From positions 1-64,000 of the forward strand of contig CAMDBX010000007.1 in the NCBI GenBank assembly GCA_945889445.1: a DNA stretch of 64,000 bases. The letters run 5' to 3'. Within the stretch, counting starts at the first letter, position 1. Each line of letters starts with the position of its first letter. This document shows, piece after piece, positions 1 through 64,000 of the stretch. The position numbers and the translations under genes were made by a program. The notes beneath the pieces were generated by a model that was not told the origin of the DNA, ran no database searches, and worked only from the letters and a program-made list of their open reading frames with translations. Source of the DNA: Rhizobium sp. Q54. GTDB taxonomy: Bacteria; Pseudomonadota; Alphaproteobacteria; Rhizobiales; Aestuariivirgaceae.

Positions 1-228
1 GATGCGTTCCGGCAGTCGCTGGCACATCACGGCAACGGGTTCCTCGCCGTAGGTCGAGATGAGGTCTGAGAGAGCTGCGAAGATCGCAGCGGTGGCGATG
101 CAGTCCCGGTCGACGCCCTCATGGGCAGCTTCTTCCCAGGCATCGAGAAGATACTGCAGAGCGAGCTGCTTCTCCTCGGAGGGCATCGGGGTGTAGGTCC
201 GTTGCGAAGTCTTCAACATGCTTTCCAT
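1..228 (-). CDS. Hypothetical protein, partial (C-terminus beyond window edge)
   Basis: The frame is open from an ATG at 228 to the left edge, giving 76 residues with no stop, so the gene continues outside the window. It begins MESMLKTSQRTYTPMPSEEK and continues with a soluble, acidic, probably helical sequence. A second in-frame ATG at 219 is an alternative start. There is no signal peptide or membrane segment. I do not recognise the family. A perfect CtrA box (300-315) lies about 72 bases upstream, so cell-cycle control of this gene is an inference from the sequence. Confidence 0.6.
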   Translation of the reverse strand, partial: MESMLKTSQRTYTPMPSEEKQLALQYLLDAWEEAAHEGVDRDCIATAAIFAALSDLISTYGEEPVAVMCQRLPERI

Positions 229-299
229 CTTTCAGCAGCGTGATGCCGCCTTGTGTGAGAGGGACCATAGCAATTGCTTCGATGCGGGCTACTCGTTCC

Positions 300-315
300 T
301 TAAACGAGGGTTAAC
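300..315. promoter_or_regulatory. CtrA box, perfect TTAA-N7-TTAAC
   Basis: The bases read TTAA, seven bases (acgaggg), then TTAAC. This exactly matches the binding consensus of the alphaproteobacterial cell-cycle regulator CtrA. It lies between the 3' end of the Nudix gene and the start of the minus-strand partial gene, so the likely target is the gene starting at 228. Function is inferred from the consensus alone. Confidence 0.6.
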
Positions 316-329
316 TTCGGCGGCGTAAA

Positions 330-347
330 CCTTAATGGATATTAAGG
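330..347. terminator. Short hairpin at the end of the Nudix gene
   Basis: Perfect 7-bp inverted repeat (ccttaat/attaagg) with a 4-base loop, overlapping the Nudix stop codon at 332-334. It may act as a 3' hairpin, but it is AT-rich and lacks a clear U-tract, so its role as a terminator is uncertain. Confidence 0.3.
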
Positions 348-760
348 ATTTTGCGCGCGGTGGCGATCGCGTCGGCGATGTTCGGTGCAAGCGTGAAGCC
401 ACCGAGATGATCGGGGTCGGCCCATGTCACGTCAGCCGCGTCACTCGCTGCAACAGGCTCTTCGGGTCCTGCGATTCCGATATATGACGCGATCACATAG
501 TGCACGGTGAGGAGCCCATTCTCGTCACGCCGGATCACGTCATAGAGCCCGAGCAGGCCCTGGAAGCGCGCGGTCATGCCGGTCTCCTCGTGCAGCTCGC
601 GCGCCGCGGCCTCCTCGAGTTTCTCGCCCGCTTCCACGTGGCCGCCGGGGAAGGCCCAGATGCCCTTGGGTGGCTTGGCGCGCTGCACCAGCAGCACCTT
701 GCCGCCCCGCCAGACCGAGGCCGAAACGCCGAGCTTCGGCCACTGTTGCTCACCCGCCAT
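332..760 (-). CDS. Nudix hydrolase
   Basis: A 142-aa protein with a complete Nudix box, GX5EX7REUXEEXGU, from Gly40 to Met62 (core RELHEETGM), which binds the metal and hydrolyses a nucleoside diphosphate linked to another group. The substrate cannot be read from sequence; the GIWAFPGGHVEAGE context is typical of small ADP-ribose pyrophosphatase or MutT-like housecleaning enzymes. The start (ATG at 758-760) is only 20 bases from the divergent SRAP gene, so the two must share a very short promoter region. The protein is cytoplasmic with no signal peptide. Confidence 0.9.
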   Translation of the reverse strand: MAGEQQWPKLGVSASVWRGGKVLLVQRAKPPKGIWAFPGGHVEAGEKLEEAAARELHEETGMTARFQGLLGLYDVIRRDENGLLTVHYVIASYIGIAGPEEPVAASDAADVTWADPDHLGGFTLAPNIADAIATARKILNIH

Positions 761-780
761 TCGTGATTATTCTCCGCCCC

Positions 781-1443
781 ATGTGCGGACTTTATAGCCT
801 GGCGAAGAGCCCCCGGGAAACCAAAGCCTGGTTCAAGTACCAGGAGGACGAGGATTTTCCGCCGCGCGCCCATGTGGCGCCGGGCCAGCCCATTGGGGTG
901 GTGCGCATGGAGCACGGCGCGCGGCATTTCGCATTGGTGCGCTGGGGCTTCATCCCGTCCTGGGTGAAGGAGGTGAAGCCCGGCAAGCCATTGATCAACG
1001 CGCGCGGCGAGACGGTGATGGAGAAGCCTTCCTTCCGCAACGCCATGCGCCGCCGCCGCTGCCTGGTGCCCGCCGATGGCTATTACGAATGGTCAGGGGC
1101 GGAAGGCCGCAAGGTGCCGTTCTTCGTGCAGGCCGCCGACAAGGGCCTCTTCGCGCTGGCGGGCCTGTGGGAGCACTGGATGGGGACCGATGGCTCCGAA
1201 CTCGAAACCGCCGTGCTGATGACCATCGCGCCCAATGCGGAACTCGCCACGATCCATGACCGCATGCCGGTCATCATCGCACCGGAGGACTACGAGACGT
1301 GGCTGACAGGCGAGGTGGAGGACGCGGCACGGCTCATCCGCCCCGCACCTGATGGCAGCTTCGTGATGGAGCCCACCACCATCGGCCGCGCCGCAGCGCC
1401 CAAGCCGCCACCGAAGAAGCCGGATCAGATGACACTCTTCTGA
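781..1443 (+). CDS. SOS response-associated peptidase (SRAP/HMCES family)
   Basis: A 220-aa SRAP-domain protein. The start at 781 is chosen because Cys2 (MCGLYS) is the catalytic residue and becomes the N-terminus after Met removal; upstream in-frame codons overlap the Nudix promoter and would bury it. Other active-site residues are visible: Asn73/Arg75 (INARGET), Glu103 (ADGYYEW) and His159 (IHDRMP). Family members cross-link to abasic sites in single-stranded DNA and protect them. The length is typical. The neighbouring divergent Nudix hydrolase could form a nucleotide-damage pair with it, which is an inference. Confidence 0.92.
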   Translation: MCGLYSLAKSPRETKAWFKYQEDEDFPPRAHVAPGQPIGVVRMEHGARHFALVRWGFIPSWVKEVKPGKPLINARGETVMEKPSFRNAMRRRRCLVPADGYYEWSGAEGRKVPFFVQAADKGLFALAGLWEHWMGTDGSELETAVLMTIAPNAELATIHDRMPVIIAPEDYETWLTGEVEDAARLIRPAPDGSFVMEPTTIGRAAAPKPPPKKPDQMTLF

Positions 1444-1450
1444 CCGGGGT

Positions 1451-2845
1451 TCACTCCGGCAGGACGCGGCCTGGGTTGAGGATGCTGTTGGGGTCCAGCA
1501 TGCGCTTCAGGCCGCGCATCATGTCGAGTTCGACGGGCGACTTGATGTCGGGCATGCGGTGCGCCTTGAGCCGCCCGATGCCGTGCTCGGCGCTGATCGA
1601 GCCGTTGAAGCGGCCCACCACCTCGAACACCACGTCGTTCATCTCGTTCCACATGTCGAGGAAGCGGGCCTTGTCCATGCCGACGGGCTGCGAGATGTTG
1701 TAATGGATGTTGCCGTCGCCCAGGTGCCCGAAGGACACGAAGCGCGCGCCCGGCACGAGGCGCGAGACGGCGGCATCGGCCTCCACCAGGAACTGCGGCA
1801 CCTTCGACACCGGCACCGCGACGTCATGCTTGATCGAGCCGCCCTCGGGCTTCTGTGATTCCGAAATCAGTTCGCGCGCCGTCCAGAAGTCGTGGCGCTG
1901 CGCATCCGACTGGGCGAGTGCCGCATCGGTGACTAGGCCGCGCGCCATGGCGGCCTCGAAGATCGCCATCATCGCTCCCGGCACCGGGTCGGAGAGTTCG
2001 GCCAGAACATACCAGGGCGAGGCCTCCGCCAGCGGGTGGCGCACGCCCGCGTGGCGGATCGAAAACTGCAGGGCAATTTCGGCGATGAGTTCGAAGCCCA
2101 CCACGCGATTGCCGCTCATGTCCTGCGCGAGCGACAGCAGGTCCACCGCGGCCTGTGGCGAGGGCACCGCGATGAAGGCCGTTTCGCGCGACTTCGGCCT
2201 GGGGACCAGCTTCATCACGGCGGCGGTGATGATGCCGAGCGTTCCTTCCGCGCCGATGAACAGGTCGCGCAGGTCATAGCCTGTGTTGTCCTTGCGCAGG
2301 CGCTTGAGGCCGTTCCAGATGCGGCCATCAGCCAGCACCACCTCGAGGCCGAGGCACAGGTCACGCGTGTTGCCATAGGCGATGACGTTGAGGCCGCCGG
2401 CATTGGTGGAGAGATTGCCGCCGATCCGGCAGGAGCCTTCGGACGCGAGGCTCAAGGGGAACAGCCGGTCCACCGCATCTGCTGCGTCCTGCACCGACTT
2501 GAGCACGGCGCCGGCCTCGACCGTGATCGTGTTGTCGGCGGGGTCGACGTCGAGGATGCGGGTCATGCGGTCGAGTGACAGCACGACCTCGTTCCCGGCA
2601 TCGGTTGGAATCTGTCCGCCGCACAGGCCGGTGTTGCCGCCCTGCGGCACGATGGCCGTGCGCGTCTCGTTGGCGATCGTCAGAATGCGGCTGACCTCCT
2701 CGGTCGAGCCGGGGCGCAGGACCAGCGGCGAGCGGCCCGTCCAGATCTGCCGCCATTCGCGCATGTAGCCGTCCATCTCGGCCGCGTTGCGGATGGCGTG
2801 CGCCTCGCCGACCACGGCGGCAAGGCGGTTCAGGGCATCGCTCAT
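1451..2845 (-). CDS. FAD-binding oxidoreductase, GlcD / D-2-hydroxyacid dehydrogenase family
   Basis: A 464-aa flavoprotein of the vanillyl-alcohol-oxidase/GlcD type. The N-terminal FAD domain carries VPQGGNTGLCGG near residue 70 and GGNLSTNAGG near residue 145. The C-terminal cap domain ends with the conserved SAEHGIGRLK block. Relatives oxidise D-lactate, glycolate or D-2-hydroxyglutarate to the 2-oxo acid; the exact substrate cannot be assigned. Its start overlaps the stop of the upstream tsaC gene by 4 nt (ATGA), so they are co-transcribed. It converges on the SRAP gene with a 7-base gap. Confidence 0.88.
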   Translation of the reverse strand: MSDALNRLAAVVGEAHAIRNAAEMDGYMREWRQIWTGRSPLVLRPGSTEEVSRILTIANETRTAIVPQGGNTGLCGGQIPTDAGNEVVLSLDRMTRILDVDPADNTITVEAGAVLKSVQDAADAVDRLFPLSLASEGSCRIGGNLSTNAGGLNVIAYGNTRDLCLGLEVVLADGRIWNGLKRLRKDNTGYDLRDLFIGAEGTLGIITAAVMKLVPRPKSRETAFIAVPSPQAAVDLLSLAQDMSGNRVVGFELIAEIALQFSIRHAGVRHPLAEASPWYVLAELSDPVPGAMMAIFEAAMARGLVTDAALAQSDAQRHDFWTARELISESQKPEGGSIKHDVAVPVSKVPQFLVEADAAVSRLVPGARFVSFGHLGDGNIHYNISQPVGMDKARFLDMWNEMNDVVFEVVGRFNGSISAEHGIGRLKAHRMPDIKSPVELDMMRGLKRMLDPNSILNPGRVLPE

Positions 2846-3780
2846 GAGGCATCCCTTGGCGCAGCGGCGCGCAGCAGGCGGTCGTTGATGGCCTCGCCGA
2901 GGTCCTGGTGCGGAATGGGGGCGACCGCGATTCGGGCGACACCGGTCGCGTCAATCTCGTGCAGCAGGCGGAACAGGCTGGCGGCGGCCTCGACAAGGTC
3001 GCCGGTGGCGGACAGCGTCCACGGCCCATGGGCGTGCAGCCTGCCGAAGCCGAGATAGGCCTCGCCCGCGCGCGGGGCATCCGCGTTGAGGCGAAGTTCG
3101 GCGTGGGGCGCGTAGTGGCTCAGCAACTGGCCCGGCGCATGGGGGCGGGCGGAATGGGATTCGACCGCGATGGCGTGGCCCAGCACCCTCTCGATTTCGG
3201 CTCTGGGTACCCCGCCGTGGCGCAGCAGCCTGGGACCATCATCGAGGAAGCTGACGACGGTCGACTCGACCCCCACCTTGCAGCGGCCACCGTCAAGCAC
3301 CATGACCACCTTGTCCTTCAGGTGCCGGCGCACGTGCTCTGCCGTGGTGGGGCTGATCTTGCCCGAGGGGTTGGCGCTTGGCGCCACAACGGGGCGACCG
3401 GTGGCCTTGAGCAACGCAAGGGCCATGGGGTGAGAGGGAACGCGGATGGCGATCGAGCCGAGGCCGGAACTCGCCAGCAGCGACACCGGGCAGTCAGGCG
3501 CACGCGGCACGACGAGACTGAGGGGGCCGGGCCAGAAGGCCTGGGCCAGCGCCTTTGCCTCCGGGCTGAAGTCACCCAGCGCGAAGGCAGCTTCGGCGTC
3601 TGGCACATGGGCGATGAGCGGGTTGAAGGACGGGCGGCCCTTGGCGGCATAGACGCGGGCCACCGCCTCGCCATTGGTGGCATCCGCCCCCAGGCCATAG
3701 ACCGTCTCGGTGGGGAAGGCCACGAGATGCCCGTCGCGCAGGGCCTGTGCGGCGGCGTCGATGTCGTTGTGGTGGACCAT
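2842..3780 (-). CDS. L-threonylcarbamoyladenylate synthase (TsaC/Sua5)
   Basis: A 312-aa Sua5-type enzyme making threonylcarbamoyl-AMP from threonine, bicarbonate and ATP for the tRNA t6A37 modification. The YrdC fold is clear: FPTETVYGLGADA at residues 22-34, the KGR motif at 47-49 followed by PSFNPL, and PSANPSG further on. The C-terminal extension after HAPGQLLSHYAPHAEL is the Sua5 domain, so this is the long form rather than short TsaC. The start is ATG 3778-3780; the open frame runs further upstream but into the divergent deacetylase gene. The downstream GlcD-like gene overlaps by 4 nt. Confidence 0.93.
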   Translation of the reverse strand: MVHHNDIDAAAQALRDGHLVAFPTETVYGLGADATNGEAVARVYAAKGRPSFNPLIAHVPDAEAAFALGDFSPEAKALAQAFWPGPLSLVVPRAPDCPVSLLASSGLGSIAIRVPSHPMALALLKATGRPVVAPSANPSGKISPTTAEHVRRHLKDKVVMVLDGGRCKVGVESTVVSFLDDGPRLLRHGGVPRAEIERVLGHAIAVESHSARPHAPGQLLSHYAPHAELRLNADAPRAGEAYLGFGRLHAHGPWTLSATGDLVEAAASLFRLLHEIDATGVARIAVAPIPHQDLGEAINDRLLRAAAPRDAS

Positions 3781-3826
3781 CCGGGCTCTATAGCAGTCCG
3801 CGCTTGAAGGGGCTAGAACGGGGGCC

Positions 3827-4807
3827 ATGACCACCCTGCTTTTCACGCATCCCTCGTCCCTCCGCCACGTGACGCCCAATGGCCACCCCGAACGGGTCGA
3901 CCGCATCAAGGCGGTGAACCAGATTCTCGCCAATCCGCATTTCAATGACCTCGCACGCCGCGAGGCGCCGCTGGGCCGCGACGAGGACATCCTGCGCGCC
4001 CATGCCTATGAGCACCTTGAGCGCATCCGCGCCATGGCGCCCGCCGAGGGCATGGAATACCTCGACCCTGACACGGTGATGTCGGTGGGTTCGCTGGAGG
4101 CAGCGCTGACCGCCGTGGGGGCTGCCACCGCCGGGGTGGACGCCGTGTTCACCGGCGAGGCCGACAACGTGTTCTGCGCCACGCGCCCGCCCGGCCACCA
4201 TGCCGAGACCAGGCGCGCCATGGGCTTCTGCCTGTTCAACCAGGCGGCCATCGCCGCGCATTACGCGCGCCACAAATATGATGCGGAGCGGGTGGCGGTC
4301 GTGGACTTCGACGTGCACCACGGCAATGGCACGCAGGACATCTTCTGGTCGGACGCCAACATGTTCTATGGCTCGACCCACCAGATGCCGCTCTACCCCG
4401 GCACGGGCGACGTGCAGGAGACGGGCGTGGGAAACATCTTCAACGCGCCGCTCCGTGCGGGTGATGGTGGCGAGCAGTTCCGCGAGGCGATGAACTCGGT
4501 GATCCTGCCCGCACTCGACGTGTTCGCACCCGACCTCGTGATCGTCTCCGCTGGCTTTGACGCGCACCACCGCGACCCTCTCGGCAGCCTGCAGCTGACG
4601 GAAGAGGATTTCGCCTGGGCCACGCTGAAGCTGATGGAGGCAGCCGAGGTCCATTGCGGTGGCCGCCTCGTCTCGGTGCTGGAAGGTGGCTATGACCTGC
4701 AGGGACTTGCGGCCTCGGTTGGAATTCACGTGCAGGCGCTCATGCGCGGCAATGCCGGGATGGTCGAGGAAACGGAATTCGAAGACGACGACGAGGACGA
4801 GATCTGA
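3827..4807 (+). CDS. Histone deacetylase superfamily amidohydrolase
   Basis: A 326-aa zinc-dependent deacetylase of the class II HDAC / acetoin-utilisation / acetylpolyamine amidohydrolase superfamily. Catalytic features: PPGHHAE (His124, His125), [11 protein letters not shown] (Asp160, Asp162, His164), [11 protein letters not shown] and the LEGGYDL block near the C-terminus. The last 12 residues are strongly acidic (EDDDEDEI). The natural substrate in bacteria is generally unknown. The stop codon overlaps the xseB start (TGATG), a linkage also seen in other Hyphomicrobiales. Confidence 0.9.
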
Positions 4808-5052
4808 TGAGCGAACACGCCGACATCGCCAGCCTGCCCTTCGAGAAGGCGCTTGCCGAACTGGAGCAGATCGTGACGAGGCTCGAGTCCGGCAAGGTGG
4901 ACCTCGAGCAGTCGATCGCCATCTATGAGCGCGGCGAAGCGCTGAAGAAGCATTGCGAGACGCTGCTGAAGGCCGCCGAGGCCCGCATCGAGAAGATCAC
5001 GCTCAAGCCCGACGGCACGCCGTCCGGCACCGAACCCCTGGATGTCGACTAG
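4807..5052 (+). CDS. xseB: Exodeoxyribonuclease VII small subunit
   Basis: An 81-aa protein of typical length for XseB. The helical hairpin [20 protein letters not shown] followed by [20 protein letters not shown] is the family signature. It pairs with XseA (not in this window) to degrade single-stranded DNA from both ends into oligonucleotides. It is translationally coupled to the deacetylase upstream (1-nt overlap) and overlaps tlyA downstream by 11 nt. Confidence 0.95.
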
Positions 5053-5773
5053 GCAGCGCCTCGACGAGGCGCTCGTCGCCCGGGGCCTTTACCCTTCGCG
5101 CTCACGCGCGCGGGACGCGGTGCTGCGCGGCACGGTGAAGGTAGACGGCGAGCGGGCGGCGAAGCCCTCGCAGACGGTGGGGCCCAACACTGTGCTGACC
5201 ATCGAAGACGAGGCGCAGGGATATGTCTCGCGGGCGGCCCTCAAGCTGAAACATGGGCTGGTGCAGTTCGGCATTGTGGCGCGGGGCAAGAATGCCCTCG
5301 ACATTGGCGCCTCGACCGGCGGCTTCACGCAGGTGCTGCTGGAAGAGGGCGCGGCCCATGTGACGGCCATCGATGTGGGCCACGGGCAGATGAAAATCGC
5401 GGACCCGCGCGTGACGCTCATCGAGGGGCTCAATGCACGTGATCTGTCTACGGAGCATCTTGACCGACCCATACATCTCATCGTCTGTGACGTGAGCTTC
5501 ATTTCGCTGAAGCTGGCATTGCCGGCAGCGCTAGAACTGGCGGAGGAGGGCGCCCTGCTGGTGGCGCTGATCAAGCCGCAGTTCGAGGCGGGCAGGGACG
5601 CGATCGGCAAGGGCGGGCTCGTGACGGACCCGGAAGTACATGAGCGGGTTTGCGCGGAGATCACGGATTTTCTGCGCTCGCAGGGCTGGCGGGTGCTGGG
5701 GGTGACGGCCTCGCCGGTGGAGGGTGGCGACGGGAACCGGGAGTTTCTGGTGTCGGCAGGGAAGCTAGGCTGA
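5042..5773 (+). CDS. TlyA family RNA 2'-O-methyltransferase
   Basis: A 243-aa protein with an N-terminal S4 RNA-binding domain (residues about 1-60, [13 protein letters not shown]...GTVKVDG) and a C-terminal FtsJ-type SAM methyltransferase domain ([16 protein letters not shown], then VCDVSFISL and LIKPQFEAG). The family modifies rRNA cytidine 2'-OH groups; older annotations call it hemolysin A. Translation starts inside xseB. In many Hyphomicrobiales dxs lies between xseB and tlyA; here it is absent and the genes overlap. Confidence 0.92.
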
Positions 5774-5789
5774 AATCAACCCTTGTGTC

Positions 5790-5871
5790 CGTCACCCCAG
5801 CGAAAGCTAGGGTCCAGATTTGGGCGCTTGAGCCTGCGGAAAGCTGGGTCCCGGCTTTCGCCGGGATGACG
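5790..5871. repeat. Palindromic intergenic repeat between convergent tlyA and aroC
   Basis: The left arm (5790-5817, cgtcaccccagcgaaagc...) is an imperfect inverted copy of the right arm (5844-5871, ...ggctttcgccgggatgacg), separated by 26 bases. GC-rich palindromes with a cgaaagc/gctttcg core are a common dispersed type in alphaproteobacterial genomes. It sits just after the tlyA stop and could fold as a 3' hairpin. Confidence 0.6.
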
Positions 5872-5920
5872 CTTCTTAGAAAACGATATCTCAAGTGAAA
5901 CCGTTTTCGGAATTTAATCC

Positions 5921-5949
5921 TTGACTTTTTATTCCTATGATGCTATATT
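5921..5949 (+). promoter_or_regulatory. Candidate sigma70 promoter pointing into the aroC 3' end
   Basis: TTGACT (5921-5926), a 17-base spacer, then TATATT (5944-5949). Each hexamer is one base from consensus, and the flank is AT-rich in a GC-rich genome. No plus-strand gene follows; transcription would run antisense to aroC. A short hairpin, ccagca...tgctgg, follows directly. Prediction from sequence only. Confidence 0.35.
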
Positions 5950-5991
5950 CCAGCAATGCTTCTTCTGCTGGTTTACATCGTTGGACGGTTT

Positions 5992-7077
5992 CTAGCCCAC
6001 CTGGCCGCGGTGGCGCAGGAAGTGGTCGGCGAGCACCAGGGCCATCATGGCCTCGCCCACCGGAACGGCGCGGATTCCGACGCACGGGTCGTGGCGGCCC
6101 TTGGTCATCACGTCGACGTCCTCTCCCTGCGCGGAGACGCTGCGCTTGGAGGTGAGGATGGACGAGGTGGGCTTGACGGCGAAGCGCACAACAACGTCCT
6201 GACCGGTGGAAATGCCACCCAGAATGCCGCCCGCATTGTTGGAGAGGAATGCGGGCTTGCCCCGGCGCATGCGAATTTCGTCGGCGTTGTCTTCGCCCGA
6301 GAGTTCGGCGGAGGCGAAGCCCGCGCCGATCTCGACTCCCTTCACGGCATTGATGCTCATCATGGCGGCAGCGAGGTCTCCATCGAGCTTGCCATAGAGG
6401 GGTGCACCCCAGCCCGAGGGAACGCCGCTTGCCGTCACCTCGATGACCGCACCAATCGAGGAACCGGACTTGCGAACACCGTCCAGATAGTCCTCGAAGA
6501 ATTTCGCCGCCTTGGCGTCGGGCGCGAAGAAGGGATTGCGATCAACCTCCGACCAGTCCCAGTTGGTCCGGTCGACCTTGTGCGGGCCCATCTGGATCAG
6601 CGCACCGCGGATGGAGACGCCGGGGATGATCTTGCGGGCCACGGCGCCTGCGGCGACGCGCGCCGCCGTTTCGCGCGCCGAGGAGCGGCCGCCACCCCTG
6701 TAGTCACGGATGCCGTATTTGGCCTGGTAGGTCATGTCGGCGTGGCCGGGGCGGAACTTGTCCCTGATCTCGGCATAGTCCTTGGAGCGCTGGTCGACGT
6801 TCTCGATCATCAGCATGATCGGCGCGCCGGTGGTGACGGGGCCGCCGGTGCGGTCATCTTCGAAGACGCCGGAGAGGATCTTCACCTGGTCCGGCTCCTG
6901 GCGCTGGGTGGTGAAGCGCGACTGGCCGGGGCGGCGCTTGTCGAGGAAGGTCTGGATGTCCTCAACCGTCAGCCGAATGTTGGGCGGGCAGCCGTCGACG
7001 ATGCAGCCAAGGGCGGGCCCATGGCTTTCGCCGAAGGTGGTGACGCGGAGGAGGTGGCCGAAGGTGTTGTGCGACAT
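5992..7077 (-). CDS. aroC: Chorismate synthase
   Basis: A 361-aa enzyme converting 5-enolpyruvylshikimate-3-phosphate to chorismate with reduced FMN, the last shikimate-pathway step. Signatures: [17 protein letters not shown] near the N-terminus and [19 protein letters not shown] in the middle. The start is [10 protein letters not shown] at 7077; an ATG 36 bases upstream would add a proline-rich, non-conserved leader. It follows the histidine phosphatase gene by 10 bases, so fabI, the phosphatase gene and aroC probably form one operon. Confidence 0.96.
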
Positions 7078-7087
7078 GGGCCTTTTC

Positions 7088-7693
7088 CTAGGCCCCATCG
7101 GCGGTGGCGTCAAACCACTCGGCCTTGCCGTCCGCCAGCTTGCAGTAGAAGCCCTGGCGCATGGTCAGCTCCACCAGGTCGCGGCGCGGCAGGCCGGCGA
7201 TCTCGGCGATCAGGCAGCGGCCGATGGCGCCGTGCGCCACGACCACGGTGGGGCGGTCCAGCGTATCGAGCCACTGGTTGATGCGGGCGTGGCCGTCCTC
7301 ATAGCTCTCGCCAGACTGTGGGCGCCAGGAATAGCGGTCCTCCGGGTGGGGCGGATAGATGGGCGAGGCCTTGAGCTCCCAGAAGGGCTTGCCCTCCCAG
7401 ACGCCGAAGCCCAGCTCGGTGACGGCAGGTTCGATGGCGACCTGCTCAGGCTCCAGCGCGAGCGCTTCCGCAATGTAGCCCATGGTCTGGCGGGCGCGCA
7501 GCAGCGGGCTGACGGCGAAGTTGAAATCGGGGTGGAAGTCGCGGACCCGTGTCAGCGCCCGTCCGACGGCGCGGGCCTGGCCGTGGCCCTTGGGGTTCAG
7601 CTCGATGTCGGTCCAGCCCTGGATCAGGCCCTGGACGTTCCAGTCCGTCTCGCCGTGGCGAACGAAATAGATGGGCGGCCGCTGCTTACTCAC
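7088..7693 (-). CDS. Histidine phosphatase family protein
   Basis: A 201-aa protein of the phosphoglycerate mutase/histidine phosphatase superfamily. The catalytic RHGETDWN motif starts at Arg12 with the phospho-accepting His13. A second conserved histidine is in [10 protein letters not shown] about residue 155, and Glu in [10 protein letters not shown] is also typical. The substrate is not identifiable; small dPGM-like homologues are usually broad-specificity phosphatases. It overlaps fabI by 8 nt upstream and lies 10 nt before aroC. Confidence 0.88.
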
Positions 7694-8510
7694 CGCTTCC
7701 GTTCACCGTGATGTCCGGCGCATCGGGGTTCTTCATGCCGACGATGTGGTAGCCCGCATCGACATGCAGGATCTCGCCGGTGACGCCGCGGCCGAGGTCG
7801 GAGAGCAGGTAGAAGCCCGAGTCGCCCACCTCATCGATGGTGACGGTGCGGCGCAGCGGCGAGTTGTATTCGTTCCAGCGCAGGATGTAGCGGAAGTCGC
7901 CGATGCCGGAGGCTGCCAGCGTCTTGATCGGGCCGGCCGAGATGGCGTTGACGCGAATGTTCTTGGGGCCAAGGTCAGCCGCCATGTAGCGCACCGAGGC
8001 TTCAAGACCGGCCTTGGCGACGCCCATCACGTTGTAATGCGGCATCCACTTTTCCGCGCCGTAATAGGTCAGCGTCAGCATCGAGCCGCCATTGGTCATC
8101 AGCTTCTCGGCGCGCTGGGCGACAGCCGTGAAGGAATAGACGCTGATGAACATCGTCTTGGTGAAATTGTCAGGGCTGGTGTCGACGTAGCGGCCCTGCA
8201 GCTCGTCCTTGTCGGAGAAGGCGATGGCGTGGACGACGAAGTCAAGCGAGCCCCACTCCTTGGCGATGGTCTCGAAGGTGGCGTCCATCGATGACATGTC
8301 GGTGACGTCGCAGGGGACCACGATCTTGGAGCCCAGTTCGGCAGCCAGCGGCTCCACCCGCTTCTTCAGGGCGTCACCCTGATAGGTGAAGGCGAGTTCG
8401 GCACCCTGCGCGGCGCAGGACTTGGCGATGCCCCAGGCGATGGACCGGTTGTTCGCAACGCCCATGATGAGGCCACGCTTGCCAGCCATCAAACCCTTGT
8501 TATCGCTCAT
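7686..8510 (-). CDS. fabI: Enoyl-[acyl-carrier-protein] reductase (NADH)
   Basis: A 274-aa short-chain reductase of the FabI subgroup, performing the last reduction in each cycle of type II fatty acid synthesis. Visible features: the atypical nucleotide-binding stretch GVANNRSIAWGIA near residue 17, HAIAFSDKDEL, and the catalytic tyrosine and lysine in the Y-x6-K block YNVMGVAK about residue 160. It is first in the fabI/phosphatase/aroC operon and is divergent from pdxH across about 210 bases. Confidence 0.95.
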   Translation of the reverse strand: MSDNKGLMAGKRGLIMGVANNRSIAWGIAKSCAAQGAELAFTYQGDALKKRVEPLAAELGSKIVVPCDVTDMSSMDATFETIAKEWGSLDFVVHAIAFSDKDELQGRYVDTSPDNFTKTMFISVYSFTAVAQRAEKLMTNGGSMLTLTYYGAEKWMPHYNVMGVAKAGLEASVRYMAADLGPKNIRVNAISAGPIKTLAASGIGDFRYILRWNEYNSPLRRTVTIDEVGDSGFYLLSDLGRGVTGEILHVDAGYHIVGMKNPDAPDITVNGSGE

Positions 8511-8722
8511 GATTGACCGTCCAGAAAACAGGTGGGCCGGGCGTTCCCCGGCGGTCGGTTAATTGACACAAAGCCGGGGGGAGGTCCACTGGAAAGAAAA
8601 TACGCAAGGAGCGAGGGGCGGACCTCAGGGGGCGGGCCTGGGACATGGCAGATGGTCTGCGGCGAAGGTTGATCCGTAGCCCGCACGGGTGGCATAACCA
8701 CATAAGAAATCAGGACTTGCAC

Positions 8723-9355
8723 ATGGCATTGAGCGACATCTCCAAGCTGACGGCCTCCGCCGGCTTCACCGACAGGAATGACCCCTTCAACCTGTTCGGG
8801 GAATGGCTGAAGGAGGCGGAAGCCTCCGAGCCCAACGACCCCAACGCCATGGCGCTGGCCACGGTTGACGAGGAGGGGTTGCCCAACGTCCGCATGGTGC
8901 TGCTGAAGGGCTATGACGAGCGCGGCTTCGTCTTCTACACCAATTTCCAGAGCCAGAAGGGTCAGGAGATCCTCGGCACCATGAAGGCGGCCCTCGTCTT
9001 CCACTGGAAGTCGCTGCGCCGGCAGGTGCGGGTGCGCGGCATCGTCGAGGAGGTCTCCAAGGCCGAGGCGGATGACTATTTCGCCTCGCGGCCCCGCGAC
9101 AGCCGCATCGGCGCCTGGGCCTCGCAGCAGTCGCGCCCGCTGGAAAGCCGCTTCGCACTTGAAACGGCAGTGGCCGTGAACACCGCGAAATACGCGATCG
9201 GCGAGGTGCCGCGGCCTGCCCACTGGTCCGGCTTCCGCATCAAGCCGCTGGCGATCGAGTTCTGGCACGACCGGCCGTTCCGTCTGCATGACCGCGTGGT
9301 ATTCCGCCGCCCGGATGACAACGCTCAATGGTCCAAGGCGAGGCTTTATCCGTGA
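8723..9355 (+). CDS. pdxH: Pyridoxamine 5'-phosphate oxidase
   Basis: A 210-aa FMN enzyme oxidising pyridoxine or pyridoxamine 5'-phosphate to pyridoxal 5'-phosphate. Family hallmarks are [34 protein letters not shown] and the C-terminal ARLYP. The start at 8723 (MALSDIS) has AGGA eight bases upstream and matches family length; the frame stays open 78 bases further up without support. The next gene, an SDR, starts by overlapping the stop (GTGA). Confidence 0.95.
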
Positions 9356-10107
9356 ACGCGACACCCGATGCCGACCGCAAGACACTGATCCTCACCGGCG
9401 CCTCGCGCGGCATCGGGCACGCCACGGTGAAGCGCTTCTCGACGGCAGGGTGGCGCGTCATCACCTGCTCGCGCCAGCCCTTCTCCGAGGACTGCCCGTG
9501 GGACGCTGGGCCCGAAGACCACATCGTGGTTGACCTGGCCTCCTCCGAGGACACCCACAAGGCCATCGCGCAGATGAAGGAGAAGCTGAAGGCGCAAGGC
9601 TCCAGGCTTCATGCGCTGGTCAACAACGCGGCGATCAGCCCGAAGAAGCCGGGAGGCGCTCGCCTCAACACGCTCGAGACTTCGGAGCATGACTGGAAGA
9701 CGGTGTTCCAGATCAACTTCTTCGCGCCCGTCATGCTGGCGCGCGGGTTGATGGACGAGCTCGTCGCGGCCAAGGGCGCGGTGGTGAACGTCACCTCGAT
9801 TGCAGGCTCTCGCGTGCACCCCTTCGCGGGTGCTGCTTACTCAACATCGAAGGCGGCGCTTGCCTCGCTGACACGCGAGATGGCGGCGGACTTCGGACCC
9901 TTCGGCGTGCGCGTCAATTCCATCTCGCCGGGCGAGATCGAGACCTCCATCCTGTCTCCCGGCACCGAGAAGCTGGTGGCGCAGATTCCGCAGCGGCGGC
10001 TCGGCCAGCCGGAAGAGGTGGCCAAGGCGATCTATTTCCTGTGCACCGACCAGTCGTCCTATGTGACGGGAGCTGAACTGCACATCAACGGCGGCCAGCA
10101 TGTCTAA
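9352..10107 (+). CDS. Short-chain dehydrogenase/reductase
   Basis: A 251-aa classical SDR. The Rossmann motif is TGASRGIG near residue 15, NNAA follows near residue 87, and the catalytic Tyr and Lys sit in YSTSKAALA near residue 163. The C-terminus [13 protein letters not shown] is typical of FabG-like oxidoreductases; the substrate is unknown. The GTG start at 9352 is preferred because aaggcgagg lies upstream and it overlaps the pdxH stop by 4 nt. An ATG at 9328 is possible but lacks a good ribosome site. It overlaps the downstream lyase gene by 8 nt. Confidence 0.85.
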
Positions 10108-11245
10108 CGACAGGCTGCGCCCCGAAACCATCGCGGCGCATGCGCTTCGTGCCATTGACGAGGCAACGGGCGCCGTGGTGCCGCCGATCTACCTCTCCTC
10201 TACCTATGCCCGCGACGAAGACTACAAGCCGAAGCTGAAGGAGAACTACGTCCGCAACGGAAACCCGACGCTGTGGCAGACGGAGGAGGCCATCGCGGCG
10301 CTGGAGCAGGGCACATCGGCCCTGCTGTTTGCCTCCGGCATGGCGGCGATCACCATCCTGCTGGAGACGGTGCCGCAGGGTGCGCATGTGGTGGCGCCCG
10401 ACGTGATGTATTACGGCACGCGCGACTGGATGAAGCGGCTGGAAGGCCTCAAGCGGATCACGCTCACGCTGTTCGACCCGAAGCAGCCAGGCGCGCTTCA
10501 AGCCGCGCTGCAGAAGGGCAAGACCGATCTGGTGTGGATCGAGACGCCGCTGAACCCGACATGGGACGTGATCGACATCGAGGCTGCGGCCAAGGCGGCG
10601 CATGCGGCGGGTGCCATTCTCGCGGTGGATGCAACGGCGACGGGGGCCGTCACCACGCAGCCGCTGACGCTGGGTGCCGACATCGTGTTCCACTCGGCGA
10701 CCAAATACTTGAATGGCCATTCCGACGTGCTCGCCGGCGTGCTGGTGACGCGCGAGGAAAACCAGCGCTGGACGGATGTGCGAAGCTTACGCACCAAGAT
10801 GGGCGCACCGCTGGCACCGCTCGACTGCTTCCTGCTGCTGCGGGGCATGCGCACCGTGTTCGTGCGCTATCGCCAGTGCTCGGCCAATGCCATGGCGATT
10901 GCGAAACATTTCGAGGGTCACCCGAAGGTGGAGCGCGTGCTCTATCCGGGGCTTGCCTCGCATCCGGGCCACGCCATCGCGGTGCGGCAGATGCGCGATG
11001 GCTTCGGGGGCATGATGTCCTTGCTCGTGAAGGGCGGCTTCGATGATGCGCAGAAGCTGTGCACGAGGCTGAAGGTGATCGTGCCGGCGACGTCATTGGG
11101 TGGCGTCGAAAGCCTTGCCGAGCATAGGAAGACGGTGGAGGGGCCGACGAGCCCGGTGCCGGACAATCTGGTGCGGCTGTCGATCGGCATTGAGCATGCG
11201 GATGACCTGATCGCGGACCTCGAGCAGGCGCTGGCTGGGGTCTGA
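10100..11245 (+). CDS. metC: Cystathionine beta-lyase / Cys-Met metabolism PLP enzyme
   Basis: A 381-aa PLP enzyme of the transsulfuration family. The PLP lysine lies in HSATKYLNGHSD about residue 200, and the substrate-binding region includes SLGGVESLAEH near the C-terminus. The sequence fits cystathionine beta-lyase (cystathionine to homocysteine, pyruvate and ammonia), but gamma-synthase or gamma-lyase activity cannot be excluded. It closes the pdxH/SDR/metC unit; pdxH would supply the PLP cofactor used here. A perfect 36-bp inverted repeat follows the stop. Confidence 0.82.
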   Translation: MSNDRLRPETIAAHALRAIDEATGAVVPPIYLSSTYARDEDYKPKLKENYVRNGNPTLWQTEEAIAALEQGTSALLFASGMAAITILLETVPQGAHVVAPDVMYYGTRDWMKRLEGLKRITLTLFDPKQPGALQAALQKGKTDLVWIETPLNPTWDVIDIEAAAKAAHAAGAILAVDATATGAVTTQPLTLGADIVFHSATKYLNGHSDVLAGVLVTREENQRWTDVRSLRTKMGAPLAPLDCFLLLRGMRTVFVRYRQCSANAMAIAKHFEGHPKVERVLYPGLASHPGHAIAVRQMRDGFGGMMSLLVKGGFDDAQKLCTRLKVIVPATSLGGVESLAEHRKTVEGPTSPVPDNLVRLSIGIEHADDLIADLEQALAGV

Positions 11246-11252
11246 CTCGCGG

Positions 11253-11354
11253 ACCCCCACCCCTACCCCTCCCCACAAGGGGGAGGGGAACCATGTACCG
11301 ACATATCGGTGAGGTGTCCCCCTCCCCCTTGTGGGGAGGGGTAGGGGTGGGGGT
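11253..11354. repeat. Perfect 36-bp inverted repeat between convergent genes
   Basis: The left arm (11253-11288) and right arm (11319-11354) are exact reverse complements, made of C-runs on one side and G-runs on the other around acaag/cttgt. The 30-base centre holds a smaller palindrome, accga...tcggt. The element fills the gap between metC and hemN, which face each other, so it could end transcription from both sides. C/G-run palindromes of this kind are a common intergenic repeat in alphaproteobacteria. Confidence 0.8.
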
Positions 11355-11364
11355 TGTGCCGCGG

Positions 11365-12717
11365 TCACACCGCCTTGGCATGCCGGTTGGGTGCGGCCAC
11401 GAAATGCGCGTCGTAAGCCGCAGCCACGGTGCGCAGGAACAGGCGGTGCTTCGGCTTGACGCTGACGCGGTTGCCCTTCACCTCGGCAATGCCGGCGAAG
11501 ATGGCGGGTTCGAGCTTTTCGGCAACGTCATCGAAGATCACCGGGTCGAAGCCGTGGCGCTGGGCAATTTCTGCCGCATCCACCGAGAGGTCGCACATCA
11601 GGCGCTCGATCACTTCCGAGCGCATGCGGTCTTCCGCCGTGGTGGCCAGCCCGCGGGTGACCGGGCTCTCGTTGCGGTCGATCTTCTGTGACCACTCCAG
11701 CGTGTCGCGCGCCGACTGCACGAAGCCTTGCGGGAATTCGCCGATGGCGGAGGCGCCGAAGGCCAGCAGCGCATCGGAGACGTCCGTCGTGTAGCCTTGG
11801 AAGTTGCGGCGCATGGTGCCGTTGCGGGCAGCTGCCGTGATCTCGTCATGCTCCAGTGCGAAATGGTCGAGCCCGATCGAGGCATAGCCATGGGCGTTGA
11901 GCTCGCGCTCGATGATGGTGGCCTGACTATAGCGGGCGTTGACGCCGGGAAGCTCGGCATCATTGATCATCTTCTGGTGCTTCTTGAACCACGGCACATG
12001 GGCATAGCCGAAGACCGAGATGCGGTCGGGCTTCAGCTCCGCCGCCTGCTGCGCAGTCTTGGCGACGCTTTCCACCGTCTGGGCGGGAAGGCCGTACATG
12101 AGATCGAAGTTCACTGAGGTGAAGCCCGCCTCGCGCAGGAACTCGTTTGCCGCCTTGACGAGGCCGAATGTCTGCAGCCGGTTGATCTTCATCTGCACTG
12201 GCGTGGCGAAATCCTGGACGCCGAAGCTGATGCGGTTGAATCCCATGCCGTTCAGCACCTTGGCGCGTTCGCGCGTCAGCGTGCGGGGGTCGGACTCAAG
12301 CGCCATCTCGCCGCCGGTGGCAAGCCCTAGCCCCGAGTCGATGGCCTCGACGATCTCGCCGATGTGGAGGTCATCGAGATAGGTGGGCGTGCCGCCGCCG
12401 AAGTGGAGGTGCGTGACCTTGCCCTTGCGGCCCTGGAACAGGGAGGCGGAGCGCCGGATGTCCTTGACCAGATATTCGACGTAGCGCGCCGCGCGGTCAT
12501 AGCTGTTGGGCACAGAGGTGTGGCAACCGCAATACCAGCAGAGCTGGCGGCAGAAGGGGATGTGGACATAGACCGAGAGGGTCGCCTCCGGGTCCAGCGC
12601 CGCCAGCCAGTCATCCGACATCTGGCCGGGGAAGGTGGACTGGAACTGCACCGCGGTCGGGTAGCTCGTGTACCGCGGAACGTCCTGTGTGGCGAAGGGG
12701 AGAAGCTGACTGTCCAT
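11365..12717 (-). CDS. hemN: Oxygen-independent coproporphyrinogen III dehydrogenase
   Basis: A 450-aa radical-SAM enzyme that decarboxylates coproporphyrinogen III to protoporphyrinogen IX without oxygen. The [4Fe-4S] cysteines are Cys56, Cys60 and Cys63 (CRQLCWYC), with the usual fourth Cys65 in CGC. DVPRYTSYPTAVQF at the N-terminus and HFGGGTPTYL are HemN signatures, separating it from HemW. The start has no obvious ribosome site. An FNR/FixK box lies 36 bases upstream of the ATG, so induction under low oxygen is expected. Confidence 0.95.
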   Translation of the reverse strand: MDSQLLPFATQDVPRYTSYPTAVQFQSTFPGQMSDDWLAALDPEATLSVYVHIPFCRQLCWYCGCHTSVPNSYDRAARYVEYLVKDIRRSASLFQGRKGKVTHLHFGGGTPTYLDDLHIGEIVEAIDSGLGLATGGEMALESDPRTLTRERAKVLNGMGFNRISFGVQDFATPVQMKINRLQTFGLVKAANEFLREAGFTSVNFDLMYGLPAQTVESVAKTAQQAAELKPDRISVFGYAHVPWFKKHQKMINDAELPGVNARYSQATIIERELNAHGYASIGLDHFALEHDEITAAARNGTMRRNFQGYTTDVSDALLAFGASAIGEFPQGFVQSARDTLEWSQKIDRNESPVTRGLATTAEDRMRSEVIERLMCDLSVDAAEIAQRHGFDPVIFDDVAEKLEPAIFAGIAEVKGNRVSVKPKHRLFLRTVAAAYDAHFVAAPNRHAKAV

Positions 12718-12752
12718 GGAAGCTGACAGTATCGGCTGTTAGGCTCCGTTCA

Positions 12753-12766
12753 TTGACCTCGATCAA
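12753..12766. promoter_or_regulatory. FNR/FixK anaerobox upstream of hemN
   Basis: The site reads ttgacctcgatcaa, which fits TTGAY-N4-RTCAA. Reading towards hemN, a possible -10 (TACTGT) lies where a class II FNR promoter, centred near -41.5, would place it. The transcript would then begin within a few bases of the hemN ATG. The site is known in many proteobacterial hemN promoters; here it is a sequence match only. Confidence 0.7.
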
Positions 12767-12781
12767 GACGGGGAATTTTTG

Positions 12782-13399
12782 TCAGTAGAGGGCGGTGCGG
12801 TAATCCTCTTCCACCTCGTCATCGATCTTCGCGGCTTCGGGCTCCGCCACCTGCGTCGAGGTCTGCTCCAGGATCATGCGGGCGATGGAGGGCAGTTGGG
12901 CGCGATCCTGGCGGTAGTCCGGCTCCCAGAGCTTCGAGCGTTTCAGCGCCTTGGCGCAGTGCAGGAAGACCTCCTCAACCGTGACCACGATGCCGACCAC
13001 CGGCTGCTTGCCATTCACCGTGCAGGCGGACAGAAGCGCCGGATCATCGGTGATGCGGGCCCGGCCATTGAGGCGCAGCGTATCCTCGAAGCCGGGCACG
13101 AAGAACAGTAGCCCGACATTCGGGTTGGCCGTGATGTTGGCCATGGTGTCCAGCCGGTTGTTGCCCGGCCGGTCGGGGATGACGATCGTGGTGTCATCGA
13201 GGATATGGACGAAGCCCGGCGGGTCGCCGCGCGGAGAAAGATCCGCGCGGCCTTGTGTGTCAGCCGTGGAGATGACGAGGAAGGGCGACAGGCCGATGAA
13301 CTGGCGCGAATACTTGTCCAGCGCCGGCCTGCTCTTGGCGGAAGCGAGGGGATGGACCTCGCCAAACTTGAGCCGCAGATCTTCCTCGCCGCCGATCAT
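12782..13399 (-). CDS. Pyridoxamine 5'-phosphate oxidase-like FMN-binding protein
   Basis: A 205-aa split-barrel (PNPOx-fold) protein. Conserved blocks are FLVISTADTQGRADLSPRGD, TIVIPDRPGNNRLDTMANI and VGLLFFVPGFEDTLRLNGRA, matching the MSMEG_1061-type group rather than true PdxH. It probably binds FMN or a related flavin; the reaction is unknown. The start overlaps the end of the upstream transaminase gene (ATGA), implying co-translation. Confidence 0.8.
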   Translation of the reverse strand: MIGGEEDLRLKFGEVHPLASAKSRPALDKYSRQFIGLSPFLVISTADTQGRADLSPRGDPPGFVHILDDTTIVIPDRPGNNRLDTMANITANPNVGLLFFVPGFEDTLRLNGRARITDDPALLSACTVNGKQPVVGIVVTVEEVFLHCAKALKRSKLWEPDYRQDRAQLPSIARMILEQTSTQVAEPEAAKIDDEVEEDYRTALY

Positions 13400-14775
13400 G
13401 CCCGCGCGTTCTCCTTGCGGGCCCAGGCTTCCATGGCATCCAGGCCCTTTTCGAAGACGTCGAACATCTCGTGGATCTCGTCCACGGTGATGATGAGCGG
13501 CGGGCAGAGCGCCACCGAGTCCTGGATGTTGCGGACGATGAGGCCCATCTCCTGCAGCGTGTTCACCGTGGCGGCACCCACCATCTTCTTCGGATCGAAG
13601 CTGCGCTTGGTGGCCTTGTCGGCCACGAGTTCGACAGCACCGATGAGGCCGACGCCACGCGCCTCGCCCACCAGCGGATGGTCGGCCAGCTTCTTCAGCC
13701 GTGCCTGGAACACCGGGCTCATCTTGGCCGCGTGCTCCATGATCTTGTCGCGCTGGTAGATCTCGATGGTCTTGAGCGAGATGGCGCAGCCCACGGGGTG
13801 GGCGGTGTAGGTGTAGCCATGGCCAAAGGTGCCGAGCTTGCGGCTTTCATCCAGCATGGCCTGGTAGAGGTCTTCCTCGACGGTGAGTGCCGACAGCGGG
13901 AAATAGGCCGAGGTGATGGCCTTGGCCATGGTGATCGACTGAGGCTTCATGCCGTAGGTGGTCGAGCCGAACCAGTTGCCGGTGCGGCCGAAGCCGCAGA
14001 TCACTTCGTCGGCGATGAAGCGGATGTCGTACTTCTCGAGGATGGCGTTGACCTTCTCCCAATAGCCGTCGGGCGGCAGCAGCACGCCGCCCGCTCCCAT
14101 CAGCGGCTCGCCGATGAAGGCGGCGATGGTGTCAGGCCCCTCGCGCAGGATCATGTCCTCGAGGTCCTGCGCCATGCGGGAGGCGAAGTCCTGCTCGGTC
14201 TCACCTTCCTGGCCGTAGCGATAAAAATGCGGGCAGGAGGTGTGCAGCACGTTGGCGATGGGCAGGTCGAAGTCGTTGTGCACCCAGGGGAGCCCGGTGA
14301 GCGAGGCCGACGCGATGGTGACGCCGTGATAGGCGCGCATGCGGCTGATGATCTTCTTCTTGTCGCGCTTGCCGCGGGCATTGTTGTAGTACCACGACAG
14401 CTTCATCTGCATGTCGTTGGCCTCGGAGCCGGACGAGCCGAACAGCACCTTGGAGGCGGGGCAGGGGGCGATTTCCTTGAGCTTCTCGGAGAGCTCGATC
14501 ACGCCATCATGCGACTTGCCGCCGAAGGCATGGGTGAAGGACACCCGGCGCAGCGCTTCTGCACCGGCCTCGGCGATTTCCTGGTTGCCATAGCCCAGTG
14601 CCGTGCACCACAGGCCCGACATGCCCTCGATGTAGCGCTTGCCCGTGTCGTCATAGAGATGGATGCCGCGGCCCTCGTTGAGGATGAGGGGCCCCACCTC
14701 GCGGTGGCGGGCGAGGTTGGTGTAGGGGTGGATCACCGTCTCGATGTCGCGGACGGCCATGTTGGACAAGGGCAT
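13396..14775 (-). CDS. Class III aminotransferase (omega-amino acid:pyruvate type)
   Basis: A 459-aa PLP-dependent fold-type I transaminase. Signatures: LFGSSGSEANDMQMKL for the phosphate cup, FIADEVICGFGRTG with the PLP-ring aspartate, and the Schiff-base lysine in ITMAKAITSAYFPLSA about residue 285. The AYHGVTIASASLTG block and overall length fit beta-alanine:pyruvate or polyamine/omega-amino-acid transaminases; the amino donor cannot be fixed. It shares a 4-nt overlap with the PNPOx-like gene downstream. Confidence 0.88.
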   Translation of the reverse strand: MPLSNMAVRDIETVIHPYTNLARHREVGPLILNEGRGIHLYDDTGKRYIEGMSGLWCTALGYGNQEIAEAGAEALRRVSFTHAFGGKSHDGVIELSEKLKEIAPCPASKVLFGSSGSEANDMQMKLSWYYNNARGKRDKKKIISRMRAYHGVTIASASLTGLPWVHNDFDLPIANVLHTSCPHFYRYGQEGETEQDFASRMAQDLEDMILREGPDTIAAFIGEPLMGAGGVLLPPDGYWEKVNAILEKYDIRFIADEVICGFGRTGNWFGSTTYGMKPQSITMAKAITSAYFPLSALTVEEDLYQAMLDESRKLGTFGHGYTYTAHPVGCAISLKTIEIYQRDKIMEHAAKMSPVFQARLKKLADHPLVGEARGVGLIGAVELVADKATKRSFDPKKMVGAATVNTLQEMGLIVRNIQDSVALCPPLIITVDEIHEMFDVFEKGLDAMEAWARKENARA

Positions 14776-14849
14776 TCTGGTTCCTCCTAGAGTGGAGGGA
14801 CTATATCAGGGGAATCGGGCGTGGGAACAGGGGTCGGGGCCCCCACCCA

Positions 14850-14930
14850 TTCACCTTGCGCAGGCTTGACCCGCGCATCCTTTGCGCGGTCGCCAAGAGG
14901 GATGCCCCGGTCAAGCCGGGCCAAGGTGAA
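14850..14930. repeat. Imperfect 32-bp inverted repeat
   Basis: The left arm (14850-14881) and right arm (14899-14930) are roughly 80% complementary, with the shared cores ttcaccttg/caaggtgaa and ggcttgacc/ggtcaagcc. It lies between the PfkB kinase stop and the start of the aminotransferase gene, both on the minus strand. It may be a dispersed palindromic element that separates two transcription units. Confidence 0.5.
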
Positions 14931-14945
14931 AATGGAGGGACGGCC

Positions 14946-15947
14946 CTAAGTCGAGCGCAGGCCCTTGGCCTTGGCATAGTCCAGGCATTCCGCCCACGGA
15001 CGGATGCCAGCACTGGTGGTGGGCGAATGGAGCGACGTGGCGGCGGCGGCGTTGCCGAGGTCGAGGCAGCGCTCCAGCGACCAGTTCTCGTGCAGACCGA
15101 AAAGAACCCCGGCATAGAAGGCATCGCCCGCCCCGGTGGCGCCGGCGATTTCCGACTGGTCGACGCGCACCGAGGGGCGCTTCGAGACTTCGCCGTTGCG
15201 CGTGACCGCCACGGCGCCATCGGGGTGGTGAATGCAGGCGAGTTCGCCCACGCCCATGGCCAGAAGCCTGCGGCAGGCTTCTTCTGCCGCGTGCCAATCC
15301 AGGCGGACGCGGGGTGCCACGTCGACCGCGGTGATGCTCGCCGCCTCATAGTCATTGACCACGAACACGTCGCACAGCGGCAGGCAGGGTGGCACCAGCT
15401 GGCGCAGGTCGTCGGCGGGGACCGGGCAAAGCTCAAGGCAGGTCTTCATGCCGCGCGCCCTCGCGGCGCTGAGCAGCGTGCGCCAGCCATCGCTTCTGTC
15501 CAGGGCACGGGCCGTGCCTGGGCTGCCGAGGTAGTAGATCCTGGCGTTGCTGTCCTCGGGCGGCATCAGGTGCTCGACCGTCATCAGGTTGTTGCAGCCG
15601 AGCTGCGCGAAGAAGGTGCGCCGACCGGTGTCCTTGCAGGACATGACATGGGTGTGGCTGGTAACGGCACCAGGGATCATCGCCACGCGTGAGGTATCGA
15701 GACCGTAGCCGCGCGCGCTGGCCAGCATGATCTCGCCATAGGCATCGCTGCCGGAGGAGGCCAGCAGCGTCACCGGGAAATCGGCGCCGAGCTGCAGGAG
15801 GCCTGCCGCCGCATTGTGCGGGGGCCCGCCGGCCGCCATTTCGGTGCGGTCGATGAATGCCAGCGTCTCCTCGGCCGGCCAGTGATCGATGATGTGCACG
15901 ATGTCGAGCACCACGATCCCGGCCAGCACGATGCCGCGCTTGGTCAC
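14946..15947 (-). CDS. PfkB family carbohydrate kinase
   Basis: A 333-aa ribokinase-fold sugar kinase. The C-terminal signature GATGAGDAFYAGVLFG (about residues 265-280) contains the catalytic base Asp, and the N-terminal AAGGPPHNAAAGLLQLG block is the substrate-binding GG motif. The sugar substrate is unknown. It starts at a GTG overlapping the stop of the upstream barrel-like gene by 4 nt (GTGA), so the two are probably made together and act in one pathway. Confidence 0.88.
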   Translation of the reverse strand: MTKRGIVLAGIVVLDIVHIIDHWPAEETLAFIDRTEMAAGGPPHNAAAGLLQLGADFPVTLLASSGSDAYGEIMLASARGYGLDTSRVAMIPGAVTSHTHVMSCKDTGRRTFFAQLGCNNLMTVEHLMPPEDSNARIYYLGSPGTARALDRSDGWRTLLSAARARGMKTCLELCPVPADDLRQLVPPCLPLCDVFVVNDYEAASITAVDVAPRVRLDWHAAEEACRRLLAMGVGELACIHHPDGAVAVTRNGEVSKRPSVRVDQSEIAGATGAGDAFYAGVLFGLHENWSLERCLDLGNAAAATSLHSPTTSAGIRPWAECLDYAKAKGLRST

Positions 15948-16933
15948 TTCTTGTAGCCGTCGAGCGCGGGTTCGGTGATCTTCAGGTCGTCCTCGAGCTT
16001 GCGCTTGGGGCTAAGCCCCTTCTTGGACAGGATGGCGTGATAGTGCTTCACTGCCTGCTCGGCCGTTACCTCGGACTCGATCACCGGGCGGAACAGCGCC
16101 ACGAGGTCGAGCGGGCTTTCGGCGAGGTTGATCTTGCGGCCGAAGAGCGCGACCTTGGCGCCCGACTTCTCGCCTTGGGCAAGCAGCTCGAAGCAATCGC
16201 GCGTGGTGCCCGAGGACCCGCCGAGGATGCCGATGACGAGGCCCGGATCATGGCTTGCCAGCTCCTCCATGGCCTTGCGGCCATTGAACGGCATCTTGAG
16301 GAACAGCGGACGCTCCACCTTCGCCATGCCGGCGAGCACGCGCATGATCATGTCGTTCACGTAGAAGGGCATTTGCTCGGCGGGCAGGTTCTGCGGCGCG
16401 TTGGGATTGAAGATCTCAAGGAAGTGGCGGAACTTGTGCTTCACCGCGTCGTGGCGGAACTCGCGGTACTGCTCCACTGCCTCCAGGTCGCGCTCGAGGA
16501 TGTTGTTGAAGGTGACCGAGTAAAGACCAAGGTCGCAGAACTTCGAGACGTAGTCGAGGTTGGCGGTGCGCCATGGGCGCGAGGGCTCCTTGGCGTAGTT
16601 GCCGGCGCGCGGGTGCCAGATGTCGGACGTGTCATTGGCGCGGATGGCGGGCGTGACGCCCGACTTCTCGAACAGGCCGTCCTCGATGAGCAGCTCCATG
16701 TTGGAGACGGCACCCAGCATCACGTCCATCTGCTTCTGCTTGACCATGTCGCGGATGGTCTGGCGGAACTCGGGGATGGAGCGATGCTTGCCGGACTGAT
16801 CCAGATAGTCATGCGCACCCGTGCCCTTGACGCCGAAGGCATAGTCCGGGTCCTTGGCATCAGCGAGGATGAAGTCCTTCGGCTTGTACTTGCCGGCGGC
16901 GATGATCTTCAGCTTCTTGTCGAGCGATTTCAC
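15944..16933 (-). CDS. Predicted TIM-barrel, aldolase-like protein of unknown function
   Basis: A 329-aa cytoplasmic protein beginning (M)KSLDKKLKIIAAGKYKPKDF. The GTG at 16931-16933 is chosen because AGGA lies nine bases upstream and the longer frame adds an arginine-rich non-conserved leader. Repeated strand-helix units such as RPLFLKMPFNG, LVIGILGGSSGTTRDC and KVALFGRKINLAESP suggest a beta/alpha barrel, and the lysine in LFLKMPFNG could be a Schiff-base residue as in class I sugar-phosphate aldolases. Coupling to the PfkB kinase supports a kinase-then-aldolase pair. No function is assigned firmly. Confidence 0.6.
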   Translation of the reverse strand: MKSLDKKLKIIAAGKYKPKDFILADAKDPDYAFGVKGTGAHDYLDQSGKHRSIPEFRQTIRDMVKQKQMDVMLGAVSNMELLIEDGLFEKSGVTPAIRANDTSDIWHPRAGNYAKEPSRPWRTANLDYVSKFCDLGLYSVTFNNILERDLEAVEQYREFRHDAVKHKFRHFLEIFNPNAPQNLPAEQMPFYVNDMIMRVLAGMAKVERPLFLKMPFNGRKAMEELASHDPGLVIGILGGSSGTTRDCFELLAQGEKSGAKVALFGRKINLAESPLDLVALFRPVIESEVTAEQAVKHYHAILSKKGLSPKRKLEDDLKITEPALDGYKK

Positions 16934-17045
16934 GGGGCTTTTCCTGCAGGTTGATCGAAGATTTCCTCTTCTAGCAGCCTCAGGGTCCGGGACAACGGGA
17001 TTGTGGGGCTTTTCCTTTGGGGCCCGCCGTTGCAAAATGGCAGCC

Positions 17046-17750
17046 ATGACAAATCTCGTGATGATCCCCGCCTTCGGCTGTGATGAACGCCTCTATGCCG
17101 AGATTGCGCCCCTTCTGCCCTCCAACGTGCTGAATTCGACGGTGATCGCCGACGGGGCGGATTTCGCCACTTGCGTGGAGCAGGTGCTGGCCCAGGCGCC
17201 CAGGCATTTCGTGGTGCTGGGTACCTCGTTTGGCGGGCGCGTGGCGCTGGAAACCACGCTTGCCGCGCCCGAGCGGGTGCGAGGCCTGATCGTCATCGGC
17301 TCCAGCCCCGGCGCAGTGGCCGACCAGCGGGCGGGCCTGCGCCGCTCGGAGCGGTTGCGGGCGGGTGAGGCGGAGCAGGTGGCCACTGAAATGGGCGACA
17401 TGATCGCCCACATGGACGGCCCCAACGGCCCCGCCGCGCGGCAGGCCTTCATCGACATGTGCGCGACGCTGGGCCCCGAAGCCCTCACCCGCCAGTCGGA
17501 TGCGCTGGCCCACCGCGTCGACCGCTGGCCACGGCTCGTTGAGATCACCTGCCCGGCGCTGATGCTGTGGGGCGCGCACGACAAGTTTTCGCCCGCGGCG
17601 GAAGGCCTGCGCATGTCGGCTGCCATCCCTCGGGGCCGCTACGTGGAGCTGGCCGACTGCGGCCATTTCCCGACGCTCGAATATCCTGACGAGACGGCGG
17701 CGGCGATCGACCACTGGATGGAAGACGTGGGGTTGTCGCCCAAGCTGTGA
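17046..17750 (+). CDS. Alpha/beta hydrolase
   Basis: A 234-aa alpha/beta-hydrolase fold protein. The nucleophile elbow is GTSFGG near residue 60, the acid lies in LWGAHDKFSP near residue 180, and the catalytic His is in ADCGHFPTLEYP near residue 206. No signal peptide is present, so it acts in the cytoplasm; the substrate is unknown. An in-frame ATG at 17037 is an equally possible start. It is divergent from the barrel-like gene and converges on the diheme cytochrome gene with a 7-base gap. Confidence 0.83.
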   Translation: MTNLVMIPAFGCDERLYAEIAPLLPSNVLNSTVIADGADFATCVEQVLAQAPRHFVVLGTSFGGRVALETTLAAPERVRGLIVIGSSPGAVADQRAGLRRSERLRAGEAEQVATEMGDMIAHMDGPNGPAARQAFIDMCATLGPEALTRQSDALAHRVDRWPRLVEITCPALMLWGAHDKFSPAAEGLRMSAAIPRGRYVELADCGHFPTLEYPDETAAAIDHWMEDVGLSPKL

Positions 17751-17757
17751 GCGAAGA

Positions 17758-18669
17758 TTACTTCAGGCTGGCGATATAGTCGGCGATGGCCTGGATGTCG
17801 CCCTCGGGCAACTGCGAGATGTTGCGCTGGACCTGGCCCATGCCGCCTGAGGCGAGCTTGTCGTAGCCCAAGGCCTCGCCATTCGCGAGGGCGGAGGCAA
17901 GGTCGGCGGCGTCGGTGTAGCGGCCGCGCTCGATCAGGCCCAGCAGGCTGGGCACCCGGCCCTTGCCTTCCGGATGGGGGCCGCCTGCGAAGGCTTTCGA
18001 TGCGTTGCGCGCCATGAAGATGTTGCGCGGCGTGTGGCACTCCTGGCAGTGGCCGGGGCCATTGACGAGATAGGAGCCGCGGTTCCAGCTCTCGGACTGC
18101 GACGGATCGGGCGTCCAGGGCGTTGTGTCGAGGCCCACCCACTTCCACAGGCCCACGCCGCGGCGGACCAATGGCAGGGCCGTGATGTCCGGCTCGCGTT
18201 CGGGCGACTTCACCGGCGGCAGGCTGGCGAGGTAGGCGCGAATGTCCAGCACGTCCTCGGGCTTCATGTGGGCGTAGGAGGTGTAGGGCAGCGCCGGGAT
18301 AAGGTTCTCGCCCTCGGGCGAAATGCCACGCTGCACGGCGTTGAGGAACTGCAGGTCGGTCCACTTGCCGATGCCCGTCTCCGGATCCGGCGTCAGGTTC
18401 ATCGGGTAGAGCGTGCCGACCGGCGTGTGGAGCGGCGCGCCGCCCGCGGGCACGGTGTTCTCGATGCCTGCAAGGTCAGGCGAGGGCTGATGGCAGGAGA
18501 TGCAGCCGCCCGCGTGATAGAGGACCTCGCCATTGGCGAGGTTCGGCGTGTGCTGCGGAATGTCAGCCACGGTGAGCGGCCGTGGCGTGCTCAGGACCCA
18601 GAAAACGGCAAGCCCCAGCGCCAAGATGAGCGCCAGGGCCAGCACGATGCTTCGGGACATGAGCCGCAA
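17758..18669 (-). CDS. Diheme c-type cytochrome, membrane-anchored
   Basis: A 303-aa protein with an N-terminal hydrophobic helix (residues about 8-26) and no clear cleavage site, so probably a periplasmic domain tethered to the inner membrane. Two CXXCH heme sites are present: CISCH at 56-60 and CQECH about residue 210. The arrangement resembles cytochrome subunits that take electrons from periplasmic dehydrogenases. It follows the cytochrome c556-like gene by 3 bases, so they form an operon. An in-frame ATG at 18660 is an alternative start. Confidence 0.87.
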   Translation of the reverse strand: MRLMSRSIVLALALILALGLAVFWVLSTPRPLTVADIPQHTPNLANGEVLYHAGGCISCHQPSPDLAGIENTVPAGGAPLHTPVGTLYPMNLTPDPETGIGKWTDLQFLNAVQRGISPEGENLIPALPYTSYAHMKPEDVLDIRAYLASLPPVKSPEREPDITALPLVRRGVGLWKWVGLDTTPWTPDPSQSESWNRGSYLVNGPGHCQECHTPRNIFMARNASKAFAGGPHPEGKGRVPSLLGLIERGRYTDAADLASALANGEALGYDKLASGGMGQVQRNISQLPEGDIQAIADYIASLK

Positions 18670-18672
18670 GGA

Positions 18673-19128
18673 TCAATCCGCCTGACGGAACTTCTCGTGG
18701 CAACCCTGGCAGGACTTGCCGAGCGCCGGGAAGGCGGCCTTGAAGGAAGCCTCATCGGCCGAGGCCTTCACCGCGCTGAGAGCGGCCATGTAGGCGCCGC
18801 CAGCGGCTTCGAAGCCCTTGGGGTCGGACCAGATCTCGAGCTTGGCCTCGGTCTTCACGGCGCCGCCCGGCTTGGTGTCTTCGCCCCACCAGTTGGCCCA
18901 GCCGCCGCAGGCTGCCTCGACGGCGGCGATCGCGGCATCGTTTGCCGCCTTGTCATAGGCGTTCTGGCCCTTGATGACCGGGACCATGACCTTCATCATC
19001 GCGCCATTGGCCTTCATGCAGGCTTCGCGCGCCTCGATCGAGGCCTTGGCATCCGCCATCGCCGCCGAGGAAAGGCCAAGCGAGAGAACGCCCGCCGCGA
19101 GAAGTCCCATTACCGTTTTCGACACCAT
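18673..19128 (-). CDS. Cytochrome c' / c556 family protein, periplasmic
   Basis: A 151-aa precursor with a signal peptide ending SSAAMA (about residue 25) and a single C-terminal heme motif CQGCHEKFR, as in four-helix-bundle cytochromes c' and c556. The start MVSKTVMG at 19128 has AGGAGG ten bases upstream; the longer frame is not signal-like. Such proteins bind NO or CO or act as small electron carriers. It is first in a two-gene operon with the diheme cytochrome, with a CtrA box about 95 bases upstream. Confidence 0.85.
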   Translation of the reverse strand: MVSKTVMGLLAAGVLSLGLSSAAMADAKASIEAREACMKANGAMMKVMVPVIKGQNAYDKAANDAAIAAVEAACGGWANWWGEDTKPGGAVKTEAKLEIWSDPKGFEAAGGAYMAALSAVKASADEASFKAAFPALGKSCQGCHEKFRQAD

Positions 19129-19223
19129 GAGCGTTGATCCTCCTGATCTGTGGTTCGCGTCAAGTTTACGAAGAGATACTGCAACGTATTCCATCACAAT
19201 TCAGTGTCTGACGCCAGACAGCC

Positions 19224-19239
19224 TTAACGCGTTGTTAAC
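19224..19239. promoter_or_regulatory. CtrA box, perfect TTAA-N7-TTAAC
   Basis: TTAA, seven bases (cgcgttg), then TTAAC. It lies between the cytochrome c556 gene (minus) and a small plus-strand gene at 19343. A second, one-mismatch site (TTAG-N7-TTAA, 19313-19327) sits just before the small gene. Either or both genes could be targets. Confidence 0.55.
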
Positions 19240-19342
19240 AATGTCGCAAAAGCGCCCGGATCGGGCCTCGCAGCCGCCATGAGCAAGGGCCATTGTGCGC
19301 TACGTCACATCCTTAGGATGATCTTAAGGCCAAGCTCTGACA

Positions 19343-19504
19343 ATGAACCGACGCGAGGACGACAAGGTGGGCAGAATGCAGTCTGAGGACTCCCAACAAC
19401 CAGTGCAGAACCAGGGCCGCAAGCGCAAGCCGGTGCTGAGCCCGGAACTGCGCGAAGTGCTTCACATGCTGAAGTCGCTGGAGGCGAAGCCCTCCCAGGG
19501 CTGA
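19343..19504 (+). CDS. Small hypothetical protein (53 aa)
   Basis: An uninterrupted 53-aa frame, MNRREDDKVGRM... to ...LKSLEAKPSQG, with GC-rich third positions like neighbouring genes. The N-terminal half is charged and glutamine-rich; the C-terminal half (LSPELREVLHMLKSLEA) should form one amphipathic helix. A hairpin with a T-rich tail begins 27 bases after the stop, consistent with a separate transcript, and CtrA-like sites lie upstream. The ribosome site is weak. Family not recognised. Confidence 0.45.
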   Translation: MNRREDDKVGRMQSEDSQQPVQNQGRKRKPVLSPELREVLHMLKSLEAKPSQG

Positions 19505-19530
19505 GAGATCCGGCGTTCGTTTTACGGAAG

Positions 19531-19556
19531 AGGGCGGGGTCATTCCCGCCCTTTCG
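19531..19556. terminator. Rho-independent-type terminator
   Basis: Stem agggcggg (19531-19538) pairs with cccgccct (19545-19552) around a 6-base loop and is followed by ttcgcgtttt. It ends the small plus-strand gene and may also serve the response-regulator gene that converges from the right. Confidence 0.6.
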
Positions 19557-19561
19557 CGTTT

Positions 19562-20020
19562 TCAGGCCTCGTCGCGGATGTGCAGCAGCGCGGCCTTGAC
19601 CGCCTCGTGGAGTTCGCTGCGGTTGGCGGGCTTGGGGAGCGCGATGTCGAAGGTATCGCGCCACTCGCCGTTGCGAACCGAGTCTGCCAGGAAGGCCGAC
19701 AGCGCCATGAGCGGCGTGGCAGCGGCGGAGCCACCCATCTGGCGGATCGAGCGGGCAGCGGTGATGCCGTCCATGATCGGCATTTCGATGTCGAGCACGA
19801 TCACGTCGAATTCGTTTTCAGACGCGCTCTTCACGGCGTCCTCGCCATGGATAACGGCCTCGACGTCACAGCCCATGCCCTTCAGCATGGCAGCGGTGAC
19901 GATGCGCACGGGGTCGCAGTCCTCCGCCAGCAGCAGGCGCGGACGCCCACCATGGGCTGCGCTGAGCTGCAGCGACTTCTTTTCCGGGCTTGCGCCAATA
20001 ACCGCCGGCTCTGCCATCAT
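19562..20020 (-). CDS. Single-domain response regulator
   Basis: A 152-aa protein consisting of a receiver domain after a short N-terminal tail. The acidic pocket is LLLAEDCD (Glu33/Asp34), the phospho-acceptor is Asp77 in DVIVLDIEMPIMDG, and the conserved lysine is in ALPKPANRSEL. There is no output domain, so it acts by protein interaction or in a phosphorelay. No kinase gene is adjacent. Start: ATG at 20018-20020 with AAGG upstream; the next codon is also ATG. Confidence 0.87.
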   Translation of the reverse strand: MMAEPAVIGASPEKKSLQLSAAHGGRPRLLLAEDCDPVRIVTAAMLKGMGCDVEAVIHGEDAVKSASENEFDVIVLDIEMPIMDGITAARSIRQMGGSAAATPLMALSAFLADSVRNGEWRDTFDIALPKPANRSELHEAVKAALLHIRDEA

Positions 20021-20112
20021 TCTCACTGACCTTTTCCCACGATGAGCAACGCTAGCGGCCAATGGTTTTCAATTGGTGTGGTGGCGGGGCCATTCGGCCC
20101 CATGGTAAATGA

Positions 20113-20760
20113 TTACTTGGTGCCGAACATGCGGTCGCCCGCATCGCCGAGGCCCGGCACGATGTAGCCGTGGTCGTTGAGGTGGCTGTCCACCGCGGCG
20201 GTGTAGATCGGCACGTCCGGGTGGTCCTCGGCCACACGGCGGATGCCTTCGGGCGCCGAAAGCAGGCAGACGAGGCGCACGTCCTTTGCACCGGCATCCT
20301 TGAGCTTCTGGATGGCATAGGCGGTGGAATTGCCGGTGGCCAGCATCGGGTCCACCACGATGACCGGGCGCTCGCCGATGTCGGAGGGGACCTTGAAATA
20401 GTATTCGACCGGCTTCAGCGTGACCGGGTCACGGTAAAGCCCGATATGGCCGATGCGGGCGGACGGCAGCAGGTCCAGCATGCCTTCGAGCAGGCCGTTG
20501 CCGGCGCGCAGGATCGACACGATCACCAGCTTCTTGCCCTTGAGGATCGGGGCATCCATTTCGGTCAGCGGCGTCTCGATCTTCTGGGTGGTCATCGGCA
20601 GGTCGCGGGTCACCTCATAGGCCAGCAGCAGGCTGATCTCGCGCAGCAATTGGCGAAACACCGCCGACGGCGTGGTCTTGTCGCGCATCAGCGACAGCTT
20701 GTGCAGAATGAGGGGGTGATCCACCAAGACGAGCGATTTGGGAAGTTTGGCCTCGGCCAT
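20113..20760 (-). CDS. upp: Uracil phosphoribosyltransferase
   Basis: A 215-aa pyrimidine salvage enzyme converting uracil and PRPP to UMP. The PRPP-binding loop is [13 protein letters not shown] about residue 125, and [14 protein letters not shown] and the C-terminal [16 protein letters not shown] match the family, including the uracil-binding end. Length is typical. It is transcribed alone. Confidence 0.96.
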
Positions 20761-20897
20761 GGCGTATCTCCTGTGGAAATCGCCTTCGTTTTGCGGAAAG
20801 CGCCCCTCCTTTTCAAGCGCGCCCGGAACTCATCCACGGTTTTGCGCGAATCCGGCCCGGAGGGGGCTTGCGAATGGACCCTGGGCTGCCTATATCG

Positions 20898-20914
20898 GTA
20901 ACGACAATCGTTAC
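20898..20914. promoter_or_regulatory. Palindromic operator candidate upstream of the VOC/OYE operon
   Basis: gtaacga, a 3-base spacer, then tcgttac: perfect 7-bp arms, centred 25 bases before the VOC start. Its position near a promoter fits a dimeric repressor of the MarR, TetR or HxlR type. No regulator gene is adjacent, so the partner is unknown. Confidence 0.5.
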
Positions 20915-20930
20915 AGAAAGGAACCAGCCC

Positions 20931-21437
20931 ATGTCCGTCAATGCCCCGATCCCGGCCGGCACGCGCATCGGCCATGTTCACCTGAAGGTATCCGACATCC
21001 AGCGGGCGCTGGACTTCTATTGCGGCGTGCTGGGCTTCGAACTGCAGCAGATGTTCGGCAAGCAGGCTGCCTTCATCTCGGCTGGTGGCTATCACCACCA
21101 CATCGGCCTCAACACCTGGGAGAGTGCCGGCGGGCAGCCGCCGCCCCCGGGCACCACCGGCCTGTACCACGTCGCCATCCTCTATCCGACGCGTGCCGAC
21201 CTGGCTGATGCGCTGAAGCGCCTTGTCGCCAGCAAGGTGCAGCTCGACGGTGCCGCCGACCACGGCGTGTCCGAAGCGCTCTACCTTCATGACCCTGACA
21301 TGAACGGCATCGAACTTTACTGGGACAAGCCTGAGGCCGAGTGGCCGCGTAATGCCGACGGCAGCATCGCGATGACCACCCAGCGCCTCGACCTCAACGA
21401 CCTCGTCCACACCAAGCATGAAAAGGAGAACGCGTGA
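20931..21437 (+). CDS. VOC family (glyoxalase/extradiol dioxygenase fold) protein
   Basis: A 168-aa vicinal-oxygen-chelate protein. It starts MSVNAPIPAGTRIGHVHLKV, and its metal ligands would be His in GHVHLKV, His in LYHVAI and Glu in NGIELYWDKP. The fold resembles CatE-type catechol 2,3-dioxygenases or glyoxalases; the substrate is unknown. The start at 20931 has aaagga upstream, whereas the longer frame covers the operator. It probably forms an operon with the old yellow enzyme 130 bases downstream, both possibly handling reactive electrophiles. Confidence 0.85.
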   Translation: MSVNAPIPAGTRIGHVHLKVSDIQRALDFYCGVLGFELQQMFGKQAAFISAGGYHHHIGLNTWESAGGQPPPPGTTGLYHVAILYPTRADLADALKRLVASKVQLDGAADHGVSEALYLHDPDMNGIELYWDKPEAEWPRNADGSIAMTTQRLDLNDLVHTKHEKENA

Positions 21438-21567
21438 TTGCTGGCGCCCGGCGGCCACGCGCTGTCTTCCTGCAAGAACGGTAATCGTGCCGCGAACAGC
21501 CGCCTGACGAGCAGCTTCTCAACTCATCCCGACGACGACAACCAAACTCGCTACTGAAAGGCTTTCA

Positions 21568-22641
21568 ATGTCCATCCTCTACTCGCCCGCCACTCTTGGT
21601 CCGCTCAAGCTTCAGAACCACTTGGTCATGGCCCCGATGACGCGCAACCGCGCCACCGGCAATGTACCCAATGACCTCATCGTCGAGTACTATCAGCAGC
21701 GTTCCTCCGCGGGGCTGATCGTCACCGAAGGCACCTCGCCTTCGCCGAATGGCCTCGGCTATCCCCGCATTCCCGGCATTTTCAGCCCGGAGCAGGTGGA
21801 CGGCTGGCGCAAGGTTGCCACGGCCGTGCATGACGGCGGTGCGAAGATCTTCATCCAGCTCATGCACACCGGCCGCATCGGCCATCCGCTGAACCTACCC
21901 AAGGGCGCCCGCGTGCTCGGTCCGTCTGCCATCGCGGCTGCCGGCGAGATCTACACCGATGCCGAAGGCATGAAGCCCCATCCGACGCCGGAGCCCATGA
22001 CGGACGCCGACATCAAGACCGCCATTGCGGAATTCGGCACCGCAGCGCGCAATGCCGTGGCAGCCGGCGCCGACGGCGTCGAGCTTCACGCTGCCAACGG
22101 TTACCTGCTCGAGCAGTTCATCCGCCCGACCTCGAACCAGCGGACCGACAGCTACGGTGGCTCGATCGAGAACCGCGCGCGCTTCGTCCTCGAGGCTGCC
22201 AAGGCCGCGATTGCCGCCATCGGAGCCGACAAGGTGGGCATCCGCCTGTCGCCCTATGGCACCTTCAACGACATGCCCGACTATCCCGAGATGGCATCCG
22301 ATTATGCCTACCTCGCGACCAAGCTCAATGAGCTGGGCCTGGTCTATCTGCATCTCGTCGATCATTCCCCGATGGGCGCTCCGGAAGTTCCTGCGGCGAT
22401 CAAGCAGGCCATCCGCAAGGAGTTCAAGCGCACCCTGATCCTGTCGGGCGGCTATGACGCCCAGCGCGCCGAGAAGGAGCTGGAGGACAAGGCCTGCGAC
22501 CTGGTCGCCGTTGGCCGCCCCTTCCTCTCGAACCCGGATCTCGTGGCGCGGTGGACGTCGGGAGCAGCCCTCAACGAGATTGACTTCGGCACCTTCTACA
22601 CGCCGGGCCCGAAGGGCTTCACGGACTATCCGAGCCTCTGA
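21568..22641 (+). CDS. Alkene reductase, Old Yellow Enzyme family (NemA-like)
   Basis: A 357-aa FMN flavoprotein reducing activated C=C bonds, N-ethylmaleimide-like electrophiles or nitro compounds with NAD(P)H. Family blocks: LVMAPMTRNRA near residue 20, FIQLMHTGR with the FMN-contacting Gln/His, and the substrate pair His/Asn in ELHAANGYLLEQF near residue 175. SYGGSIENRARF and VAVGRPFLSNPDL complete the OYE pattern. The ribosome site gaaagg is present. A strong terminator follows. Confidence 0.92.
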   Translation: MSILYSPATLGPLKLQNHLVMAPMTRNRATGNVPNDLIVEYYQQRSSAGLIVTEGTSPSPNGLGYPRIPGIFSPEQVDGWRKVATAVHDGGAKIFIQLMHTGRIGHPLNLPKGARVLGPSAIAAAGEIYTDAEGMKPHPTPEPMTDADIKTAIAEFGTAARNAVAAGADGVELHAANGYLLEQFIRPTSNQRTDSYGGSIENRARFVLEAAKAAIAAIGADKVGIRLSPYGTFNDMPDYPEMASDYAYLATKLNELGLVYLHLVDHSPMGAPEVPAAIKQAIRKEFKRTLILSGGYDAQRAEKELEDKACDLVAVGRPFLSNPDLVARWTSGAALNEIDFGTFYTPGPKGFTDYPSL

Positions 22642-22680
22642 CCGGCAGGTTTGCCACTTCAGATTTTGCATGCACGCATC

Positions 22681-22710
22681 ATGCCCGGGCTTGTCCCGGG
22701 CATTTTCTTT
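22681..22710 (+). terminator. Rho-independent terminator after the OYE gene
   Basis: A perfect 9-bp stem (atgcccggg 22681-22689 with cccgggcat 22695-22703), a 5-base loop, then ttttcttt. It begins 39 bases after the OYE stop and ends the VOC/OYE unit; the convergent aminotransferase gene ends 26 bases further on. Confidence 0.8.
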
Positions 22711-22735
22711 GGGTCGAGAATGAGTGAGGTCCTGG

Positions 22736-23839
22736 CTAGGCGGACGCCGCTTTCAGCGCCTTCGGAAGCTCATCCGCGAAGATGCCAAGGTCCTCCGCCG
22801 TGCCTGCTGTCACGCGGATACAGCGGTTGAGGGGGGCGACACCGGGCATGCGCACGAAGACGCCCGAGGCCACCAGCACATCGAGCACGCGCTTAGCGAA
22901 GGCGCCGTCGCGGCCGCAGTCGATGGTGACGAAATTGGTGGCCGAGGGGAGCGGTGCGAGGCCGTTCTTCCGCGCAATTGCGGCGATCTGCTCGCGCGCT
23001 GCGGCAACGCGGTTGACCACGCTGCGCAGGTGATTCTGGTCATCGAGGGCCGCGATGCCCGCCACCTGTCCGAGCTTGGTGACTCCGAAGTGGTTGCGGA
23101 TCTTGTCGAAGGCACGGATCAGGTCGGCGTGCCCGATGCAGTAGCCGAGCCGCATGCCGGCCAGGCCATAGGCCTTCGAGAAGGTGCGGAAGCGCAGTAG
23201 CTTCGGGTTCGTCACGTCGAGCGGTGGCAGCGTGCCGTCATGCGCGAATTCGCCATAGGCCTCGTCCAGCATGAGGAGCGCGCCATCGGGAATGGCGTCG
23301 ATCATGCGCTGCACGCTCGCTGCATCCCACCAGCTGCCCATCGGATTGTCCGGGTTGGCGAAGTAGATGAGGCGGGCCTTCTCGCGGGCCGCGAGGTCGA
23401 TGAGGGAGGCGGGGTCTTCCCGGTCATTCACGTACGGCGTGGTGACAAGCTTTCCGCCAAAGCCATGGACATGGAAGTTGAAGGTCGGATAGGCGCCGAG
23501 TGAACTCGCCACCGTGACGCCCGGCTCGACGAAGAGCCGCACGGCGTAGCCGAAGAGCCCGTCGATGCCTTCGCCCACCATGACGTTCTCGGGCGCCACG
23601 CCGAGGTGCTTCGCCAGCGCGGCCTTGATGTCGTGGTTCTCCGGGTCGCAGTACTGCCAGCTCTCCGCGGCCGCCGCCTGCATGGCGGCGACCACCATGG
23701 GCGAGGGTCCGAACACGCTTTCATTGGCCCCGATGCGCGCCCGGAAGCGCGTGCCGGTGCGCCGTTCCAGCGCCTCCGGCCCGACGAAGGGCACGGACGA
23801 GGGGAGCGTCTCGACGAGCGGCGTGAACGGAAACGGCAT
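22736..23839 (-). CDS. HisC-like class I/II aminotransferase
   Basis: A 367-aa PLP aminotransferase related to histidinol-phosphate aminotransferase. The PLP lysine is in FRTFSKAYGLAGMRLGY about residue 225, with IYFANPDNPMGSWW for cofactor ring contacts and the C-terminal substrate arginine in NRCIRVTAGT. The substrate need not be histidinol phosphate; paralogues act on aromatic or other amino acids. It overlaps the upstream SDR gene by 1 nt, so a two-gene operon is likely, and that pairing argues against a simple histidine-biosynthesis role. Confidence 0.83.
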   Translation of the reverse strand: MPFPFTPLVETLPSSVPFVGPEALERRTGTRFRARIGANESVFGPSPMVVAAMQAAAAESWQYCDPENHDIKAALAKHLGVAPENVMVGEGIDGLFGYAVRLFVEPGVTVASSLGAYPTFNFHVHGFGGKLVTTPYVNDREDPASLIDLAAREKARLIYFANPDNPMGSWWDAASVQRMIDAIPDGALLMLDEAYGEFAHDGTLPPLDVTNPKLLRFRTFSKAYGLAGMRLGYCIGHADLIRAFDKIRNHFGVTKLGQVAGIAALDDQNHLRSVVNRVAAAREQIAAIARKNGLAPLPSATNFVTIDCGRDGAFAKRVLDVLVASGVFVRMPGVAPLNRCIRVTAGTAEDLGIFADELPKALKAASA

Positions 23840-24726
23840 CAGACGTATTTCCGCCAGTCGTGCTCTTCCCGGAAGCCGAGGACCTCGCGGATCTTGGCGT
23901 TGGAGAGCGGAGCCTCGTTGCCCACAAGTGGGCGCTTCAGCGTAATTTGCGGAACGTACTTCTTCAGGAATTCGGCCGTGGGTTCCTTGGTTGTGATGGT
24001 GTCGTTCACCGCGTTGAAGACTTGGTAGCCCAGTCCGTCCTTCTCGATGCAGAGGTGCACGATCTGGCCCAGGTCCCGCGCGTCGATATAGCTCCAGGCA
24101 TTGCGCTTGCGGGTCATCGGGTTGTCGAGGAATCCCTTGAACATCGGGTATTCATGCGGCTCGATGACGTTGCCGATGCGCAGCGCGTAAACATCGGCGC
24201 CATAGCGCATGGCGAAGGCGCGGGCCGTCTTCTCGTTGAGAACCTTGGAGAGGCCGTAGGAATCCATCGGGTCGCTGTCATAGTCCTCGTCGAGGGGGAA
24301 GTGATGGTAGTCCTTGTCGCCCTCGGCGAAGCACACGCCATAGGTGGTCTCGCTCGATGCGATGATGACCTTGCGCACGCCGAGCTTCATGGCCGCTTCG
24401 ATGACATTGTAGGTGGAGACGGTGTTGGCGGTGAAGGTGGTGTTGTCCGGCTGAATCAGCACGCGCGGGACGGCCGCGAAGTGCACGACCGCGTCCGGGG
24501 CCGATGGCACGCGGCCCTTGTCGTAACCTTCGAAACCATGATGCATGGTGAGCGCGTTGAACACTTGGCCCGAGTCCGTGACGTCGGTGATCAGCGTATT
24601 GACACCGGGGCAGTCCAGCGGCTTCAGGTCGAGGTTGAGAATGTCGTAGCCCTTGGCCTTGAGCCACGGCACGACGTGCTTGCCGGCCTTGCCGGACCCG
24701 CCGGTGAATACAATGCGCTTCGCCAC
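23839..24726 (-). CDS. NAD(P)-dependent oxidoreductase, extended SDR (epimerase type)
   Basis: A 295-aa extended short-chain dehydrogenase. The cofactor motif is FTGGSGKAGKHV at the N-terminus, FAAVP follows the fourth strand, and the active site has SSETTYG and YGLSKVLNEK (Tyr, Lys). Relatives act on nucleotide sugars or sugar acids such as uronates; the substrate is unknown. The GTG at 24724-24726 is preferred because GGGGAG lies six bases upstream; an ATG at 24753 is the alternative. It is coupled to the HisC-like gene. Confidence 0.84.
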   Translation of the reverse strand: MAKRIVFTGGSGKAGKHVVPWLKAKGYDILNLDLKPLDCPGVNTLITDVTDSGQVFNALTMHHGFEGYDKGRVPSAPDAVVHFAAVPRVLIQPDNTTFTANTVSTYNVIEAAMKLGVRKVIIASSETTYGVCFAEGDKDYHHFPLDEDYDSDPMDSYGLSKVLNEKTARAFAMRYGADVYALRIGNVIEPHEYPMFKGFLDNPMTRKRNAWSYIDARDLGQIVHLCIEKDGLGYQVFNAVNDTITTKEPTAEFLKKYVPQITLKRPLVGNEAPLSNAKIREVLGFREEHDWRKYV

Positions 24727-24983
24727 AGATATCTCCCCATGTCCTGACGACACTTTTGTTAGGAGAGAGGGTGGGGGCTGGCAAGGGCCACCTCACCTTG
24801 CCACCCCGGTTTGCTGGCAGTTCTCAGCGATAGTCACCTCTCGCGGCAGGCGGAGGCGCGGCGCTTGGTCGAGGCCGCGCTCGACTGCGCCGTGAAACAA
24901 GTGCCGCCGACCCCCGGCTTGCCGAATGGCATTGCCGAAGAGATTGACCGGTCGGTCCGGGATGGATGCAAAGCGGACGTGGT

Positions 24984-25003
24984 GCCGGGCAGTGATGCCC
25001 GGC
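24984..25003. terminator. Hairpin after the glycine-rich protein gene
   Basis: gccgggc and gcccggc form a perfect 7-bp stem with a 6-base loop, starting 5 bases past the stop of the minus-strand gene. There is no U-tract, so termination is uncertain. Confidence 0.35.
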
Positions 25004-25008
25004 GTCGT

Positions 25009-25326
25009 TCAGCGCCGCGAGCTGCCCGGCTCAAAGCAGGTGAAGCTGTCCGCATCGTAATTGATGCGAGGGGTGGCGCCGGAGGGATATTGCGGGCCGT
25101 TGCATTCATTGCGGGCCTGGTCGAACAGGCGCTGGTCAGCATCGCTTTGCGGCCGGCCGATGTTGCCGCCACCAACATTTGTGGCACCGTGGTCGCTGGC
25201 GCCGTGGTCCCCACCACCTCCGCCACCCTCGCCGCCGCCACCGCCGCCACCACGGGCGAATGCTTCAAGCGGCAATGTGGCAACAAGTGCAATGGCGAGT
25301 GCGGCCGTCACGATGCGGATGTTCAT
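25009..25326 (-). CDS. Glycine-rich exported protein, unknown function
   Basis: A 105-aa precursor starting MNIRIVTAALAIALVATL with a signal peptide ending EAFA. The mature protein opens with a run of seven glycines, then GEGGGGGG, then a histidine/aspartate/asparagine-rich patch and a C-terminal part with two cysteines (NECNG, SFTCFEPG). AGGAG lies six bases before the ATG. It is divergent from the beta-barrel gene at 25533. Both products are exported, but no function is recognised. Confidence 0.6.
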   Translation of the reverse strand: MNIRIVTAALAIALVATLPLEAFARGGGGGGGEGGGGGGDHGASDHGATNVGGGNIGRPQSDADQRLFDQARNECNGPQYPSGATPRINYDADSFTCFEPGSSRR

Positions 25327-25532
25327 GGTTGGCTCCTGTCTGTCAGATGCGGTTAGGCGGGAATTGACCTGCCTCCTACCCGGCATTTGGGTACGACCAG
25401 CCGCAATTCCAAGGTGTTGCAGGTATGTATCACCCTGCGGCAAACACTACTCCGCCGCGCCAATTGTTGCCATATCCACTTTTGCAAAGCGAGAGGTTGT
25501 GTATAGATTCCGCCCAAGAGGGGGAATCTCAC

Positions 25533-26312
25533 ATGATCTTCAAGTCGCTGAAAGCTCTTGCTACTGCTGCCCTGTTCTCGGCCGCCCTGCCGCTTGCCGG
25601 CCAGGCCGCTGACATTGCACCCGTGCCGGATACCAGCGACTGGAGCTTCACGGCCGCGGCGTATGTTTGGGGCGCCGGCCTCAGTGGCGACGTGGGCGTG
25701 TTCGGCCTGCCCCCGCAGGACGTCGACCTGCCCTTCAGCGACATCATCGGCAGCCTGGATTTTGCCTTCATGGGCCTTGCCGAGGCGCGCAAGGACCGCT
25801 TCATGCTGGGGGTGGACCTGACCTATACCAACGTCGGCAAGACGGTGGAGACGCCCTTCGGGATCCTCGCCAACAAGATCGACATCACCAACACCAGCCT
25901 GATGCTGACCGGTCTTGCGGGCTATGCCCTTTATGACACGGACGTGGCCCGGCTCGATGTGGTGGTCGGCGGACGGTACTACAACGTGAACAATGAGTTC
26001 GACGTGAGGGGCGGGTTCCTCGGCGGCAAGTCCAAGGATGACGGCGCCAACTGGGTCGACCCGCTGGCCGGCGCCAAGCTGCGCGTTGACCTGCTGCCCG
26101 ATGTCTATATCGCCAGCTGGGGCATGATCGGCGGCTTCGGCGTCGGCTCCGACCTGATGTGGGACCTGATGGGCGGCGCAGGCTATGACTTCACCGAACA
26201 TTTCTCGGCCTTCGCCGGCTATCGCGCGATGAGCGTGGACTACAGCAACGACGGCTTCGTCTACGATGTGGTGGAGCAAGGCCCGGTCGTTGCGGCCGTC
26301 TTCAAGTTCTGA
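25533..26312 (+). CDS. Outer-membrane beta-barrel protein
   Basis: A 259-aa precursor with a signal peptide cleaved after GQA (about residue 22). The mature part alternates hydrophobic and polar residues in strands such as WSFTAAAYVWGAGL, DFAFMGLAEARKDRFMLGVDL and YDFTEHFSAFAGYRAMSVDY, and ends in phenylalanine (VFKF), the usual outer-membrane assembly signal. The ribosome site gaggggg is strong. It resembles general porin-like barrel proteins; no ligand can be named. Confidence 0.78.
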   Translation: MIFKSLKALATAALFSAALPLAGQAADIAPVPDTSDWSFTAAAYVWGAGLSGDVGVFGLPPQDVDLPFSDIIGSLDFAFMGLAEARKDRFMLGVDLTYTNVGKTVETPFGILANKIDITNTSLMLTGLAGYALYDTDVARLDVVVGGRYYNVNNEFDVRGGFLGGKSKDDGANWVDPLAGAKLRVDLLPDVYIASWGMIGGFGVGSDLMWDLMGGAGYDFTEHFSAFAGYRAMSVDYSNDGFVYDVVEQGPVVAAVFKF

Positions 26313-26352
26313 CCACAAATCTTCCCCCTGGGTACCAAGGGCGTAGATTAGC

Positions 26353-27525
26353 TTGACCAGGACAAGACTGCTGATCGTGGCCTTGTTTGGGCTGGTGCTC
26401 GCAGCCTGCGCCGGTCCGACGGTCGAATCGCTTCGCGACCCGGTGCCCGAGCCGCTGCTGAGCCGTTCCACCGTGCCGGGCTACAGCCATATCCGCTATT
26501 GGGGCGACAATGGCGACGGGTTCACCGATGCGATGCTGGAGGAAATCTCCGCGCAGCAGAAGGCGGCGGGGCTTTCGCCGACTGTCCGCAATTTTCTGGC
26601 CGTGTCGGGCGGCGGCAGCAACGGCGCCTTTGGGGCCGGCCTGCTGTCGGGCTGGACCAAGGCCGGCACGAGACCCGAATTCACCGTGGTCACCGGCGTC
26701 TCCACCGGATCGCTCATCGCGCCCTTCGCCTATCTGGGCCCCCCCTATGACGAATTGCTGACCGAGGCCTATACGGCGATATCCGGCGAGGACGTGTTCC
26801 GCAGGAAGCCACTCATCAGGGTTATTGGCTCGGCTTCGGCGGCCGACAACACGCCGCTCCGCAACCTCGTGGCCCGCTACGTCACCGACCAGATGGTGGC
26901 CGACATCGCGCGCGAGAATGCACGGGGTCGAAAGCTTCTCGTCGGTACGACCAACCTCGACGCCGGCCGGCCCGTCGTGTGGGATATCGGTGCCATCGCA
27001 TCGAGCGGGGTGCCGGAACGCAAGACCCTGATACAGGATATTCTTGTTGCCTCGTCCTCGATTCCCGGCGTTTTCCCTCCGGTCAAGATCAAGGTGGTGG
27101 CCGATGGCCGGACCTTTGACGAGATGCACGTCGATGGCGGCACGTCCAACCAGGCCTTCATGTTCCCCTCCAACTTCTCGGTGAAGGCGCAGGACGCCCG
27201 GCTGAACCGCAGCGGCATCAAGCGCACGCTGTTCGTCATCCGCAACGGCAAGGTGACGCCGCAATACACGATGGTGAAGCCGCGATTGGCAGCGATCGTC
27301 GGCCGGTCGATCAGCACGCTCATCACCACCCAGGGCGTGGGCGATCTTTATCGCATGTACGCCAATGCCCAGCGCGACAGAATCCTCTTCAAGTCCATCT
27401 GGGTGCCCGAAAGCTTCACCATGGAAGAAACGGAACCGTTCGATCCCGTCTTCATGAAGGCGCTCTACCAGCTTGGCCTCGAGATGGGGCGCAACGGCAT
27501 TCCCTGGGCAACGCAACCGCCGTAG
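26353..27525 (+). CDS. Patatin-like phospholipase lipoprotein
   Basis: A 390-aa protein beginning at a TTG codon with a lipoprotein signal (LVLAAC, lipidated Cys about residue 19). Patatin features are all visible: oxyanion-hole VSGGGSNGAFGAG near residue 80, nucleophile GVSTGS near residue 115, and catalytic Asp in VDGGTSN near residue 258. Such enzymes hydrolyse acyl esters of lipids, here at an envelope membrane. It follows the beta-barrel gene by 40 bases and may be co-expressed. Confidence 0.85.
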   Translation: MTRTRLLIVALFGLVLAACAGPTVESLRDPVPEPLLSRSTVPGYSHIRYWGDNGDGFTDAMLEEISAQQKAAGLSPTVRNFLAVSGGGSNGAFGAGLLSGWTKAGTRPEFTVVTGVSTGSLIAPFAYLGPPYDELLTEAYTAISGEDVFRRKPLIRVIGSASAADNTPLRNLVARYVTDQMVADIARENARGRKLLVGTTNLDAGRPVVWDIGAIASSGVPERKTLIQDILVASSSIPGVFPPVKIKVVADGRTFDEMHVDGGTSNQAFMFPSNFSVKAQDARLNRSGIKRTLFVIRNGKVTPQYTMVKPRLAAIVGRSISTLITTQGVGDLYRMYANAQRDRILFKSIWVPESFTMEETEPFDPVFMKALYQLGLEMGRNGIPWATQPP

Positions 27526-27662
27526 CCCAGCGGTTGCACGTGGCAAGCGAACATTGCGAGTTGTGAATATGATTACGTAGTTCCTCTCTTGCTCCACTTG
27601 CCTGCTGTCTTCTAGGACGGCGATCCAACATCGCTAAGTCGTTCGCAGCAGGACAATCCACC

Positions 27663-27842
27663 ATGACGCAGAAGAACAGGCTCACCACCGTACCCGACAC
27701 CGCGATGCTCTCGCTCTGCCGTGCGCTGGTGAACTTTCTCACCGACGAGGCGCAAGTGCGCGGCTGGCAGGATGTCAGCGAGCGGTTGCAGGCGGTGGAG
27801 GCCGCGCTGACGGCGCGCGGCGTGGCAGACACCTGCCCCTAG
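27663..27842 (+). CDS. Small hypothetical protein (59 aa)
   Basis: A 59-aa frame from ATG 27663 with AGGA upstream and codon usage like neighbouring genes. The sequence MTQKNRLTTVPDTAMLSLCR... ends in an amphipathic helix (SERLQAVEAALTARG). It lies between the patatin and AI-2E transporter genes on the same strand. No family is recognised. Longer frames on the opposite strand here are less convincing because they overlap the flanking genes. Confidence 0.45.
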   Translation: MTQKNRLTTVPDTAMLSLCRALVNFLTDEAQVRGWQDVSERLQAVEAALTARGVADTCP

Positions 27843-27900
27843 ACCGACTGTACACCCTCGCCCGTCGCGTGCTGTGATTGCCGCAACGGGACGGGACGAT

Positions 27901-29028
27901 ATGCAGCAGCCAGACGACAAACAACCCGCAATGTTCGGCACCGCGTCGCTGATGGAAAAATTCGCGCTGCTCCTGTTGTTCAGCCTGCTGCTGGCCGGCG
28001 TCTACCTTGTCCTGAAGCCCTTCATGCTGGGGCTGGCCTTTGCCGCCATTCTCGCGGTGGCAGCCTGGCCGGTGCGCAGCTGGCTGGTTGGCAGGGGCCT
28101 CTCCGGCAACATTGCGGCGGGAATCATGCTCTCGGCGCTACTGGTCTTCGTGCTGGTGCCGATCCTGGTCCTGGCACCGGACCTTGCCGTCGAGGTGAAG
28201 AGTCTTACCGGCCAGGGCATGACCTGGATCGAGTCCACGCCGCCGCTGCCCGGCTGGGTTACGGGCCTGCCGCTGGTCGGAGGCAAAATCGCCTCGACCT
28301 GGAGTGGCCTTCTCGCCCAGACGCCGGAATCGAAGGCGATGCTGATGTCCTATGCGGAGCCTGTCCGGCAGTTCCTGACCTCCGCCGCCTTCGGGCTGGC
28401 GACCAGCCTTCTGGACATATCATTGGCGCTCGTCGTCGCGACCACCTTCTGGTCACGTGGTGACAGGGTGGCGGTGGTGCTGCGTGACAGCCTGGGGCGA
28501 CTCGGCGGACCGCAGCTCGCGGCCTTGACGGACGTGGCCGCCGGCGCGACGCGCGGCGTGTTCTACGGCATCGTCGGCACCGCAGCGGTCCAGGGACTGC
28601 TGATGACGGCCGGCCTTCTCATTGCCGGCGTGCCTGGCGCGGCTCCGCTCGGCTTCGTCACGCTGATCTTCGCCATCAGCCAGTTCGGCGGAGCGCTGAT
28701 CAACATCGTATGGGGCGGTGCTGCGTGGTGGCTCTACGCGCAGTCCGGCATGGATGCCGCATTCTGGTTCGTGGTGCTGTGGGGCCTGATGGTGACCTTC
28801 AGCGATAATCTGCTCAAGCCACTGTTGATCGGATCCAGCATCAAGCTCCCGCTCATGCTGGTCATCCTTGGTGTGTTCGGCGGTTTCCTGTCCTTCGGCT
28901 TCCTCGGCCTGTTCATCGGGCCGACGCTGCTGGCGGTTGCCTTCGAGCTGCTGGCCGCATGGCGCCGCCGCAAGCCTGCGGAAAACTCCTCTTCGTCGCA
29001 GGGTTCGCCAATCGACGGGGCCGCATAG
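27901..29028 (+). CDS. AI-2E family transporter (PerM-like)
   Basis: A 375-aa inner-membrane protein with about seven or eight hydrophobic segments, including LLLLFSLLLAGVYLVL, MLGLAFAAILAVAAW, a re-entrant region VQGLLMTAGLLIAGVPGA, and the conserved C-terminal pattern DNLLKPLLIGSSIKLP followed by LGLFIGPTLLA. These are signatures of the AI-2E/PerM family; members include TqsA, and substrates are mostly unproven. The ATG at 27901 is preferred over a GTG at 27874 that lacks a ribosome site. Confidence 0.88.
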   Translation: MQQPDDKQPAMFGTASLMEKFALLLLFSLLLAGVYLVLKPFMLGLAFAAILAVAAWPVRSWLVGRGLSGNIAAGIMLSALLVFVLVPILVLAPDLAVEVKSLTGQGMTWIESTPPLPGWVTGLPLVGGKIASTWSGLLAQTPESKAMLMSYAEPVRQFLTSAAFGLATSLLDISLALVVATTFWSRGDRVAVVLRDSLGRLGGPQLAALTDVAAGATRGVFYGIVGTAAVQGLLMTAGLLIAGVPGAAPLGFVTLIFAISQFGGALINIVWGGAAWWLYAQSGMDAAFWFVVLWGLMVTFSDNLLKPLLIGSSIKLPLMLVILGVFGGFLSFGFLGLFIGPTLLAVAFELLAAWRRRKPAENSSSSQGSPIDGAA

Positions 29029-29208
29029 ATTGCGCCTGCAGGACAAGCCCCGTCACAGCGACTGATCCCCCGGCGACCCTTGCACCCGGGCGCGGTTTGA
29101 AGCGTTGCCATCATGGTCTCCAGGCGCGTGCAGCGCGCCTTGCGCGGCAGCACTAAGCGTGCTGAGTTGCGCCGCAACGAAAATGAAATTGTGTGGGGAC
29201 GGACTGAC

Positions 29209-29619
29209 ATGAGGCTTGGATCGCTGGTAGTTGGGGTGATGATGTTGTCTGCCGGAGCGGCGTTGGCCGATGGGTATCCGGCTATTCCGCTGTTCTCCGG
29301 CAACAAGACGGTGATGGATGAGACTATCGCCTATCCGACGCAGGGACAGGCGATGGTGAATGCTTTGGTCGTCGTGCTCGGACCTGGCGAGAAGACGGTA
29401 CTGCACAAGCACGGCGTTCCAACCTTTATCCATGTGCTCGAGGGCGAAGTGACGGTGGATTATGAAGGTCGCGGTACGCGTACCTACCGCCAGGGAGAAT
29501 CCTTCCTTGAGGCGATGGACGTCACCCATGCCGGCATCAATACCGGAACAGTGCCGGTGAAGATCCTCGCGGTCTACATGGGTGCCGATGGCGCCAAGGA
29601 CGTGATCAAGCAGCCGTAG
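29209..29619 (+). CDS. Exported cupin-domain protein
   Basis: A 136-aa precursor with a signal peptide ending GAALA (about residue 22). The mature protein is a small double-stranded beta-helix: cupin motif 1 is LHKHGVPTFIHVLEGEVTV, with His residues able to bind a metal, and motif 2 is around EAMDVTHAGINTG. It is likely a periplasmic metal-binding cupin; no reaction can be assigned. The longer upstream frame adds a basic leader without homology. Confidence 0.78.
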   Translation: MRLGSLVVGVMMLSAGAALADGYPAIPLFSGNKTVMDETIAYPTQGQAMVNALVVVLGPGEKTVLHKHGVPTFIHVLEGEVTVDYEGRGTRTYRQGESFLEAMDVTHAGINTGTVPVKILAVYMGADGAKDVIKQP

Positions 29620-29626
29620 CGGTCGT

Positions 29627-30007
29627 TCAGTCGGCGCGGCGCTGTCGCCAGAATGACAGGCGGGGTCTCGCGTCGCCGCTGTCTCGCTGGCGCAGATAGC
29701 GGATGTAGAAGAACACGCTGATCCAGCTAACGATTGCAGGGTAAAGTGCGAAGGTGGTGTAGGCAAGGCTTGGCGGCGCGGTGCGGCCTGTCAGCGTTGC
29801 AATGCTCAGCGCGCTGAGCAGGATCACCATGACGATGGCCATGGATTGCGCCGTCTGCAGCGCGCCGCGAAATGCACCGATGGCGACAAAGCCCCAGAAG
29901 AACAGCATGATAAAGAAACTGCTTTGGAGCTGCTTGCCCACAATGAAGGCATGAACCGACAGGGCGGATGCGATCCAGAACAATCCCCAGTAGCGCTTCG
30001 CCTGCAT
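29627..30007 (-). CDS. Small integral membrane protein, unknown
   Basis: A 126-aa protein with four predicted membrane helices: YWGLFWIASALSVHAFIV, FFIMLFFWGFVAIGAF, AIVMVILLSALSIATL and YPAIVSWISVFFYI, followed by a basic, arginine-rich C-terminal tail. The start ATG at 30005-30007 is preferred to an upstream TTG. It converges on the cupin gene with a 7-base gap. No family is recognised. Confidence 0.6.
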   Translation of the reverse strand: MQAKRYWGLFWIASALSVHAFIVGKQLQSSFFIMLFFWGFVAIGAFRGALQTAQSMAIVMVILLSALSIATLTGRTAPPSLAYTTFALYPAIVSWISVFFYIRYLRQRDSGDARPRLSFWRQRRAD

Positions 30008-30276
30008 GGCCGATCCCGTCAAAACCCACCAAATGGCCAGCGAGCAGCGACCCGCCGCCCGCGCCAAAGTGCAGTTTGCAGAAGCACGATTAACAGAGTT
30101 TCATTCGGCTGTCTCAACTGCGCCGCCTTCAGTCTTAATGAATGCCTTGTCGTGAATGCAATCTGGAGAAGAGGAACCGACCGTTTGCGAGCGCCGCTGC
30201 GAATGTGTTTGCATGTCGGCACAAGCTGGCCCAATTCTGGTTCCAGTTCGCCTTGTTGGTTTGATGGAGTGATCTG

Positions 30277-30549
30277 TTGGCGGTTAATGCTTTCTCGTGG
30301 CTCACTGCTGCCACGCCGGCGTGGCTCAGTCTCTGCATTATCGCAGCCTTGGGCGCGGTGGCCTGGCAGCTCTGGCGGACCATCAGGCGCATCGATCGCC
30401 ACGCTGAAAGCATCGCGCACATGGATGAATGGGCCGATGTCGTGGACCAGTCGCTGATGCGCATCGAGGAGCGGACGCGTCGCGCCCCGTCGCCGGCCGC
30501 CCCGGCGCCGCGTTCGGCGGTTGACTTCAAGAAATGGGGCCAGAAGTAG
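30277..30549 (+). CDS. Small single-pass membrane protein (90 aa)
   Basis: A 90-aa frame starting at TTG with GGAG seven bases upstream. It has one hydrophobic helix (AWLSLCIIAALGAVAWQLW, about residues 15-33), then a charged helix rich in Arg/Asp/Glu and a Pro/Ala-rich stretch before FKKWGQK. The layout suggests an inner-membrane anchor with a cytoplasmic coiled segment. No family is recognised, and the non-ATG start lowers confidence. Confidence 0.5.
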   Translation: MAVNAFSWLTAATPAWLSLCIIAALGAVAWQLWRTIRRIDRHAESIAHMDEWADVVDQSLMRIEERTRRAPSPAAPAPRSAVDFKKWGQK

Positions 30550-30575
30550 CCACCACGCCGCACTCGCCCGAGACG

Positions 30576-31115
30576 TCATGATGCGACGCGCGGCCGGTCG
30601 ATCTCCCGCCTGCTCAGCAGCATGGCGATGACATAGCGCACAAGCAGAATTTCATGCGCCGCCTCTGTGCGGAGGCCCCAACGGTTTCCGGAACGCGCCG
30701 GTCGTCCGCCACCATTCACCGCGTCGCGATAGTCCGCATAGATCATGAAGCTGTCATCGACATTGCCGCGATACAGATCCACAACGCGCTTCAGGTCCGC
30801 CAGCGCATGGCGTCGTCGCGGGTGTCCATCGGGCAGGACGCAGCTCATGAAGGCAGCTTCCGAGGCGCCCATCTCATCTGCAATGCTGGCGAGGACCTTT
30901 CGCATCACCTTGCGCTTGTCGGGTTCGGAGAAAGAATCCTGGCAGACATGCTCAGTGACCACGGCGATCCAGAAGAACAGCAGGGTGCAGCAATAGGGAG
31001 ACTTCCACATCGGCGCCATCAGAGAAGGCCGCCGCGAGTCCAGTATCTGCAAGGGCCGCACCGCGATGCGCCGGATACGCTGCACCGATCTGCGCAGGCG
31101 TAGCCATTGCAGCAT
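30576..31115 (-). CDS. Hypothetical protein with one hydrophobic segment
   Basis: A 179-aa protein: an arginine-rich N-terminus, a hydrophobic stretch (YCCTLLFFWIAVV, about residues 41-53) and a soluble C-terminal half with charged helices. It starts 6 bases after the stop of the large coiled-coil gene on the same strand, so it is probably translated from the same transcript and works with that protein. Later in-frame ATGs (LMAPMWKSPY) are possible starts. No family is recognised. Confidence 0.55.
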   Translation of the reverse strand: MLQWLRLRRSVQRIRRIAVRPLQILDSRRPSLMAPMWKSPYCCTLLFFWIAVVTEHVCQDSFSEPDKRKVMRKVLASIADEMGASEAAFMSCVLPDGHPRRRHALADLKRVVDLYRGNVDDSFMIYADYRDAVNGGGRPARSGNRWGLRTEAAHEILLVRYVIAMLLSRREIDRPRVAS

Positions 31116-31121
31116 GTGGGT

Positions 31122-33146
31122 TCAGTGGCCCGACGGTGCGTCGGTCCCCTCGGGGCCGTCCTGTGCCACTGTCGTTGCGCTCTGTGACCTGGCGTTCGAC
31201 AAGGGCAGGAGCTTGCTCTCGAGTCCCCGGGTGAAGGTCTCGTTGACCTCATCCAGTTCCCGGCGGAAGCGCTCGACCGACAGGAAGATGAAGTCAACAT
31301 AGCCTTGCAACACGGCCTCGGTGGTTTCGGTGGCCGTCTTGCGGAACTCCTGGCTCAGCACCTCCGAGCGTTCGGCCACGCCATCGAACGAGCGCTCGAG
31401 GCCGGATTGAAGGTCGTGGAGCGTTTCCTGCGTCAATGCCGAGAGCCTGGCGGGAACGGCATCGACGATCTGCCGCATCTGGTCAGAAAGCCCGAATAGC
31501 GAGCCTTTGAGTGCGCCATCGATCCGCGACACTTCGGCATCCATGCGATGGGCCACCTCGCCAGGCAGATCCTTGATGATGGTGGCGATGCGGCTGGAAC
31601 TACGCTCGGCCGTCTCGCCGATGATGCCTTCGAAACGCGCCGTATCGGAGCTGACGCGCTGCATGAGTTCCGTCGATGTCGCTGCGAGGCGGGTCTGCAG
31701 GCTCAAGACCGAGGTCTCGATCTCGTGGCTCACCAGACCGGCGACGCGGCTGGCCACGTCGTTCAGATCCGCCAACGATACCGCGATATTGTCGCCGATG
31801 CGCCGGTCGAGGGACGAGAGCGAATCGTTGAGGCTTGCGAGGGCCTTGTCGGCGGCGCCTGTCACTTCGGCCACGGGCTGCTGCAGCCGGTTGACCACCG
31901 CGGCCGCCGTGTCAACGAGAAGGTCGATCTCGCGTGACAGTCCGGAGACGCGGGCCGATTCCTCCGCGACGATCGACTCCAGCATCTCGCGGAAGCGCCC
32001 GGCATGGGACTCGACGGCGTCCTGGAAGAGGCCGGCGCCCGTGGCAGAGAGCTCCGTGAAGGCTCGGCGGCTGTTGTCGAGAGCCGCGCTGATGTCCTTG
32101 GTCAACTGGTCGATGACCTCGATATTCGCGGTGGAGAGCAGCGCCGCGTCGGCAATTGTTTCCGACATGGGTGCAAGGCGGCCGACAGTGGCCTCCAGCT
32201 GCTCGGGAAGCTTGGCAATCGAGGTTTCGAGCCTGAGCATGCGCTTGTCGATCTCGGGGACCACCGTGTGATTGGCGCTGTTGAAGCTGTCGAGGCAAAG
32301 CTTCAGATCCTGTGTGCTTTGCTGCACCCTGCCGCTGATTGTTTCAAGAATGCCGCCGGCATTCTGCGACACGGACCCAAGCGACATGACCGCGGATTCG
32401 AGCTTGGAGATCACCGGCATGACCTCGGTGGAAATCATCATGCCCGTCCGATGCAGGGCCTCGCGCTGAGCTTCGCCCGCCTCCACGATGCCGCGCATGT
32501 TGGCGTTGTTGAGCTCTGATGCGGAGGCCGAATGGTGGATCGAGGTCTCGATCTGGTTCGCCAGCTGCGCACTCTTTTCCTCTAGTTGCGCCATGCGGGC
32601 ATCGATGTCGGCGAAAACGGTCTCGAAGGAGGCGTTGACCCTTTGTCCCGCTTCGTCGACCAGCGTACTGGGTTCGTGGAAGCGCTGCGTCGCCAGCATG
32701 ATGCGGCGTAGAATGTCATTGTTGACGATGTGGCGGTGGGCTGACACCGCAAACATCCATTGAATGGCGGTGATCAGTGCAAGCGATATCCAGAACATCG
32801 AATACTGAGACGGCGTGCGGGCCAGTGCGGAAAGCGCCGACGCGCTGCCGAAACCCATGGCCAGGACGAACAGCACCCCGATGCCGACTGACGAAGCAAG
32901 CGCTGTCCAGAAGTGGCGCGATCCCACGAAAGCCGCGGCATGACGACGGCGGTGAGCGAGGCGCCGGCCGTCGTCGTTGGCGGGCCTTGCCTGCACGGCC
33001 TCGAACTCGGCAATGTCCTTGCGCGACGAGAGCGGCCGCGAGCCAAGAAGCTCATCGGTCCAGAAACCGGAGCGCTCCTGCGCGCCGTCCAGATAAAGTT
33101 CTTCGAGCTGCAGGTTCCGCGCAGGCTTTTTCCTGGATGACGTCAT
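31122..33146 (-). CDS. Large membrane-anchored coiled-coil protein (apolipoprotein/MCP-like)
   Basis: A 674-aa protein. A charged N-terminus (about 75 residues) precedes two hydrophobic helices near residues 80-100 (FWTALASSVGIGVLFVLAMG) and 110-130 (FWISLALITAIQWMFAVSA). The remaining 530 residues are a long amphipathic heptad-like helix region rich in Ala, Ser, Glu and Leu, resembling apolipoprotein or chemoreceptor stalks but with no recognisable signalling hairpin. The start MTSSRKK at 33146 has a GGGGGA site. Function unknown; possibly a scaffold coupled to the next gene. Confidence 0.65.
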   Translation of the reverse strand: MTSSRKKPARNLQLEELYLDGAQERSGFWTDELLGSRPLSSRKDIAEFEAVQARPANDDGRRLAHRRRHAAAFVGSRHFWTALASSVGIGVLFVLAMGFGSASALSALARTPSQYSMFWISLALITAIQWMFAVSAHRHIVNNDILRRIMLATQRFHEPSTLVDEAGQRVNASFETVFADIDARMAQLEEKSAQLANQIETSIHHSASASELNNANMRGIVEAGEAQREALHRTGMMISTEVMPVISKLESAVMSLGSVSQNAGGILETISGRVQQSTQDLKLCLDSFNSANHTVVPEIDKRMLRLETSIAKLPEQLEATVGRLAPMSETIADAALLSTANIEVIDQLTKDISAALDNSRRAFTELSATGAGLFQDAVESHAGRFREMLESIVAEESARVSGLSREIDLLVDTAAAVVNRLQQPVAEVTGAADKALASLNDSLSSLDRRIGDNIAVSLADLNDVASRVAGLVSHEIETSVLSLQTRLAATSTELMQRVSSDTARFEGIIGETAERSSSRIATIIKDLPGEVAHRMDAEVSRIDGALKGSLFGLSDQMRQIVDAVPARLSALTQETLHDLQSGLERSFDGVAERSEVLSQEFRKTATETTEAVLQGYVDFIFLSVERFRRELDEVNETFTRGLESKLLPLSNARSQSATTVAQDGPEGTDAPSGH

Positions 33147-33284
33147 TCTCAAAAATCCCCCGGGCCCATGCGGGCACTCGCACATGAAACCGATTGTAGT
33201 CTGTCATGTCGCGATGCCTACGGAAATTGCGCGAACTGTGGATAACTACCGGGGCTGTCCACAACCTATGCTGGCCTTGGCGCG

Positions 33285-33377
33285 TCAGAGCACCGCCAGG
33301 CGGATCACATAGGCGATGCCGGTGACGGCCACCACCCCGGCAAGGTAGAGGCCGAGGAACCAGAGCCCTTGGCGCAT
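33285..33377 (-). CDS. DUF2474 small membrane subunit of the bd-type oxidase
   Basis: A 30-aa single-helix protein, MRQGLWFLGLYLAGVVAV... to ...IRLAVL, whose start overlaps the cydB stop by 1 nt (TGATG). Position, size and the W-x2-L-x2-Y pattern match DUF2474, the small CydX-like peptide accompanying cyanide-insensitive bd oxidases, which probably stabilises the CydAB complex in the inner membrane. It is short enough to be missed by automated gene calling. Confidence 0.75.
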   Translation of the reverse strand: MRQGLWFLGLYLAGVVAVTGIAYVIRLAVL

Positions 33378-34381
33378 CAGTGGTAGGTCTCGCCCGGGCG
33401 CACCTTGCCGCGGAACACCCAGTAGGAATAGCCGGTATAGGCAAGGATCATCGGCACCAGCACGACGGCGCCGACCAGGAGGAAGCGCAGCGAGGTGTCC
33501 GGAGCTGCCGCGTCCCAGATCGTCACCGAAGGCGGGATCAGGTGCGGATAGAAGCTGATGCCAAGCCCCGCATAACTCAGGATGAAGATTGCCACCGTCG
33601 CCAGGAAGGGCCGGTAGGTGAGCCCGTCCCGCAGCCCCGTCCACAGCATCCAGGCCGCCGCGGCCAGCAGCACGGGCACGACCGCGCTGTAGAGCCCGGA
33701 GGGCCACCCGAACCAGCGCTGCAGATACTCCGGCCGCAGCAGCGGCGTGGCGATGCTCACGGCGCCGATGAGCGCCAGAAGCGTCAGGCCCAGAGGTTTG
33801 GCCAGACGCTGCGCGCGTGCCAGTGTGGCGCCTTCCGTCTTCATGATCAGCCAGGTGGCGCCGAGCGTGGCATAGCCCACCACCAGGGCCAGCGCAGTGA
33901 GCAGTGAGAACGGTGTCGCCCAATCCCAGTTGCCGCCGCCATAGCTGCGGCCTGAGACGGTGATGCCCTGCACCAGCGTGCCCAGCGCCATGCCCTGGGC
34001 GATTGCAGCCACCAGCGAGCCGCCCCAGAAGGCGACTTCCCAGAACAGCTTCATGCGCTCCGTGCGATGCACGAACTCGAAGGCGACGCCCCGGAATATG
34101 AGACCGAGCAGCATGGCAATGATCAGCGGGTAAAGGGCCGGCATGACAATGGCATAGCCCAGCGGAAAGACCGCGAAGAGGCCGCCACCGCCCAGCACCA
34201 GCCATGTTTCGTTTCCGTCCCATACCGGCGCCACGCTGCTCATGGCGAGCATGCGCTCGTCGCGGTCCTTGAGGAAGGGGAACAGGATGCCGATGCCGAG
34301 GTCGAAGCCGTCCAGCAGCACATACATCAGCACGGCGACGGCGATGAGCCCGGCCCAGATGAAGGCATAGTCGATGACCAT
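33377..34381 (-). CDS. cydB: Cytochrome bd-type ubiquinol oxidase subunit II
   Basis: A 334-aa integral membrane protein with about eight or nine helices. It begins MVIDYAFIWAGLIAVAVLMY and carries LLDGFDLGIG and WDGNETWLVLGGGGLFA, the invariant CydB/CioB N-terminal signatures. With CydA it oxidises ubiquinol and reduces oxygen to water without pumping protons. It starts 3 bases after the cydA stop, within the cydA-cydB-DUF2474 operon. Confidence 0.95.
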   Translation of the reverse strand: MVIDYAFIWAGLIAVAVLMYVLLDGFDLGIGILFPFLKDRDERMLAMSSVAPVWDGNETWLVLGGGGLFAVFPLGYAIVMPALYPLIIAMLLGLIFRGVAFEFVHRTERMKLFWEVAFWGGSLVAAIAQGMALGTLVQGITVSGRSYGGGNWDWATPFSLLTALALVVGYATLGATWLIMKTEGATLARAQRLAKPLGLTLLALIGAVSIATPLLRPEYLQRWFGWPSGLYSAVVPVLLAAAAWMLWTGLRDGLTYRPFLATVAIFILSYAGLGISFYPHLIPPSVTIWDAAAPDTSLRFLLVGAVVLVPMILAYTGYSYWVFRGKVRPGETYH

Positions 34382-34384
34382 GGC

Positions 34385-35779
34385 TTATTCTCCCGCCTGC
34401 GCGATGGGGGTGATGCCCGCCGTGCGCGTGGGCCCGATCTGGCTGATGTCGATGTGGTCTTCCGGCGCCCGCGACATGAGCCGGAGCGCATAGAACGTGC
34501 CTGCACCGAACACGAAGAAATAGACGATCACGAAGCCCATCAGAGAATAGCCCACGGCATCGGCGCGGAGTCCCGAGGCGCTGTCGGATGTGCGCAGCAG
34601 GCCATAGACGGTATAGGGCTGGCGCCCCACCTCGGTGGTGATCCAGCCGCACAGAACGGCAAGGAAGCCCGCCGGGCCCATCGCCACGGCGGCACGATGC
34701 AGCCAGGGCCAGTCGAAGAGGTGGCCCTTCAGGCGGGCAAGGCCGGACCACAGGCCGAGAATGAGCATCAGCATGCCCACGCCCACCATGATGCGGAAAC
34801 TCCAGAAGACGATGGCCGCCGGGGGCCGCTCGTTCTTCGGAAAGGCATCGAGGCCGATCAGCGGCGTGTCGAGGCTGTGGGTGAGGATCAGCGAGCCGAG
34901 CAGCGGGATCTCCACGGCATAGTTCGTGGTGCTCGTCGCCTCGTCCGGCATGCCGAACAGGATGAGCGGCGCGCGGCCATCCGGATAGGTCTCGAAGTGC
35001 CCTTCGATGGCGGCAATCTTGGCCGGCTGATAGGCCAGCGTGTTGAGGCCGTGCGCATCGCCTGCGAAGAGCTGGATCGGCGTCACCAGCAGCGCCATCC
35101 ACATCGCCATGGAGAACATGACGCGCGCCCCGCGATTTGCAGGCTGCTTCAGCAGGTGCCATGCGCCCGCGGCGCCAACCACGAACGCGGTGGTGAGGTA
35201 GGCCGCAAGCACCATGTGCACGAAGCGATAGGGGAACGATGGGTTGAAGATGATGGCAAGCCAGTCCTCCGGCACGAACTGGCCTTGCGCGTTGACGGAG
35301 TAGCCCTGCGGCGTCTGCATCCAGCTGTTGACGCTGAGGATCCAGAAGGCGGAGAGCAGGGTGCCGCCAGCCACGATGGCGGTGGCCAGCATGTGCAGGC
35401 CCTCGCCCACCCGCCTGCGGCCGAACAGCATGATGCCGAGGAAGCCCGCCTCGAGGAAGAAGGCGGTCAGCACCTCATAGCCGATGAGAGGCCCAAGCAC
35501 CGGGCCCACCTTGTCCGCGAAGACGGGCCAGTTGGTGCCGAACTGATAGGACATCACCACGCCGGACACGACGCCCATGCCGAAGACCACGGCGAACACC
35601 GTCTTCCATTGCTCGAACAGGGAAAGATAGACTTCGTCGCGCGTCCACAACCACAAGCCGTTGAGCACCGCGAGGTAGCTGGCGAGGCCGATGGTGAAGG
35701 CGGGGAAAATGATGTGCGCCGAGACGGTGAAGGCGAATTGCATTCGCGCCAGGTCGAGTGCGGAGATGTCGCTCAGCAT
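34385..35779 (-). CDS. cydA: Cytochrome bd-type ubiquinol oxidase subunit I (CioA-like)
   Basis: A 464-aa heme b558/b595/d subunit. Features: FTVSAHIIFPAFTIGLA near the N-terminus with the high-spin heme ligand His, RFVHMVLAAYLTTAF with the b558 His, and GWITTEVGRQPYTVYG in the quinol-side loop. The protein is about 60 residues shorter than E. coli CydA, largely in the Q-loop, which is typical of the cyanide-insensitive (CioA) branch. It heads the operon; no clear FNR box was found upstream. Confidence 0.94.
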   Translation of the reverse strand: MLSDISALDLARMQFAFTVSAHIIFPAFTIGLASYLAVLNGLWLWTRDEVYLSLFEQWKTVFAVVFGMGVVSGVVMSYQFGTNWPVFADKVGPVLGPLIGYEVLTAFFLEAGFLGIMLFGRRRVGEGLHMLATAIVAGGTLLSAFWILSVNSWMQTPQGYSVNAQGQFVPEDWLAIIFNPSFPYRFVHMVLAAYLTTAFVVGAAGAWHLLKQPANRGARVMFSMAMWMALLVTPIQLFAGDAHGLNTLAYQPAKIAAIEGHFETYPDGRAPLILFGMPDEATSTTNYAVEIPLLGSLILTHSLDTPLIGLDAFPKNERPPAAIVFWSFRIMVGVGMLMLILGLWSGLARLKGHLFDWPWLHRAAVAMGPAGFLAVLCGWITTEVGRQPYTVYGLLRTSDSASGLRADAVGYSLMGFVIVYFFVFGAGTFYALRLMSRAPEDHIDISQIGPTRTAGITPIAQAGE

Positions 35780-35916
35780 GGTGATGGCCTGTTCCCGGCC
35801 TCGAACCCGTCTTCCACTGCCGACGTCCCCCCGGTTGCGCCTTCGTCAAGCCTGACCTTAGCGCTCACGGCAGCGCGTTGACATGTTATCTTTGATCACA
35901 CCTTTGGGCCGGCCGC

Positions 35917-36375
35917 TCATTCCACTGGCTGGAAGTTCTTGGGGTCCCGCAGGAGTTCGGATGCCTTGATGACATTGCGGCCATCGGGCGTTTCCGGGTC
36001 GAAGATGGTGTCCTGCGGCCCCGCCACCGACAGCACCCGGCCATCGCCGCGGAACACCGTCTCGCCAAAGGGCGGTGGCTCGTCCGGATTCTGGGCGGCA
36101 TCCCACTTGTCGGCAGGGAAGTAATAGGCGCTGAACAGGATGGTCTTGTCGCCGCCTTCGGGCTGGTAATAGACCAGCACGGAGGCGCGTGCCCCCGCCG
36201 CCTCGACCTGTTCGGCCCAAGTGCCGGTGAGAGGCCCGGTGGAGAGGCGGGATGCGATCTCCGGCGGGGCCACGAAGCCATAGGGGATCGGCGACAATGC
36301 CAGCCACGCCATTTCCGCCCTGGCAGGCAAGGCAGCGGCGAGCAGGAGGAATAGTCCAGTCAGGATCGTTTTCAT
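35917..36375 (-). CDS. Exported hypothetical protein
   Basis: A 152-aa precursor with a signal peptide (MKTILTGLFLLLAAALPARA) and a soluble mature part containing LSPIPYGFVAPPEIASRL, a central SVLVYYQPEGGDKTILFSAYYF block and KASELLRDPKNFQPVE at the end. It lies about 137 bases upstream of cydA on the same strand but probably has its own promoter. It is not a recognised enzyme. The longer upstream frame lacks a ribosome site. Confidence 0.65.
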   Translation of the reverse strand: MKTILTGLFLLLAAALPARAEMAWLALSPIPYGFVAPPEIASRLSTGPLTGTWAEQVEAAGARASVLVYYQPEGGDKTILFSAYYFPADKWDAAQNPDEPPPFGETVFRGDGRVLSVAGPQDTIFDPETPDGRNVIKASELLRDPKNFQPVE

Positions 36376-36506
36376 GACGGGTTGCCTAGCGCAAGTTGAG
36401 CCCGCGGGCAAATCGACACTGCCGAACGCCGGAGGGCGCTACCCTAAAGACAATCTTAACCATGTTGCGCAATCGTTTGTTATCAACTCGAGAACGGTTC
36501 AGCGCC

Positions 36507-37070
36507 ATGTCCGACCAAGTCCTCGTCCAACTCCCTTCGTTTGTGGCCTATGTCGAATCCGGCCGTGCGCCGCGCTGGACGATGGGGCTGGCGGATATCC
36601 ATGGCTTTCTCACCGCGCTGTCCATGGTGGGGCCTTGGTCGGATGCCGACTGGATGAGTTGGATCTGGTCCGGCGAGACGCCGGAATTCAGCTCTGGGGA
36701 AGAGCAATGGAACGTTTTGGCCGAACTCATCGCCTTTGAGGAGCATGTTCGCGCCAATCTCGACGGCTACCGCCCTTTGAGTGTCACCACCCTTCCGCAT
36801 GCCGGGGACGGCTGGTACTTCGTTGCCGACTGGGCCGAGGGCTTCCTGCAGGCTATCGAGGCCAATCCGCAGCCCTGGCAGAAGGCGGTGGATGAGGCGG
36901 AGGTGTCGCTCTCCGTCGTGCTGGGCACGTGCTACCACAATCATGATGATGAAAACGCCGGTTACGTTGGTCTCGCGGCGCTCGACGAGATCAACTATCA
37001 CATCCGCAACCTGCACCGCGTGATGCAGAAGGCGGCGAACTCCGCGGACGCGATCGCCAACGCCGCCTGA
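36507..37070 (+). CDS. UPF0149 (YecA/YgfB) family protein
   Basis: A 187-aa protein with the family hallmarks GLADIHGFLTALSMVGP near the N-terminus and WAEGFLQAIEANPQPW in the second half; the C-terminal part is acidic and rich in His/Asn. Here the typical YecA C-terminal SEC-C zinc motif is missing. Function is poorly known. The ATG at 36507 is preferred; an in-frame ATG at 36462 is possible. A TAAA-N7-TTAAC sequence, one base off a CtrA box, lies about 55 bases upstream. Confidence 0.75.
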   Translation: MSDQVLVQLPSFVAYVESGRAPRWTMGLADIHGFLTALSMVGPWSDADWMSWIWSGETPEFSSGEEQWNVLAELIAFEEHVRANLDGYRPLSVTTLPHAGDGWYFVADWAEGFLQAIEANPQPWQKAVDEAEVSLSVVLGTCYHNHDDENAGYVGLAALDEINYHIRNLHRVMQKAANSADAIANAA

Positions 37071-37112
37071 CACCGCTTGAGCCGCGGTCACGCCTCGTCC
37101 TAGGATCGGCAG

Positions 37113-38093
37113 ATGACCGGGATAGGGGCATCACACACAAAACGACTGCGCGTCATGCTGCTTGGTGCGACCGGCACCATCGGGCGCGCCACGGCGCGCG
37201 CGCTGCATGATGACGGCCATGACGTGGTCTGCGTCGTCAGGCCCGGCGCGCCGGCACTTCCGGATGGGGTCGTGGCGCGGGTGGGGCAGGTGACCGACCA
37301 GAACTCGCTTCGCCAGGACGGCTTCCGAGGCGAGGCGTTCGACGTTCTCGTGTCCTGCCTCGCCTCGCGAAGCGGCGCGCCGAAGGACGCCTGGGCCATC
37401 GATCACGATGCGCATGTCTCAGCCCTTGCCGAAGCCAGGCGGGCAGGGGTGGGCCATGTGGTGCTGCTTTCGGCCATCTGCGTCCAGAAGCCGAAGCTCG
37501 CCTTCCAGCACGCCAAGCTTGCCTTCGAGAAGGTGCTGCTGGAGTCGGGCCTCGCCTGCTCCATCGTCCGGCCCACTGCCTATTTCAAGTCGCTGTCCGG
37601 CCAGATCAGCCGTGTGCGCAAGGGCAAGTCCTTCCTGCTCTTCGGCGATGGGCGCCTCACGGCAACCAAGCCGATCAGTGACGGCGATCTCGGACGCTAT
37701 CTCGCACTGTGCCTGCGCGATCCATCTTTGCGCGGCATCCTGCCCATCGGTGGGCCGGGCCCCGCCTTCACGCCGCGCGAGCAGGGCGACTGGCTCTTCG
37801 CCATGCTCGGCCAGACGCCACGTTTCCGTGCCGTGCCGGTGGCGCTGCTCGACAGCATCATCTCAGGGCTCACGGTTCTTGGTGCTTTGTCGCCACGGCT
37901 CAAGGCCAAGGCAGAGCTTGCCCGGATCGGCCGCTACTACGCGACAGAATCCATGCTGGTGTGGGATGAGGCTTCAGGCCGCTATCTTGCAGATGCCACG
38001 CCGTCCTTCGGCACCGAGACCCTGCGCGAGCACTATGCGCAAATCATCGCGGGGGCACCGGAACAGGACCTTGGCGCCCACCGCGTGTTCTGA
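37113..38093 (+). CDS. bciA: Divinyl chlorophyllide/protochlorophyllide a 8-vinyl-reductase
   Basis: A 326-aa atypical SDR that reduces the C8 vinyl group during (bacterio)chlorophyll synthesis. The family run is very clear: VMLLGATGTIGRATAR, VSCLASRSGAPKDAWAIDH, HVVLLSAICVQKPKLAFQHA, IVRPTAYFKSLSGQ, LTATKPISDGDLGRY, LPIGGPGPAFTPREQG and IGRYYATESMLVWDE. AGGA stands 7 bases upstream. No other photosynthesis gene lies in the window, so it is away from any main cluster. Its stop abuts the convergent STAS gene (TGATCA). Confidence 0.88.
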   Translation: MTGIGASHTKRLRVMLLGATGTIGRATARALHDDGHDVVCVVRPGAPALPDGVVARVGQVTDQNSLRQDGFRGEAFDVLVSCLASRSGAPKDAWAIDHDAHVSALAEARRAGVGHVVLLSAICVQKPKLAFQHAKLAFEKVLLESGLACSIVRPTAYFKSLSGQISRVRKGKSFLLFGDGRLTATKPISDGDLGRYLALCLRDPSLRGILPIGGPGPAFTPREQGDWLFAMLGQTPRFRAVPVALLDSIISGLTVLGALSPRLKAKAELARIGRYYATESMLVWDEASGRYLADATPSFGTETLREHYAQIIAGAPEQDLGAHRVF

Positions 38094-38432
38094 TCAGACG
38101 ATGACGAGTTCGACGCCCTTGTGCAGCTTCTGCAGGTTGGGAAGCGACTTGGACTGCCACGGAATCTTGCTGGAGCCCACCACCTTCACCGGCATGTCGG
38201 GATGCTTCCTGAGTTCGATGGTGAACTTGGCGAGGAGGTTGATGCCGGAGCTGTTGAGGAATTCGAGCTGGGTGAGATCCAGAACGACGTTCTGCGGCTT
38301 CTCGGCAAGCACTTGCTGCATCAGTTCGAGGATCGGCTGGTAGGCATCCGTCCCCGACAGGCGGAGCGTTCCTTCATAGTGGATTATGGAACCTTCGTTC
38401 CACACATTGTATTCGCCGGTCTTGATTTCCAT
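38094..38432 (-). CDS. STAS domain protein (anti-sigma factor antagonist type)
   Basis: A 112-aa single STAS domain. The switch site is DLTQLEFLNSSGINLLAKF, with a serine positioned for phosphorylation by a GHKL kinase and dephosphorylation by a PP2C phosphatase. It is the last gene of the 43028-38094 cluster, next to such a GHKL protein and a SpoIIE phosphatase, so it is probably their switch partner. ATG 38430-38432 is preferred over an upstream TTG that crowds the ribosome site. Confidence 0.85.
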   Translation of the reverse strand: MEIKTGEYNVWNEGSIIHYEGTLRLSGTDAYQPILELMQQVLAEKPQNVVLDLTQLEFLNSSGINLLAKFTIELRKHPDMPVKVVGSSKIPWQSKSLPNLQKLHKGVELVIV

Positions 38433-38452
38433 GTGAGGCAAACCTTTGGAGT

Positions 38453-38998
38453 TCAGTTAAGGGTGAGGGCCGCGTGGGTGCTCAGCATCACCGCGCCGCC
38501 CGTTGCAGAAGAGCGGAAGTCCCAGCCGAGACGCGCTCCGTAATCATTCATCAGCGTGAGAAGTCCAAGGCCGGAGCCCGAAGAATTCTCGTCTGCCGCA
38601 TTGGCCTCGATCCGCTCGATCAGCAGCTCGCCGGGGTCACGCGACGTGATTTCCTCGATCAGCGCCTGGAAGCGGCTCGCCACCTCGGCCTCGGTATCAT
38701 TGCTGACGGTGAGTTCGAAATTGCCCTGGTGCAACGAGCAGTCGACGGAGATCGTGCCCGGCACCCGGAACTTGATGGCGTTCTCCAGCAGTTCGTTCAC
38801 CAGATAGACGATCGAGTGCCGGGCTTCATTGTAGTCTGCTCCTTGCTTGGCATGGTGAAGCGCGAAGACGTCGCCAAGGAATTCGCAGGTCTCGCTGGCG
38901 TGCTGCCAGCTGACGCCCAGAGGGCCATCCGAAATGGTGATCCGCATGGCAAAGGCCCCGGACCCGTTAATGCGCGCAGTGTCTCCGAATGTCTTCAT
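38453..38998 (-). CDS. GHKL ATP-binding protein (anti-sigma/switch kinase-like, slr1658 type)
   Basis: A 181-aa protein with an intact Bergerat fold: N-box VNELLENAIKF near residue 70 and a G-box SSGSGLGLLTLMNDYG near residue 140. It resembles the slr1658/SiaB-like group that phosphorylates STAS-type antagonists. No phosphoacceptor histidine or transmembrane part is present. It stands between the STAS gene (20 bases) and the membrane SpoIIE phosphatase gene (3 bases), giving a full kinase/antagonist/phosphatase trio. Confidence 0.8.
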   Translation of the reverse strand: MKTFGDTARINGSGAFAMRITISDGPLGVSWQHASETCEFLGDVFALHHAKQGADYNEARHSIVYLVNELLENAIKFRVPGTISVDCSLHQGNFELTVSNDTEAEVASRFQALIEEITSRDPGELLIERIEANAADENSSGSGLGLLTLMNDYGARLGWDFRSSATGGAVMLSTHAALTLN

Positions 38999-39001
38999 GA
39001 T

Positions 39002-41374
39002 TCACCTGTGCTTGAGGACGACGAGGGTGATGTCATCGTGAACTTTCTGCTTGCCGATATGTGCCCGGACATCGGCGATGATTGCCGCGGCAATGCCTGA
39101 TGCACTTGCCTTGTGGGCGCGTTGCGCAGATGCGATCAGACTGTCGATGCCGTAGAGCCTGCCGTCCTCGCTCTCGGCCTCGGTGATGCCGTCGGTGAAC
39201 AGCACCATGGTGTCGCCCGTGTTGAAGGGTAACGTCGTGCTCGCCAGGAAGTCGTTGATGTTGGGCTCGAGGCCGATGGGGAAACCGAGATCCATCGTAT
39301 CAAGCCTTTCGACGCTGCCATTGTTGCGAATGACGATCACTTCCTCATGCTGGCCGGAGATGATGGCTTGATCGTTGGCATAGTCGACGAAGGCCAGGGA
39401 CAGGTGCCGGTCGGAGCGTGTACGCTCGACATTCTTGAAGATCGAGCGGTTGAGCACGTCGAGGAACTCGCGCGGATCAGTGACGCCACGTTCATAGAGC
39501 GCGCGGCTGACAGACTGCACCATGAGCATCAGCACGCCGCTTTCGACGCCGTGGCCGGTAACGTCGCCGATGCCGATCTTGGCGCCGCCGGGAATGTAGA
39601 GAACGTCGTAATAGTCGCCGCCCACCTCTTCGGCCGGTTCGGCGTAGCTGGCGATGTCGAGGTCCGGTATGCGCTCCAATTCGTCAGGTGTCGGCATCAC
39701 CATCAGCTGAATCTTGCGCGCCACGTCAAGTTCGGCGCCGAGCCGCAGGTTTTCATCCTTCATCCTGTCGTACAGGCGCTGGATTTCGTCATTGGCGGAG
39801 GCAAGCTGACTGGTGCGCTCGGCCACCCGGTGCTCCAGCATTTCCGTGTGCTCACGGATCTCGCGTGCCATGGAATTGAATGCCGTTCCGACGAGGGCAA
39901 CCTCGTCGCGGCCGCTCACCGGAACCTGGACGTTGTAGTCGCCCTTCGTCAGGCGCTTCGCGGCGTCAGCTAGTCCCACAAGCCCTGCGGTGAAGCGCCG
40001 CGACAACGGAACCGTCAGCGCCAGCGCCAGCGCCAGAAAGCCCAGCACCGAGGCCAGTATGCCTTTGACGATGCTGTTCGTGGCGCTGCTGATCTGCTTC
40101 TGGGCGCCATAGAGCGAGGCATAGATCTCGCTGTCCGGCACCACGAAGCCGAGCATCAGATTTTCCGCGGCGATGCCCTTGTTGGGTTGCCACATGTTCA
40201 TCGGCTCGATGGGGTGCATCACCACAAGCAGGCCCACGGGCTTGCCGTCCTTTTCCACGGTCACGTGGTCGATGGTGGTGGCGCCTTGCCGCGGGATGCG
40301 CAGATTCGCCACGTCCTTGAAGCTGCTCTTGAACAGGCTCCGCTCATGACCGGTGACGCCGGACCCGGTGGCCGCGACCTCCGTGAGGCCGAGCAATGCC
40401 TCGCCCTCCTTGGTCACGGTCAGCACATTGCCGTTCTGCTGGGAGAGGAATGCGAAGCCCGTCTGGGCGATCTTCACGTCTTCCACCAGCTTGGTGAGTT
40501 GATCGAGCGTCACGTCCATGGCCACCATGCCCGCGATCGCGTCGCGCGACTTGGTGTAGAGCGGGTGGAAATAGCTGACGATCAGCTTGCCGGTGATGGC
40601 ATCGACATAGGGAGCCAACACCGTGATATCGGTGGGAACCGGCCGCGACGCGGGGTCCTTCAGCCAGCCCTGCCAGGCCTCGTAGACGCCGGGGAAGAAG
40701 AAGTCCCACCAGTTCTGCTGGTTGTTGCCGGGGTAGAGCTTGTCGAAGGTCTGGGCTTGCTCGGAATAGGGCATGGTGCGCATGATCGGCCGTTCCTTGG
40801 GGCCGACGTAGTACATCTGTAGCTTGTCTTGCCCCGAAGCCATGAGAGATGGCACCACCAGGTCGAAGAATTGCGTGTTGCGCACCGCATCCACCACGTC
40901 GGGCCGCATGTTGCCCGCCGCGTCAAGCAGATAGCCCCACACGCTGATGACCGACGGCTCGCCCGACGCATTCTGGAGCCAGTTGGCATCGCGATTGTAT
41001 GTCAACTCGTCCCGGAAGTCGGGATAGCGTTCGAGGAACTGGCCGAGATCCTGGTTCAGTTCCGGATGGTCGATAAGGTCCTGGCTCAGCCTGGCCAGTG
41101 CCGTCACCTGGTCGAAGGTGCGGTTGAACATCAGCGTCGCGCGCTGTGCGGTCATGTCGATGTAGCGGGTGAGATACTCTTCATTCGCCTTGGTGAGGCC
41201 GCTCTCGATTTCCGCCGAAGCGTCATGCGACAGCTTGTTGACGTTCCACAGTGCAACCAGGCCGCCGCCCAGCAGTGACGCGATCACCAGCGCGCCCACC
41301 AGCGCGATGAACTTGGTGCGGGTGCTGGTGAGGAAGCTTCCCTTCACCGGCGAGCTGTCTGTTCCGCCGCTCAT
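39002..41374 (-). CDS. Membrane sensor phosphatase: Cache-like sensor, HAMP, SpoIIE/PP2C
   Basis: A 790-aa protein. TM1 is at about residues 22-46 (FIALVGALVIASLLGG...), followed by a roughly 370-residue periplasmic Cache-like region (LIVSYFHPLYTKSRDAIAG, GMVAMDVTLDQLTKLV), TM2 near 435, HAMP (about 455-510), a coiled linker and a C-terminal PP2C domain. Metal-binding residues are present in EEVGGDYYDVLYI, GIGDVTGHGVESG, VLFTDGITEAE and HDDITLVV. It resembles SiaA-type sensors: an external signal would trigger dephosphorylation of a STAS partner. It overlaps the methyltransferase gene by 4 nt. Confidence 0.88.
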   Translation of the reverse strand: MSGGTDSSPVKGSFLTSTRTKFIALVGALVIASLLGGGLVALWNVNKLSHDASAEIESGLTKANEEYLTRYIDMTAQRATLMFNRTFDQVTALARLSQDLIDHPELNQDLGQFLERYPDFRDELTYNRDANWLQNASGEPSVISVWGYLLDAAGNMRPDVVDAVRNTQFFDLVVPSLMASGQDKLQMYYVGPKERPIMRTMPYSEQAQTFDKLYPGNNQQNWWDFFFPGVYEAWQGWLKDPASRPVPTDITVLAPYVDAITGKLIVSYFHPLYTKSRDAIAGMVAMDVTLDQLTKLVEDVKIAQTGFAFLSQQNGNVLTVTKEGEALLGLTEVAATGSGVTGHERSLFKSSFKDVANLRIPRQGATTIDHVTVEKDGKPVGLLVVMHPIEPMNMWQPNKGIAAENLMLGFVVPDSEIYASLYGAQKQISSATNSIVKGILASVLGFLALALALTVPLSRRFTAGLVGLADAAKRLTKGDYNVQVPVSGRDEVALVGTAFNSMAREIREHTEMLEHRVAERTSQLASANDEIQRLYDRMKDENLRLGAELDVARKIQLMVMPTPDELERIPDLDIASYAEPAEEVGGDYYDVLYIPGGAKIGIGDVTGHGVESGVLMLMVQSVSRALYERGVTDPREFLDVLNRSIFKNVERTRSDRHLSLAFVDYANDQAIISGQHEEVIVIRNNGSVERLDTMDLGFPIGLEPNINDFLASTTLPFNTGDTMVLFTDGITEAESEDGRLYGIDSLIASAQRAHKASASGIAAAIIADVRAHIGKQKVHDDITLVVLKHR

Positions 41375-42540
41375 AACGGCTTCCGTCCGGAAGCGGCCCA
41401 GATCGGCCAGCCGGCATAGCCCTTGGGGTGCAGGGCGGCATAAATGTGGTCCTGGAATCCCTGCCGGAACTTGGCGACGAACTCGGGCGAGTCGCCGCGG
41501 TCACGCGCCATCTCGCCGGCGTAGACGTTCTCCCAGGACTGGATGATGTCCGCGAATCCTTGCGGGTCGCCATCGAGGTTGGTGACCATGAAGCTGTCCA
41601 TCTTGATGTCCTCGAAGCCCGCATCGATCAGGAAGCGGCGGCTCTTGGGGCCGAGCTCGATGTCCATCTTGTAGTCCGCCCACAGCCTCGCGACTTCATT
41701 GTAGGTCCACTGGATCGAGTCCGCGCGGGGTTCGCCCAGGCAGTGCGAGTTCTTCTCGTTGGTGACGTAAACCCGCCCGCCCGGCTTGCAGATGCGGTAG
41801 AGCTCCTTGAGGATCAACTCCGGCTTGTCGAACACCTGCAGCGAATGCCGGCAGGTGACGAAGTCGAACTGGCTGTCCTCCAAGATCATTTCCGACGCGT
41901 CGCCATAGACATACTCGATGTTGCTGACGCCGAAGTCCGCCGCAACCTTGCGCGCATAGTCGAGGCTCGTGCGCGAGTGGTCGAGTGCGATGATGCTGGC
42001 CGGGCTGAACTCCTTCTGCACAAGCACCGCGAAGTCGCCGATGCCGCAGCACACATCGGCCATGGCCATGCCGGGCCTGAGCCCGTGGCGTGGCAGAACG
42101 TGCCGCTCATGGGTCCATGTCAGCTTGGTCTGGGCGCGCAGGATCGGAATGAAGCCGCCCTCTTCGAGGTAGGACTGGCCGGGGTAGAAGTCCTGGTCAT
42201 ATTCATTGACGGACACGTTCGGCAGCCGGGACGCGAGCGGCAGGAACTTGCGCGTCGACCATCCCATCACGCTTGACGTCACCACTTCGACGCGCAGGTC
42301 GGACCGCTTGTCGCAGACCTGGGACACGAGATTGGTGATGACACGGAAGGCGACGTTGTTGAGCCGCGCCAGCCTCTTGACGTTCAGGTAGAAGGTGCCG
42401 CGGACCTTGCCCAGAGCGGCGTCCAGGGCTTCGGCGAGCGGCCTGATTTCTGCTTCGTTGCGCGGGCGCAGCTTGCCGGCGATGACGAATTCCTGGTTGT
42501 TCTCATTGAAACTGGCCTGGTAACTGCGATCGAGACTCAT
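41371..42540 (-). CDS. STAS-like domain fused to SAM-dependent methyltransferase
   Basis: A 389-aa fusion. Residues about 1-135 look like an slr1659-type STAS domain (GTFYLNVKRLARLNNVAFRV aligns with the switch helix). The usual serine is replaced: LNNVAF here, against LNSSGI in the STAS protein encoded at 38094-38432, so switching by phosphorylation at that place seems lost. Residues about 160-389 are a class I methyltransferase (MADVCCGIGDFAVLV, YGDASEMILEDSQFDFVTC, ICKPGGRVYVTNEK). The target is unknown. Start ATG 42538-42540; 4-nt overlaps on both sides show tight coupling in the operon. Confidence 0.75.
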   Translation of the reverse strand: MSLDRSYQASFNENNQEFVIAGKLRPRNEAEIRPLAEALDAALGKVRGTFYLNVKRLARLNNVAFRVITNLVSQVCDKRSDLRVEVVTSSVMGWSTRKFLPLASRLPNVSVNEYDQDFYPGQSYLEEGGFIPILRAQTKLTWTHERHVLPRHGLRPGMAMADVCCGIGDFAVLVQKEFSPASIIALDHSRTSLDYARKVAADFGVSNIEYVYGDASEMILEDSQFDFVTCRHSLQVFDKPELILKELYRICKPGGRVYVTNEKNSHCLGEPRADSIQWTYNEVARLWADYKMDIELGPKSRRFLIDAGFEDIKMDSFMVTNLDGDPQGFADIIQSWENVYAGEMARDRGDSPEFVAKFRQGFQDHIYAALHPKGYAGWPIWAASGRKPL

Positions 42541-43028
42541 GCTGCCGCTCCTTCGAGCGCCATCTCTGCCGCAAGCTTCAATCGGTTGCCGTTGTCCGGG
42601 ACAATGGAGATGCGCGCCCGGTAGTCGACCGCCACTTCGAGCAGGCCAAGGTGCGGGTCGGCGCTGCCCGGCGAGAACAGCGCCGAGTGATAGAGCTCCG
42701 CGACGTCCGGCCGCTTCAGCCTCTGTGCTGCCTCGCTGTAGAAGGTCAGTGTCGCCGCATCGCATGGAAGATCGAGTTCGATCACGTCCGCCTCGCCCGA
42801 GCGACTCACCCGGCAGCAAAAGTTACCCTCCGGCCCATGGTGGGCGAATGCAATCTCCAGAAGCTCGTTCAGAGCTGAACTCAACAGGTTTGCATAGAGC
42901 AGAGAGTCAGCCCGGTTGTGGCTCACCATCCGGGCCAGGTAGGAGGAGATGCGGTCGCAATGCAGCCACTCCGAGGCGAAGGCCTCGATGCCCATGGAGA
43001 TTTCGACTAGCGGTCTGTTGCCACTCAT
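42537..43028 (-). CDS. Degenerate GHKL-like protein at the head of the signalling operon
   Basis: A 163-aa soluble protein. The stretch NELLEIAFAHHGPEGNF resembles the N-box of the neighbouring GHKL kinase (NELLENAIKF), but the metal-binding second Asn is Ile and no glycine-rich ATP lid or G-box is visible. It may be a non-catalytic binding partner, for example of the STAS-like/methyltransferase fusion whose gene it overlaps. It is the first gene of the minus-strand cluster. Homology here rests on one short motif. Confidence 0.6.
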   Translation of the reverse strand: MSGNRPLVEISMGIEAFASEWLHCDRISSYLARMVSHNRADSLLYANLLSSALNELLEIAFAHHGPEGNFCCRVSRSGEADVIELDLPCDAATLTFYSEAAQRLKRPDVAELYHSALFSPGSADPHLGLLEVAVDYRARISIVPDNGNRLKLAAEMALEGAAA

Positions 43029-43239
43029 TCCCTTGATCCCGGCATGTCCTCAGGCGGCCCGGCGGCAGGGGCCATCGGCCGATCCGCAGAGGAGGTTTGC
43101 AAAACGTGAAGGTTACGACGGGTGCCGCCTTGCGGTGATGCTAGCGGCAGAGATTTGTCCGAACAAGGAAATTTAGCTTGCACCGGTGCTTGTCACGGCA
43201 CAGGTTCGCCGCAACTTGTCATCGTCAGGAGAGGCACAC

Positions 43240-43965
43240 GTGACCGCAATAAGCAACGGCAGGAAGGCCCGCCCCCCCGTTTTCATCTCTGCGCCCATTG
43301 CCGCGCTGGTCGAAGGCATCTATCGCGCCGATACCACCATCGGTTTGTTGCGCCAGAAGGGCAATCTCGGCATCGGCACCTTCAATGACCTTGATGGCGA
43401 GTTGGTGCTTCTGGACGGCAAGGTCTATTGCCTGCGTCCGCAAGGCGATGCCGAGGTGATTTCCGATGACGTCCACACACCCTTCGCCTTGACGACCCAG
43501 TTCGAGGGTGACACGGAAGACCGCTTCGAGAAGATAGAGGAAGCCGCCTTCGAGCACGCGCTGCTTGACCTCGTGCCGTCGACCAACCTGATGTACGCGA
43601 TCCGCATCGATGGCCGCTTCGACTATATACGCGCCCGTTCGGTGCCGAAGATGATGAATTACCTGCCGCTCGCCGAGATCGCCAGTTTGCAGACGGTGTT
43701 CGAGTTCAAGGACGTGGAGGGAACCATCGTGGGCTTCTATACGCCCAACTTCCTGTCCGGCGTGCATTTGCCAGGCCTCCACCTGCACTTCATCACCAAG
43801 GACCGCACGCGCGGCGGCCACCTGCTTGCCGCTGCCACCAATGGCGTGACGGTGAAGCTGCAGCACGCGCCCGCCGTTGAACTGGGCCTGCCGATGACCT
43901 TCGACTTCCTCACCATGGAGCGGGTGCGCGACATGCAGGCCGACCTGGACAAGGTCGAGCGCTGA
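43240..43965 (+). CDS. budA: Alpha-acetolactate decarboxylase
   Basis: A 241-aa enzyme converting (S)-2-acetolactate to (R)-acetoin. Signatures are FISAPIAALVEGIYRADTTI, LGIGTFNDLDGELVLLDG, and the zinc-binding region GVHLPGLHLHFITKDRTRGGH with three histidines. GTG at 43240 is chosen because AGGAGAGG lies just upstream. No acetolactate synthase or acetoin dehydrogenase gene is adjacent, and it is divergent from the signalling operon across 211 bases. Confidence 0.9.
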   Translation: MTAISNGRKARPPVFISAPIAALVEGIYRADTTIGLLRQKGNLGIGTFNDLDGELVLLDGKVYCLRPQGDAEVISDDVHTPFALTTQFEGDTEDRFEKIEEAAFEHALLDLVPSTNLMYAIRIDGRFDYIRARSVPKMMNYLPLAEIASLQTVFEFKDVEGTIVGFYTPNFLSGVHLPGLHLHFITKDRTRGGHLLAAATNGVTVKLQHAPAVELGLPMTFDFLTMERVRDMQADLDKVER

Positions 43966-43973
43966 AACGAAAA

Positions 43974-43996
43974 GGGCGCCGGTCATCCCGGCGCCC
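43974..43996 (-). terminator. Hairpin terminator between budA and the GPP34 gene
   Basis: gggcgccgg pairs with ccggcgccc around a 5-base loop. The left flank is A-rich (aaacgaaaa), which gives a U-rich tail on the minus strand, so it ends the GPP34 transcript; it may also end budA. Confidence 0.65.
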
Positions 43997-44019
43997 CTCA
44001 TGAAGTCGATGCCGGCCGG

Positions 44020-44670
44020 TTACATATGGGCCGGTGTGGCAAGCGCCATGGCGCGCTCGAAGATCTCGATATAGTGGTTCACGTTCTGGCCGATCAGTTC
44101 CATCTTGGAGAACTTGGCGATCCGCTCGCGTGCCAGTTTCAGTTCGGATTGCGGCACGATCTGGCGGATGATGCCGCAGGTCTCGGCCAGCGACATCAGG
44201 CAGCAATCACGCGGGTCGGGCAGGCCGTCGCGCAGCAGCACTTCGAGAAGGCGCAGCTTCACTTCGCGGATTTCCTTGCCGTCGATGGCCGGATAGCGGC
44301 GGGTCTTGAGGAACCACAGAAGCCTGCCCTCGGTTTCCACCAGGATCCTCTTGTCGCAAAGGCGCTTCAGCGCCTGCTCGCGCACCGTGTCGCCCAGTTC
44401 GATCAGCTGGTTGATCAGGTAGTCGGCGCTGCTGTCGAAGTCCGGGCCCGAAAGGCGGGCCAGAACCGGGTCGAGCGACGAATCGCCAGTCGGGGTCTTG
44501 CTTACAACCCAAACGCGATTGAGGTCGTTGTCGAGGCGGTCCTGCAGTGCCAGTTCCATGATCGCTGCACCGACGAAGCCGGCGCGCTGGTACTCCAGCG
44601 GAATGTCGACAAAGCCGCCGTCTTCGTCCTTGAGGGTGAGGAGGAGGAACTCCTCCGGAACTGTCAGCAT
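44020..44670 (-). CDS. GPP34 family protein
   Basis: A 216-aa protein matching the Golgi phosphoprotein 3 (GPP34) fold: MLTVPEEFLLLTLKDEDGGFV at the start, AGFVGAAIMELALQDRL, and repeated helical segments with IREVKLRLLEVLLRDGLPDPRDCCLMSLAETCGI. Eukaryotic homologues bind phosphatidylinositol 4-phosphate at the Golgi; bacterial function is unknown, and peripheral membrane binding is only a possibility. It sits between budA and the second switching module, divergent from the latter. Confidence 0.8.
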   Translation of the reverse strand: MLTVPEEFLLLTLKDEDGGFVDIPLEYQRAGFVGAAIMELALQDRLDNDLNRVWVVSKTPTGDSSLDPVLARLSGPDFDSSADYLINQLIELGDTVREQALKRLCDKRILVETEGRLLWFLKTRRYPAIDGKEIREVKLRLLEVLLRDGLPDPRDCCLMSLAETCGIIRQIVPQSELKLARERIAKFSKMELIGQNVNHYIEIFERAMALATPAHM

Positions 44671-44857
44671 GTTTAAGGCCCCGTAGAAAAATGTTTGAGC
44701 GGCGGTTCCTGCCGCGCGCTGCACCATACTGATTTTTCCGGCCAAGCGAAATCATCATTTGCTGGCGCCACCGCATTGTCCGGGGCTGCCGGGGCTTGAC
44801 CTGCGGCGCCGACATGCGATACCCGCCAGTGAAACGAAGTCTGAAGGGAACTCGCGC

Positions 44858-45280
44858 GTGATCAGCCGCATCGACATGGCGCTGGCGAATGATGTCCAGG
44901 AGGTGGCGCGCGTCATCGACACCCTGGAGGAGTTTGGTGCCGCGAACGGCATTCCGGCGGAGCAGTCGCTGCGCTTCGGGCTGGCGCTCGACGAACTGAT
45001 CACCAACATCATCTCCTATGGGCTTGCTGGCCGCGGCGATGGCACGATCACGCTCTCCATCGAGCATCGTGGCGGTATGCTGTGTGCCGAACTCGCCGAC
45101 AACGGCCCGGCCTTCGACCCGCTTGCCGCGGAAACCGTGCCGCCCTCCGGCGATATTGAAACCCGGGAGGTGGGGGGACTGGGCCTCACCCTCGTGAAAA
45201 GCTTCATGGACCGTCTTGACTACAGGCGTGCCGATGGGTTCAACCGACTGACTATGGAAATGAAAGTGAAGGCAGCCTAG
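44858..45280 (+). CDS. Anti-sigma factor-type serine kinase (RsbW-like GHKL)
   Basis: A 140-aa RsbW/SpoIIAB-like protein. The Bergerat fold is intact: N-box LALDELITNIISYGL near residue 50, ELADNGPAFDP, and G-box GGLGLTLVKSFMDRL near residue 110. It likely binds ATP and phosphorylates the STAS protein encoded 25 bases downstream. The GTG at 44858 has AAGGGA upstream; an ATG at 44876 is the alternative. It is first in a kinase/STAS/phosphatase/LssY_C operon. Confidence 0.87.
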   Translation: MISRIDMALANDVQEVARVIDTLEEFGAANGIPAEQSLRFGLALDELITNIISYGLAGRGDGTITLSIEHRGGMLCAELADNGPAFDPLAAETVPPSGDIETREVGGLGLTLVKSFMDRLDYRRADGFNRLTMEMKVKAA

Positions 45281-45305
45281 GCTGCCTCATCAGGGAGACA
45301 AGAAA

Positions 45306-45644
45306 TTGACCAGCCTCAACCATGAAATCGTGAATGGCGCCCTCGTGCTCAAGCCCTCGCGGCGCATCGATTCAAGCAGCGCAAAGGCCTTCGAGGACGA
45401 TGCCGCAGCCCTTCTCGACAAGGGCCCCAAGAAGGTGGTGATCGACGCCACCGACCTCGACTACATCTCGTCGGCCGGCCTGCGGGTGATCCTCACCACG
45501 GCCAAGAAGGCCAAGTCGGCCGGCGGCGGCCTCACCATCGCCTGCGCTAAGAACAATGTGAAGGAAGTCCTTGCCGTTTCCGGCTTCGACAACATCTTCG
45601 GCCTGCACGACAGCGTCGCTCAGGCGATCTCCGCACTCGCGTGA
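45306..45644 (+). CDS. STAS anti-sigma factor antagonist
   Basis: A 112-aa STAS protein starting at TTG with GGGAGA upstream. The phosphorylation helix is intact: DATDLDYISSAGLRVILTTA, with two serines at the usual spot. It lies between its probable kinase and phosphatase; the stop overlaps the phosphatase start (GTGA). Typical role: when unphosphorylated, it binds the kinase or anti-sigma protein and releases a target. Confidence 0.88.
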   Translation: MTSLNHEIVNGALVLKPSRRIDSSSAKAFEDDAAALLDKGPKKVVIDATDLDYISSAGLRVILTTAKKAKSAGGGLTIACAKNNVKEVLAVSGFDNIFGLHDSVAQAISALA

Positions 45645-46540
45645 GTGCGGTCGGGGGCATGGATGCAGCAGCCGGTGCCGAGCACCGGCTTGCTCTGCTT
45701 GAGGCTGAACTCGCCAGCGTCAAGGCGGAATTCGACGATCTGAACCTTCTCTATCAGGCGACGATCGAGCACGGCGAGGCGGTGGAAGATCAGCTCGCAG
45801 AAGCGAACCTTGCTCTGCAGACGACGCAGAAGCGGCTGTCGGAGGAGTTGACGGAAGCCGTCAACTACATTTTCTCGATCCTGCCGGAGCCGCGCAAGGC
45901 GGCGCCGCGCACGGATTGGCTGCTGGTGCCCTCAACCGAACTCGGCGGTGACAGCTTCGGCTACCACGAGATCGACGCTGACCATATGGCCTTCTATCTC
46001 CTCGACGTCTGCGGCCACGGCGTCGGTGCGGCACTGCTGTCGGTAACGGCAATCAACGTGCTGCGGTCAGCCGCACTTCCCAACACCGATTTCCGTGACC
46101 CCGGTGCCGTTCTCTCGGCGCTGAACGATGCCTTTCCCATGGAACGGCAGAACAACATGTATTTCACCATCTGGTATGGCGTTCTGAAGCGCAGCACGGG
46201 TGAGCTCCGTTATGCGAGTGGCGGCCACCCTCCATCGGTGTTGCGCAAGGCGGATGGCTCGGTGCAGACGCTGTCAACGCCGGGCATTGCCATCGGCATG
46301 CTGGAGGGCATGAGCTACCGCGCAGTACATTGCATGATCGGTGACGGCGATTGCCTGCATCTGGTCAGCGACGGCACTTACGAGGTCGAGACAGCGCCGG
46401 GCGAAATGCTTGAGTTCGAGGCCTTCGTCGAACGGCTCAGCCGCAGCGAAAGCCCGGGAGAGGTGCTTGACTGGGTGCGCGGCCTGAATGGCCCCGGCCC
46501 GCTGCCGGATGATTTTTCGTTGCTCACCGTCAGGTTCTGA
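45641..46540 (+). CDS. SpoIIE/PP2C family serine phosphatase, soluble
   Basis: A 299-aa protein with an N-terminal coiled coil (residues about 15-70, HRLALLEAELASVKAEFDD...) and a C-terminal PP2C/SpoIIE domain: STELGGDSFGYHEID, FYLLDVCGHGVGAALLS, LHLVSDGTYEVE and LPDDFSLLTV hold the metal-binding aspartates. No membrane segment or receiver domain is present, unlike the phosphatase encoded at 39002-41374. It starts at GTG overlapping the STAS stop and should dephosphorylate that STAS protein. Confidence 0.87.
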   Translation: MSAVGGMDAAAGAEHRLALLEAELASVKAEFDDLNLLYQATIEHGEAVEDQLAEANLALQTTQKRLSEELTEAVNYIFSILPEPRKAAPRTDWLLVPSTELGGDSFGYHEIDADHMAFYLLDVCGHGVGAALLSVTAINVLRSAALPNTDFRDPGAVLSALNDAFPMERQNNMYFTIWYGVLKRSTGELRYASGGHPPSVLRKADGSVQTLSTPGIAIGMLEGMSYRAVHCMIGDGDCLHLVSDGTYEVETAPGEMLEFEAFVERLSRSESPGEVLDWVRGLNGPGPLPDDFSLLTVRF

Positions 46541-46546
46541 CGCGCG

Positions 46547-47368
46547 ATGAGACTGTTGCAGCGCCTGTGGCGGCACATCATGGTGTTCCTGCTGGGCGTG
46601 GTCACCGTCTGGCTGATTGTCTTTGTGGTCTTCCAGGTCACTGACAATACGCTGCCCTGGATCGTCGCCGTCGCCGTCACCTATGGTCTCGCCGCCTACA
46701 TCATTCTTCCGCGTGCCATCCGGATGGGCCTCAAGGTGCTGCACCGCCAGCATGTGCCGCAATACACGACCACGGGCGACGGGCTGCCCGCCGATCCGGT
46801 GAATATCGCCTTGATCGGCACACTGCCGCAGCTGCGCGCCGCCTTCGCCGCCATCGGCTGGACCGAGGCTGATCGGCTCGGATTGGTGAGTTCATGGCGC
46901 ATGGCGCGGGCCTTCGTGCTGAACAAGCCCTATGCCAGCGCGCCCTTCAGCACGCTCTTCCTGTTTGGCCGCGGACAGGACATCGGCTTTCAGATGGCCA
47001 TCGGCGACAGCCCTCGCAAGCGACATCATGTGCGGTTCTGGAGCATCAGCCAGTCTGTCACCCTGAACGCACTCGATACGGCGGGCTTCTGGCTGAACAC
47101 CGACCGTCCGCCGGACGACGAGGCGGCGCTGTGGGTCGGCGCCGCCACGCGCGATACTGGCTTTTCGCTTGCCTGGCTGACGTTCCAGATCACGCACGCG
47201 ACGGCCGCTGATACCAATGCCGAGCGTGAGTTTGTCCTGTCCGAGCTCAAGGGCAGGCAACTCATCGGCGACATCACGTTGCATGACGAACGCTCCGAAC
47301 TGCCGTCGAAGCGGGTTAACCGCTATGTCTTCGACGGGGACGTCGGCGTGGCAAGCCTCACGGGCTGA
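46547..47368 (+). CDS. LssY C-terminal domain membrane protein
   Basis: A 273-aa protein with two N-terminal membrane helices (IMVFLLGVVTVWLIVFVVF and WIVAVAVTYGLAAYIIL) and a soluble domain matching LssY_C: DPVNIALIGTLPQLRAAFAAIGW, FSTLFLFGRGQDIGFQ and KRHHVRFW. LssY_C proteins accompany type I secretion or PAP2-type membrane enzymes, but the role is unknown. It begins 6 bases after the phosphatase, so it is probably the membrane output or partner of this switching operon. Confidence 0.78.
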   Translation: MRLLQRLWRHIMVFLLGVVTVWLIVFVVFQVTDNTLPWIVAVAVTYGLAAYIILPRAIRMGLKVLHRQHVPQYTTTGDGLPADPVNIALIGTLPQLRAAFAAIGWTEADRLGLVSSWRMARAFVLNKPYASAPFSTLFLFGRGQDIGFQMAIGDSPRKRHHVRFWSISQSVTLNALDTAGFWLNTDRPPDDEAALWVGAATRDTGFSLAWLTFQITHATAADTNAEREFVLSELKGRQLIGDITLHDERSELPSKRVNRYVFDGDVGVASLTG

Positions 47369-47376
47369 AAAACAAA

Positions 47377-47398
47377 GAGGGCGGCTTTCGCCGCCCTC
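47377..47398. terminator. Bidirectional terminator between the LssY_C gene and katG
   Basis: gagggcggc pairs perfectly with gccgccctc around tttc. The left flank aaaaacaaa gives a U-rich tail on the minus strand for katG; on the plus strand the tail tcattgcttcgttctt is also T-rich. Confidence 0.8.
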
Positions 47399-47421
47399 TC
47401 ATTGCTTCGTTCTTATTCCGC

Positions 47422-49719
<2,298 letters not shown>

Positions 49720-49722
49720 TTA

Positions 49723-49737
49723 TTATCGTTGCGATAA
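49723..49737. promoter_or_regulatory. LysR-type T-N11-A palindrome in the katG-oxyR intergenic region
   Basis: ttatcg, ttg, cgataa: a perfect palindrome containing T-N11-A, the core of LysR-family sites. It ends 9 bases before the oxyR ATG, a position suited to autorepression, while katG control would use the rest of the 153-base gap. Binding is predicted, not shown. Confidence 0.55.
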
Positions 49738-49746
49738 GAAAAAGCT

Positions 49747-50670
49747 ATGAACAATCTCTCGCTTCGCCAATTCCGCTATTTTGAGGCCCTGGCCCAGCAC
49801 GGCCATTTTGGCAGGGCGGCCGAGGCCTGCGGCATTTCGCAGCCGGCACTCTCGACCCAGATCAGGGACCTCGAAGACATCGTGGGCGGGGCGCTGGTGG
49901 AGCGGAGCGCCCGGCAAGTGCGATTGACCCGTCTTGGTGAGGAATTCGCGCCCCGCGTGCGTGACATCCTGCGGGCGGTTGACGAGTTGGGCGACCTTGC
50001 CCGCGGCTATCAGGGGTGGCTGTCGGGCCGGTTGCGCATCGGTGTCATCCCCACCGTTGCGCCCTATCTGCTGCCCGGCATCGTCGGCAGTCTGAACCGT
50101 TTGCATCCGGGTCTCGACATCCATGTGCGTGAGACCCTCACGGCAAAGCTTATCCGGGAGCTCTCTGAAGGCCGCCTCGACGCGGCCATCGTGGCGCTGC
50201 CTGTGTCCGAACCGTCCCTCATGGAAGCTCCTCTATTTGCTGAAGAATTTCTCCTGGTCAGGCCCGCTGAAGATGCCCGGAAGCCGGTGCCCAACATCGA
50301 GATGCTGAAGGAAATGCGCCTGCTCTTGCTGGAGGAGGGCCACTGCTTCCGCGACCAGGCCCTGGCCTTCTGCGACATGACCTCGGCCTTGCCGCGCGAG
50401 GTGCTGGAGGGCAGTTCGCTGTCGACGCTGGTCCAGATGGTCGGTGCGGGGATCGGGGTCACCCTCATCCCGGAAATGGCTGCCCCTGTCGAAACCCGCT
50501 CGGCCAACGTTTCGCTTGCCCGCTTTGCCGGTCCGCAGCCCCGCCGCACCATCGGCATGATCTGGCGGCGAACCAGCCCGCTTGCCGGCCAGTTGCAGCA
50601 CATCGCGGCAATCGTCCGTCAGGCGGCGGACGACCTGCGGACGCCTGCCAGCGCCCTGCAACCGGCATGA
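49747..50670 (+). CDS. oxyR: Hydrogen peroxide-sensing LysR regulator
   Basis: A 307-aa LysR-type regulator. The N-terminal winged helix-turn-helix (RQFRYFEALAQHGHFGRAAE...SQPALSTQIRDLE) is followed by a ligand-like domain containing the redox pair Cys200 and Cys209 (GHCFRDQALAFC), with the same nine-residue spacing as Cys199/Cys208 in E. coli OxyR. Oxidation by H2O2 forms the disulfide and activates genes such as katG, located divergently here. Confidence 0.94.
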   Translation: MNNLSLRQFRYFEALAQHGHFGRAAEACGISQPALSTQIRDLEDIVGGALVERSARQVRLTRLGEEFAPRVRDILRAVDELGDLARGYQGWLSGRLRIGVIPTVAPYLLPGIVGSLNRLHPGLDIHVRETLTAKLIRELSEGRLDAAIVALPVSEPSLMEAPLFAEEFLLVRPAEDARKPVPNIEMLKEMRLLLLEEGHCFRDQALAFCDMTSALPREVLEGSSLSTLVQMVGAGIGVTLIPEMAAPVETRSANVSLARFAGPQPRRTIGMIWRRTSPLAGQLQHIAAIVRQAADDLRTPASALQPA

Positions 50671-50736
50671 GCAAGCGTCTCCGCTCCAGCCACCATTTAT
50701 TGTGCGGTTAAGGCTCGCCCTGTAGGATAGGCAACC

Positions 50737-52389
50737 GTGAAACACCTTCTCAGCGATCTCTCGAAGCGGGCCCTCATCTCGAATGAACAGGCGGCCGACA
50801 TCGTTGGCCAGGCGGCGACCGGCCGCGAGACGGAAATCCGGCTGCTGCTGCGCCAGGGCCTGGTCGACCAGCAGGTGCTTGCCACCGAGCTGGGCCGGGT
50901 GTTCGATCTGCCGATTGCCACCAGCTGGCCATCCGCACGTGTGCTGCCGGACGCGATCTCGCTGCGCTTCATGCGCGAGCGCCATGTGCTGCCGGTCGCG
51001 GTCGAGGGCGACAGGCTGTTGGTCATCGTCAGCGATCCGTCCGACGCGGCATCGCTCGCCGCCCTCAGGCTCGCCTCCGGGCTCGAACTGTCGCTGTCGC
51101 TCGGAACCGACAACCAGATTCTTTCCGCCATCGAGCGCCTCGATGAAGGCCGCGCGGCTGAACAGGCGGGCGGCACCGCCGGCACTGATGATGACGATAC
51201 GCTGAAGGACCTGGCCCTCGACGCACCGGTCATCGATCTCGTCAACCGCCTGTTCCGTGAGGCCTCCGCCGCACGCGCCACCGACCTCCACATCGAACCG
51301 GCGCGCGGCTACGTGATCGTCCGCCATCGCGTCGATGGCCTGCTGGAGGAGCGTGAACGGCTGTCCAGCGAACTGGGCCGTGCCGCGGTCTCGCGCCTCA
51401 AGATTCTCACCAACCTCAACATCGCCGAGAAGCGCCTGCCGCAGGATGGCCGCGCCAGGCTGCGCATCGCCGAGCGCGAACACGACATCCGCGTGGCAAC
51501 CATGCCGACCATCCACGGCGAAAGCATCGCCATCCGCTTCCTGAGCTCCAACACCCAGGCGCCGGACATCAACCGGCTTGGCCTTTCTCCGGCTGACCTT
51601 GCGGTGGTGCGCCAACAGATCCAGCACGCGCATGGCATGATCGTGGTGACGGGTCCCACCGGCAGCGGCAAAACCACCACGCTCGCCGCCGTGCTCGGCG
51701 TCCTCAACGATCCGCGCCGCAAGATCGTCACCATCGAGGACCCGGTGGAATACCAGGTCGAGGGCGTCAACCAGGTTCAGATGCACAGTGAGATCGGCCT
51801 CACCTTTGCGCGCACCTTGCGCTCGCTGCTGCGCTTTGACCCGGACATCATCATGGTCGGCGAAATGCGCGACTCGGAGACCGCCAGCATCGGCGTCAAC
51901 GCAGCACTCACCGGCCACCTCGTGCTCACCACGCTGCACACCAATTCCGCGGCAGGTGCCGTCGTCCGCCTGCTCGATCTCGGCGTTCAGGCCTATCTCA
52001 TCGCATCGACGCTGCGCTGCGTCATCGCCCAGCGCCTGGTGCGAAAGCTCTGCATACACTGCCGCGAACCCTATGAGGCAACGCCCGACTTGCTGGCACA
52101 GCTGCCGGACAGTGCCGGCGCCTCCGGCCACGCCAGCGTCACCCTCTACAAGGCTTGTGGCTGCACCTATTGCGGCAATACCGGCTTCGCCGGACGCGCC
52201 GCGATCTTCGAGGTCATGGTCATCGACGATCATGTGCGCCGCCTGGTGAAGCCGGGTGTTTCGGCAGATGTCATCGCCCATGCCGCGCGCAAGGCCGGCA
52301 CGGCCAGCATGATGGCGGATGGCTTCGCCAAGTGTCGCGAGGGTCTGACCACCATCGAAGAACTTGGACGCGTGACGTCGGAGGATTGA
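50737..52389 (+). CDS. gspE: Type II secretion ATPase
   Basis: A 550-aa cytoplasmic ATPase driving the pseudopilus. The N-terminal GspE domain is followed by the NTPase: Walker A GPTGSGKTT near residue 306, Asp box EDPVEYQVEG, Walker B DPDIIMVGEMRD near 368, His box LTTLHTN, and a zinc-binding tetracysteine (CIHC near 438, CGCTYCG near 475). GTG start with AGGA upstream. It heads the gsp operon; the stop overlaps gspF (TGATG). Confidence 0.94.
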   Translation: MKHLLSDLSKRALISNEQAADIVGQAATGRETEIRLLLRQGLVDQQVLATELGRVFDLPIATSWPSARVLPDAISLRFMRERHVLPVAVEGDRLLVIVSDPSDAASLAALRLASGLELSLSLGTDNQILSAIERLDEGRAAEQAGGTAGTDDDDTLKDLALDAPVIDLVNRLFREASAARATDLHIEPARGYVIVRHRVDGLLEERERLSSELGRAAVSRLKILTNLNIAEKRLPQDGRARLRIAEREHDIRVATMPTIHGESIAIRFLSSNTQAPDINRLGLSPADLAVVRQQIQHAHGMIVVTGPTGSGKTTTLAAVLGVLNDPRRKIVTIEDPVEYQVEGVNQVQMHSEIGLTFARTLRSLLRFDPDIIMVGEMRDSETASIGVNAALTGHLVLTTLHTNSAAGAVVRLLDLGVQAYLIASTLRCVIAQRLVRKLCIHCREPYEATPDLLAQLPDSAGASGHASVTLYKACGCTYCGNTGFAGRAAIFEVMVIDDHVRRLVKPGVSADVIAHAARKAGTASMMADGFAKCREGLTTIEELGRVTSED

Positions 52390-53600
52390 TGGCGAGCTTC
52401 CGCTACTCGGCAATCAGGGACTCGGGCGAAAAGGTGATCGGCACCATCGAAGGGGCTGACCGCTCGCTGGCCATCAGCCGCCTGTCGGAGCAGGGGCTTC
52501 ATCCCATCGACATCCGGGAAGACGAGCAGGGCGGCGGGGTCACCTCATTCATGAGCCTGACCGCCGGCCGCATTCCCCGCCAGGAACTGACCGGATTCAC
52601 CCGGCAGCTGGCCTGGCTGCTGCAAGCGGGAACCACCCTCAATCGCTCGCTTGAGATCCTCTCCGGCGAAACCTTCTCGAAGCCGCTCGCCGCGGCTGTC
52701 AACGAGGTGCGTGGCGCCATCCGCAAGGGCCGCAGCTTCCATGATGCGCTGCAGGAGACCGGGTCGTTCCCGCCGTTCTATCTCTCCATGGTCGAAGTCG
52801 GGGAAGCCACCGGCACGCTCGCCTCGGTGCTCGACCGATTGGCCACGGCGCGTGAGCGCGAGCAGAAGGTCCGCGGCAAGGTGGTTTCGGCACTCGTTTA
52901 CCCGATCATGCTGGTGGTGTTGTCGGTGGGCGTGGTCATGTTTCTCATGGTGTCGGTTGTTCCGGGCATCAAGGACATGCTCTCGAGCAGCGGCGCGCCG
53001 GTTCCCGAAACCGCGCAGATGGTGCTCAGCACGTCCGACTGGCTGATCGCCAACGGCATCACGCTGGCCATCGCCGTGGCGCTCGCCGTCATCGCCATGG
53101 CCTTTCTGTGGAACCGGACATCGCTTCCAAGCCTGTTGCGCGAAGTGATGCTCCGTCTGCCCCTGATGGGCAAGCTCCTCATGAAATCCGAAGTGGCGCA
53201 GTTCTGCCGCCTGCTCGGAACCCTGTCGGCAGCCGGCATGAACCTGCAGGCCAGCCTCAGGCTCATCGCCTCGACAAGTCCGGACCGGCGCATCCTCAAG
53301 GCGGCGGAGGACATGGAAGTGGCGCTGCGCCGGGGCGAGGACTTCGTCGCCCCGCTCGAGCGCTCCCGCATCCTGCCGCCGCTGCTGGCCCGCATGATCA
53401 AGGTCGGCGCGGAGACCGGCAATCTGACGCCCAGCCTGCTGCGCGTGACCGATATTCTCGACGACGAAGTTGATCGCATGACCGACCGCACCGTCTCGTT
53501 GATGGGCCCGATCATCATTCTCGTGCTCAGCGTCTTCGTCGGCTTCATCATCACCTCGCTCATGAGCGCGGTCATCTCCATCAATGATCTTGCACTTTGA
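52389..53600 (+). CDS. gspF: Type II secretion inner-membrane platform protein
   Basis: A 403-aa polytopic protein with two GspF domains, each containing a cytoplasmic helical bundle (TGFTRQLAWLLQAGTTLNRSL; AQFCRLLGTLSAAGMNLQ) and membrane helices near residues 170-190, 218-238 and 374-395. It couples the ATPase to pseudopilus assembly. Start ATG overlaps the gspE stop by 1 nt. Confidence 0.94.
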   Translation: MASFRYSAIRDSGEKVIGTIEGADRSLAISRLSEQGLHPIDIREDEQGGGVTSFMSLTAGRIPRQELTGFTRQLAWLLQAGTTLNRSLEILSGETFSKPLAAAVNEVRGAIRKGRSFHDALQETGSFPPFYLSMVEVGEATGTLASVLDRLATAREREQKVRGKVVSALVYPIMLVVLSVGVVMFLMVSVVPGIKDMLSSSGAPVPETAQMVLSTSDWLIANGITLAIAVALAVIAMAFLWNRTSLPSLLREVMLRLPLMGKLLMKSEVAQFCRLLGTLSAAGMNLQASLRLIASTSPDRRILKAAEDMEVALRRGEDFVAPLERSRILPPLLARMIKVGAETGNLTPSLLRVTDILDDEVDRMTDRTVSLMGPIIILVLSVFVGFIITSLMSAVISINDLAL

Positions 53601-53618
53601 CAAACAGGACCTCACGTC

Positions 53619-54074
53619 ATGATTTCGAACGACATCCCGAAGCGGCTTCGCAACACGGCACGGCGCAGGGCGGGTGAAGGCGGCTTCACCCTCGTCGAAC
53701 TGCTCGTCGTGCTGGTGATCCTCGTGCTGCTGGCCTCGATCATCGGACCGCGTGTCATCGGCTATCTTGGCAGCTCGCGTTCCAAGACCGCGCACATCCA
53801 GATCGAAAGCCTGGTGACCGCCATGGAACTCTTCCACATCGACGTGGGCCGCTATCCCACCTCGACCGAAGGCCTCGCCGCGCTGGTGAAGTCGCCCGGA
53901 AACATCACCGGCTGGAACGGTCCCTATCTCGCCAAGGGAGACGTGCCGCAGGATCCGTGGGGCCGACCCTATACCTACCAGGCCGGCCAGAATGCCGGTT
54001 CATTCGAGATCAAGAGCCTGGGCGCAGACGGCAAGGAAGGCGGTACTGACGAGAATGCCGACGTCTCGAACTGA
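53619..54074 (+). CDS. gspG: Major pseudopilin
   Basis: A 151-aa prepilin. The class III signal ends EGG, followed by FTLVELLVVLVILVLLASII with conserved Glu+5; the mature protein has the GspG family run RYPTSTEGLAALVKSP and YLAKGDVPQDPWGRPY. It forms the bulk of the secretion piston after processing by a prepilin peptidase (a candidate lies at 61667). Its 3' end overlaps gspH by 20 nt. Confidence 0.95.
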   Translation: MISNDIPKRLRNTARRRAGEGGFTLVELLVVLVILVLLASIIGPRVIGYLGSSRSKTAHIQIESLVTAMELFHIDVGRYPTSTEGLAALVKSPGNITGWNGPYLAKGDVPQDPWGRPYTYQAGQNAGSFEIKSLGADGKEGGTDENADVSN

Positions 54075-54507
54075 GGCACAGGCAGGCTTCACCCTGCTCG
54101 AGTTGCTGGTGGTGCTGGTGATCCTGGCGCTGTCGGCCACGGCCGTCATGACGGTTGGCCGCGCGAGCCTCGAGTCGGCGCGCGTGCGCTCCTTCCTGGT
54201 CGAGGCTGAATCGCTGTTTCGCGACGCGCGCACGGCGGCGATCGAAGGCCAGTCGCAGACGTCCGTGGTGATCGATGCCAAGGGCCGGCGCCTCAGCTTC
54301 GCGGATGGCGGCCGCACGCTGGAGATGCCGCGCGGGCTTTCCCTCGATGCCAAGGTGGCGGTGCCGAAGGATGGTTCACTGCCCGCCATCCGCTTCTTCC
54401 CGTCCGGATCATCGACGGGTGGCGAGTTGTCCTTCGGCTTCCGGGGCCGGAACTATGGCCTGCGCATCAACTGGCTGACGGGGCGGGCCGATGCCCAGAC
54501 GCTCTAA
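54055..54507 (+). CDS. gspH: Minor pseudopilin H
   Basis: A 150-aa prepilin with cleavage site QAG before FTLLELLVVLVILALSAT and a GspH-like beta-rich domain (RLSFADGGRTLEMPRGL, GGELSFGFRGRNYGLRINW). Start ATG at 54055 lies inside gspG. It overlaps gspI by 17 nt. Confidence 0.87.
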   Translation: MPTSRTEAQAGFTLLELLVVLVILALSATAVMTVGRASLESARVRSFLVEAESLFRDARTAAIEGQSQTSVVIDAKGRRLSFADGGRTLEMPRGLSLDAKVAVPKDGSLPAIRFFPSGSSTGGELSFGFRGRNYGLRINWLTGRADAQTL

Positions 54508-54865
54508 GCGCAACGGCGGCTTCTCGCTCGTCGAGGTTCTCTGCGCCGTGGCGGTTGCCGCCAGCGCCATCGCCGTGCTCACCAGCGGCGTCGGCGGTTC
54601 GATCAAGGGCGCAAACAAGCTCGACCAGCACCTGGGCGCACGGCTCATCCTGCAGTCGATCCTCGATGACGAACTGGCAGCCGCTCAAACCGCGCCGGCC
54701 CAGCGGGCGGGCGAATCCGGTCCCTATCGCTGGCGCCTCGACATCTCGCCTGTCGCCGCCCCGGGGAAGCTTCCTTCTGTTTACCGAATGTACCGCCTCA
54801 CGGCGTCCGTTGGCTGGGGCAAGGGTGGCGAAGTCACCGGCACCGCGTTGAAGCTCGGCCGATGA
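54491..54865 (+). CDS. gspI: Minor pseudopilin I
   Basis: A 124-aa prepilin with the signal MPRRSKRNGG cut before FSLVEVLCAVAVAASAIAVL, followed by a GspI-type domain with YRWRLDISPV and TASVGWG. It is part of the H-I-J-K tip complex. Start lies inside gspH; the stop overlaps gspJ by 4 nt. Confidence 0.86.
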   Translation: MPRRSKRNGGFSLVEVLCAVAVAASAIAVLTSGVGGSIKGANKLDQHLGARLILQSILDDELAAAQTAPAQRAGESGPYRWRLDISPVAAPGKLPSVYRMYRLTASVGWGKGGEVTGTALKLGR

Positions 54866-55557
54866 AGCGCAATCCCGCACATCGCCGCGAAGCCGGCTTC
54901 ACGCTGATCGAGGTGCTTGCCGCACTCGTGCTCTCCTCGCTCGTGCTCGTGTCGCTCAACATGGCGATGTCGGCGGTTGGCAAGGGAACGGACCACACGC
55001 GCCGCAGCCTTGGCGAGCAATCGGAACTCGGCGCCGCACTCGATATCTTCAGCCGCGACGTGGGCCGCATTGCCAAGATCCGGCGTCCGGCGAAGCCCGG
55101 TGATTTCGCCGGCTATGTGTTCGACGGGCGGTCTGACGCCATCGTCTATCCGCTGCGCGAGGCGGAGGGGCTGACGGCCCCCGGCCTTTATCTGGTGCGC
55201 CTCAGCGTTCGGCAAAAGGACGGGCGCTCCACCCTGCTGCGCGAGCGCACGCCGCTGCCTGCGGGCGATGACGCCGCCCTCCCGCAATGGGGCGATCCTG
55301 TTGAACTGCTGAGCGGGCCCTATGACATCGCCTTCGCCTATCGCGCGCAGCGCACCGGCCAGCGTGAATGGAACGGCAGCTGGCAGGCCACCGAAACGAT
55401 GCCGGAGCAGATTCGCCTCACGGTCACCAATCGCGAAACCGGAAGGCTTCGCGTGCCGGGCTTCGTGCAGGCCCTGGCGATTGACTCGGAGGTCGATTGC
55501 GCCGGCAATCTCGAGCTACGCTGTGGCACGGCCGAGCCTGAGGGGGCCACCCAGTGA
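54862..55557 (+). CDS. gspJ: Minor pseudopilin J
   Basis: A 231-aa prepilin with cleavage after EAG before FTLIEVLAALVLSSLVLVSL and a large beta-rich domain (PYDIAFAYRAQRTGQREW, MPEQIRLTVTNRETGRL). The length fits GspJ. A C-terminal CAGNLELRC pair may form a disulfide. It overlaps gspK by 4 nt. Confidence 0.86.
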   Translation: MKRNPAHRREAGFTLIEVLAALVLSSLVLVSLNMAMSAVGKGTDHTRRSLGEQSELGAALDIFSRDVGRIAKIRRPAKPGDFAGYVFDGRSDAIVYPLREAEGLTAPGLYLVRLSVRQKDGRSTLLRERTPLPAGDDAALPQWGDPVELLSGPYDIAFAYRAQRTGQREWNGSWQATETMPEQIRLTVTNRETGRLRVPGFVQALAIDSEVDCAGNLELRCGTAEPEGATQ

Positions 55558-56501
55558 GGGGCTCTCCGGCACCCGCTGCGGAGCGCGGAATCATCCTCAT
55601 CGCGGTGCTGCTGGCCGTCGCCATCATGGCGGTGATGGTGGTTGCCACTGCTGCATTGACCCGCTCCGGCATCAGCAGCGAAGAGCTTGAGCAGCGCCGC
55701 CTTGCGTCGCATCTGGCACTGCGCTCCGGCGTCGAGGCTGGCAAGGCCCTGATCCTCGCAACCCCCGAGGATCGACGCGTGTATCTTGACGGTGACGAGA
55801 CGGCAGTCGACCTCGGTGGCGGGGTGTCCGCAACGGTCAGGCTGCGCGATGCCGCTGGCTTCATCGATCTCAATCGCTCCGACCCCAAGCTGATCGAGGC
55901 TGTTGCCCGTTTCAGCGGCCTTGGTCGCGAGGCGGCGGACGGGTTGGCCGACCGCATCACCCAGCTGCGGAAAGACGCCGCCCCGGAGCCGGCCGGCACA
56001 CCCCCGCAGAAGGCGCCAGCGCCGGCGCGCGCCGCCACCGGTTCTGCCTCTGCCCCGCCGGTTGGTCGTTCCCCGCCCAAGCCGCCGGTCGTGCCCATCA
56101 TCTTTCTGGCCGTGGACCAGATGCCAGCCCTCCTCGATCTTCCGCCGGAGGAAATCGGATCACTCGGTGCCGATCTCACTGTCTATAATCCGACCGGCGA
56201 GATAAATCCGCTTGCAGCCCCGGAACAAGTGCTGCAGGCCATTCCCGGCCTCTCGGAAAGGGACATTTCGGACATTGCAATGGCCAGGAAGACTGCAATC
56301 GGTGCGAACGACAGCAGGCTGCAACAGCTTGCGCAAAGGCTGCCTGGCATGCTCACGCTCAGGCAGCCGAGCGTCTTCGTGGTGGATGTGAAGGTCAACG
56401 CCGGTCCCGGTGTGTTGCCGGGCAGTTCCGCGCAGGCGGTGGTGCGCCTCCTGCCGCAGGGCCAGATGCCCTTCGGCACGCTGGCGCTGGAGGAAAAGTG
56501 A
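55554..56501 (+). CDS. gspK: Minor pseudopilin K (tip protein)
   Basis: A 315-aa GspK. It starts GTG (overlap with gspJ stop) and has the signal ERG before IILIAVLLAVAIMAVMVVAT, lacking the usual Glu+5, as is typical of GspK. The SAM-like helical domain contains FIDLNRSDPKLIEAVARF and INPLAAPEQVLQAIPGL. An unusual Ala/Pro-rich linker (about residues 140-180) sits inside the domain. Confidence 0.86.
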   Translation: MRGSPAPAAERGIILIAVLLAVAIMAVMVVATAALTRSGISSEELEQRRLASHLALRSGVEAGKALILATPEDRRVYLDGDETAVDLGGGVSATVRLRDAAGFIDLNRSDPKLIEAVARFSGLGREAADGLADRITQLRKDAAPEPAGTPPQKAPAPARAATGSASAPPVGRSPPKPPVVPIIFLAVDQMPALLDLPPEEIGSLGADLTVYNPTGEINPLAAPEQVLQAIPGLSERDISDIAMARKTAIGANDSRLQQLAQRLPGMLTLRQPSVFVVDVKVNAGPGVLPGSSAQAVVRLLPQGQMPFGTLALEEK

Positions 56502-57586
56502 CGATGGACGACAACAACGTGAAGCTTTCCCTCGCTGGCATTTGGTCCGCGCTGTCCGCCCCGGTGATGGCGCTTGCCGAGGAATTGGCGCTCAGGCGGG
56601 CTTCGGTGGAACATCCTGCCATGGAACTTCGCATCCGCTCGGGCGCTGTCGATGCCATGCGCCTCAGCGGGGGCAACCGTGAGGTGCTGTTGACTGCGAC
56701 GGGCCGCCCGCAACTGGCTCTCAAGAACGTCATCCAGCAACTGCCAGCGGGAATCGGACCCGACGTTGCGCTGAGCTTCGCGGCAGACCAGTCAATCAGC
56801 CAGCAGATCACCCTGCCGCAACAGCCCGACGAGGTGCTCCGGGCCATCGTGCGCAACAAGGTCGAGGGCCTTGCCCCCTGGCCACTGGCGCAGTGCCTGT
56901 GGGGCATGCGCGCGTCCGCAATTGCGGGCGATCCGCAACACGTGTCGGTCGAGGTTGCGGTGGTGAGCCGCGCCCTGCTTGGTGACCTTTCGACTACGCT
57001 GCGTCAGGCCGGTGCCGAGGTGAAGGCGCTGTCGGTTCTGCTGCCTGATGGCGAGGCGGTCGACATCGACCTCGGCTCTGGTGACGTGCGGCGCACGGCG
57101 CGGCTGCGTGCCGCCGGCATGGCGCGCGCTGCCGCGGCAGCACTTGTTCTGCTGCTTGGCCTTGGCTTGTTCTGGGTCTACCGCACCACGTCGGAATCCG
57201 CGCGGCTCGAAGCCGAAACCACCTCCCTCATGGCCTCGCTGAAGCCCGGCGGGGCGCCGGCCGGCGAGCCGCCCCTCGTCACGGCAGCCAATCGCCTCTA
57301 TCAGGCGCGGAAGGACCGGCTGTCGGCCGTTGCGGTGCTCGAGGACGTGTCGAAGCTGCTGCCCGATACCGTGCATCTCACGGCGCTGGTGCTCGACGGC
57401 GACCAGTTGAACATCAAGGGCCAGGGCAGCGGCGTTCCCGGGCTCATCCAGCTTCTCGAGGCGTCGCCGAATTTGCAGGGCGTGAACTTCGCCGCGGCAA
57501 CCGAGCTTGACCAGGACAGCAATTCCGACGCCTTCTCGCTCATCGTCACGCTGGACAAGGCGCCGCCATCGGGAGCCGCGCCATGA
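56498..57586 (+). CDS. gspL: Type II secretion protein L (PilN-domain)
   Basis: A 362-aa protein with a cytoplasmic N-terminal region, one membrane helix near residues 207-226 (AAAAALVLLLGLGLFWVY) and a periplasmic PilN/GspL C-terminal domain (LLPDTVHLTALVLDGDQLNIKG, LLEASPNLQGVNFA). It links the GspE ATPase to the platform. The GTG start overlaps the gspK stop; the ATG at 56504 after GGAGG is the alternative. Confidence 0.82.
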   Translation: MTMDDNNVKLSLAGIWSALSAPVMALAEELALRRASVEHPAMELRIRSGAVDAMRLSGGNREVLLTATGRPQLALKNVIQQLPAGIGPDVALSFAADQSISQQITLPQQPDEVLRAIVRNKVEGLAPWPLAQCLWGMRASAIAGDPQHVSVEVAVVSRALLGDLSTTLRQAGAEVKALSVLLPDGEAVDIDLGSGDVRRTARLRAAGMARAAAAALVLLLGLGLFWVYRTTSESARLEAETTSLMASLKPGGAPAGEPPLVTAANRLYQARKDRLSAVAVLEDVSKLLPDTVHLTALVLDGDQLNIKGQGSGVPGLIQLLEASPNLQGVNFAAATELDQDSNSDAFSLIVTLDKAPPSGAAP

Positions 57587-57600
57587 GTTGCCGTAACGCC

Positions 57601-58008
57601 CTAGCGTGGAATCTGGCAGCTCCCGAAGTCGACACCGGACATGCCGGCGGCGAGCAGCGAGGTGCTGAGCGCCCCCGTCGCCCGGTTCACGAACACCGCG
57701 CGGGCCGAAATCTCCGGGCCATCCATGCTGATGCCGATGATGGCCGTATCGCGGATGTCGAACTGCATTGGCGCCTCGCTGCAGCCCTGGTCATTGAAGC
57801 GGTTGGGGCACAACCGGTACAGGCCGGCGCCGAGGTCCAGATTCAGCCGCTGCGTCTTGCCGCTGTTGCTGCAGCCCGTGGAGAAGCACAGATTGCCGCG
57901 GTTGATCTGGCACTCGAGCGTTTCAGCCGCGACTGGCTTGGAACCGGCGAGGGCGGCCATGGCAATCAGGGCCACCGGCATGAATAAGCGAACGGACAAC
58001 TGCACCAT
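57601..58008 (-). CDS. Exported cysteine-containing protein inside the gsp operon
   Basis: A 135-aa precursor on the opposite strand to the surrounding gsp genes, filling the gap between gspL and gspM. The signal peptide runs to KPVAA (about residue 25); the mature part has about six cysteines (LECQINRGNLCFSTGC, RLCPNRFNDQGC, GSCQIP), probably disulfide-bonded in the periplasm or secreted. No family is recognised. An ATG at 58020 is an alternative start. The opposite frames are low-complexity, which supports this strand. Confidence 0.6.
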   Translation of the reverse strand: MVQLSVRLFMPVALIAMAALAGSKPVAAETLECQINRGNLCFSTGCSNSGKTQRLNLDLGAGLYRLCPNRFNDQGCSEAPMQFDIRDTAIIGISMDGPEISARAVFVNRATGALSTSLLAAGMSGVDFGSCQIPR

Positions 58009-58068
58009 GCAAACATACATAGCGGGTGAGGCGGGGCTTGTCGACGCGCCAGCACAGCAGGTGACGCG

Positions 58069-58647
58069 ATGACGCTGCTCAAGTCTGCAAAGGGGTTTTC
58101 CGCCGAAGCGCGCAAGGGCATGGCCGTGCTCGCGGTTGCCGCACTTGCGGTGATCGTCATGATCTACCTTTTTCTGGCCTGGCACTCGGCTGCGGCCGAG
58201 AGGTTGCGCCAGGCCGAAGCGGAACATGACATGGTCGCCGCCCGCGCCGCCAAGGCCGCCGGTGAAGGCGTCACGCGTCTCACCGAAGCCGACAAGGTGG
58301 ACCCGATGTTCCTCGAGGGCGCCACGCCGGGCCTCGTCTTTGCGAAGTTCCAGAGCATCGCGGGCGAGGCTGCCTCTGCCGCAGGGCTCGCGGTCAAGCG
58401 CATGCAACCCGTCGACACCGGTGATGGTGAGGGCGGCATGCCCTATCGCCTGAACATGGACGCCGAAGGAAGCATCGAGCAACTGCGTGACTTTCTTGTC
58501 GATGTCGAGTCGGGGCTGCCGATCATGTTCGTGACCGGCCTCGAGGTTCAACCCTCCGCGGGCGAGGGCGAAGCCGATCAATATCCCTCCGAGGCACTCC
58601 GCATGACGGTGCGCATCGAAGCCTATGGATGGAGGGCACAGCCGTGA
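58069..58647 (+). CDS. gspM: Type II secretion protein M
   Basis: A 192-aa single-pass protein: a short cytoplasmic N-terminus, a membrane helix near residues 19-37 (AVLAVAALAVIVMIYLFLAW), a coiled stretch and a ferredoxin-like periplasmic domain (GLAVKRMQPVDTGDGEGGM, IMFVTGLEVQPS). It pairs with GspL. Unlike the tightly overlapping gspE-L genes, it is separated from gspL by 480 bases carrying a minus-strand gene. Confidence 0.78.
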   Translation: MTLLKSAKGFSAEARKGMAVLAVAALAVIVMIYLFLAWHSAAAERLRQAEAEHDMVAARAAKAAGEGVTRLTEADKVDPMFLEGATPGLVFAKFQSIAGEAASAAGLAVKRMQPVDTGDGEGGMPYRLNMDAEGSIEQLRDFLVDVESGLPIMFVTGLEVQPSAGEGEADQYPSEALRMTVRIEAYGWRAQP

Positions 58648-59339
58648 ACAGGCGTCTCGCAGGCCTCGCCACCGTTGCCGCACTGCTTGGCGGTTATCTC
58701 GCGTTCGATGGTCTTCCCTCGTTTGCACCGGGCGGCGATGAACAGCCTGTCACCAGCACCAGCACCAGCGTCCCGCGCACGGCGGAGGTCAAGCTCAATC
58801 CGCTGGAAGGCCTCGATCCGGAGTCCTTCACCGCCATCGTTGACCAGCCCCTGTTCAACCCCTCGCGCAAGCCGCGCCCTCCGGTGCCGGTGACGCCGCC
58901 CGCCCCCGAGGTGGAGCAGCCTGTCGTGGAGCAGCCCCCGCCACCGCCACCGCTGCCGCAGGGCCCTGGCCCCGAGGACTACAAACTGCTCGGCGTTTCC
59001 TCCGGGCCTGAGGGCCGCATCGCGGCGCTGCGCGTCGCCGCCAGCGGCGATGTCGTCTATCTGCGCAAGGGCGAGAGTGTCGATAGCTGGAGCGTCGTCG
59101 ATGTCGGTGACCGCTCGGTGGCGATCGGCACGCCGGAGAACCCTGTTACCTTCAGCATGTTTGCAGCTGGCGGGCCTGGCTCTCCCGATGATGCCGATAT
59201 GGGCGGCGAGGCGCCTGCCCAGGGCCAGCCCTTGCCACTGCCGCTGCCCATGCCGCTGCCCATGCCGCAGCCCAAGCAGCCGCCGGGCCAACCTGCCTTG
59301 CCGGAGCAATACGCGCTGCCGCCGGATGACGGCGGCTAG
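58644..59339 (+). CDS. GspC/GspN-like type II secretion protein
   Basis: A 231-aa protein with an N-terminal hydrophobic helix (residues about 5-22), a linker, a Pro-rich stretch, then an HR-like domain (DYKLLGVSSGPEGRIAALRV...VVYLRKGESVDSWSVVDVGD) as in GspC/GspN, and a Pro/Met/Leu-rich tail with repeated LPLPMP units. GspC links the inner platform to the secretin. GTG 58644 (GGAGGG upstream, overlapping the gspM stop) is preferred to ATG 58629. It is the last gene on this strand and converges on gspD. Confidence 0.68.
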   Translation: MNRRLAGLATVAALLGGYLAFDGLPSFAPGGDEQPVTSTSTSVPRTAEVKLNPLEGLDPESFTAIVDQPLFNPSRKPRPPVPVTPPAPEVEQPVVEQPPPPPPLPQGPGPEDYKLLGVSSGPEGRIAALRVAASGDVVYLRKGESVDSWSVVDVGDRSVAIGTPENPVTFSMFAAGGPGSPDDADMGGEAPAQGQPLPLPLPMPLPMPQPKQPPGQPALPEQYALPPDDGG

Positions 59340-59348
59340 CCCACCACG

Positions 59349-61550
59349 TCAGTTGAAGTTCAGGTTCTTCATGTTGTCGCGCAGGTTCCGCGAACTCTGT
59401 GCCGCTTCATCGGCGTTGCGGATGATGGTGGGGGTGATGAACACGATCATCTCGGTGCGGCTGGCGTCTCCACCCGTCGTGCCAACGAGTTTGCCCAGCA
59501 GCGGCACCTTGCTGGCGCCCGGCACCGTGGTGCGGCTGCGATTCTCCTGGCCATTGATGAGACCGCCGAGCAGCACCGTCTGCTGATCGTTCACCGAGAC
59601 CTTGCTGTTGATCGTGCGCTGCGAGAACTGCGGGTTTCCGCCAACCCCGGTATCCGGCTGGACGGCTGAAAGCTCCTGACCGAGGTCGATCATGACCACG
59701 CCATTGGCATTGACGCGGGGCCGCACCTTCAGCACCACCCCTGTATCGCGGTAATCATAGGAATTGACGGTCTGGCCGCCCTGCACGGTCTCGGTCTGGG
59801 TCTGGATCGGGATCTGGTCGCCCACCTTGATGGTCGCCGTCTCGTTCTCCATCACCAGAAGCGACGACGAGGACACGATCCGCACATTGGTGACCTTGGA
59901 CAGGGCGTCCACCACCAGCTGCGGGTTCGAGATGCCGCCCAGCACGAAGTTCATGCCGGGAAGCTTGGGGCTGATGAATGCCCCGCCCTCGGCGGGTGCC
60001 TGCGTCTTGTCAGTCAGGATGAAGCTGAAGTTGTCGCTCTGGAAATAGGCCTGCACGCCATAGCGCAGGGCATCGTTAAGCCGCACTTCGGCGATGGTGG
60101 TGTTGATCAGGACTTGCGTGGCCGGCGCATCGATCTGCGCCAATGTCGAGAGAACCTCGCGATAGTCGCGCGGCGATGCGCGGATCAGAAGCGTGTTGTT
60201 GGCCGGAATGGGCGTGATGCGAATGCCGTTGCCGGAGGACCCCGTCGCGCTGCTGCTTCCCGTGCCGGCGGTCTGGCCAGTGCTCGCCGTCGTCATGCCC
60301 TCGGCGCCCGTCTGGGCTTGCGGCTCCGTCTCCGGGGGGGCTTCGCCACCCATGTCGCTCGGGTCTGCCTCCTGCTGGTTCTGGTTGTTGCCTTCAACCG
60401 AAACATCCATCGGCCGCGTGTCGGGTGCCACCTCGGCGGTGGGGCCCGCGTCAGCGGACCCGCCGTAGGTGGCGCTCAGGATCTTCGCCAGTTCCGCCGC
60501 ATTGCCATGCTGCACGGCATAGACATAGGACTTCGGCGAATCGATGCTCTCGCGGTCGAGGCGCTTGATCCAGGTGATGGCGCGCTTCACCTTCGCCTGG
60601 TCATTGGCGATGATGATGAGGCTGTTGATGTTCGGCACCGGAATGATCTTCAGCCCGTTGGGTCCGGCGGCGGCGCTGTCCTGCGCGAAGACCTTGGTCA
60701 CCTGCGCGGCAACCTCCTCGGCGCGCCCGTTCTCGAGTGCCGCCATGCCGAAGGTCTGGTTGCGCATCGCATCGACGTCGAAGTTCATCACCACCTCGAC
60801 CAGCGATCGGCGCTGCGAGGCGGGTCCCCGGACCAGGATCATGTTGCCGGCATTCCACGCCCGGGCGGAGCCCATCTGCTGCATGAACCCGTCCAGCAGG
60901 TTCACCATCACGGCAGGCGCCACATGGCGCAGCGGCACGGCGCTGACGCCATAGCCGGCCGACACGTCGGTTCCCATGTCGAGGTTGCTTGCCTCGCCTT
61001 CCATCGCCTGCAGCAGCACGACCTTGAAGTTGCCGTCGGCCTGCACCAGCCCGGCATTGACCATCCGCAGCGATGCCTCGAACGCATCGAGCAGCTGGCG
61101 TGCGCTGAGTGGCCGGTTGCTCACCATGGTGATGGTGTTGGCCTGCAGCAGGTTCGGGTCGACGGTATAGTTATAGCCAAGCGTCTCGCCCAGGATCAGC
61201 TTGCTGGCCTCGCCCACCGTGGCGGCGTCGAGGTTGATGGTGAACTTGCCGTCCTCCTGCTGGCCGAGGCCTGCGGGGGGATCCTCGCCGGCCGCCCCGA
61301 TCGACCCGGTCGCGCCGGCAAACACCTCATACCGGGACGCCTGCGCCGCCGGCTTCATCACCGGGCCGCTGCCGCGGTTGGTAACCTTGCGCGGCGTCTT
61401 GGCGGTCAGGTCGATCTGGTTGGTGCTGTCCAGCGAGGCGGTGGGCGCCTGGCACGATGCCAGCGCCAGCCCCACCCAGCCGAGCAAGGCGACCCTGCCA
61501 AGGCGGAGACGGCGGGTCCTGATGCCGTTGCGGAAGTCGGCCGAAGGCAA
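59349..61550 (-). CDS. gspD: Type II secretin
   Basis: A 733-aa outer-membrane secretin. A lipoprotein signal (LALASC, Cys about residue 33) is followed by N0-N3 domains (FTINLDAATVGEASKLILGETLGYNYTVDP...; INSLIIIANDQAKVKRAITWI) and the secretin core (VRIVSSSSLLVMENETATIKVGDQIP, VLLGGLINGQENR, LVGTTGG, EMIVFITPTII). A Gly/Ser/Thr-rich insertion lies near residues 390-430. It starts at TTG with GGGAG seven bases upstream. The lipid anchor may replace a pilotin. The gene faces the rest of the operon. Confidence 0.93.
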   Translation of the reverse strand: MPSADFRNGIRTRRLRLGRVALLGWVGLALASCQAPTASLDSTNQIDLTAKTPRKVTNRGSGPVMKPAAQASRYEVFAGATGSIGAAGEDPPAGLGQQEDGKFTINLDAATVGEASKLILGETLGYNYTVDPNLLQANTITMVSNRPLSARQLLDAFEASLRMVNAGLVQADGNFKVVLLQAMEGEASNLDMGTDVSAGYGVSAVPLRHVAPAVMVNLLDGFMQQMGSARAWNAGNMILVRGPASQRRSLVEVVMNFDVDAMRNQTFGMAALENGRAEEVAAQVTKVFAQDSAAAGPNGLKIIPVPNINSLIIIANDQAKVKRAITWIKRLDRESIDSPKSYVYAVQHGNAAELAKILSATYGGSADAGPTAEVAPDTRPMDVSVEGNNQNQQEADPSDMGGEAPPETEPQAQTGAEGMTTASTGQTAGTGSSSATGSSGNGIRITPIPANNTLLIRASPRDYREVLSTLAQIDAPATQVLINTTIAEVRLNDALRYGVQAYFQSDNFSFILTDKTQAPAEGGAFISPKLPGMNFVLGGISNPQLVVDALSKVTNVRIVSSSSLLVMENETATIKVGDQIPIQTQTETVQGGQTVNSYDYRDTGVVLKVRPRVNANGVVMIDLGQELSAVQPDTGVGGNPQFSQRTINSKVSVNDQQTVLLGGLINGQENRSRTTVPGASKVPLLGKLVGTTGGDASRTEMIVFITPTIIRNADEAAQSSRNLRDNMKNLNFN

Positions 61551-61666
61551 TGCGATACTCCCTGCGGCCGGGCCTGTGGAGCCCTGACCGGTGTCGGAAA
61601 ACCTAATGATCGGTGAAACTTATGCGTCGATTCGGTAATCAAACCATTAATTCAGGGTTGCGTTGA

Positions 61667-62293
61667 TCACCAGAATGGGACGAGGTCGAAAACCCGCCAG
61701 ATCCAGAAGCCGAGGATCACCGGAGCGATGAAGCTGCCGAAGGGAATTTCATCGTTCATGGCAATCTTCCGGCCCGGCCGCAGTGCCGTGATGGCCACGG
61801 CGCCAAGCCCGGCCATGGCCGAGGCAAGGCAGGCGGATGCAAGCAGCGATGGCCCCAGCCAGGCCCCCGCCACCGCCGCCAGCTTGACGTCGCCCATGCC
61901 CAGCCCGTCGATCCCGCGCAGGCGAAGCCAGGCGGCGCGCAGCAGATAGAAGCTCCCGCCCGCCAGAACCGCACCGACAAGGCTCTCCGTCAGACCTGCG
62001 CTCCAGTCCTGGGGATGGAACACCAGGATGTTGGCCAGCGCGCCCAGCGGCACGGCCGGGAAGGACAGCACATTCGGGATGATGAAGTGCCTGAGGTCAA
62101 TGAGCGTGATCAACGACATCAGCAGCGCCAGTACGCCCGTCGCCACCGCCGTGACCGGTGGCAACAGGACGAGGCCCGCAACCGTGACCACGGCGGCAAA
62201 GACAATGCAGGCCGCCAGCGCGCCCCGGCCGAGCAGCGGTCCGCTGTCATCTGTCACGTGTTCGTCCACCCCTGCAGCTTGAACGAGGTCCAT
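61667..62293 (-). CDS. Type IV prepilin peptidase, short form (A24 family)
   Basis: A membrane protease of about 208 aa with the two catalytic aspartates in LIDLRHFIIPN and LGMGDVKLAAVAGAW. About six hydrophobic helices are present (ALAACIVFAAVVTVAGLVLL, ATGVLALLMSLITLI, and others). It lacks the N-terminal methyltransferase/zinc domain of full GspO/PilD, so it may cut but not methylate pseudopilins. The start is unclear: GTG 62356 and ATG 62476 are in-frame alternatives, none with a strong ribosome site. It lies next to gspD. Confidence 0.75.
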   Translation of the reverse strand: MDLVQAAGVDEHVTDDSGPLLGRGALAACIVFAAVVTVAGLVLLPPVTAVATGVLALLMSLITLIDLRHFIIPNVLSFPAVPLGALANILVFHPQDWSAGLTESLVGAVLAGGSFYLLRAAWLRLRGIDGLGMGDVKLAAVAGAWLGPSLLASACLASAMAGLGAVAITALRPGRKIAMNDEIPFGSFIAPVILGFWIWRVFDLVPFW

Positions 62294-62435
62294 CGAAAAG
62301 CAAATGCCGGCGATGACGGACGCTCCGCTGAGAACCTTTGCGGCTATTCCATCCACAGAAATCTTCGACTCTTGACCCCCGCTGCCCCCGTCGGCAGGAC
62401 AGGGGCAGGGATCACGAATCCCGGCAGTTTGGCGA

Positions 62436-64000
62436 GTGACGCATTTGGACAGTTCAACACAGATCTTCGAAACCATCGCCGAGGAAATCGGCGCGCAGCC
62501 CAGGCAGGTGGCGGCCGCCGTCGGTCTGCTCGACGAGGGGGCAACGGTCCCTTTCGTCGCCCGCTACCGCAAGGAAGCCACCGGTGGCCTCGATGACACG
62601 CAATTGCGCAAGCTCTCCGAACGGCTCGTCTACCTCCGCGAGATGGAAGACCGACGCAAGGCCATCGTCGAGTCGATTCGCACGCAGGGCAAGCTCACCG
62701 ACGAACTGGCGCGCGCGCTGACACTGGCCCAGACCAAGTCCGAGCTCGAGGACATCTACCTGCCCTTCAAGCCCAAGCGCCGCACCAAGGCGATGATCGC
62801 GCGCGAGAACGGCCTCGAACCGCTGATTGACGCCATTCTCGCTGACCGCAGCGCCGAGCCCGAGACGCTCGCCGCCTCCTTCCTCACCGAAACCGTCAAG
62901 ACCGTGAAGGAAGCGCTCGACGGCGCCCGCGACATTCTGATGGAACGCCTGGCCGAGAGTGCCGCACTGCTCGGCGAACTCCGCGCCTTCATGAAGGCCG
63001 AGGCCTTCCTCACCTCCCGGGTGGTCACCGGGCAGGAGGAGAAGGGCGCCAAATTCTCCGACTACTTCGATCACAAGGAGGCATGGCACTCCGTGCCCTC
63101 GCATCGCGCCCTTGCCATGCTGCGCGCCTCCAAGGAGGAGGTGGTCTCGCTGGATATCGCCCCCGATCCGGAAACCGGCCCGCCACGCGCCGGCCAGATC
63201 ATCGCCACGGCCATCGGCATCACCGGCATGGCGCCGGGAGACAAGTGGCTGCGGACCGTGGCCGACTGGACGTGGCGCGTGAAGCTGTCGATCACCATGA
63301 TGATTGACCTTCTTGGCGATCTCCGCAGCCGCGCCCAGGAAGAGGCCATCGCCGTGTTCGCGCGCAACCTCAAGGACCTGCTGCTCGCGGCACCAGCCGG
63401 CACCCGCCCGATCCTCGGTCTCGATCCCGGCATCCGCACCGGCGTCAAGGCAGCGGTGGTCGACGCCACCGGCAAGCTTCTGGCCACCGACACGCTCTAT
63501 CCCTTCCAGCCGAAGAATGACCTGCGCGGCGCACAGGCCTCGCTGCTGCGCCTCGTCACCCAGCATGGCGTCGATCTCATCGCCATCGGCAACGGCACGG
63601 CCAGCCGCGAGACCGAACGCCTCGTCGCCGATGCGCTGTCGCTGCTGCCCAAGGATGTGAAGGTCCCCACCAAGGTCATCGTGTCGGAGGCTGGCGCCTC
63701 GGTCTATTCGGCGTCCGAACTCGCGGCGCGCGAATTCCCGGATCTCGACGTGTCGCTGCGTGGCGCTGTGTCGATTGCCCGTCGCCTGCAGGATCCGCTG
63801 GCCGAACTCGTCAAGATCGAGCCCAAGTCGATCGGCGTCGGCCAGTACCAGCATGACGTCGACCAGTATCAGCTCGGCCGCTCGCTCAGTGCCGTCGTCG
63901 AGGACGCGGTGAATGCCGTGGGGGTGGATCTCAACACGGCCTCGGCACCGCTGCTGGCCTATGTCTCGGGTCTCGGCCCCGGTCTCGCCGAGGCCATTGT
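62436..64000 (+). CDS. Tex family transcription accessory/RNA-binding protein, partial
   Basis: The frame is open from GTG 62436 (or TTG 62445) to the window edge, about 521 residues without a stop; the missing part would hold the rest of the helix-hairpin-helix and C-terminal S1 domains. Tex features: VARYRKEATGGLDDTQLR near residue 40, YLPFKPKRRTKAMIA, and the YqgF/RNase H-like domain starting ILGLDPGIRTGVKAAVVDATG near residue 327. Tex proteins bind nucleic acids and affect transcription and stress tolerance. Divergent from the prepilin peptidase gene. Confidence 0.9.
   Translation, partial: MTHLDSSTQIFETIAEEIGAQPRQVAAAVGLLDEGATVPFVARYRKEATGGLDDTQLRKLSERLVYLREMEDRRKAIVESIRTQGKLTDELARALTLAQTKSELEDIYLPFKPKRRTKAMIARENGLEPLIDAILADRSAEPETLAASFLTETVKTVKEALDGARDILMERLAESAALLGELRAFMKAEAFLTSRVVTGQEEKGAKFSDYFDHKEAWHSVPSHRALAMLRASKEEVVSLDIAPDPETGPPRAGQIIATAIGITGMAPGDKWLRTVADWTWRVKLSITMMIDLLGDLRSRAQEEAIAVFARNLKDLLLAAPAGTRPILGLDPGIRTGVKAAVVDATGKLLATDTLYPFQPKNDLRGAQASLLRLVTQHGVDLIAIGNGTASRETERLVADALSLLPKDVKVPTKVIVSEAGASVYSASELAAREFPDLDVSLRGAVSIARRLQDPLAELVKIEPKSIGVGQYQHDVDQYQLGRSLSAVVEDAVNAVGVDLNTASAPLLAYVSGLGPGLAEAI

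What the first reader, a model, noticed from the sequence alone, without database searches (positions are those of the whole stretch)
38094..47368. Double partner-switching island with no sigma factor
Two full kinase/STAS/phosphatase sets lie within 9 kb: one sensing the periplasm (Cache-HAMP-SpoIIE), one soluble. They flank acetolactate decarboxylase, a GPP34 protein and, downstream, an LssY_C membrane protein. With no sigma factor, the output may be a membrane or metabolic process. This is my best candidate for an undescribed system.
Basis: partly seen in the sequence, partly recalled or inferred. Interest (0 to 1): 0.75.

Follow-up and report, generated by a model that had tools for sequence, protein, structure and literature searches.

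The report
Sigma-free switch feeding a methyltransferase
A conserved bacterial gene set that looks like a protein-phosphorylation switch appears to end not in a gene-reading factor but in a methylating enzyme fused to a copy of the switch protein, and the same set sits in a well-studied root-nodule bacterium where it can be tested.

Summary
Besides two phosphatase/kinase/STAS sets there is a third, degenerate pair: a slr1658-like kinase homologue without the ATP-site asparagine, and a slr1659-like STAS domain without the phospho-serine, fused to a class I SAM methyltransferase. They form one five-gene operon (pseudokinase, STAS-methyltransferase, Cache-HAMP-SpoIIE, kinase, STAS), present in 26 of 26 other loci holding the fusion, among them a second island in the same genome, and on Sinorhizobium pSymB. 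In 397 genomes of the order, slr1659-type STAS and the fusion occur in the same 21. No sigma factor was found on either island contig. Best explanation: a sigma-free partner switch whose output is the methyltransferase, the pseudokinase holding it until dephosphorylated STAS displaces it. Lost residues, operon structure and rate covariation fit; binding, ATP use and substrate are untested. The second module with acetolactate decarboxylase and GPP34 is a steady companion only in this family; in rhizobia a GGDEF-EAL gene is the neighbour instead. New variant of a known kind; no description found in the searches run.

The parts
42537..43028 (-). KIN_A2: degenerate slr1658-like GHKL protein (predicted pseudokinase hub)
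   Evidence: NF047703 43.2 bits (cut-off 100); 22 of 23 homologues match NF047703; profile-profile 96.6% to KIN_A; N-box Asn kept in 0 of 30 loci, first G-box Gly in 1 of 30, second in 17 of 30
41371..42540 (-). STAS-MT: slr1659-like STAS domain (about residues 1-121) fused to class I SAM methyltransferase; predicted effector
   Evidence: NF047705 34.8 bits (cut-off 100) and UbiE/Methyltransf_11/25 hits; STAS part 94.5% to STAS_A profile; phospho-Ser position N in 26, M in 3, S in 1 of 30 loci; SAM motifs invariant in 24 aligned sequences; overlaps neighbours by 4 nt on both sides
39002..41374 (-). SpoIIE_A: dCache-HAMP-SpoIIE PP2C-type phosphatase, predicted periplasmic sensor
   Evidence: PF07228 126.3 bits, PF00672 47.7, PF02743 36.3 (below its cut-off of 45)
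38453..38998 (-). KIN_A: slr1658-type kinase, N-box and G-box kept
   Evidence: NF047703 173.9 bits (cut-off 100); N-box Asn 30 of 30, second G-box Gly 30 of 30, first 29 of 30
38094..38441 (-). STAS_A: slr1659-type STAS protein with phospho-Ser motif (LNSSG)
   Evidence: NF047705 137.6 bits (cut-off 100); S-S-G in 30 of 30 loci
43234..43965 (+). acetolactate decarboxylase (family-specific companion)
   Evidence: TIGR01252 200.8 bits; in 6 of 26 other loci
44020..44745 (-). GPP34-domain protein (family-specific companion)
   Evidence: PF05719 116.8 bits; in 6 of 26 other loci
44861..45280 (+). KIN_B: RsbW/RsbA-type HATPase_c_2 kinase of module B
   Evidence: PF13581 80.2 bits
45306..45644 (+). 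STAS_B: anti-sigma-antagonist-type STAS protein of module B
   Evidence: TIGR00377 70.8 bits (cut-off 53.45)
45641..46540 (+). SpoIIE_B: soluble PP2C-type phosphatase of module B
   Evidence: PF07228 138.2 bits; in 11 of 26 other loci
46547..47368 (+). LssY_C protein (occasional companion)
   Evidence: PF14067 174.1 bits; in 3 of 26 other loci, no match in the C88 stretch

Best explanation
The core is a five-gene, sigma-free partner-switching operon whose output is a methyltransferase. SHOWN by sequence: a sensor phosphatase, a kinase with its ATP-site motifs and a phosphorylatable STAS (SpoIIE_A, KIN_A, STAS_A), plus a second kinase/STAS pair that has lost the N-box asparagine and nearly always the phospho-serine, with the second STAS fused to a methyltransferase whose SAM motifs are kept. 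INFERRED: the two classical jobs of an anti-sigma-type kinase, phosphorylating the STAS protein and holding the effector, are split over two paralogues. KIN_A phosphorylates STAS_A at rest. The pseudokinase KIN_A2 holds the STAS-methyltransferase through its STAS domain. A periplasmic signal on the Cache domain activates SpoIIE_A, which dephosphorylates STAS_A; STAS_A then binds KIN_A2 and frees (or otherwise switches) the methyltransferase. The substrate is unknown; a widely present small molecule or lipid is my guess. Module B is a second, soluble switch that may feed into the same process in some lineages.
For: Five genes in fixed order and on one strand in 30 of 30 loci measured, all gaps 71 nt or less, KIN_A2/STAS-MT overlapping in 27 of 30 and STAS-MT/SpoIIE_A in 26 of 30 (start codons chosen by script or record). 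In 397 genomes the 21 with slr1659-type STAS over the cut-off are the same 21 with STAS-MT; on plasmids STAS-MT in 120 records, STAS_A in 121, KIN_A2 in 118. Kept and lost residues differ cleanly between the two pairs: STAS_A Ser 30 of 30, STAS-MT N26/M3/S1; KIN_A Asn 30 of 30, KIN_A2 0 of 30. The methyltransferase part is the most conserved piece (mean pairwise identity 0.74, against 0.39-0.63 for the other parts), and among the 50 plasmid rows listed has no relative between 36% and 71% identity, those above being the fusion family. Rate covariation: KIN_A2 has partial correlation with the STAS part of STAS-MT (0.50) and with STAS_A (0.57), against 0.00 with the methyltransferase part, -0.06 with KIN_A and -0.19 with SpoIIE_A; with any one of five clades left out the two values stay at 0.42-0.63 and 0.32-0.61. 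That is the pattern expected of a protein exchanging those two partners.
Against: No binding, phosphorylation or enzyme data. Rate covariation on 26 related loci is suggestive only: the permutation keeps clades but not the tree within them; the expected live pair KIN_A/STAS_A reaches only 0.31 and the two parts of the fused protein only 0.15; with clades left out the other KIN_A2 values wander from -0.33 to 0.34. One of 30 STAS-MT proteins (L036) keeps Ser at the phospho position, and 10 of 30 carry Thr one place on, so an alternative phospho-site is not excluded; KIN_A2 keeps the N-box Glu in 30 of 30 and the second G-box Gly in 17 of 30, so residual nucleotide binding is not excluded. The STAS part of STAS-MT also covaries with KIN_A (0.45), which allows KIN_A as its partner.
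Confidence: 0.5

Rival explanations
1. STAS-MT is held directly by the active kinase KIN_A as a non-phosphorylatable competitor of STAS_A, and KIN_A2 is a stabilising or scaffold subunit of STAS-MT rather than the switch hub.
For: The STAS part of STAS-MT covaries with KIN_A (partial 0.45) as well as with KIN_A2 (0.50); KIN_A2 and STAS-MT genes overlap in 27 of 30 loci, as genes of obligate complexes often do (general knowledge).
Against: KIN_A2 covaries with STAS_A (0.57), which a pure STAS-MT subunit would not need.
Confidence: 0.25
2. The operon controls c-di-GMP, as SiaABC controls SiaD: the switch acts on the GGDEF-EAL protein encoded upstream and the methyltransferase is an accessory.
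For: A GGDEF-EAL gene (55-90% identical to the S. medicae protein) lies 66-322 nt upstream on the same strand in 14 of 31 loci; the 13 of these that are in the tree form one clade; domains; the SiaABC precedent (PMC7647112, passages).
Against: Not found at E 1e-20 in the held stretch of the other 17 loci, window included; one of these, L003, has no upstream sequence. The best matches of that protein in five Aestuariivirga-family genomes are only 33-40% identical, whereas STAS-MT is in all the loci.
Confidence: 0.12
3. A conventional sigma-directed switch whose sigma factor is encoded elsewhere; STAS-MT is a bystander that picked up a STAS domain.
For: Sigma factors can be unlinked from their regulators (general knowledge); the genome has 7 Sigma70_r2 matches.
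Against: None is on C7 or C88; STAS-MT comes with the other four genes in 26 of 26 loci and slr1659-type STAS was never found without it in 397 genomes.
Confidence: 0.08
4. One reading: modules A and B act jointly on acetolactate decarboxylase, GPP34 or LssY_C as a membrane or metabolic process.
For: In the window's family the block is kept, including a second, rearranged copy on C88.
Against: Those genes were not found in 20 (ALDC, GPP34) and 23 (LssY_C) of 26 loci that hold module A, one of them (L003) a short contig; five further GPP34 matches in the same genome had no clear switch gene within about 1.5 kb. Against this, one GPP34 of another family (L075) has a STAS-like match beside it.
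Confidence: 0.05

Closest known systems
SiaABCD of Pseudomonas aeruginosa (PMC7647112, passages read; PMC8457831, search listing with start of abstract)
   Same: Sensor PP2C phosphatase plus kinase plus STAS-like protein with an enzyme, not a sigma factor, as output; the window's HAMP-SpoIIE part matches the SiaA model (118.1 bits).
   Different: Far below the SiaA (700) and SiaB (85) cut-offs; the candidate output enzyme is a methyltransferase fused to a STAS domain, not a diguanylate cyclase; there is a second, degenerate kinase homologue.
slr1658/slr1659 superfamily regulators (NCBIfam NF047703, NF047705); slr1658 of Synechocystis (PMC7555055, passages)
   Same: KIN_A and STAS_A are members over the cut-offs. 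Disruption of slr1658 in Synechocystis reduced recovery from iron limitation and raised Pgr5, as told in PMC7555055.
   Different: KIN_A2 and the STAS part of STAS-MT are diverged relatives below the cut-offs; the passages of PMC7555055 name no methyltransferase; the other 3 of the 4 papers were seen as listing only.
RbaVWY of Rhodobacter capsulatus (PMC3999984, abstract and outline)
   Same: Alphaproteobacterial partner switch for which no sigma partner was found; the STAS protein seems to be the determinant. Resembles module B in kinds of gene.
   Different: No STAS-methyltransferase or pseudokinase in the abstract.
SpoIIAA/SpoIIAB/sigma-F and RsbV/RsbW/sigma-B
   Same: Same logic of kinase, antagonist and phosphatase (general knowledge); the STAS_A profile weakly matches solved RsfB and SpoIIAA-type chains over the phospho-Ser stretch (E 0.0022 to 0.087).
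   Different: No linked sigma factor; kinase and holding functions apparently split over two paralogues.
UbiE/MenG-type methyltransferases
   Same: The catalytic domain resembles them (66.1 bits to TIGR01934).
   Different: Below the family cut-off (158.35) and fused to STAS; the solved relatives found are assorted class I methyltransferases, substrate not inferable.

Membership tests
Partner-switching system | PP2C-type SpoIIE phosphatase | tested here: met
   PF07228 126.3 and 138.2 bits, cut-off 25; activity not tested
Partner-switching system | GHKL serine kinase with N- and G-boxes | tested here: met
   KIN_A motifs kept in 30 of 30 (Asn) and 29-30 of 30 (Gly); KIN_B is HATPase_c_2, its residues not counted
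Partner-switching system | STAS protein with phosphorylatable Ser | tested here: met
   STAS_A SSG in 30 of 30; phosphorylation itself not tested
Partner-switching system | exchange of binding partners | not testable with these tools
   only indirect: rate covariation
Sigma-directed partner switch (SpoIIA/Rsb) | sigma factor as linked target | tested here: not met
   no Sigma70_r2 match on C7 or C88; a distant sigma partner is not excluded
SiaABCD | SiaA and SiaB model scores | tested here: not met
   118.1 of 700 and 21.6 of 85 bits
SiaABCD | diguanylate cyclase SiaD in the operon | tested here: not met
   no match to the GGDEF-EAL protein in the window at E 1e-20; a GGDEF-EAL neighbour, not in the operon proper, in 14 of 31 loci
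slr1658/slr1659 superfamilies | score over NF047703/NF047705 cut-offs (KIN_A, STAS_A) | tested here: met
   KIN_A 173.9, STAS_A 137.6, cut-off 100
slr1658/slr1659 superfamilies | same, for KIN_A2 and STAS-MT | tested here: not met
   43.2 and 34.8 bits of 100; profile comparison supports distant kinship, 96.6% and 94.5%
UbiE/MenG methyltransferase | score over TIGR01934 cut-off | tested here: not met
   66.1 of 158.35 bits
Class I SAM methyltransferase | SAM motif I and acidic residues kept | tested here: met
   D162, C164-C165-G166-I167-G168-D169, D187, G213-D214 invariant in 24 aligned sequences; that these are the SAM motifs is family knowledge; activity not tested

The most novel reading that the evidence does not exclude
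A partner switch that controls a methyltransferase by direct sequestration: the antagonist gene was duplicated and fused to an enzyme, the kinase gene was duplicated and lost catalysis, so the duplicated dead pair became the output stage and the live pair the input stage. It would be a general recipe for putting any enzyme under partner-switch control without a sigma factor, present in nodulating rhizobia.
Probability: 0.42. Interest if true: 0.78.

Novelty: new variant of a known kind. Interest (0 to 1): 0.62.

Why it matters
The sigma-free partner switches met in the papers seen here end in a diguanylate cyclase (SiaABCD) or in unknown targets (RbaVWY, SypA). This one points to a recognisable enzyme, fused to what looks like its docking domain, so the output can be assayed directly. 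It also looks like a case where the two jobs of an anti-sigma-type kinase were split by duplication. The same operon lies on pSymB of Sinorhizobium meliloti 1021, a standard laboratory strain, so the idea is testable.

Tried and rejected
Rejected: (1) acetolactate decarboxylase, GPP34 or LssY_C as the general output: most of the 26 loci with module A lack them; GPP34 is over its cut-off in 5 of 170 genomes, and of 8 places elsewhere that match the window's GPP34, 1 (L075) has a STAS-like match beside it and 7 have no clear switch gene in about 1.5 kb. (2) The second island as an assembly duplicate: it is 50-84% identical, rearranged, and branches beside the other seven loci of the family (fork 81/92, drawn open). 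(3) Filing as SiaABCD or UbiE: cut-offs not reached. (4) A cyanobacterial plasmid methyltransferase (Stanieria, hit) as a second STAS-methyltransferase: no switch gene is annotated within 6 kb, in a gene table known to be incomplete.

Led nowhere: substrate from solved structures (searches give only remote relatives); literature on the Sinorhizobium genes (0 papers for SMb20447-SMb20452; 6 papers for the prefixes SMb2044/SMb2045, 3 read in passages, naming SMb20442 or SMb20443 only, 3 seen as listing); 0 papers; 1 paper, listing only; listings, of which PMC7647112, PMC8256260 and PMC3999984 were opened as stated; on GPP34 lists mostly papers on an insecticidal protein of that name. Not used in counts: L010 and L011 (28% methyltransferase-only hits without the operon); L028, L052, L053 (second fetches of the places of L002, L005, L006); the short loci L012-L024, L029-L033, L039-L051 (same places as longer ones). 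L003 was left out of the rate analysis for its cut KIN_A2, L027, L035 and L067 as near-duplicates; L064 was left out of the residue, gap and tree sets. Alignments A5 and A6 hold 24 and 23 of the 27 loci then at hand.
Full report
Observation. Reading the operon on the minus strand adds two genes. From 43028 down to 38094: KIN_A2 (42537-43028), STAS-MT (41371-42540), SpoIIE_A (39002-41374), KIN_A (38453-38998), STAS_A (38094-38441). On the other side of acetolactate decarboxylase (43234-43965) and GPP34 (44020-44745) lies module B: KIN_B, STAS_B, SpoIIE_B, followed by LssY_C. The genome has four SpoIIE matches: two here and two on contig C88.

A second island. Contig C88 has counterparts of ten of the eleven genes (all but LssY_C) at 50-84% amino-acid identity. 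Relative to block B (acetolactate decarboxylase to SpoIIE_B) the five-gene operon is turned round, and there are open frames that look to me like transposase pieces between acetolactate decarboxylase, GPP34 and KIN_B (label from reading only). The C88 copy branches beside, not inside, the other seven loci of the window's family, at a weak fork (81/92). That the linkage is kept through such rearrangement speaks for a working unit.

Conservation. The STAS-MT protein was used as bait. It is in 7 of 69 genomes of the family, 4 of 385 of a class sample, 6 of 398 of a phylum sample and 21 of 397 of the order, the own genome counted each time; only the best few candidates of a genome were scored. All places found in these calls were fetched or already held. 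Of the loci brought in, L010 and L011 (28% methyltransferase-only hits) lack the operon. In 26 of 26 distinct loci with full-length STAS-MT besides the window, C88 counted, the other four genes are present (L003 begins inside KIN_A2). Gaps were measured in 30 loci (window, these 26, three plasmid loci): same strand and order throughout, 71 nt at most; KIN_A2/STAS-MT overlap in 27, STAS-MT/SpoIIE_A in 26. Plasmid records: 120 with STAS-MT at 60-80% identity, mostly Sinorhizobium (80) and Rhizobium (24), including pSymB of S. meliloti 1021, where all five genes match in order. I looked at the neighbourhood of four plasmid records that hold it. S. meliloti locus tags would be about SMb20448-SMb20452 if numbering runs on from the TRAP small permease gene SMb20443 named in PMC12542648 (passage) in the gene order of S. 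medicae; this is inference.

Co-occurrence. In the same 397 genomes the slr1659 family model finds 21 genomes over its cut-off, the same 21 handles as STAS-MT. On plasmids: STAS_A 121 records, STAS-MT 120, KIN_A2 118 (one STAS_A record each is from Kovacikia and Burkholderia, not looked into). The methyltransferase part alone finds 120 plasmid records at 60-80% identity and 70 below 60%; in the 50 rows listed those below lie at 26-36%.

The dead pair. KIN_A2 is a diverged slr1658-type protein (43.2 bits against a cut-off of 100; 22 of 23 homologues match the family; profile match to KIN_A 96.6%). The STAS part of STAS-MT is a diverged slr1659-type domain (34.8 bits; 94.5% to the STAS_A profile). 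Over 30 loci: STAS_A keeps Ser-Ser-Gly in 30; STAS-MT has Asn in 26, Met in 3, Ser in 1 at the first Ser, with Thr one place on in 10. KIN_A keeps the N-box Asn in 30; KIN_A2 in 0 (Thr 14, Val 5, Leu 4, Ile 3, Met 3, Ala 1). KIN_A2 keeps the first G-box Gly in 1 and the second in 17; both proteins keep the N-box Glu in 30. That the Asn serves Mg-ATP binding and that the first Ser is the phosphorylated one is family knowledge recalled from SpoIIAB/SpoIIAA; the STAS_A profile weakly aligns with solved RsfB and related chains over this stretch. The methyltransferase keeps the residues of its SAM motifs in 24 of 24 aligned sequences and is the most conserved part of the operon (mean pairwise identity 0.74; STAS_A 0.63, SpoIIE_A 0.59, KIN_A 0.48, STAS part 0.48, KIN_A2 0.39).

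Rate covariation. On 26 non-redundant loci, distances of KIN_A2 show partial correlation with the STAS part of STAS-MT (0.50) and with STAS_A (0.57), against 0.00 with the methyltransferase part, -0.06 with KIN_A and -0.19 with SpoIIE_A. Leaving out each of five clades in turn keeps the two values at 0.42-0.63 and 0.32-0.61, while the other three wander between -0.33 and 0.34. None of 2000 within-clade label shuffles reached either value. Yardsticks in the same table are modest: the expected live pair KIN_A/STAS_A 0.31, KIN_A/SpoIIE_A 0.33, the two parts of the fused protein 0.15; and the STAS part also correlates with KIN_A (0.45). I read this as: KIN_A2 deals with both STAS proteins, and the STAS part may deal with both kinases. 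It is indirect evidence; shuffling does not fully remove shared ancestry.

Mechanism. The best reading is a partner switch with a live input stage (SpoIIE_A, KIN_A, STAS_A) and a dead output stage (KIN_A2, STAS-MT). A signal at the Cache domain would raise unphosphorylated STAS_A, which takes KIN_A2 away from STAS-MT. The direction (release activates, or binding activates) and the substrate are open. 'No sigma factor' is not new in itself: SiaABC acts on an enzyme (PMC7647112, passages), RbaVWY has no sigma partner found (PMC3999984, abstract), SypA has an unknown target (PMC8256260, passages).

Companions. Module B goes with the operon in the window's family; SpoIIE_B is also near it in two Roseibium loci and three loci of another family, KIN_B and STAS_B (28-36% identity) only in the two Roseibium loci. 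A GGDEF-EAL gene sits upstream on the same strand in 14 of 31 loci: all 13 rows of one clade of the tree (order-sample families f175 and f278 with the Sinorhizobium medicae, Aminobacter and Rhizobium plasmid loci) and L064 of S. meliloti, which was not in the tree; it was not found in the other 17. So the operon stays fixed while its neighbours change by lineage, with signalling proteins in both cases.

Limits. That no description was found rests in an open-access library that lacks most subscription papers; the cyanobacterial paper on slr1658 (Zer et al. 2018) was seen only as cited in PMC7555055.

Noticed in passing
G000 contigs C217, C121, C112, C103, C55 (L070, L076, L080, L081, L082): The genome holds five more GPP34 matches without a clear switch gene within about 1.5 kb; C112 has an internal TAG, C55 is partial and under the cut-off, C103 is cut by the contig end; GPP34 may be spreading and decaying here.
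   Followed up: partly
L075 (G851:C1:1910156-1910770): A GPP34 gene of another family has a STAS_B-like match (39.8%, 1.8e-18) right beside it, so a GPP34/STAS link may exist outside this family.
   Followed up: no
L063:8474-8992, L066:8108-8623, L067:4394-4900: KIN_A2 homologues are annotated 'ubiquinone biosynthesis methyltransferase UbiE' in public records although no Pfam family matches the S. medicae protein; the label would fit the next gene better.
   Followed up: partly
L001:5014-7412: Open frames that look like transposase pieces lie between acetolactate decarboxylase, GPP34 and KIN_B in the second island (label from reading only).
   Followed up: no
window 47422-50670: A peroxidase-family (PF00141) gene, in my reading katG, and a LysR regulator gene follow the island; open frames of similar size to the peroxidase lie at the same place in L002, L007 and L009.
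   Followed up: no
L005:5480-7195: Beside the operon in Roseibium lies a gene that looks to me like a type VI secretion TssA/ImpA protein; recalled resemblance, not tested (sequence).
   Followed up: no
NZ_CP140903 74609-74782: An S. medicae plasmid of 332 kb carries a partial STAS_A match (residues 25-82, 55%) that may be a remnant.
   Followed up: no
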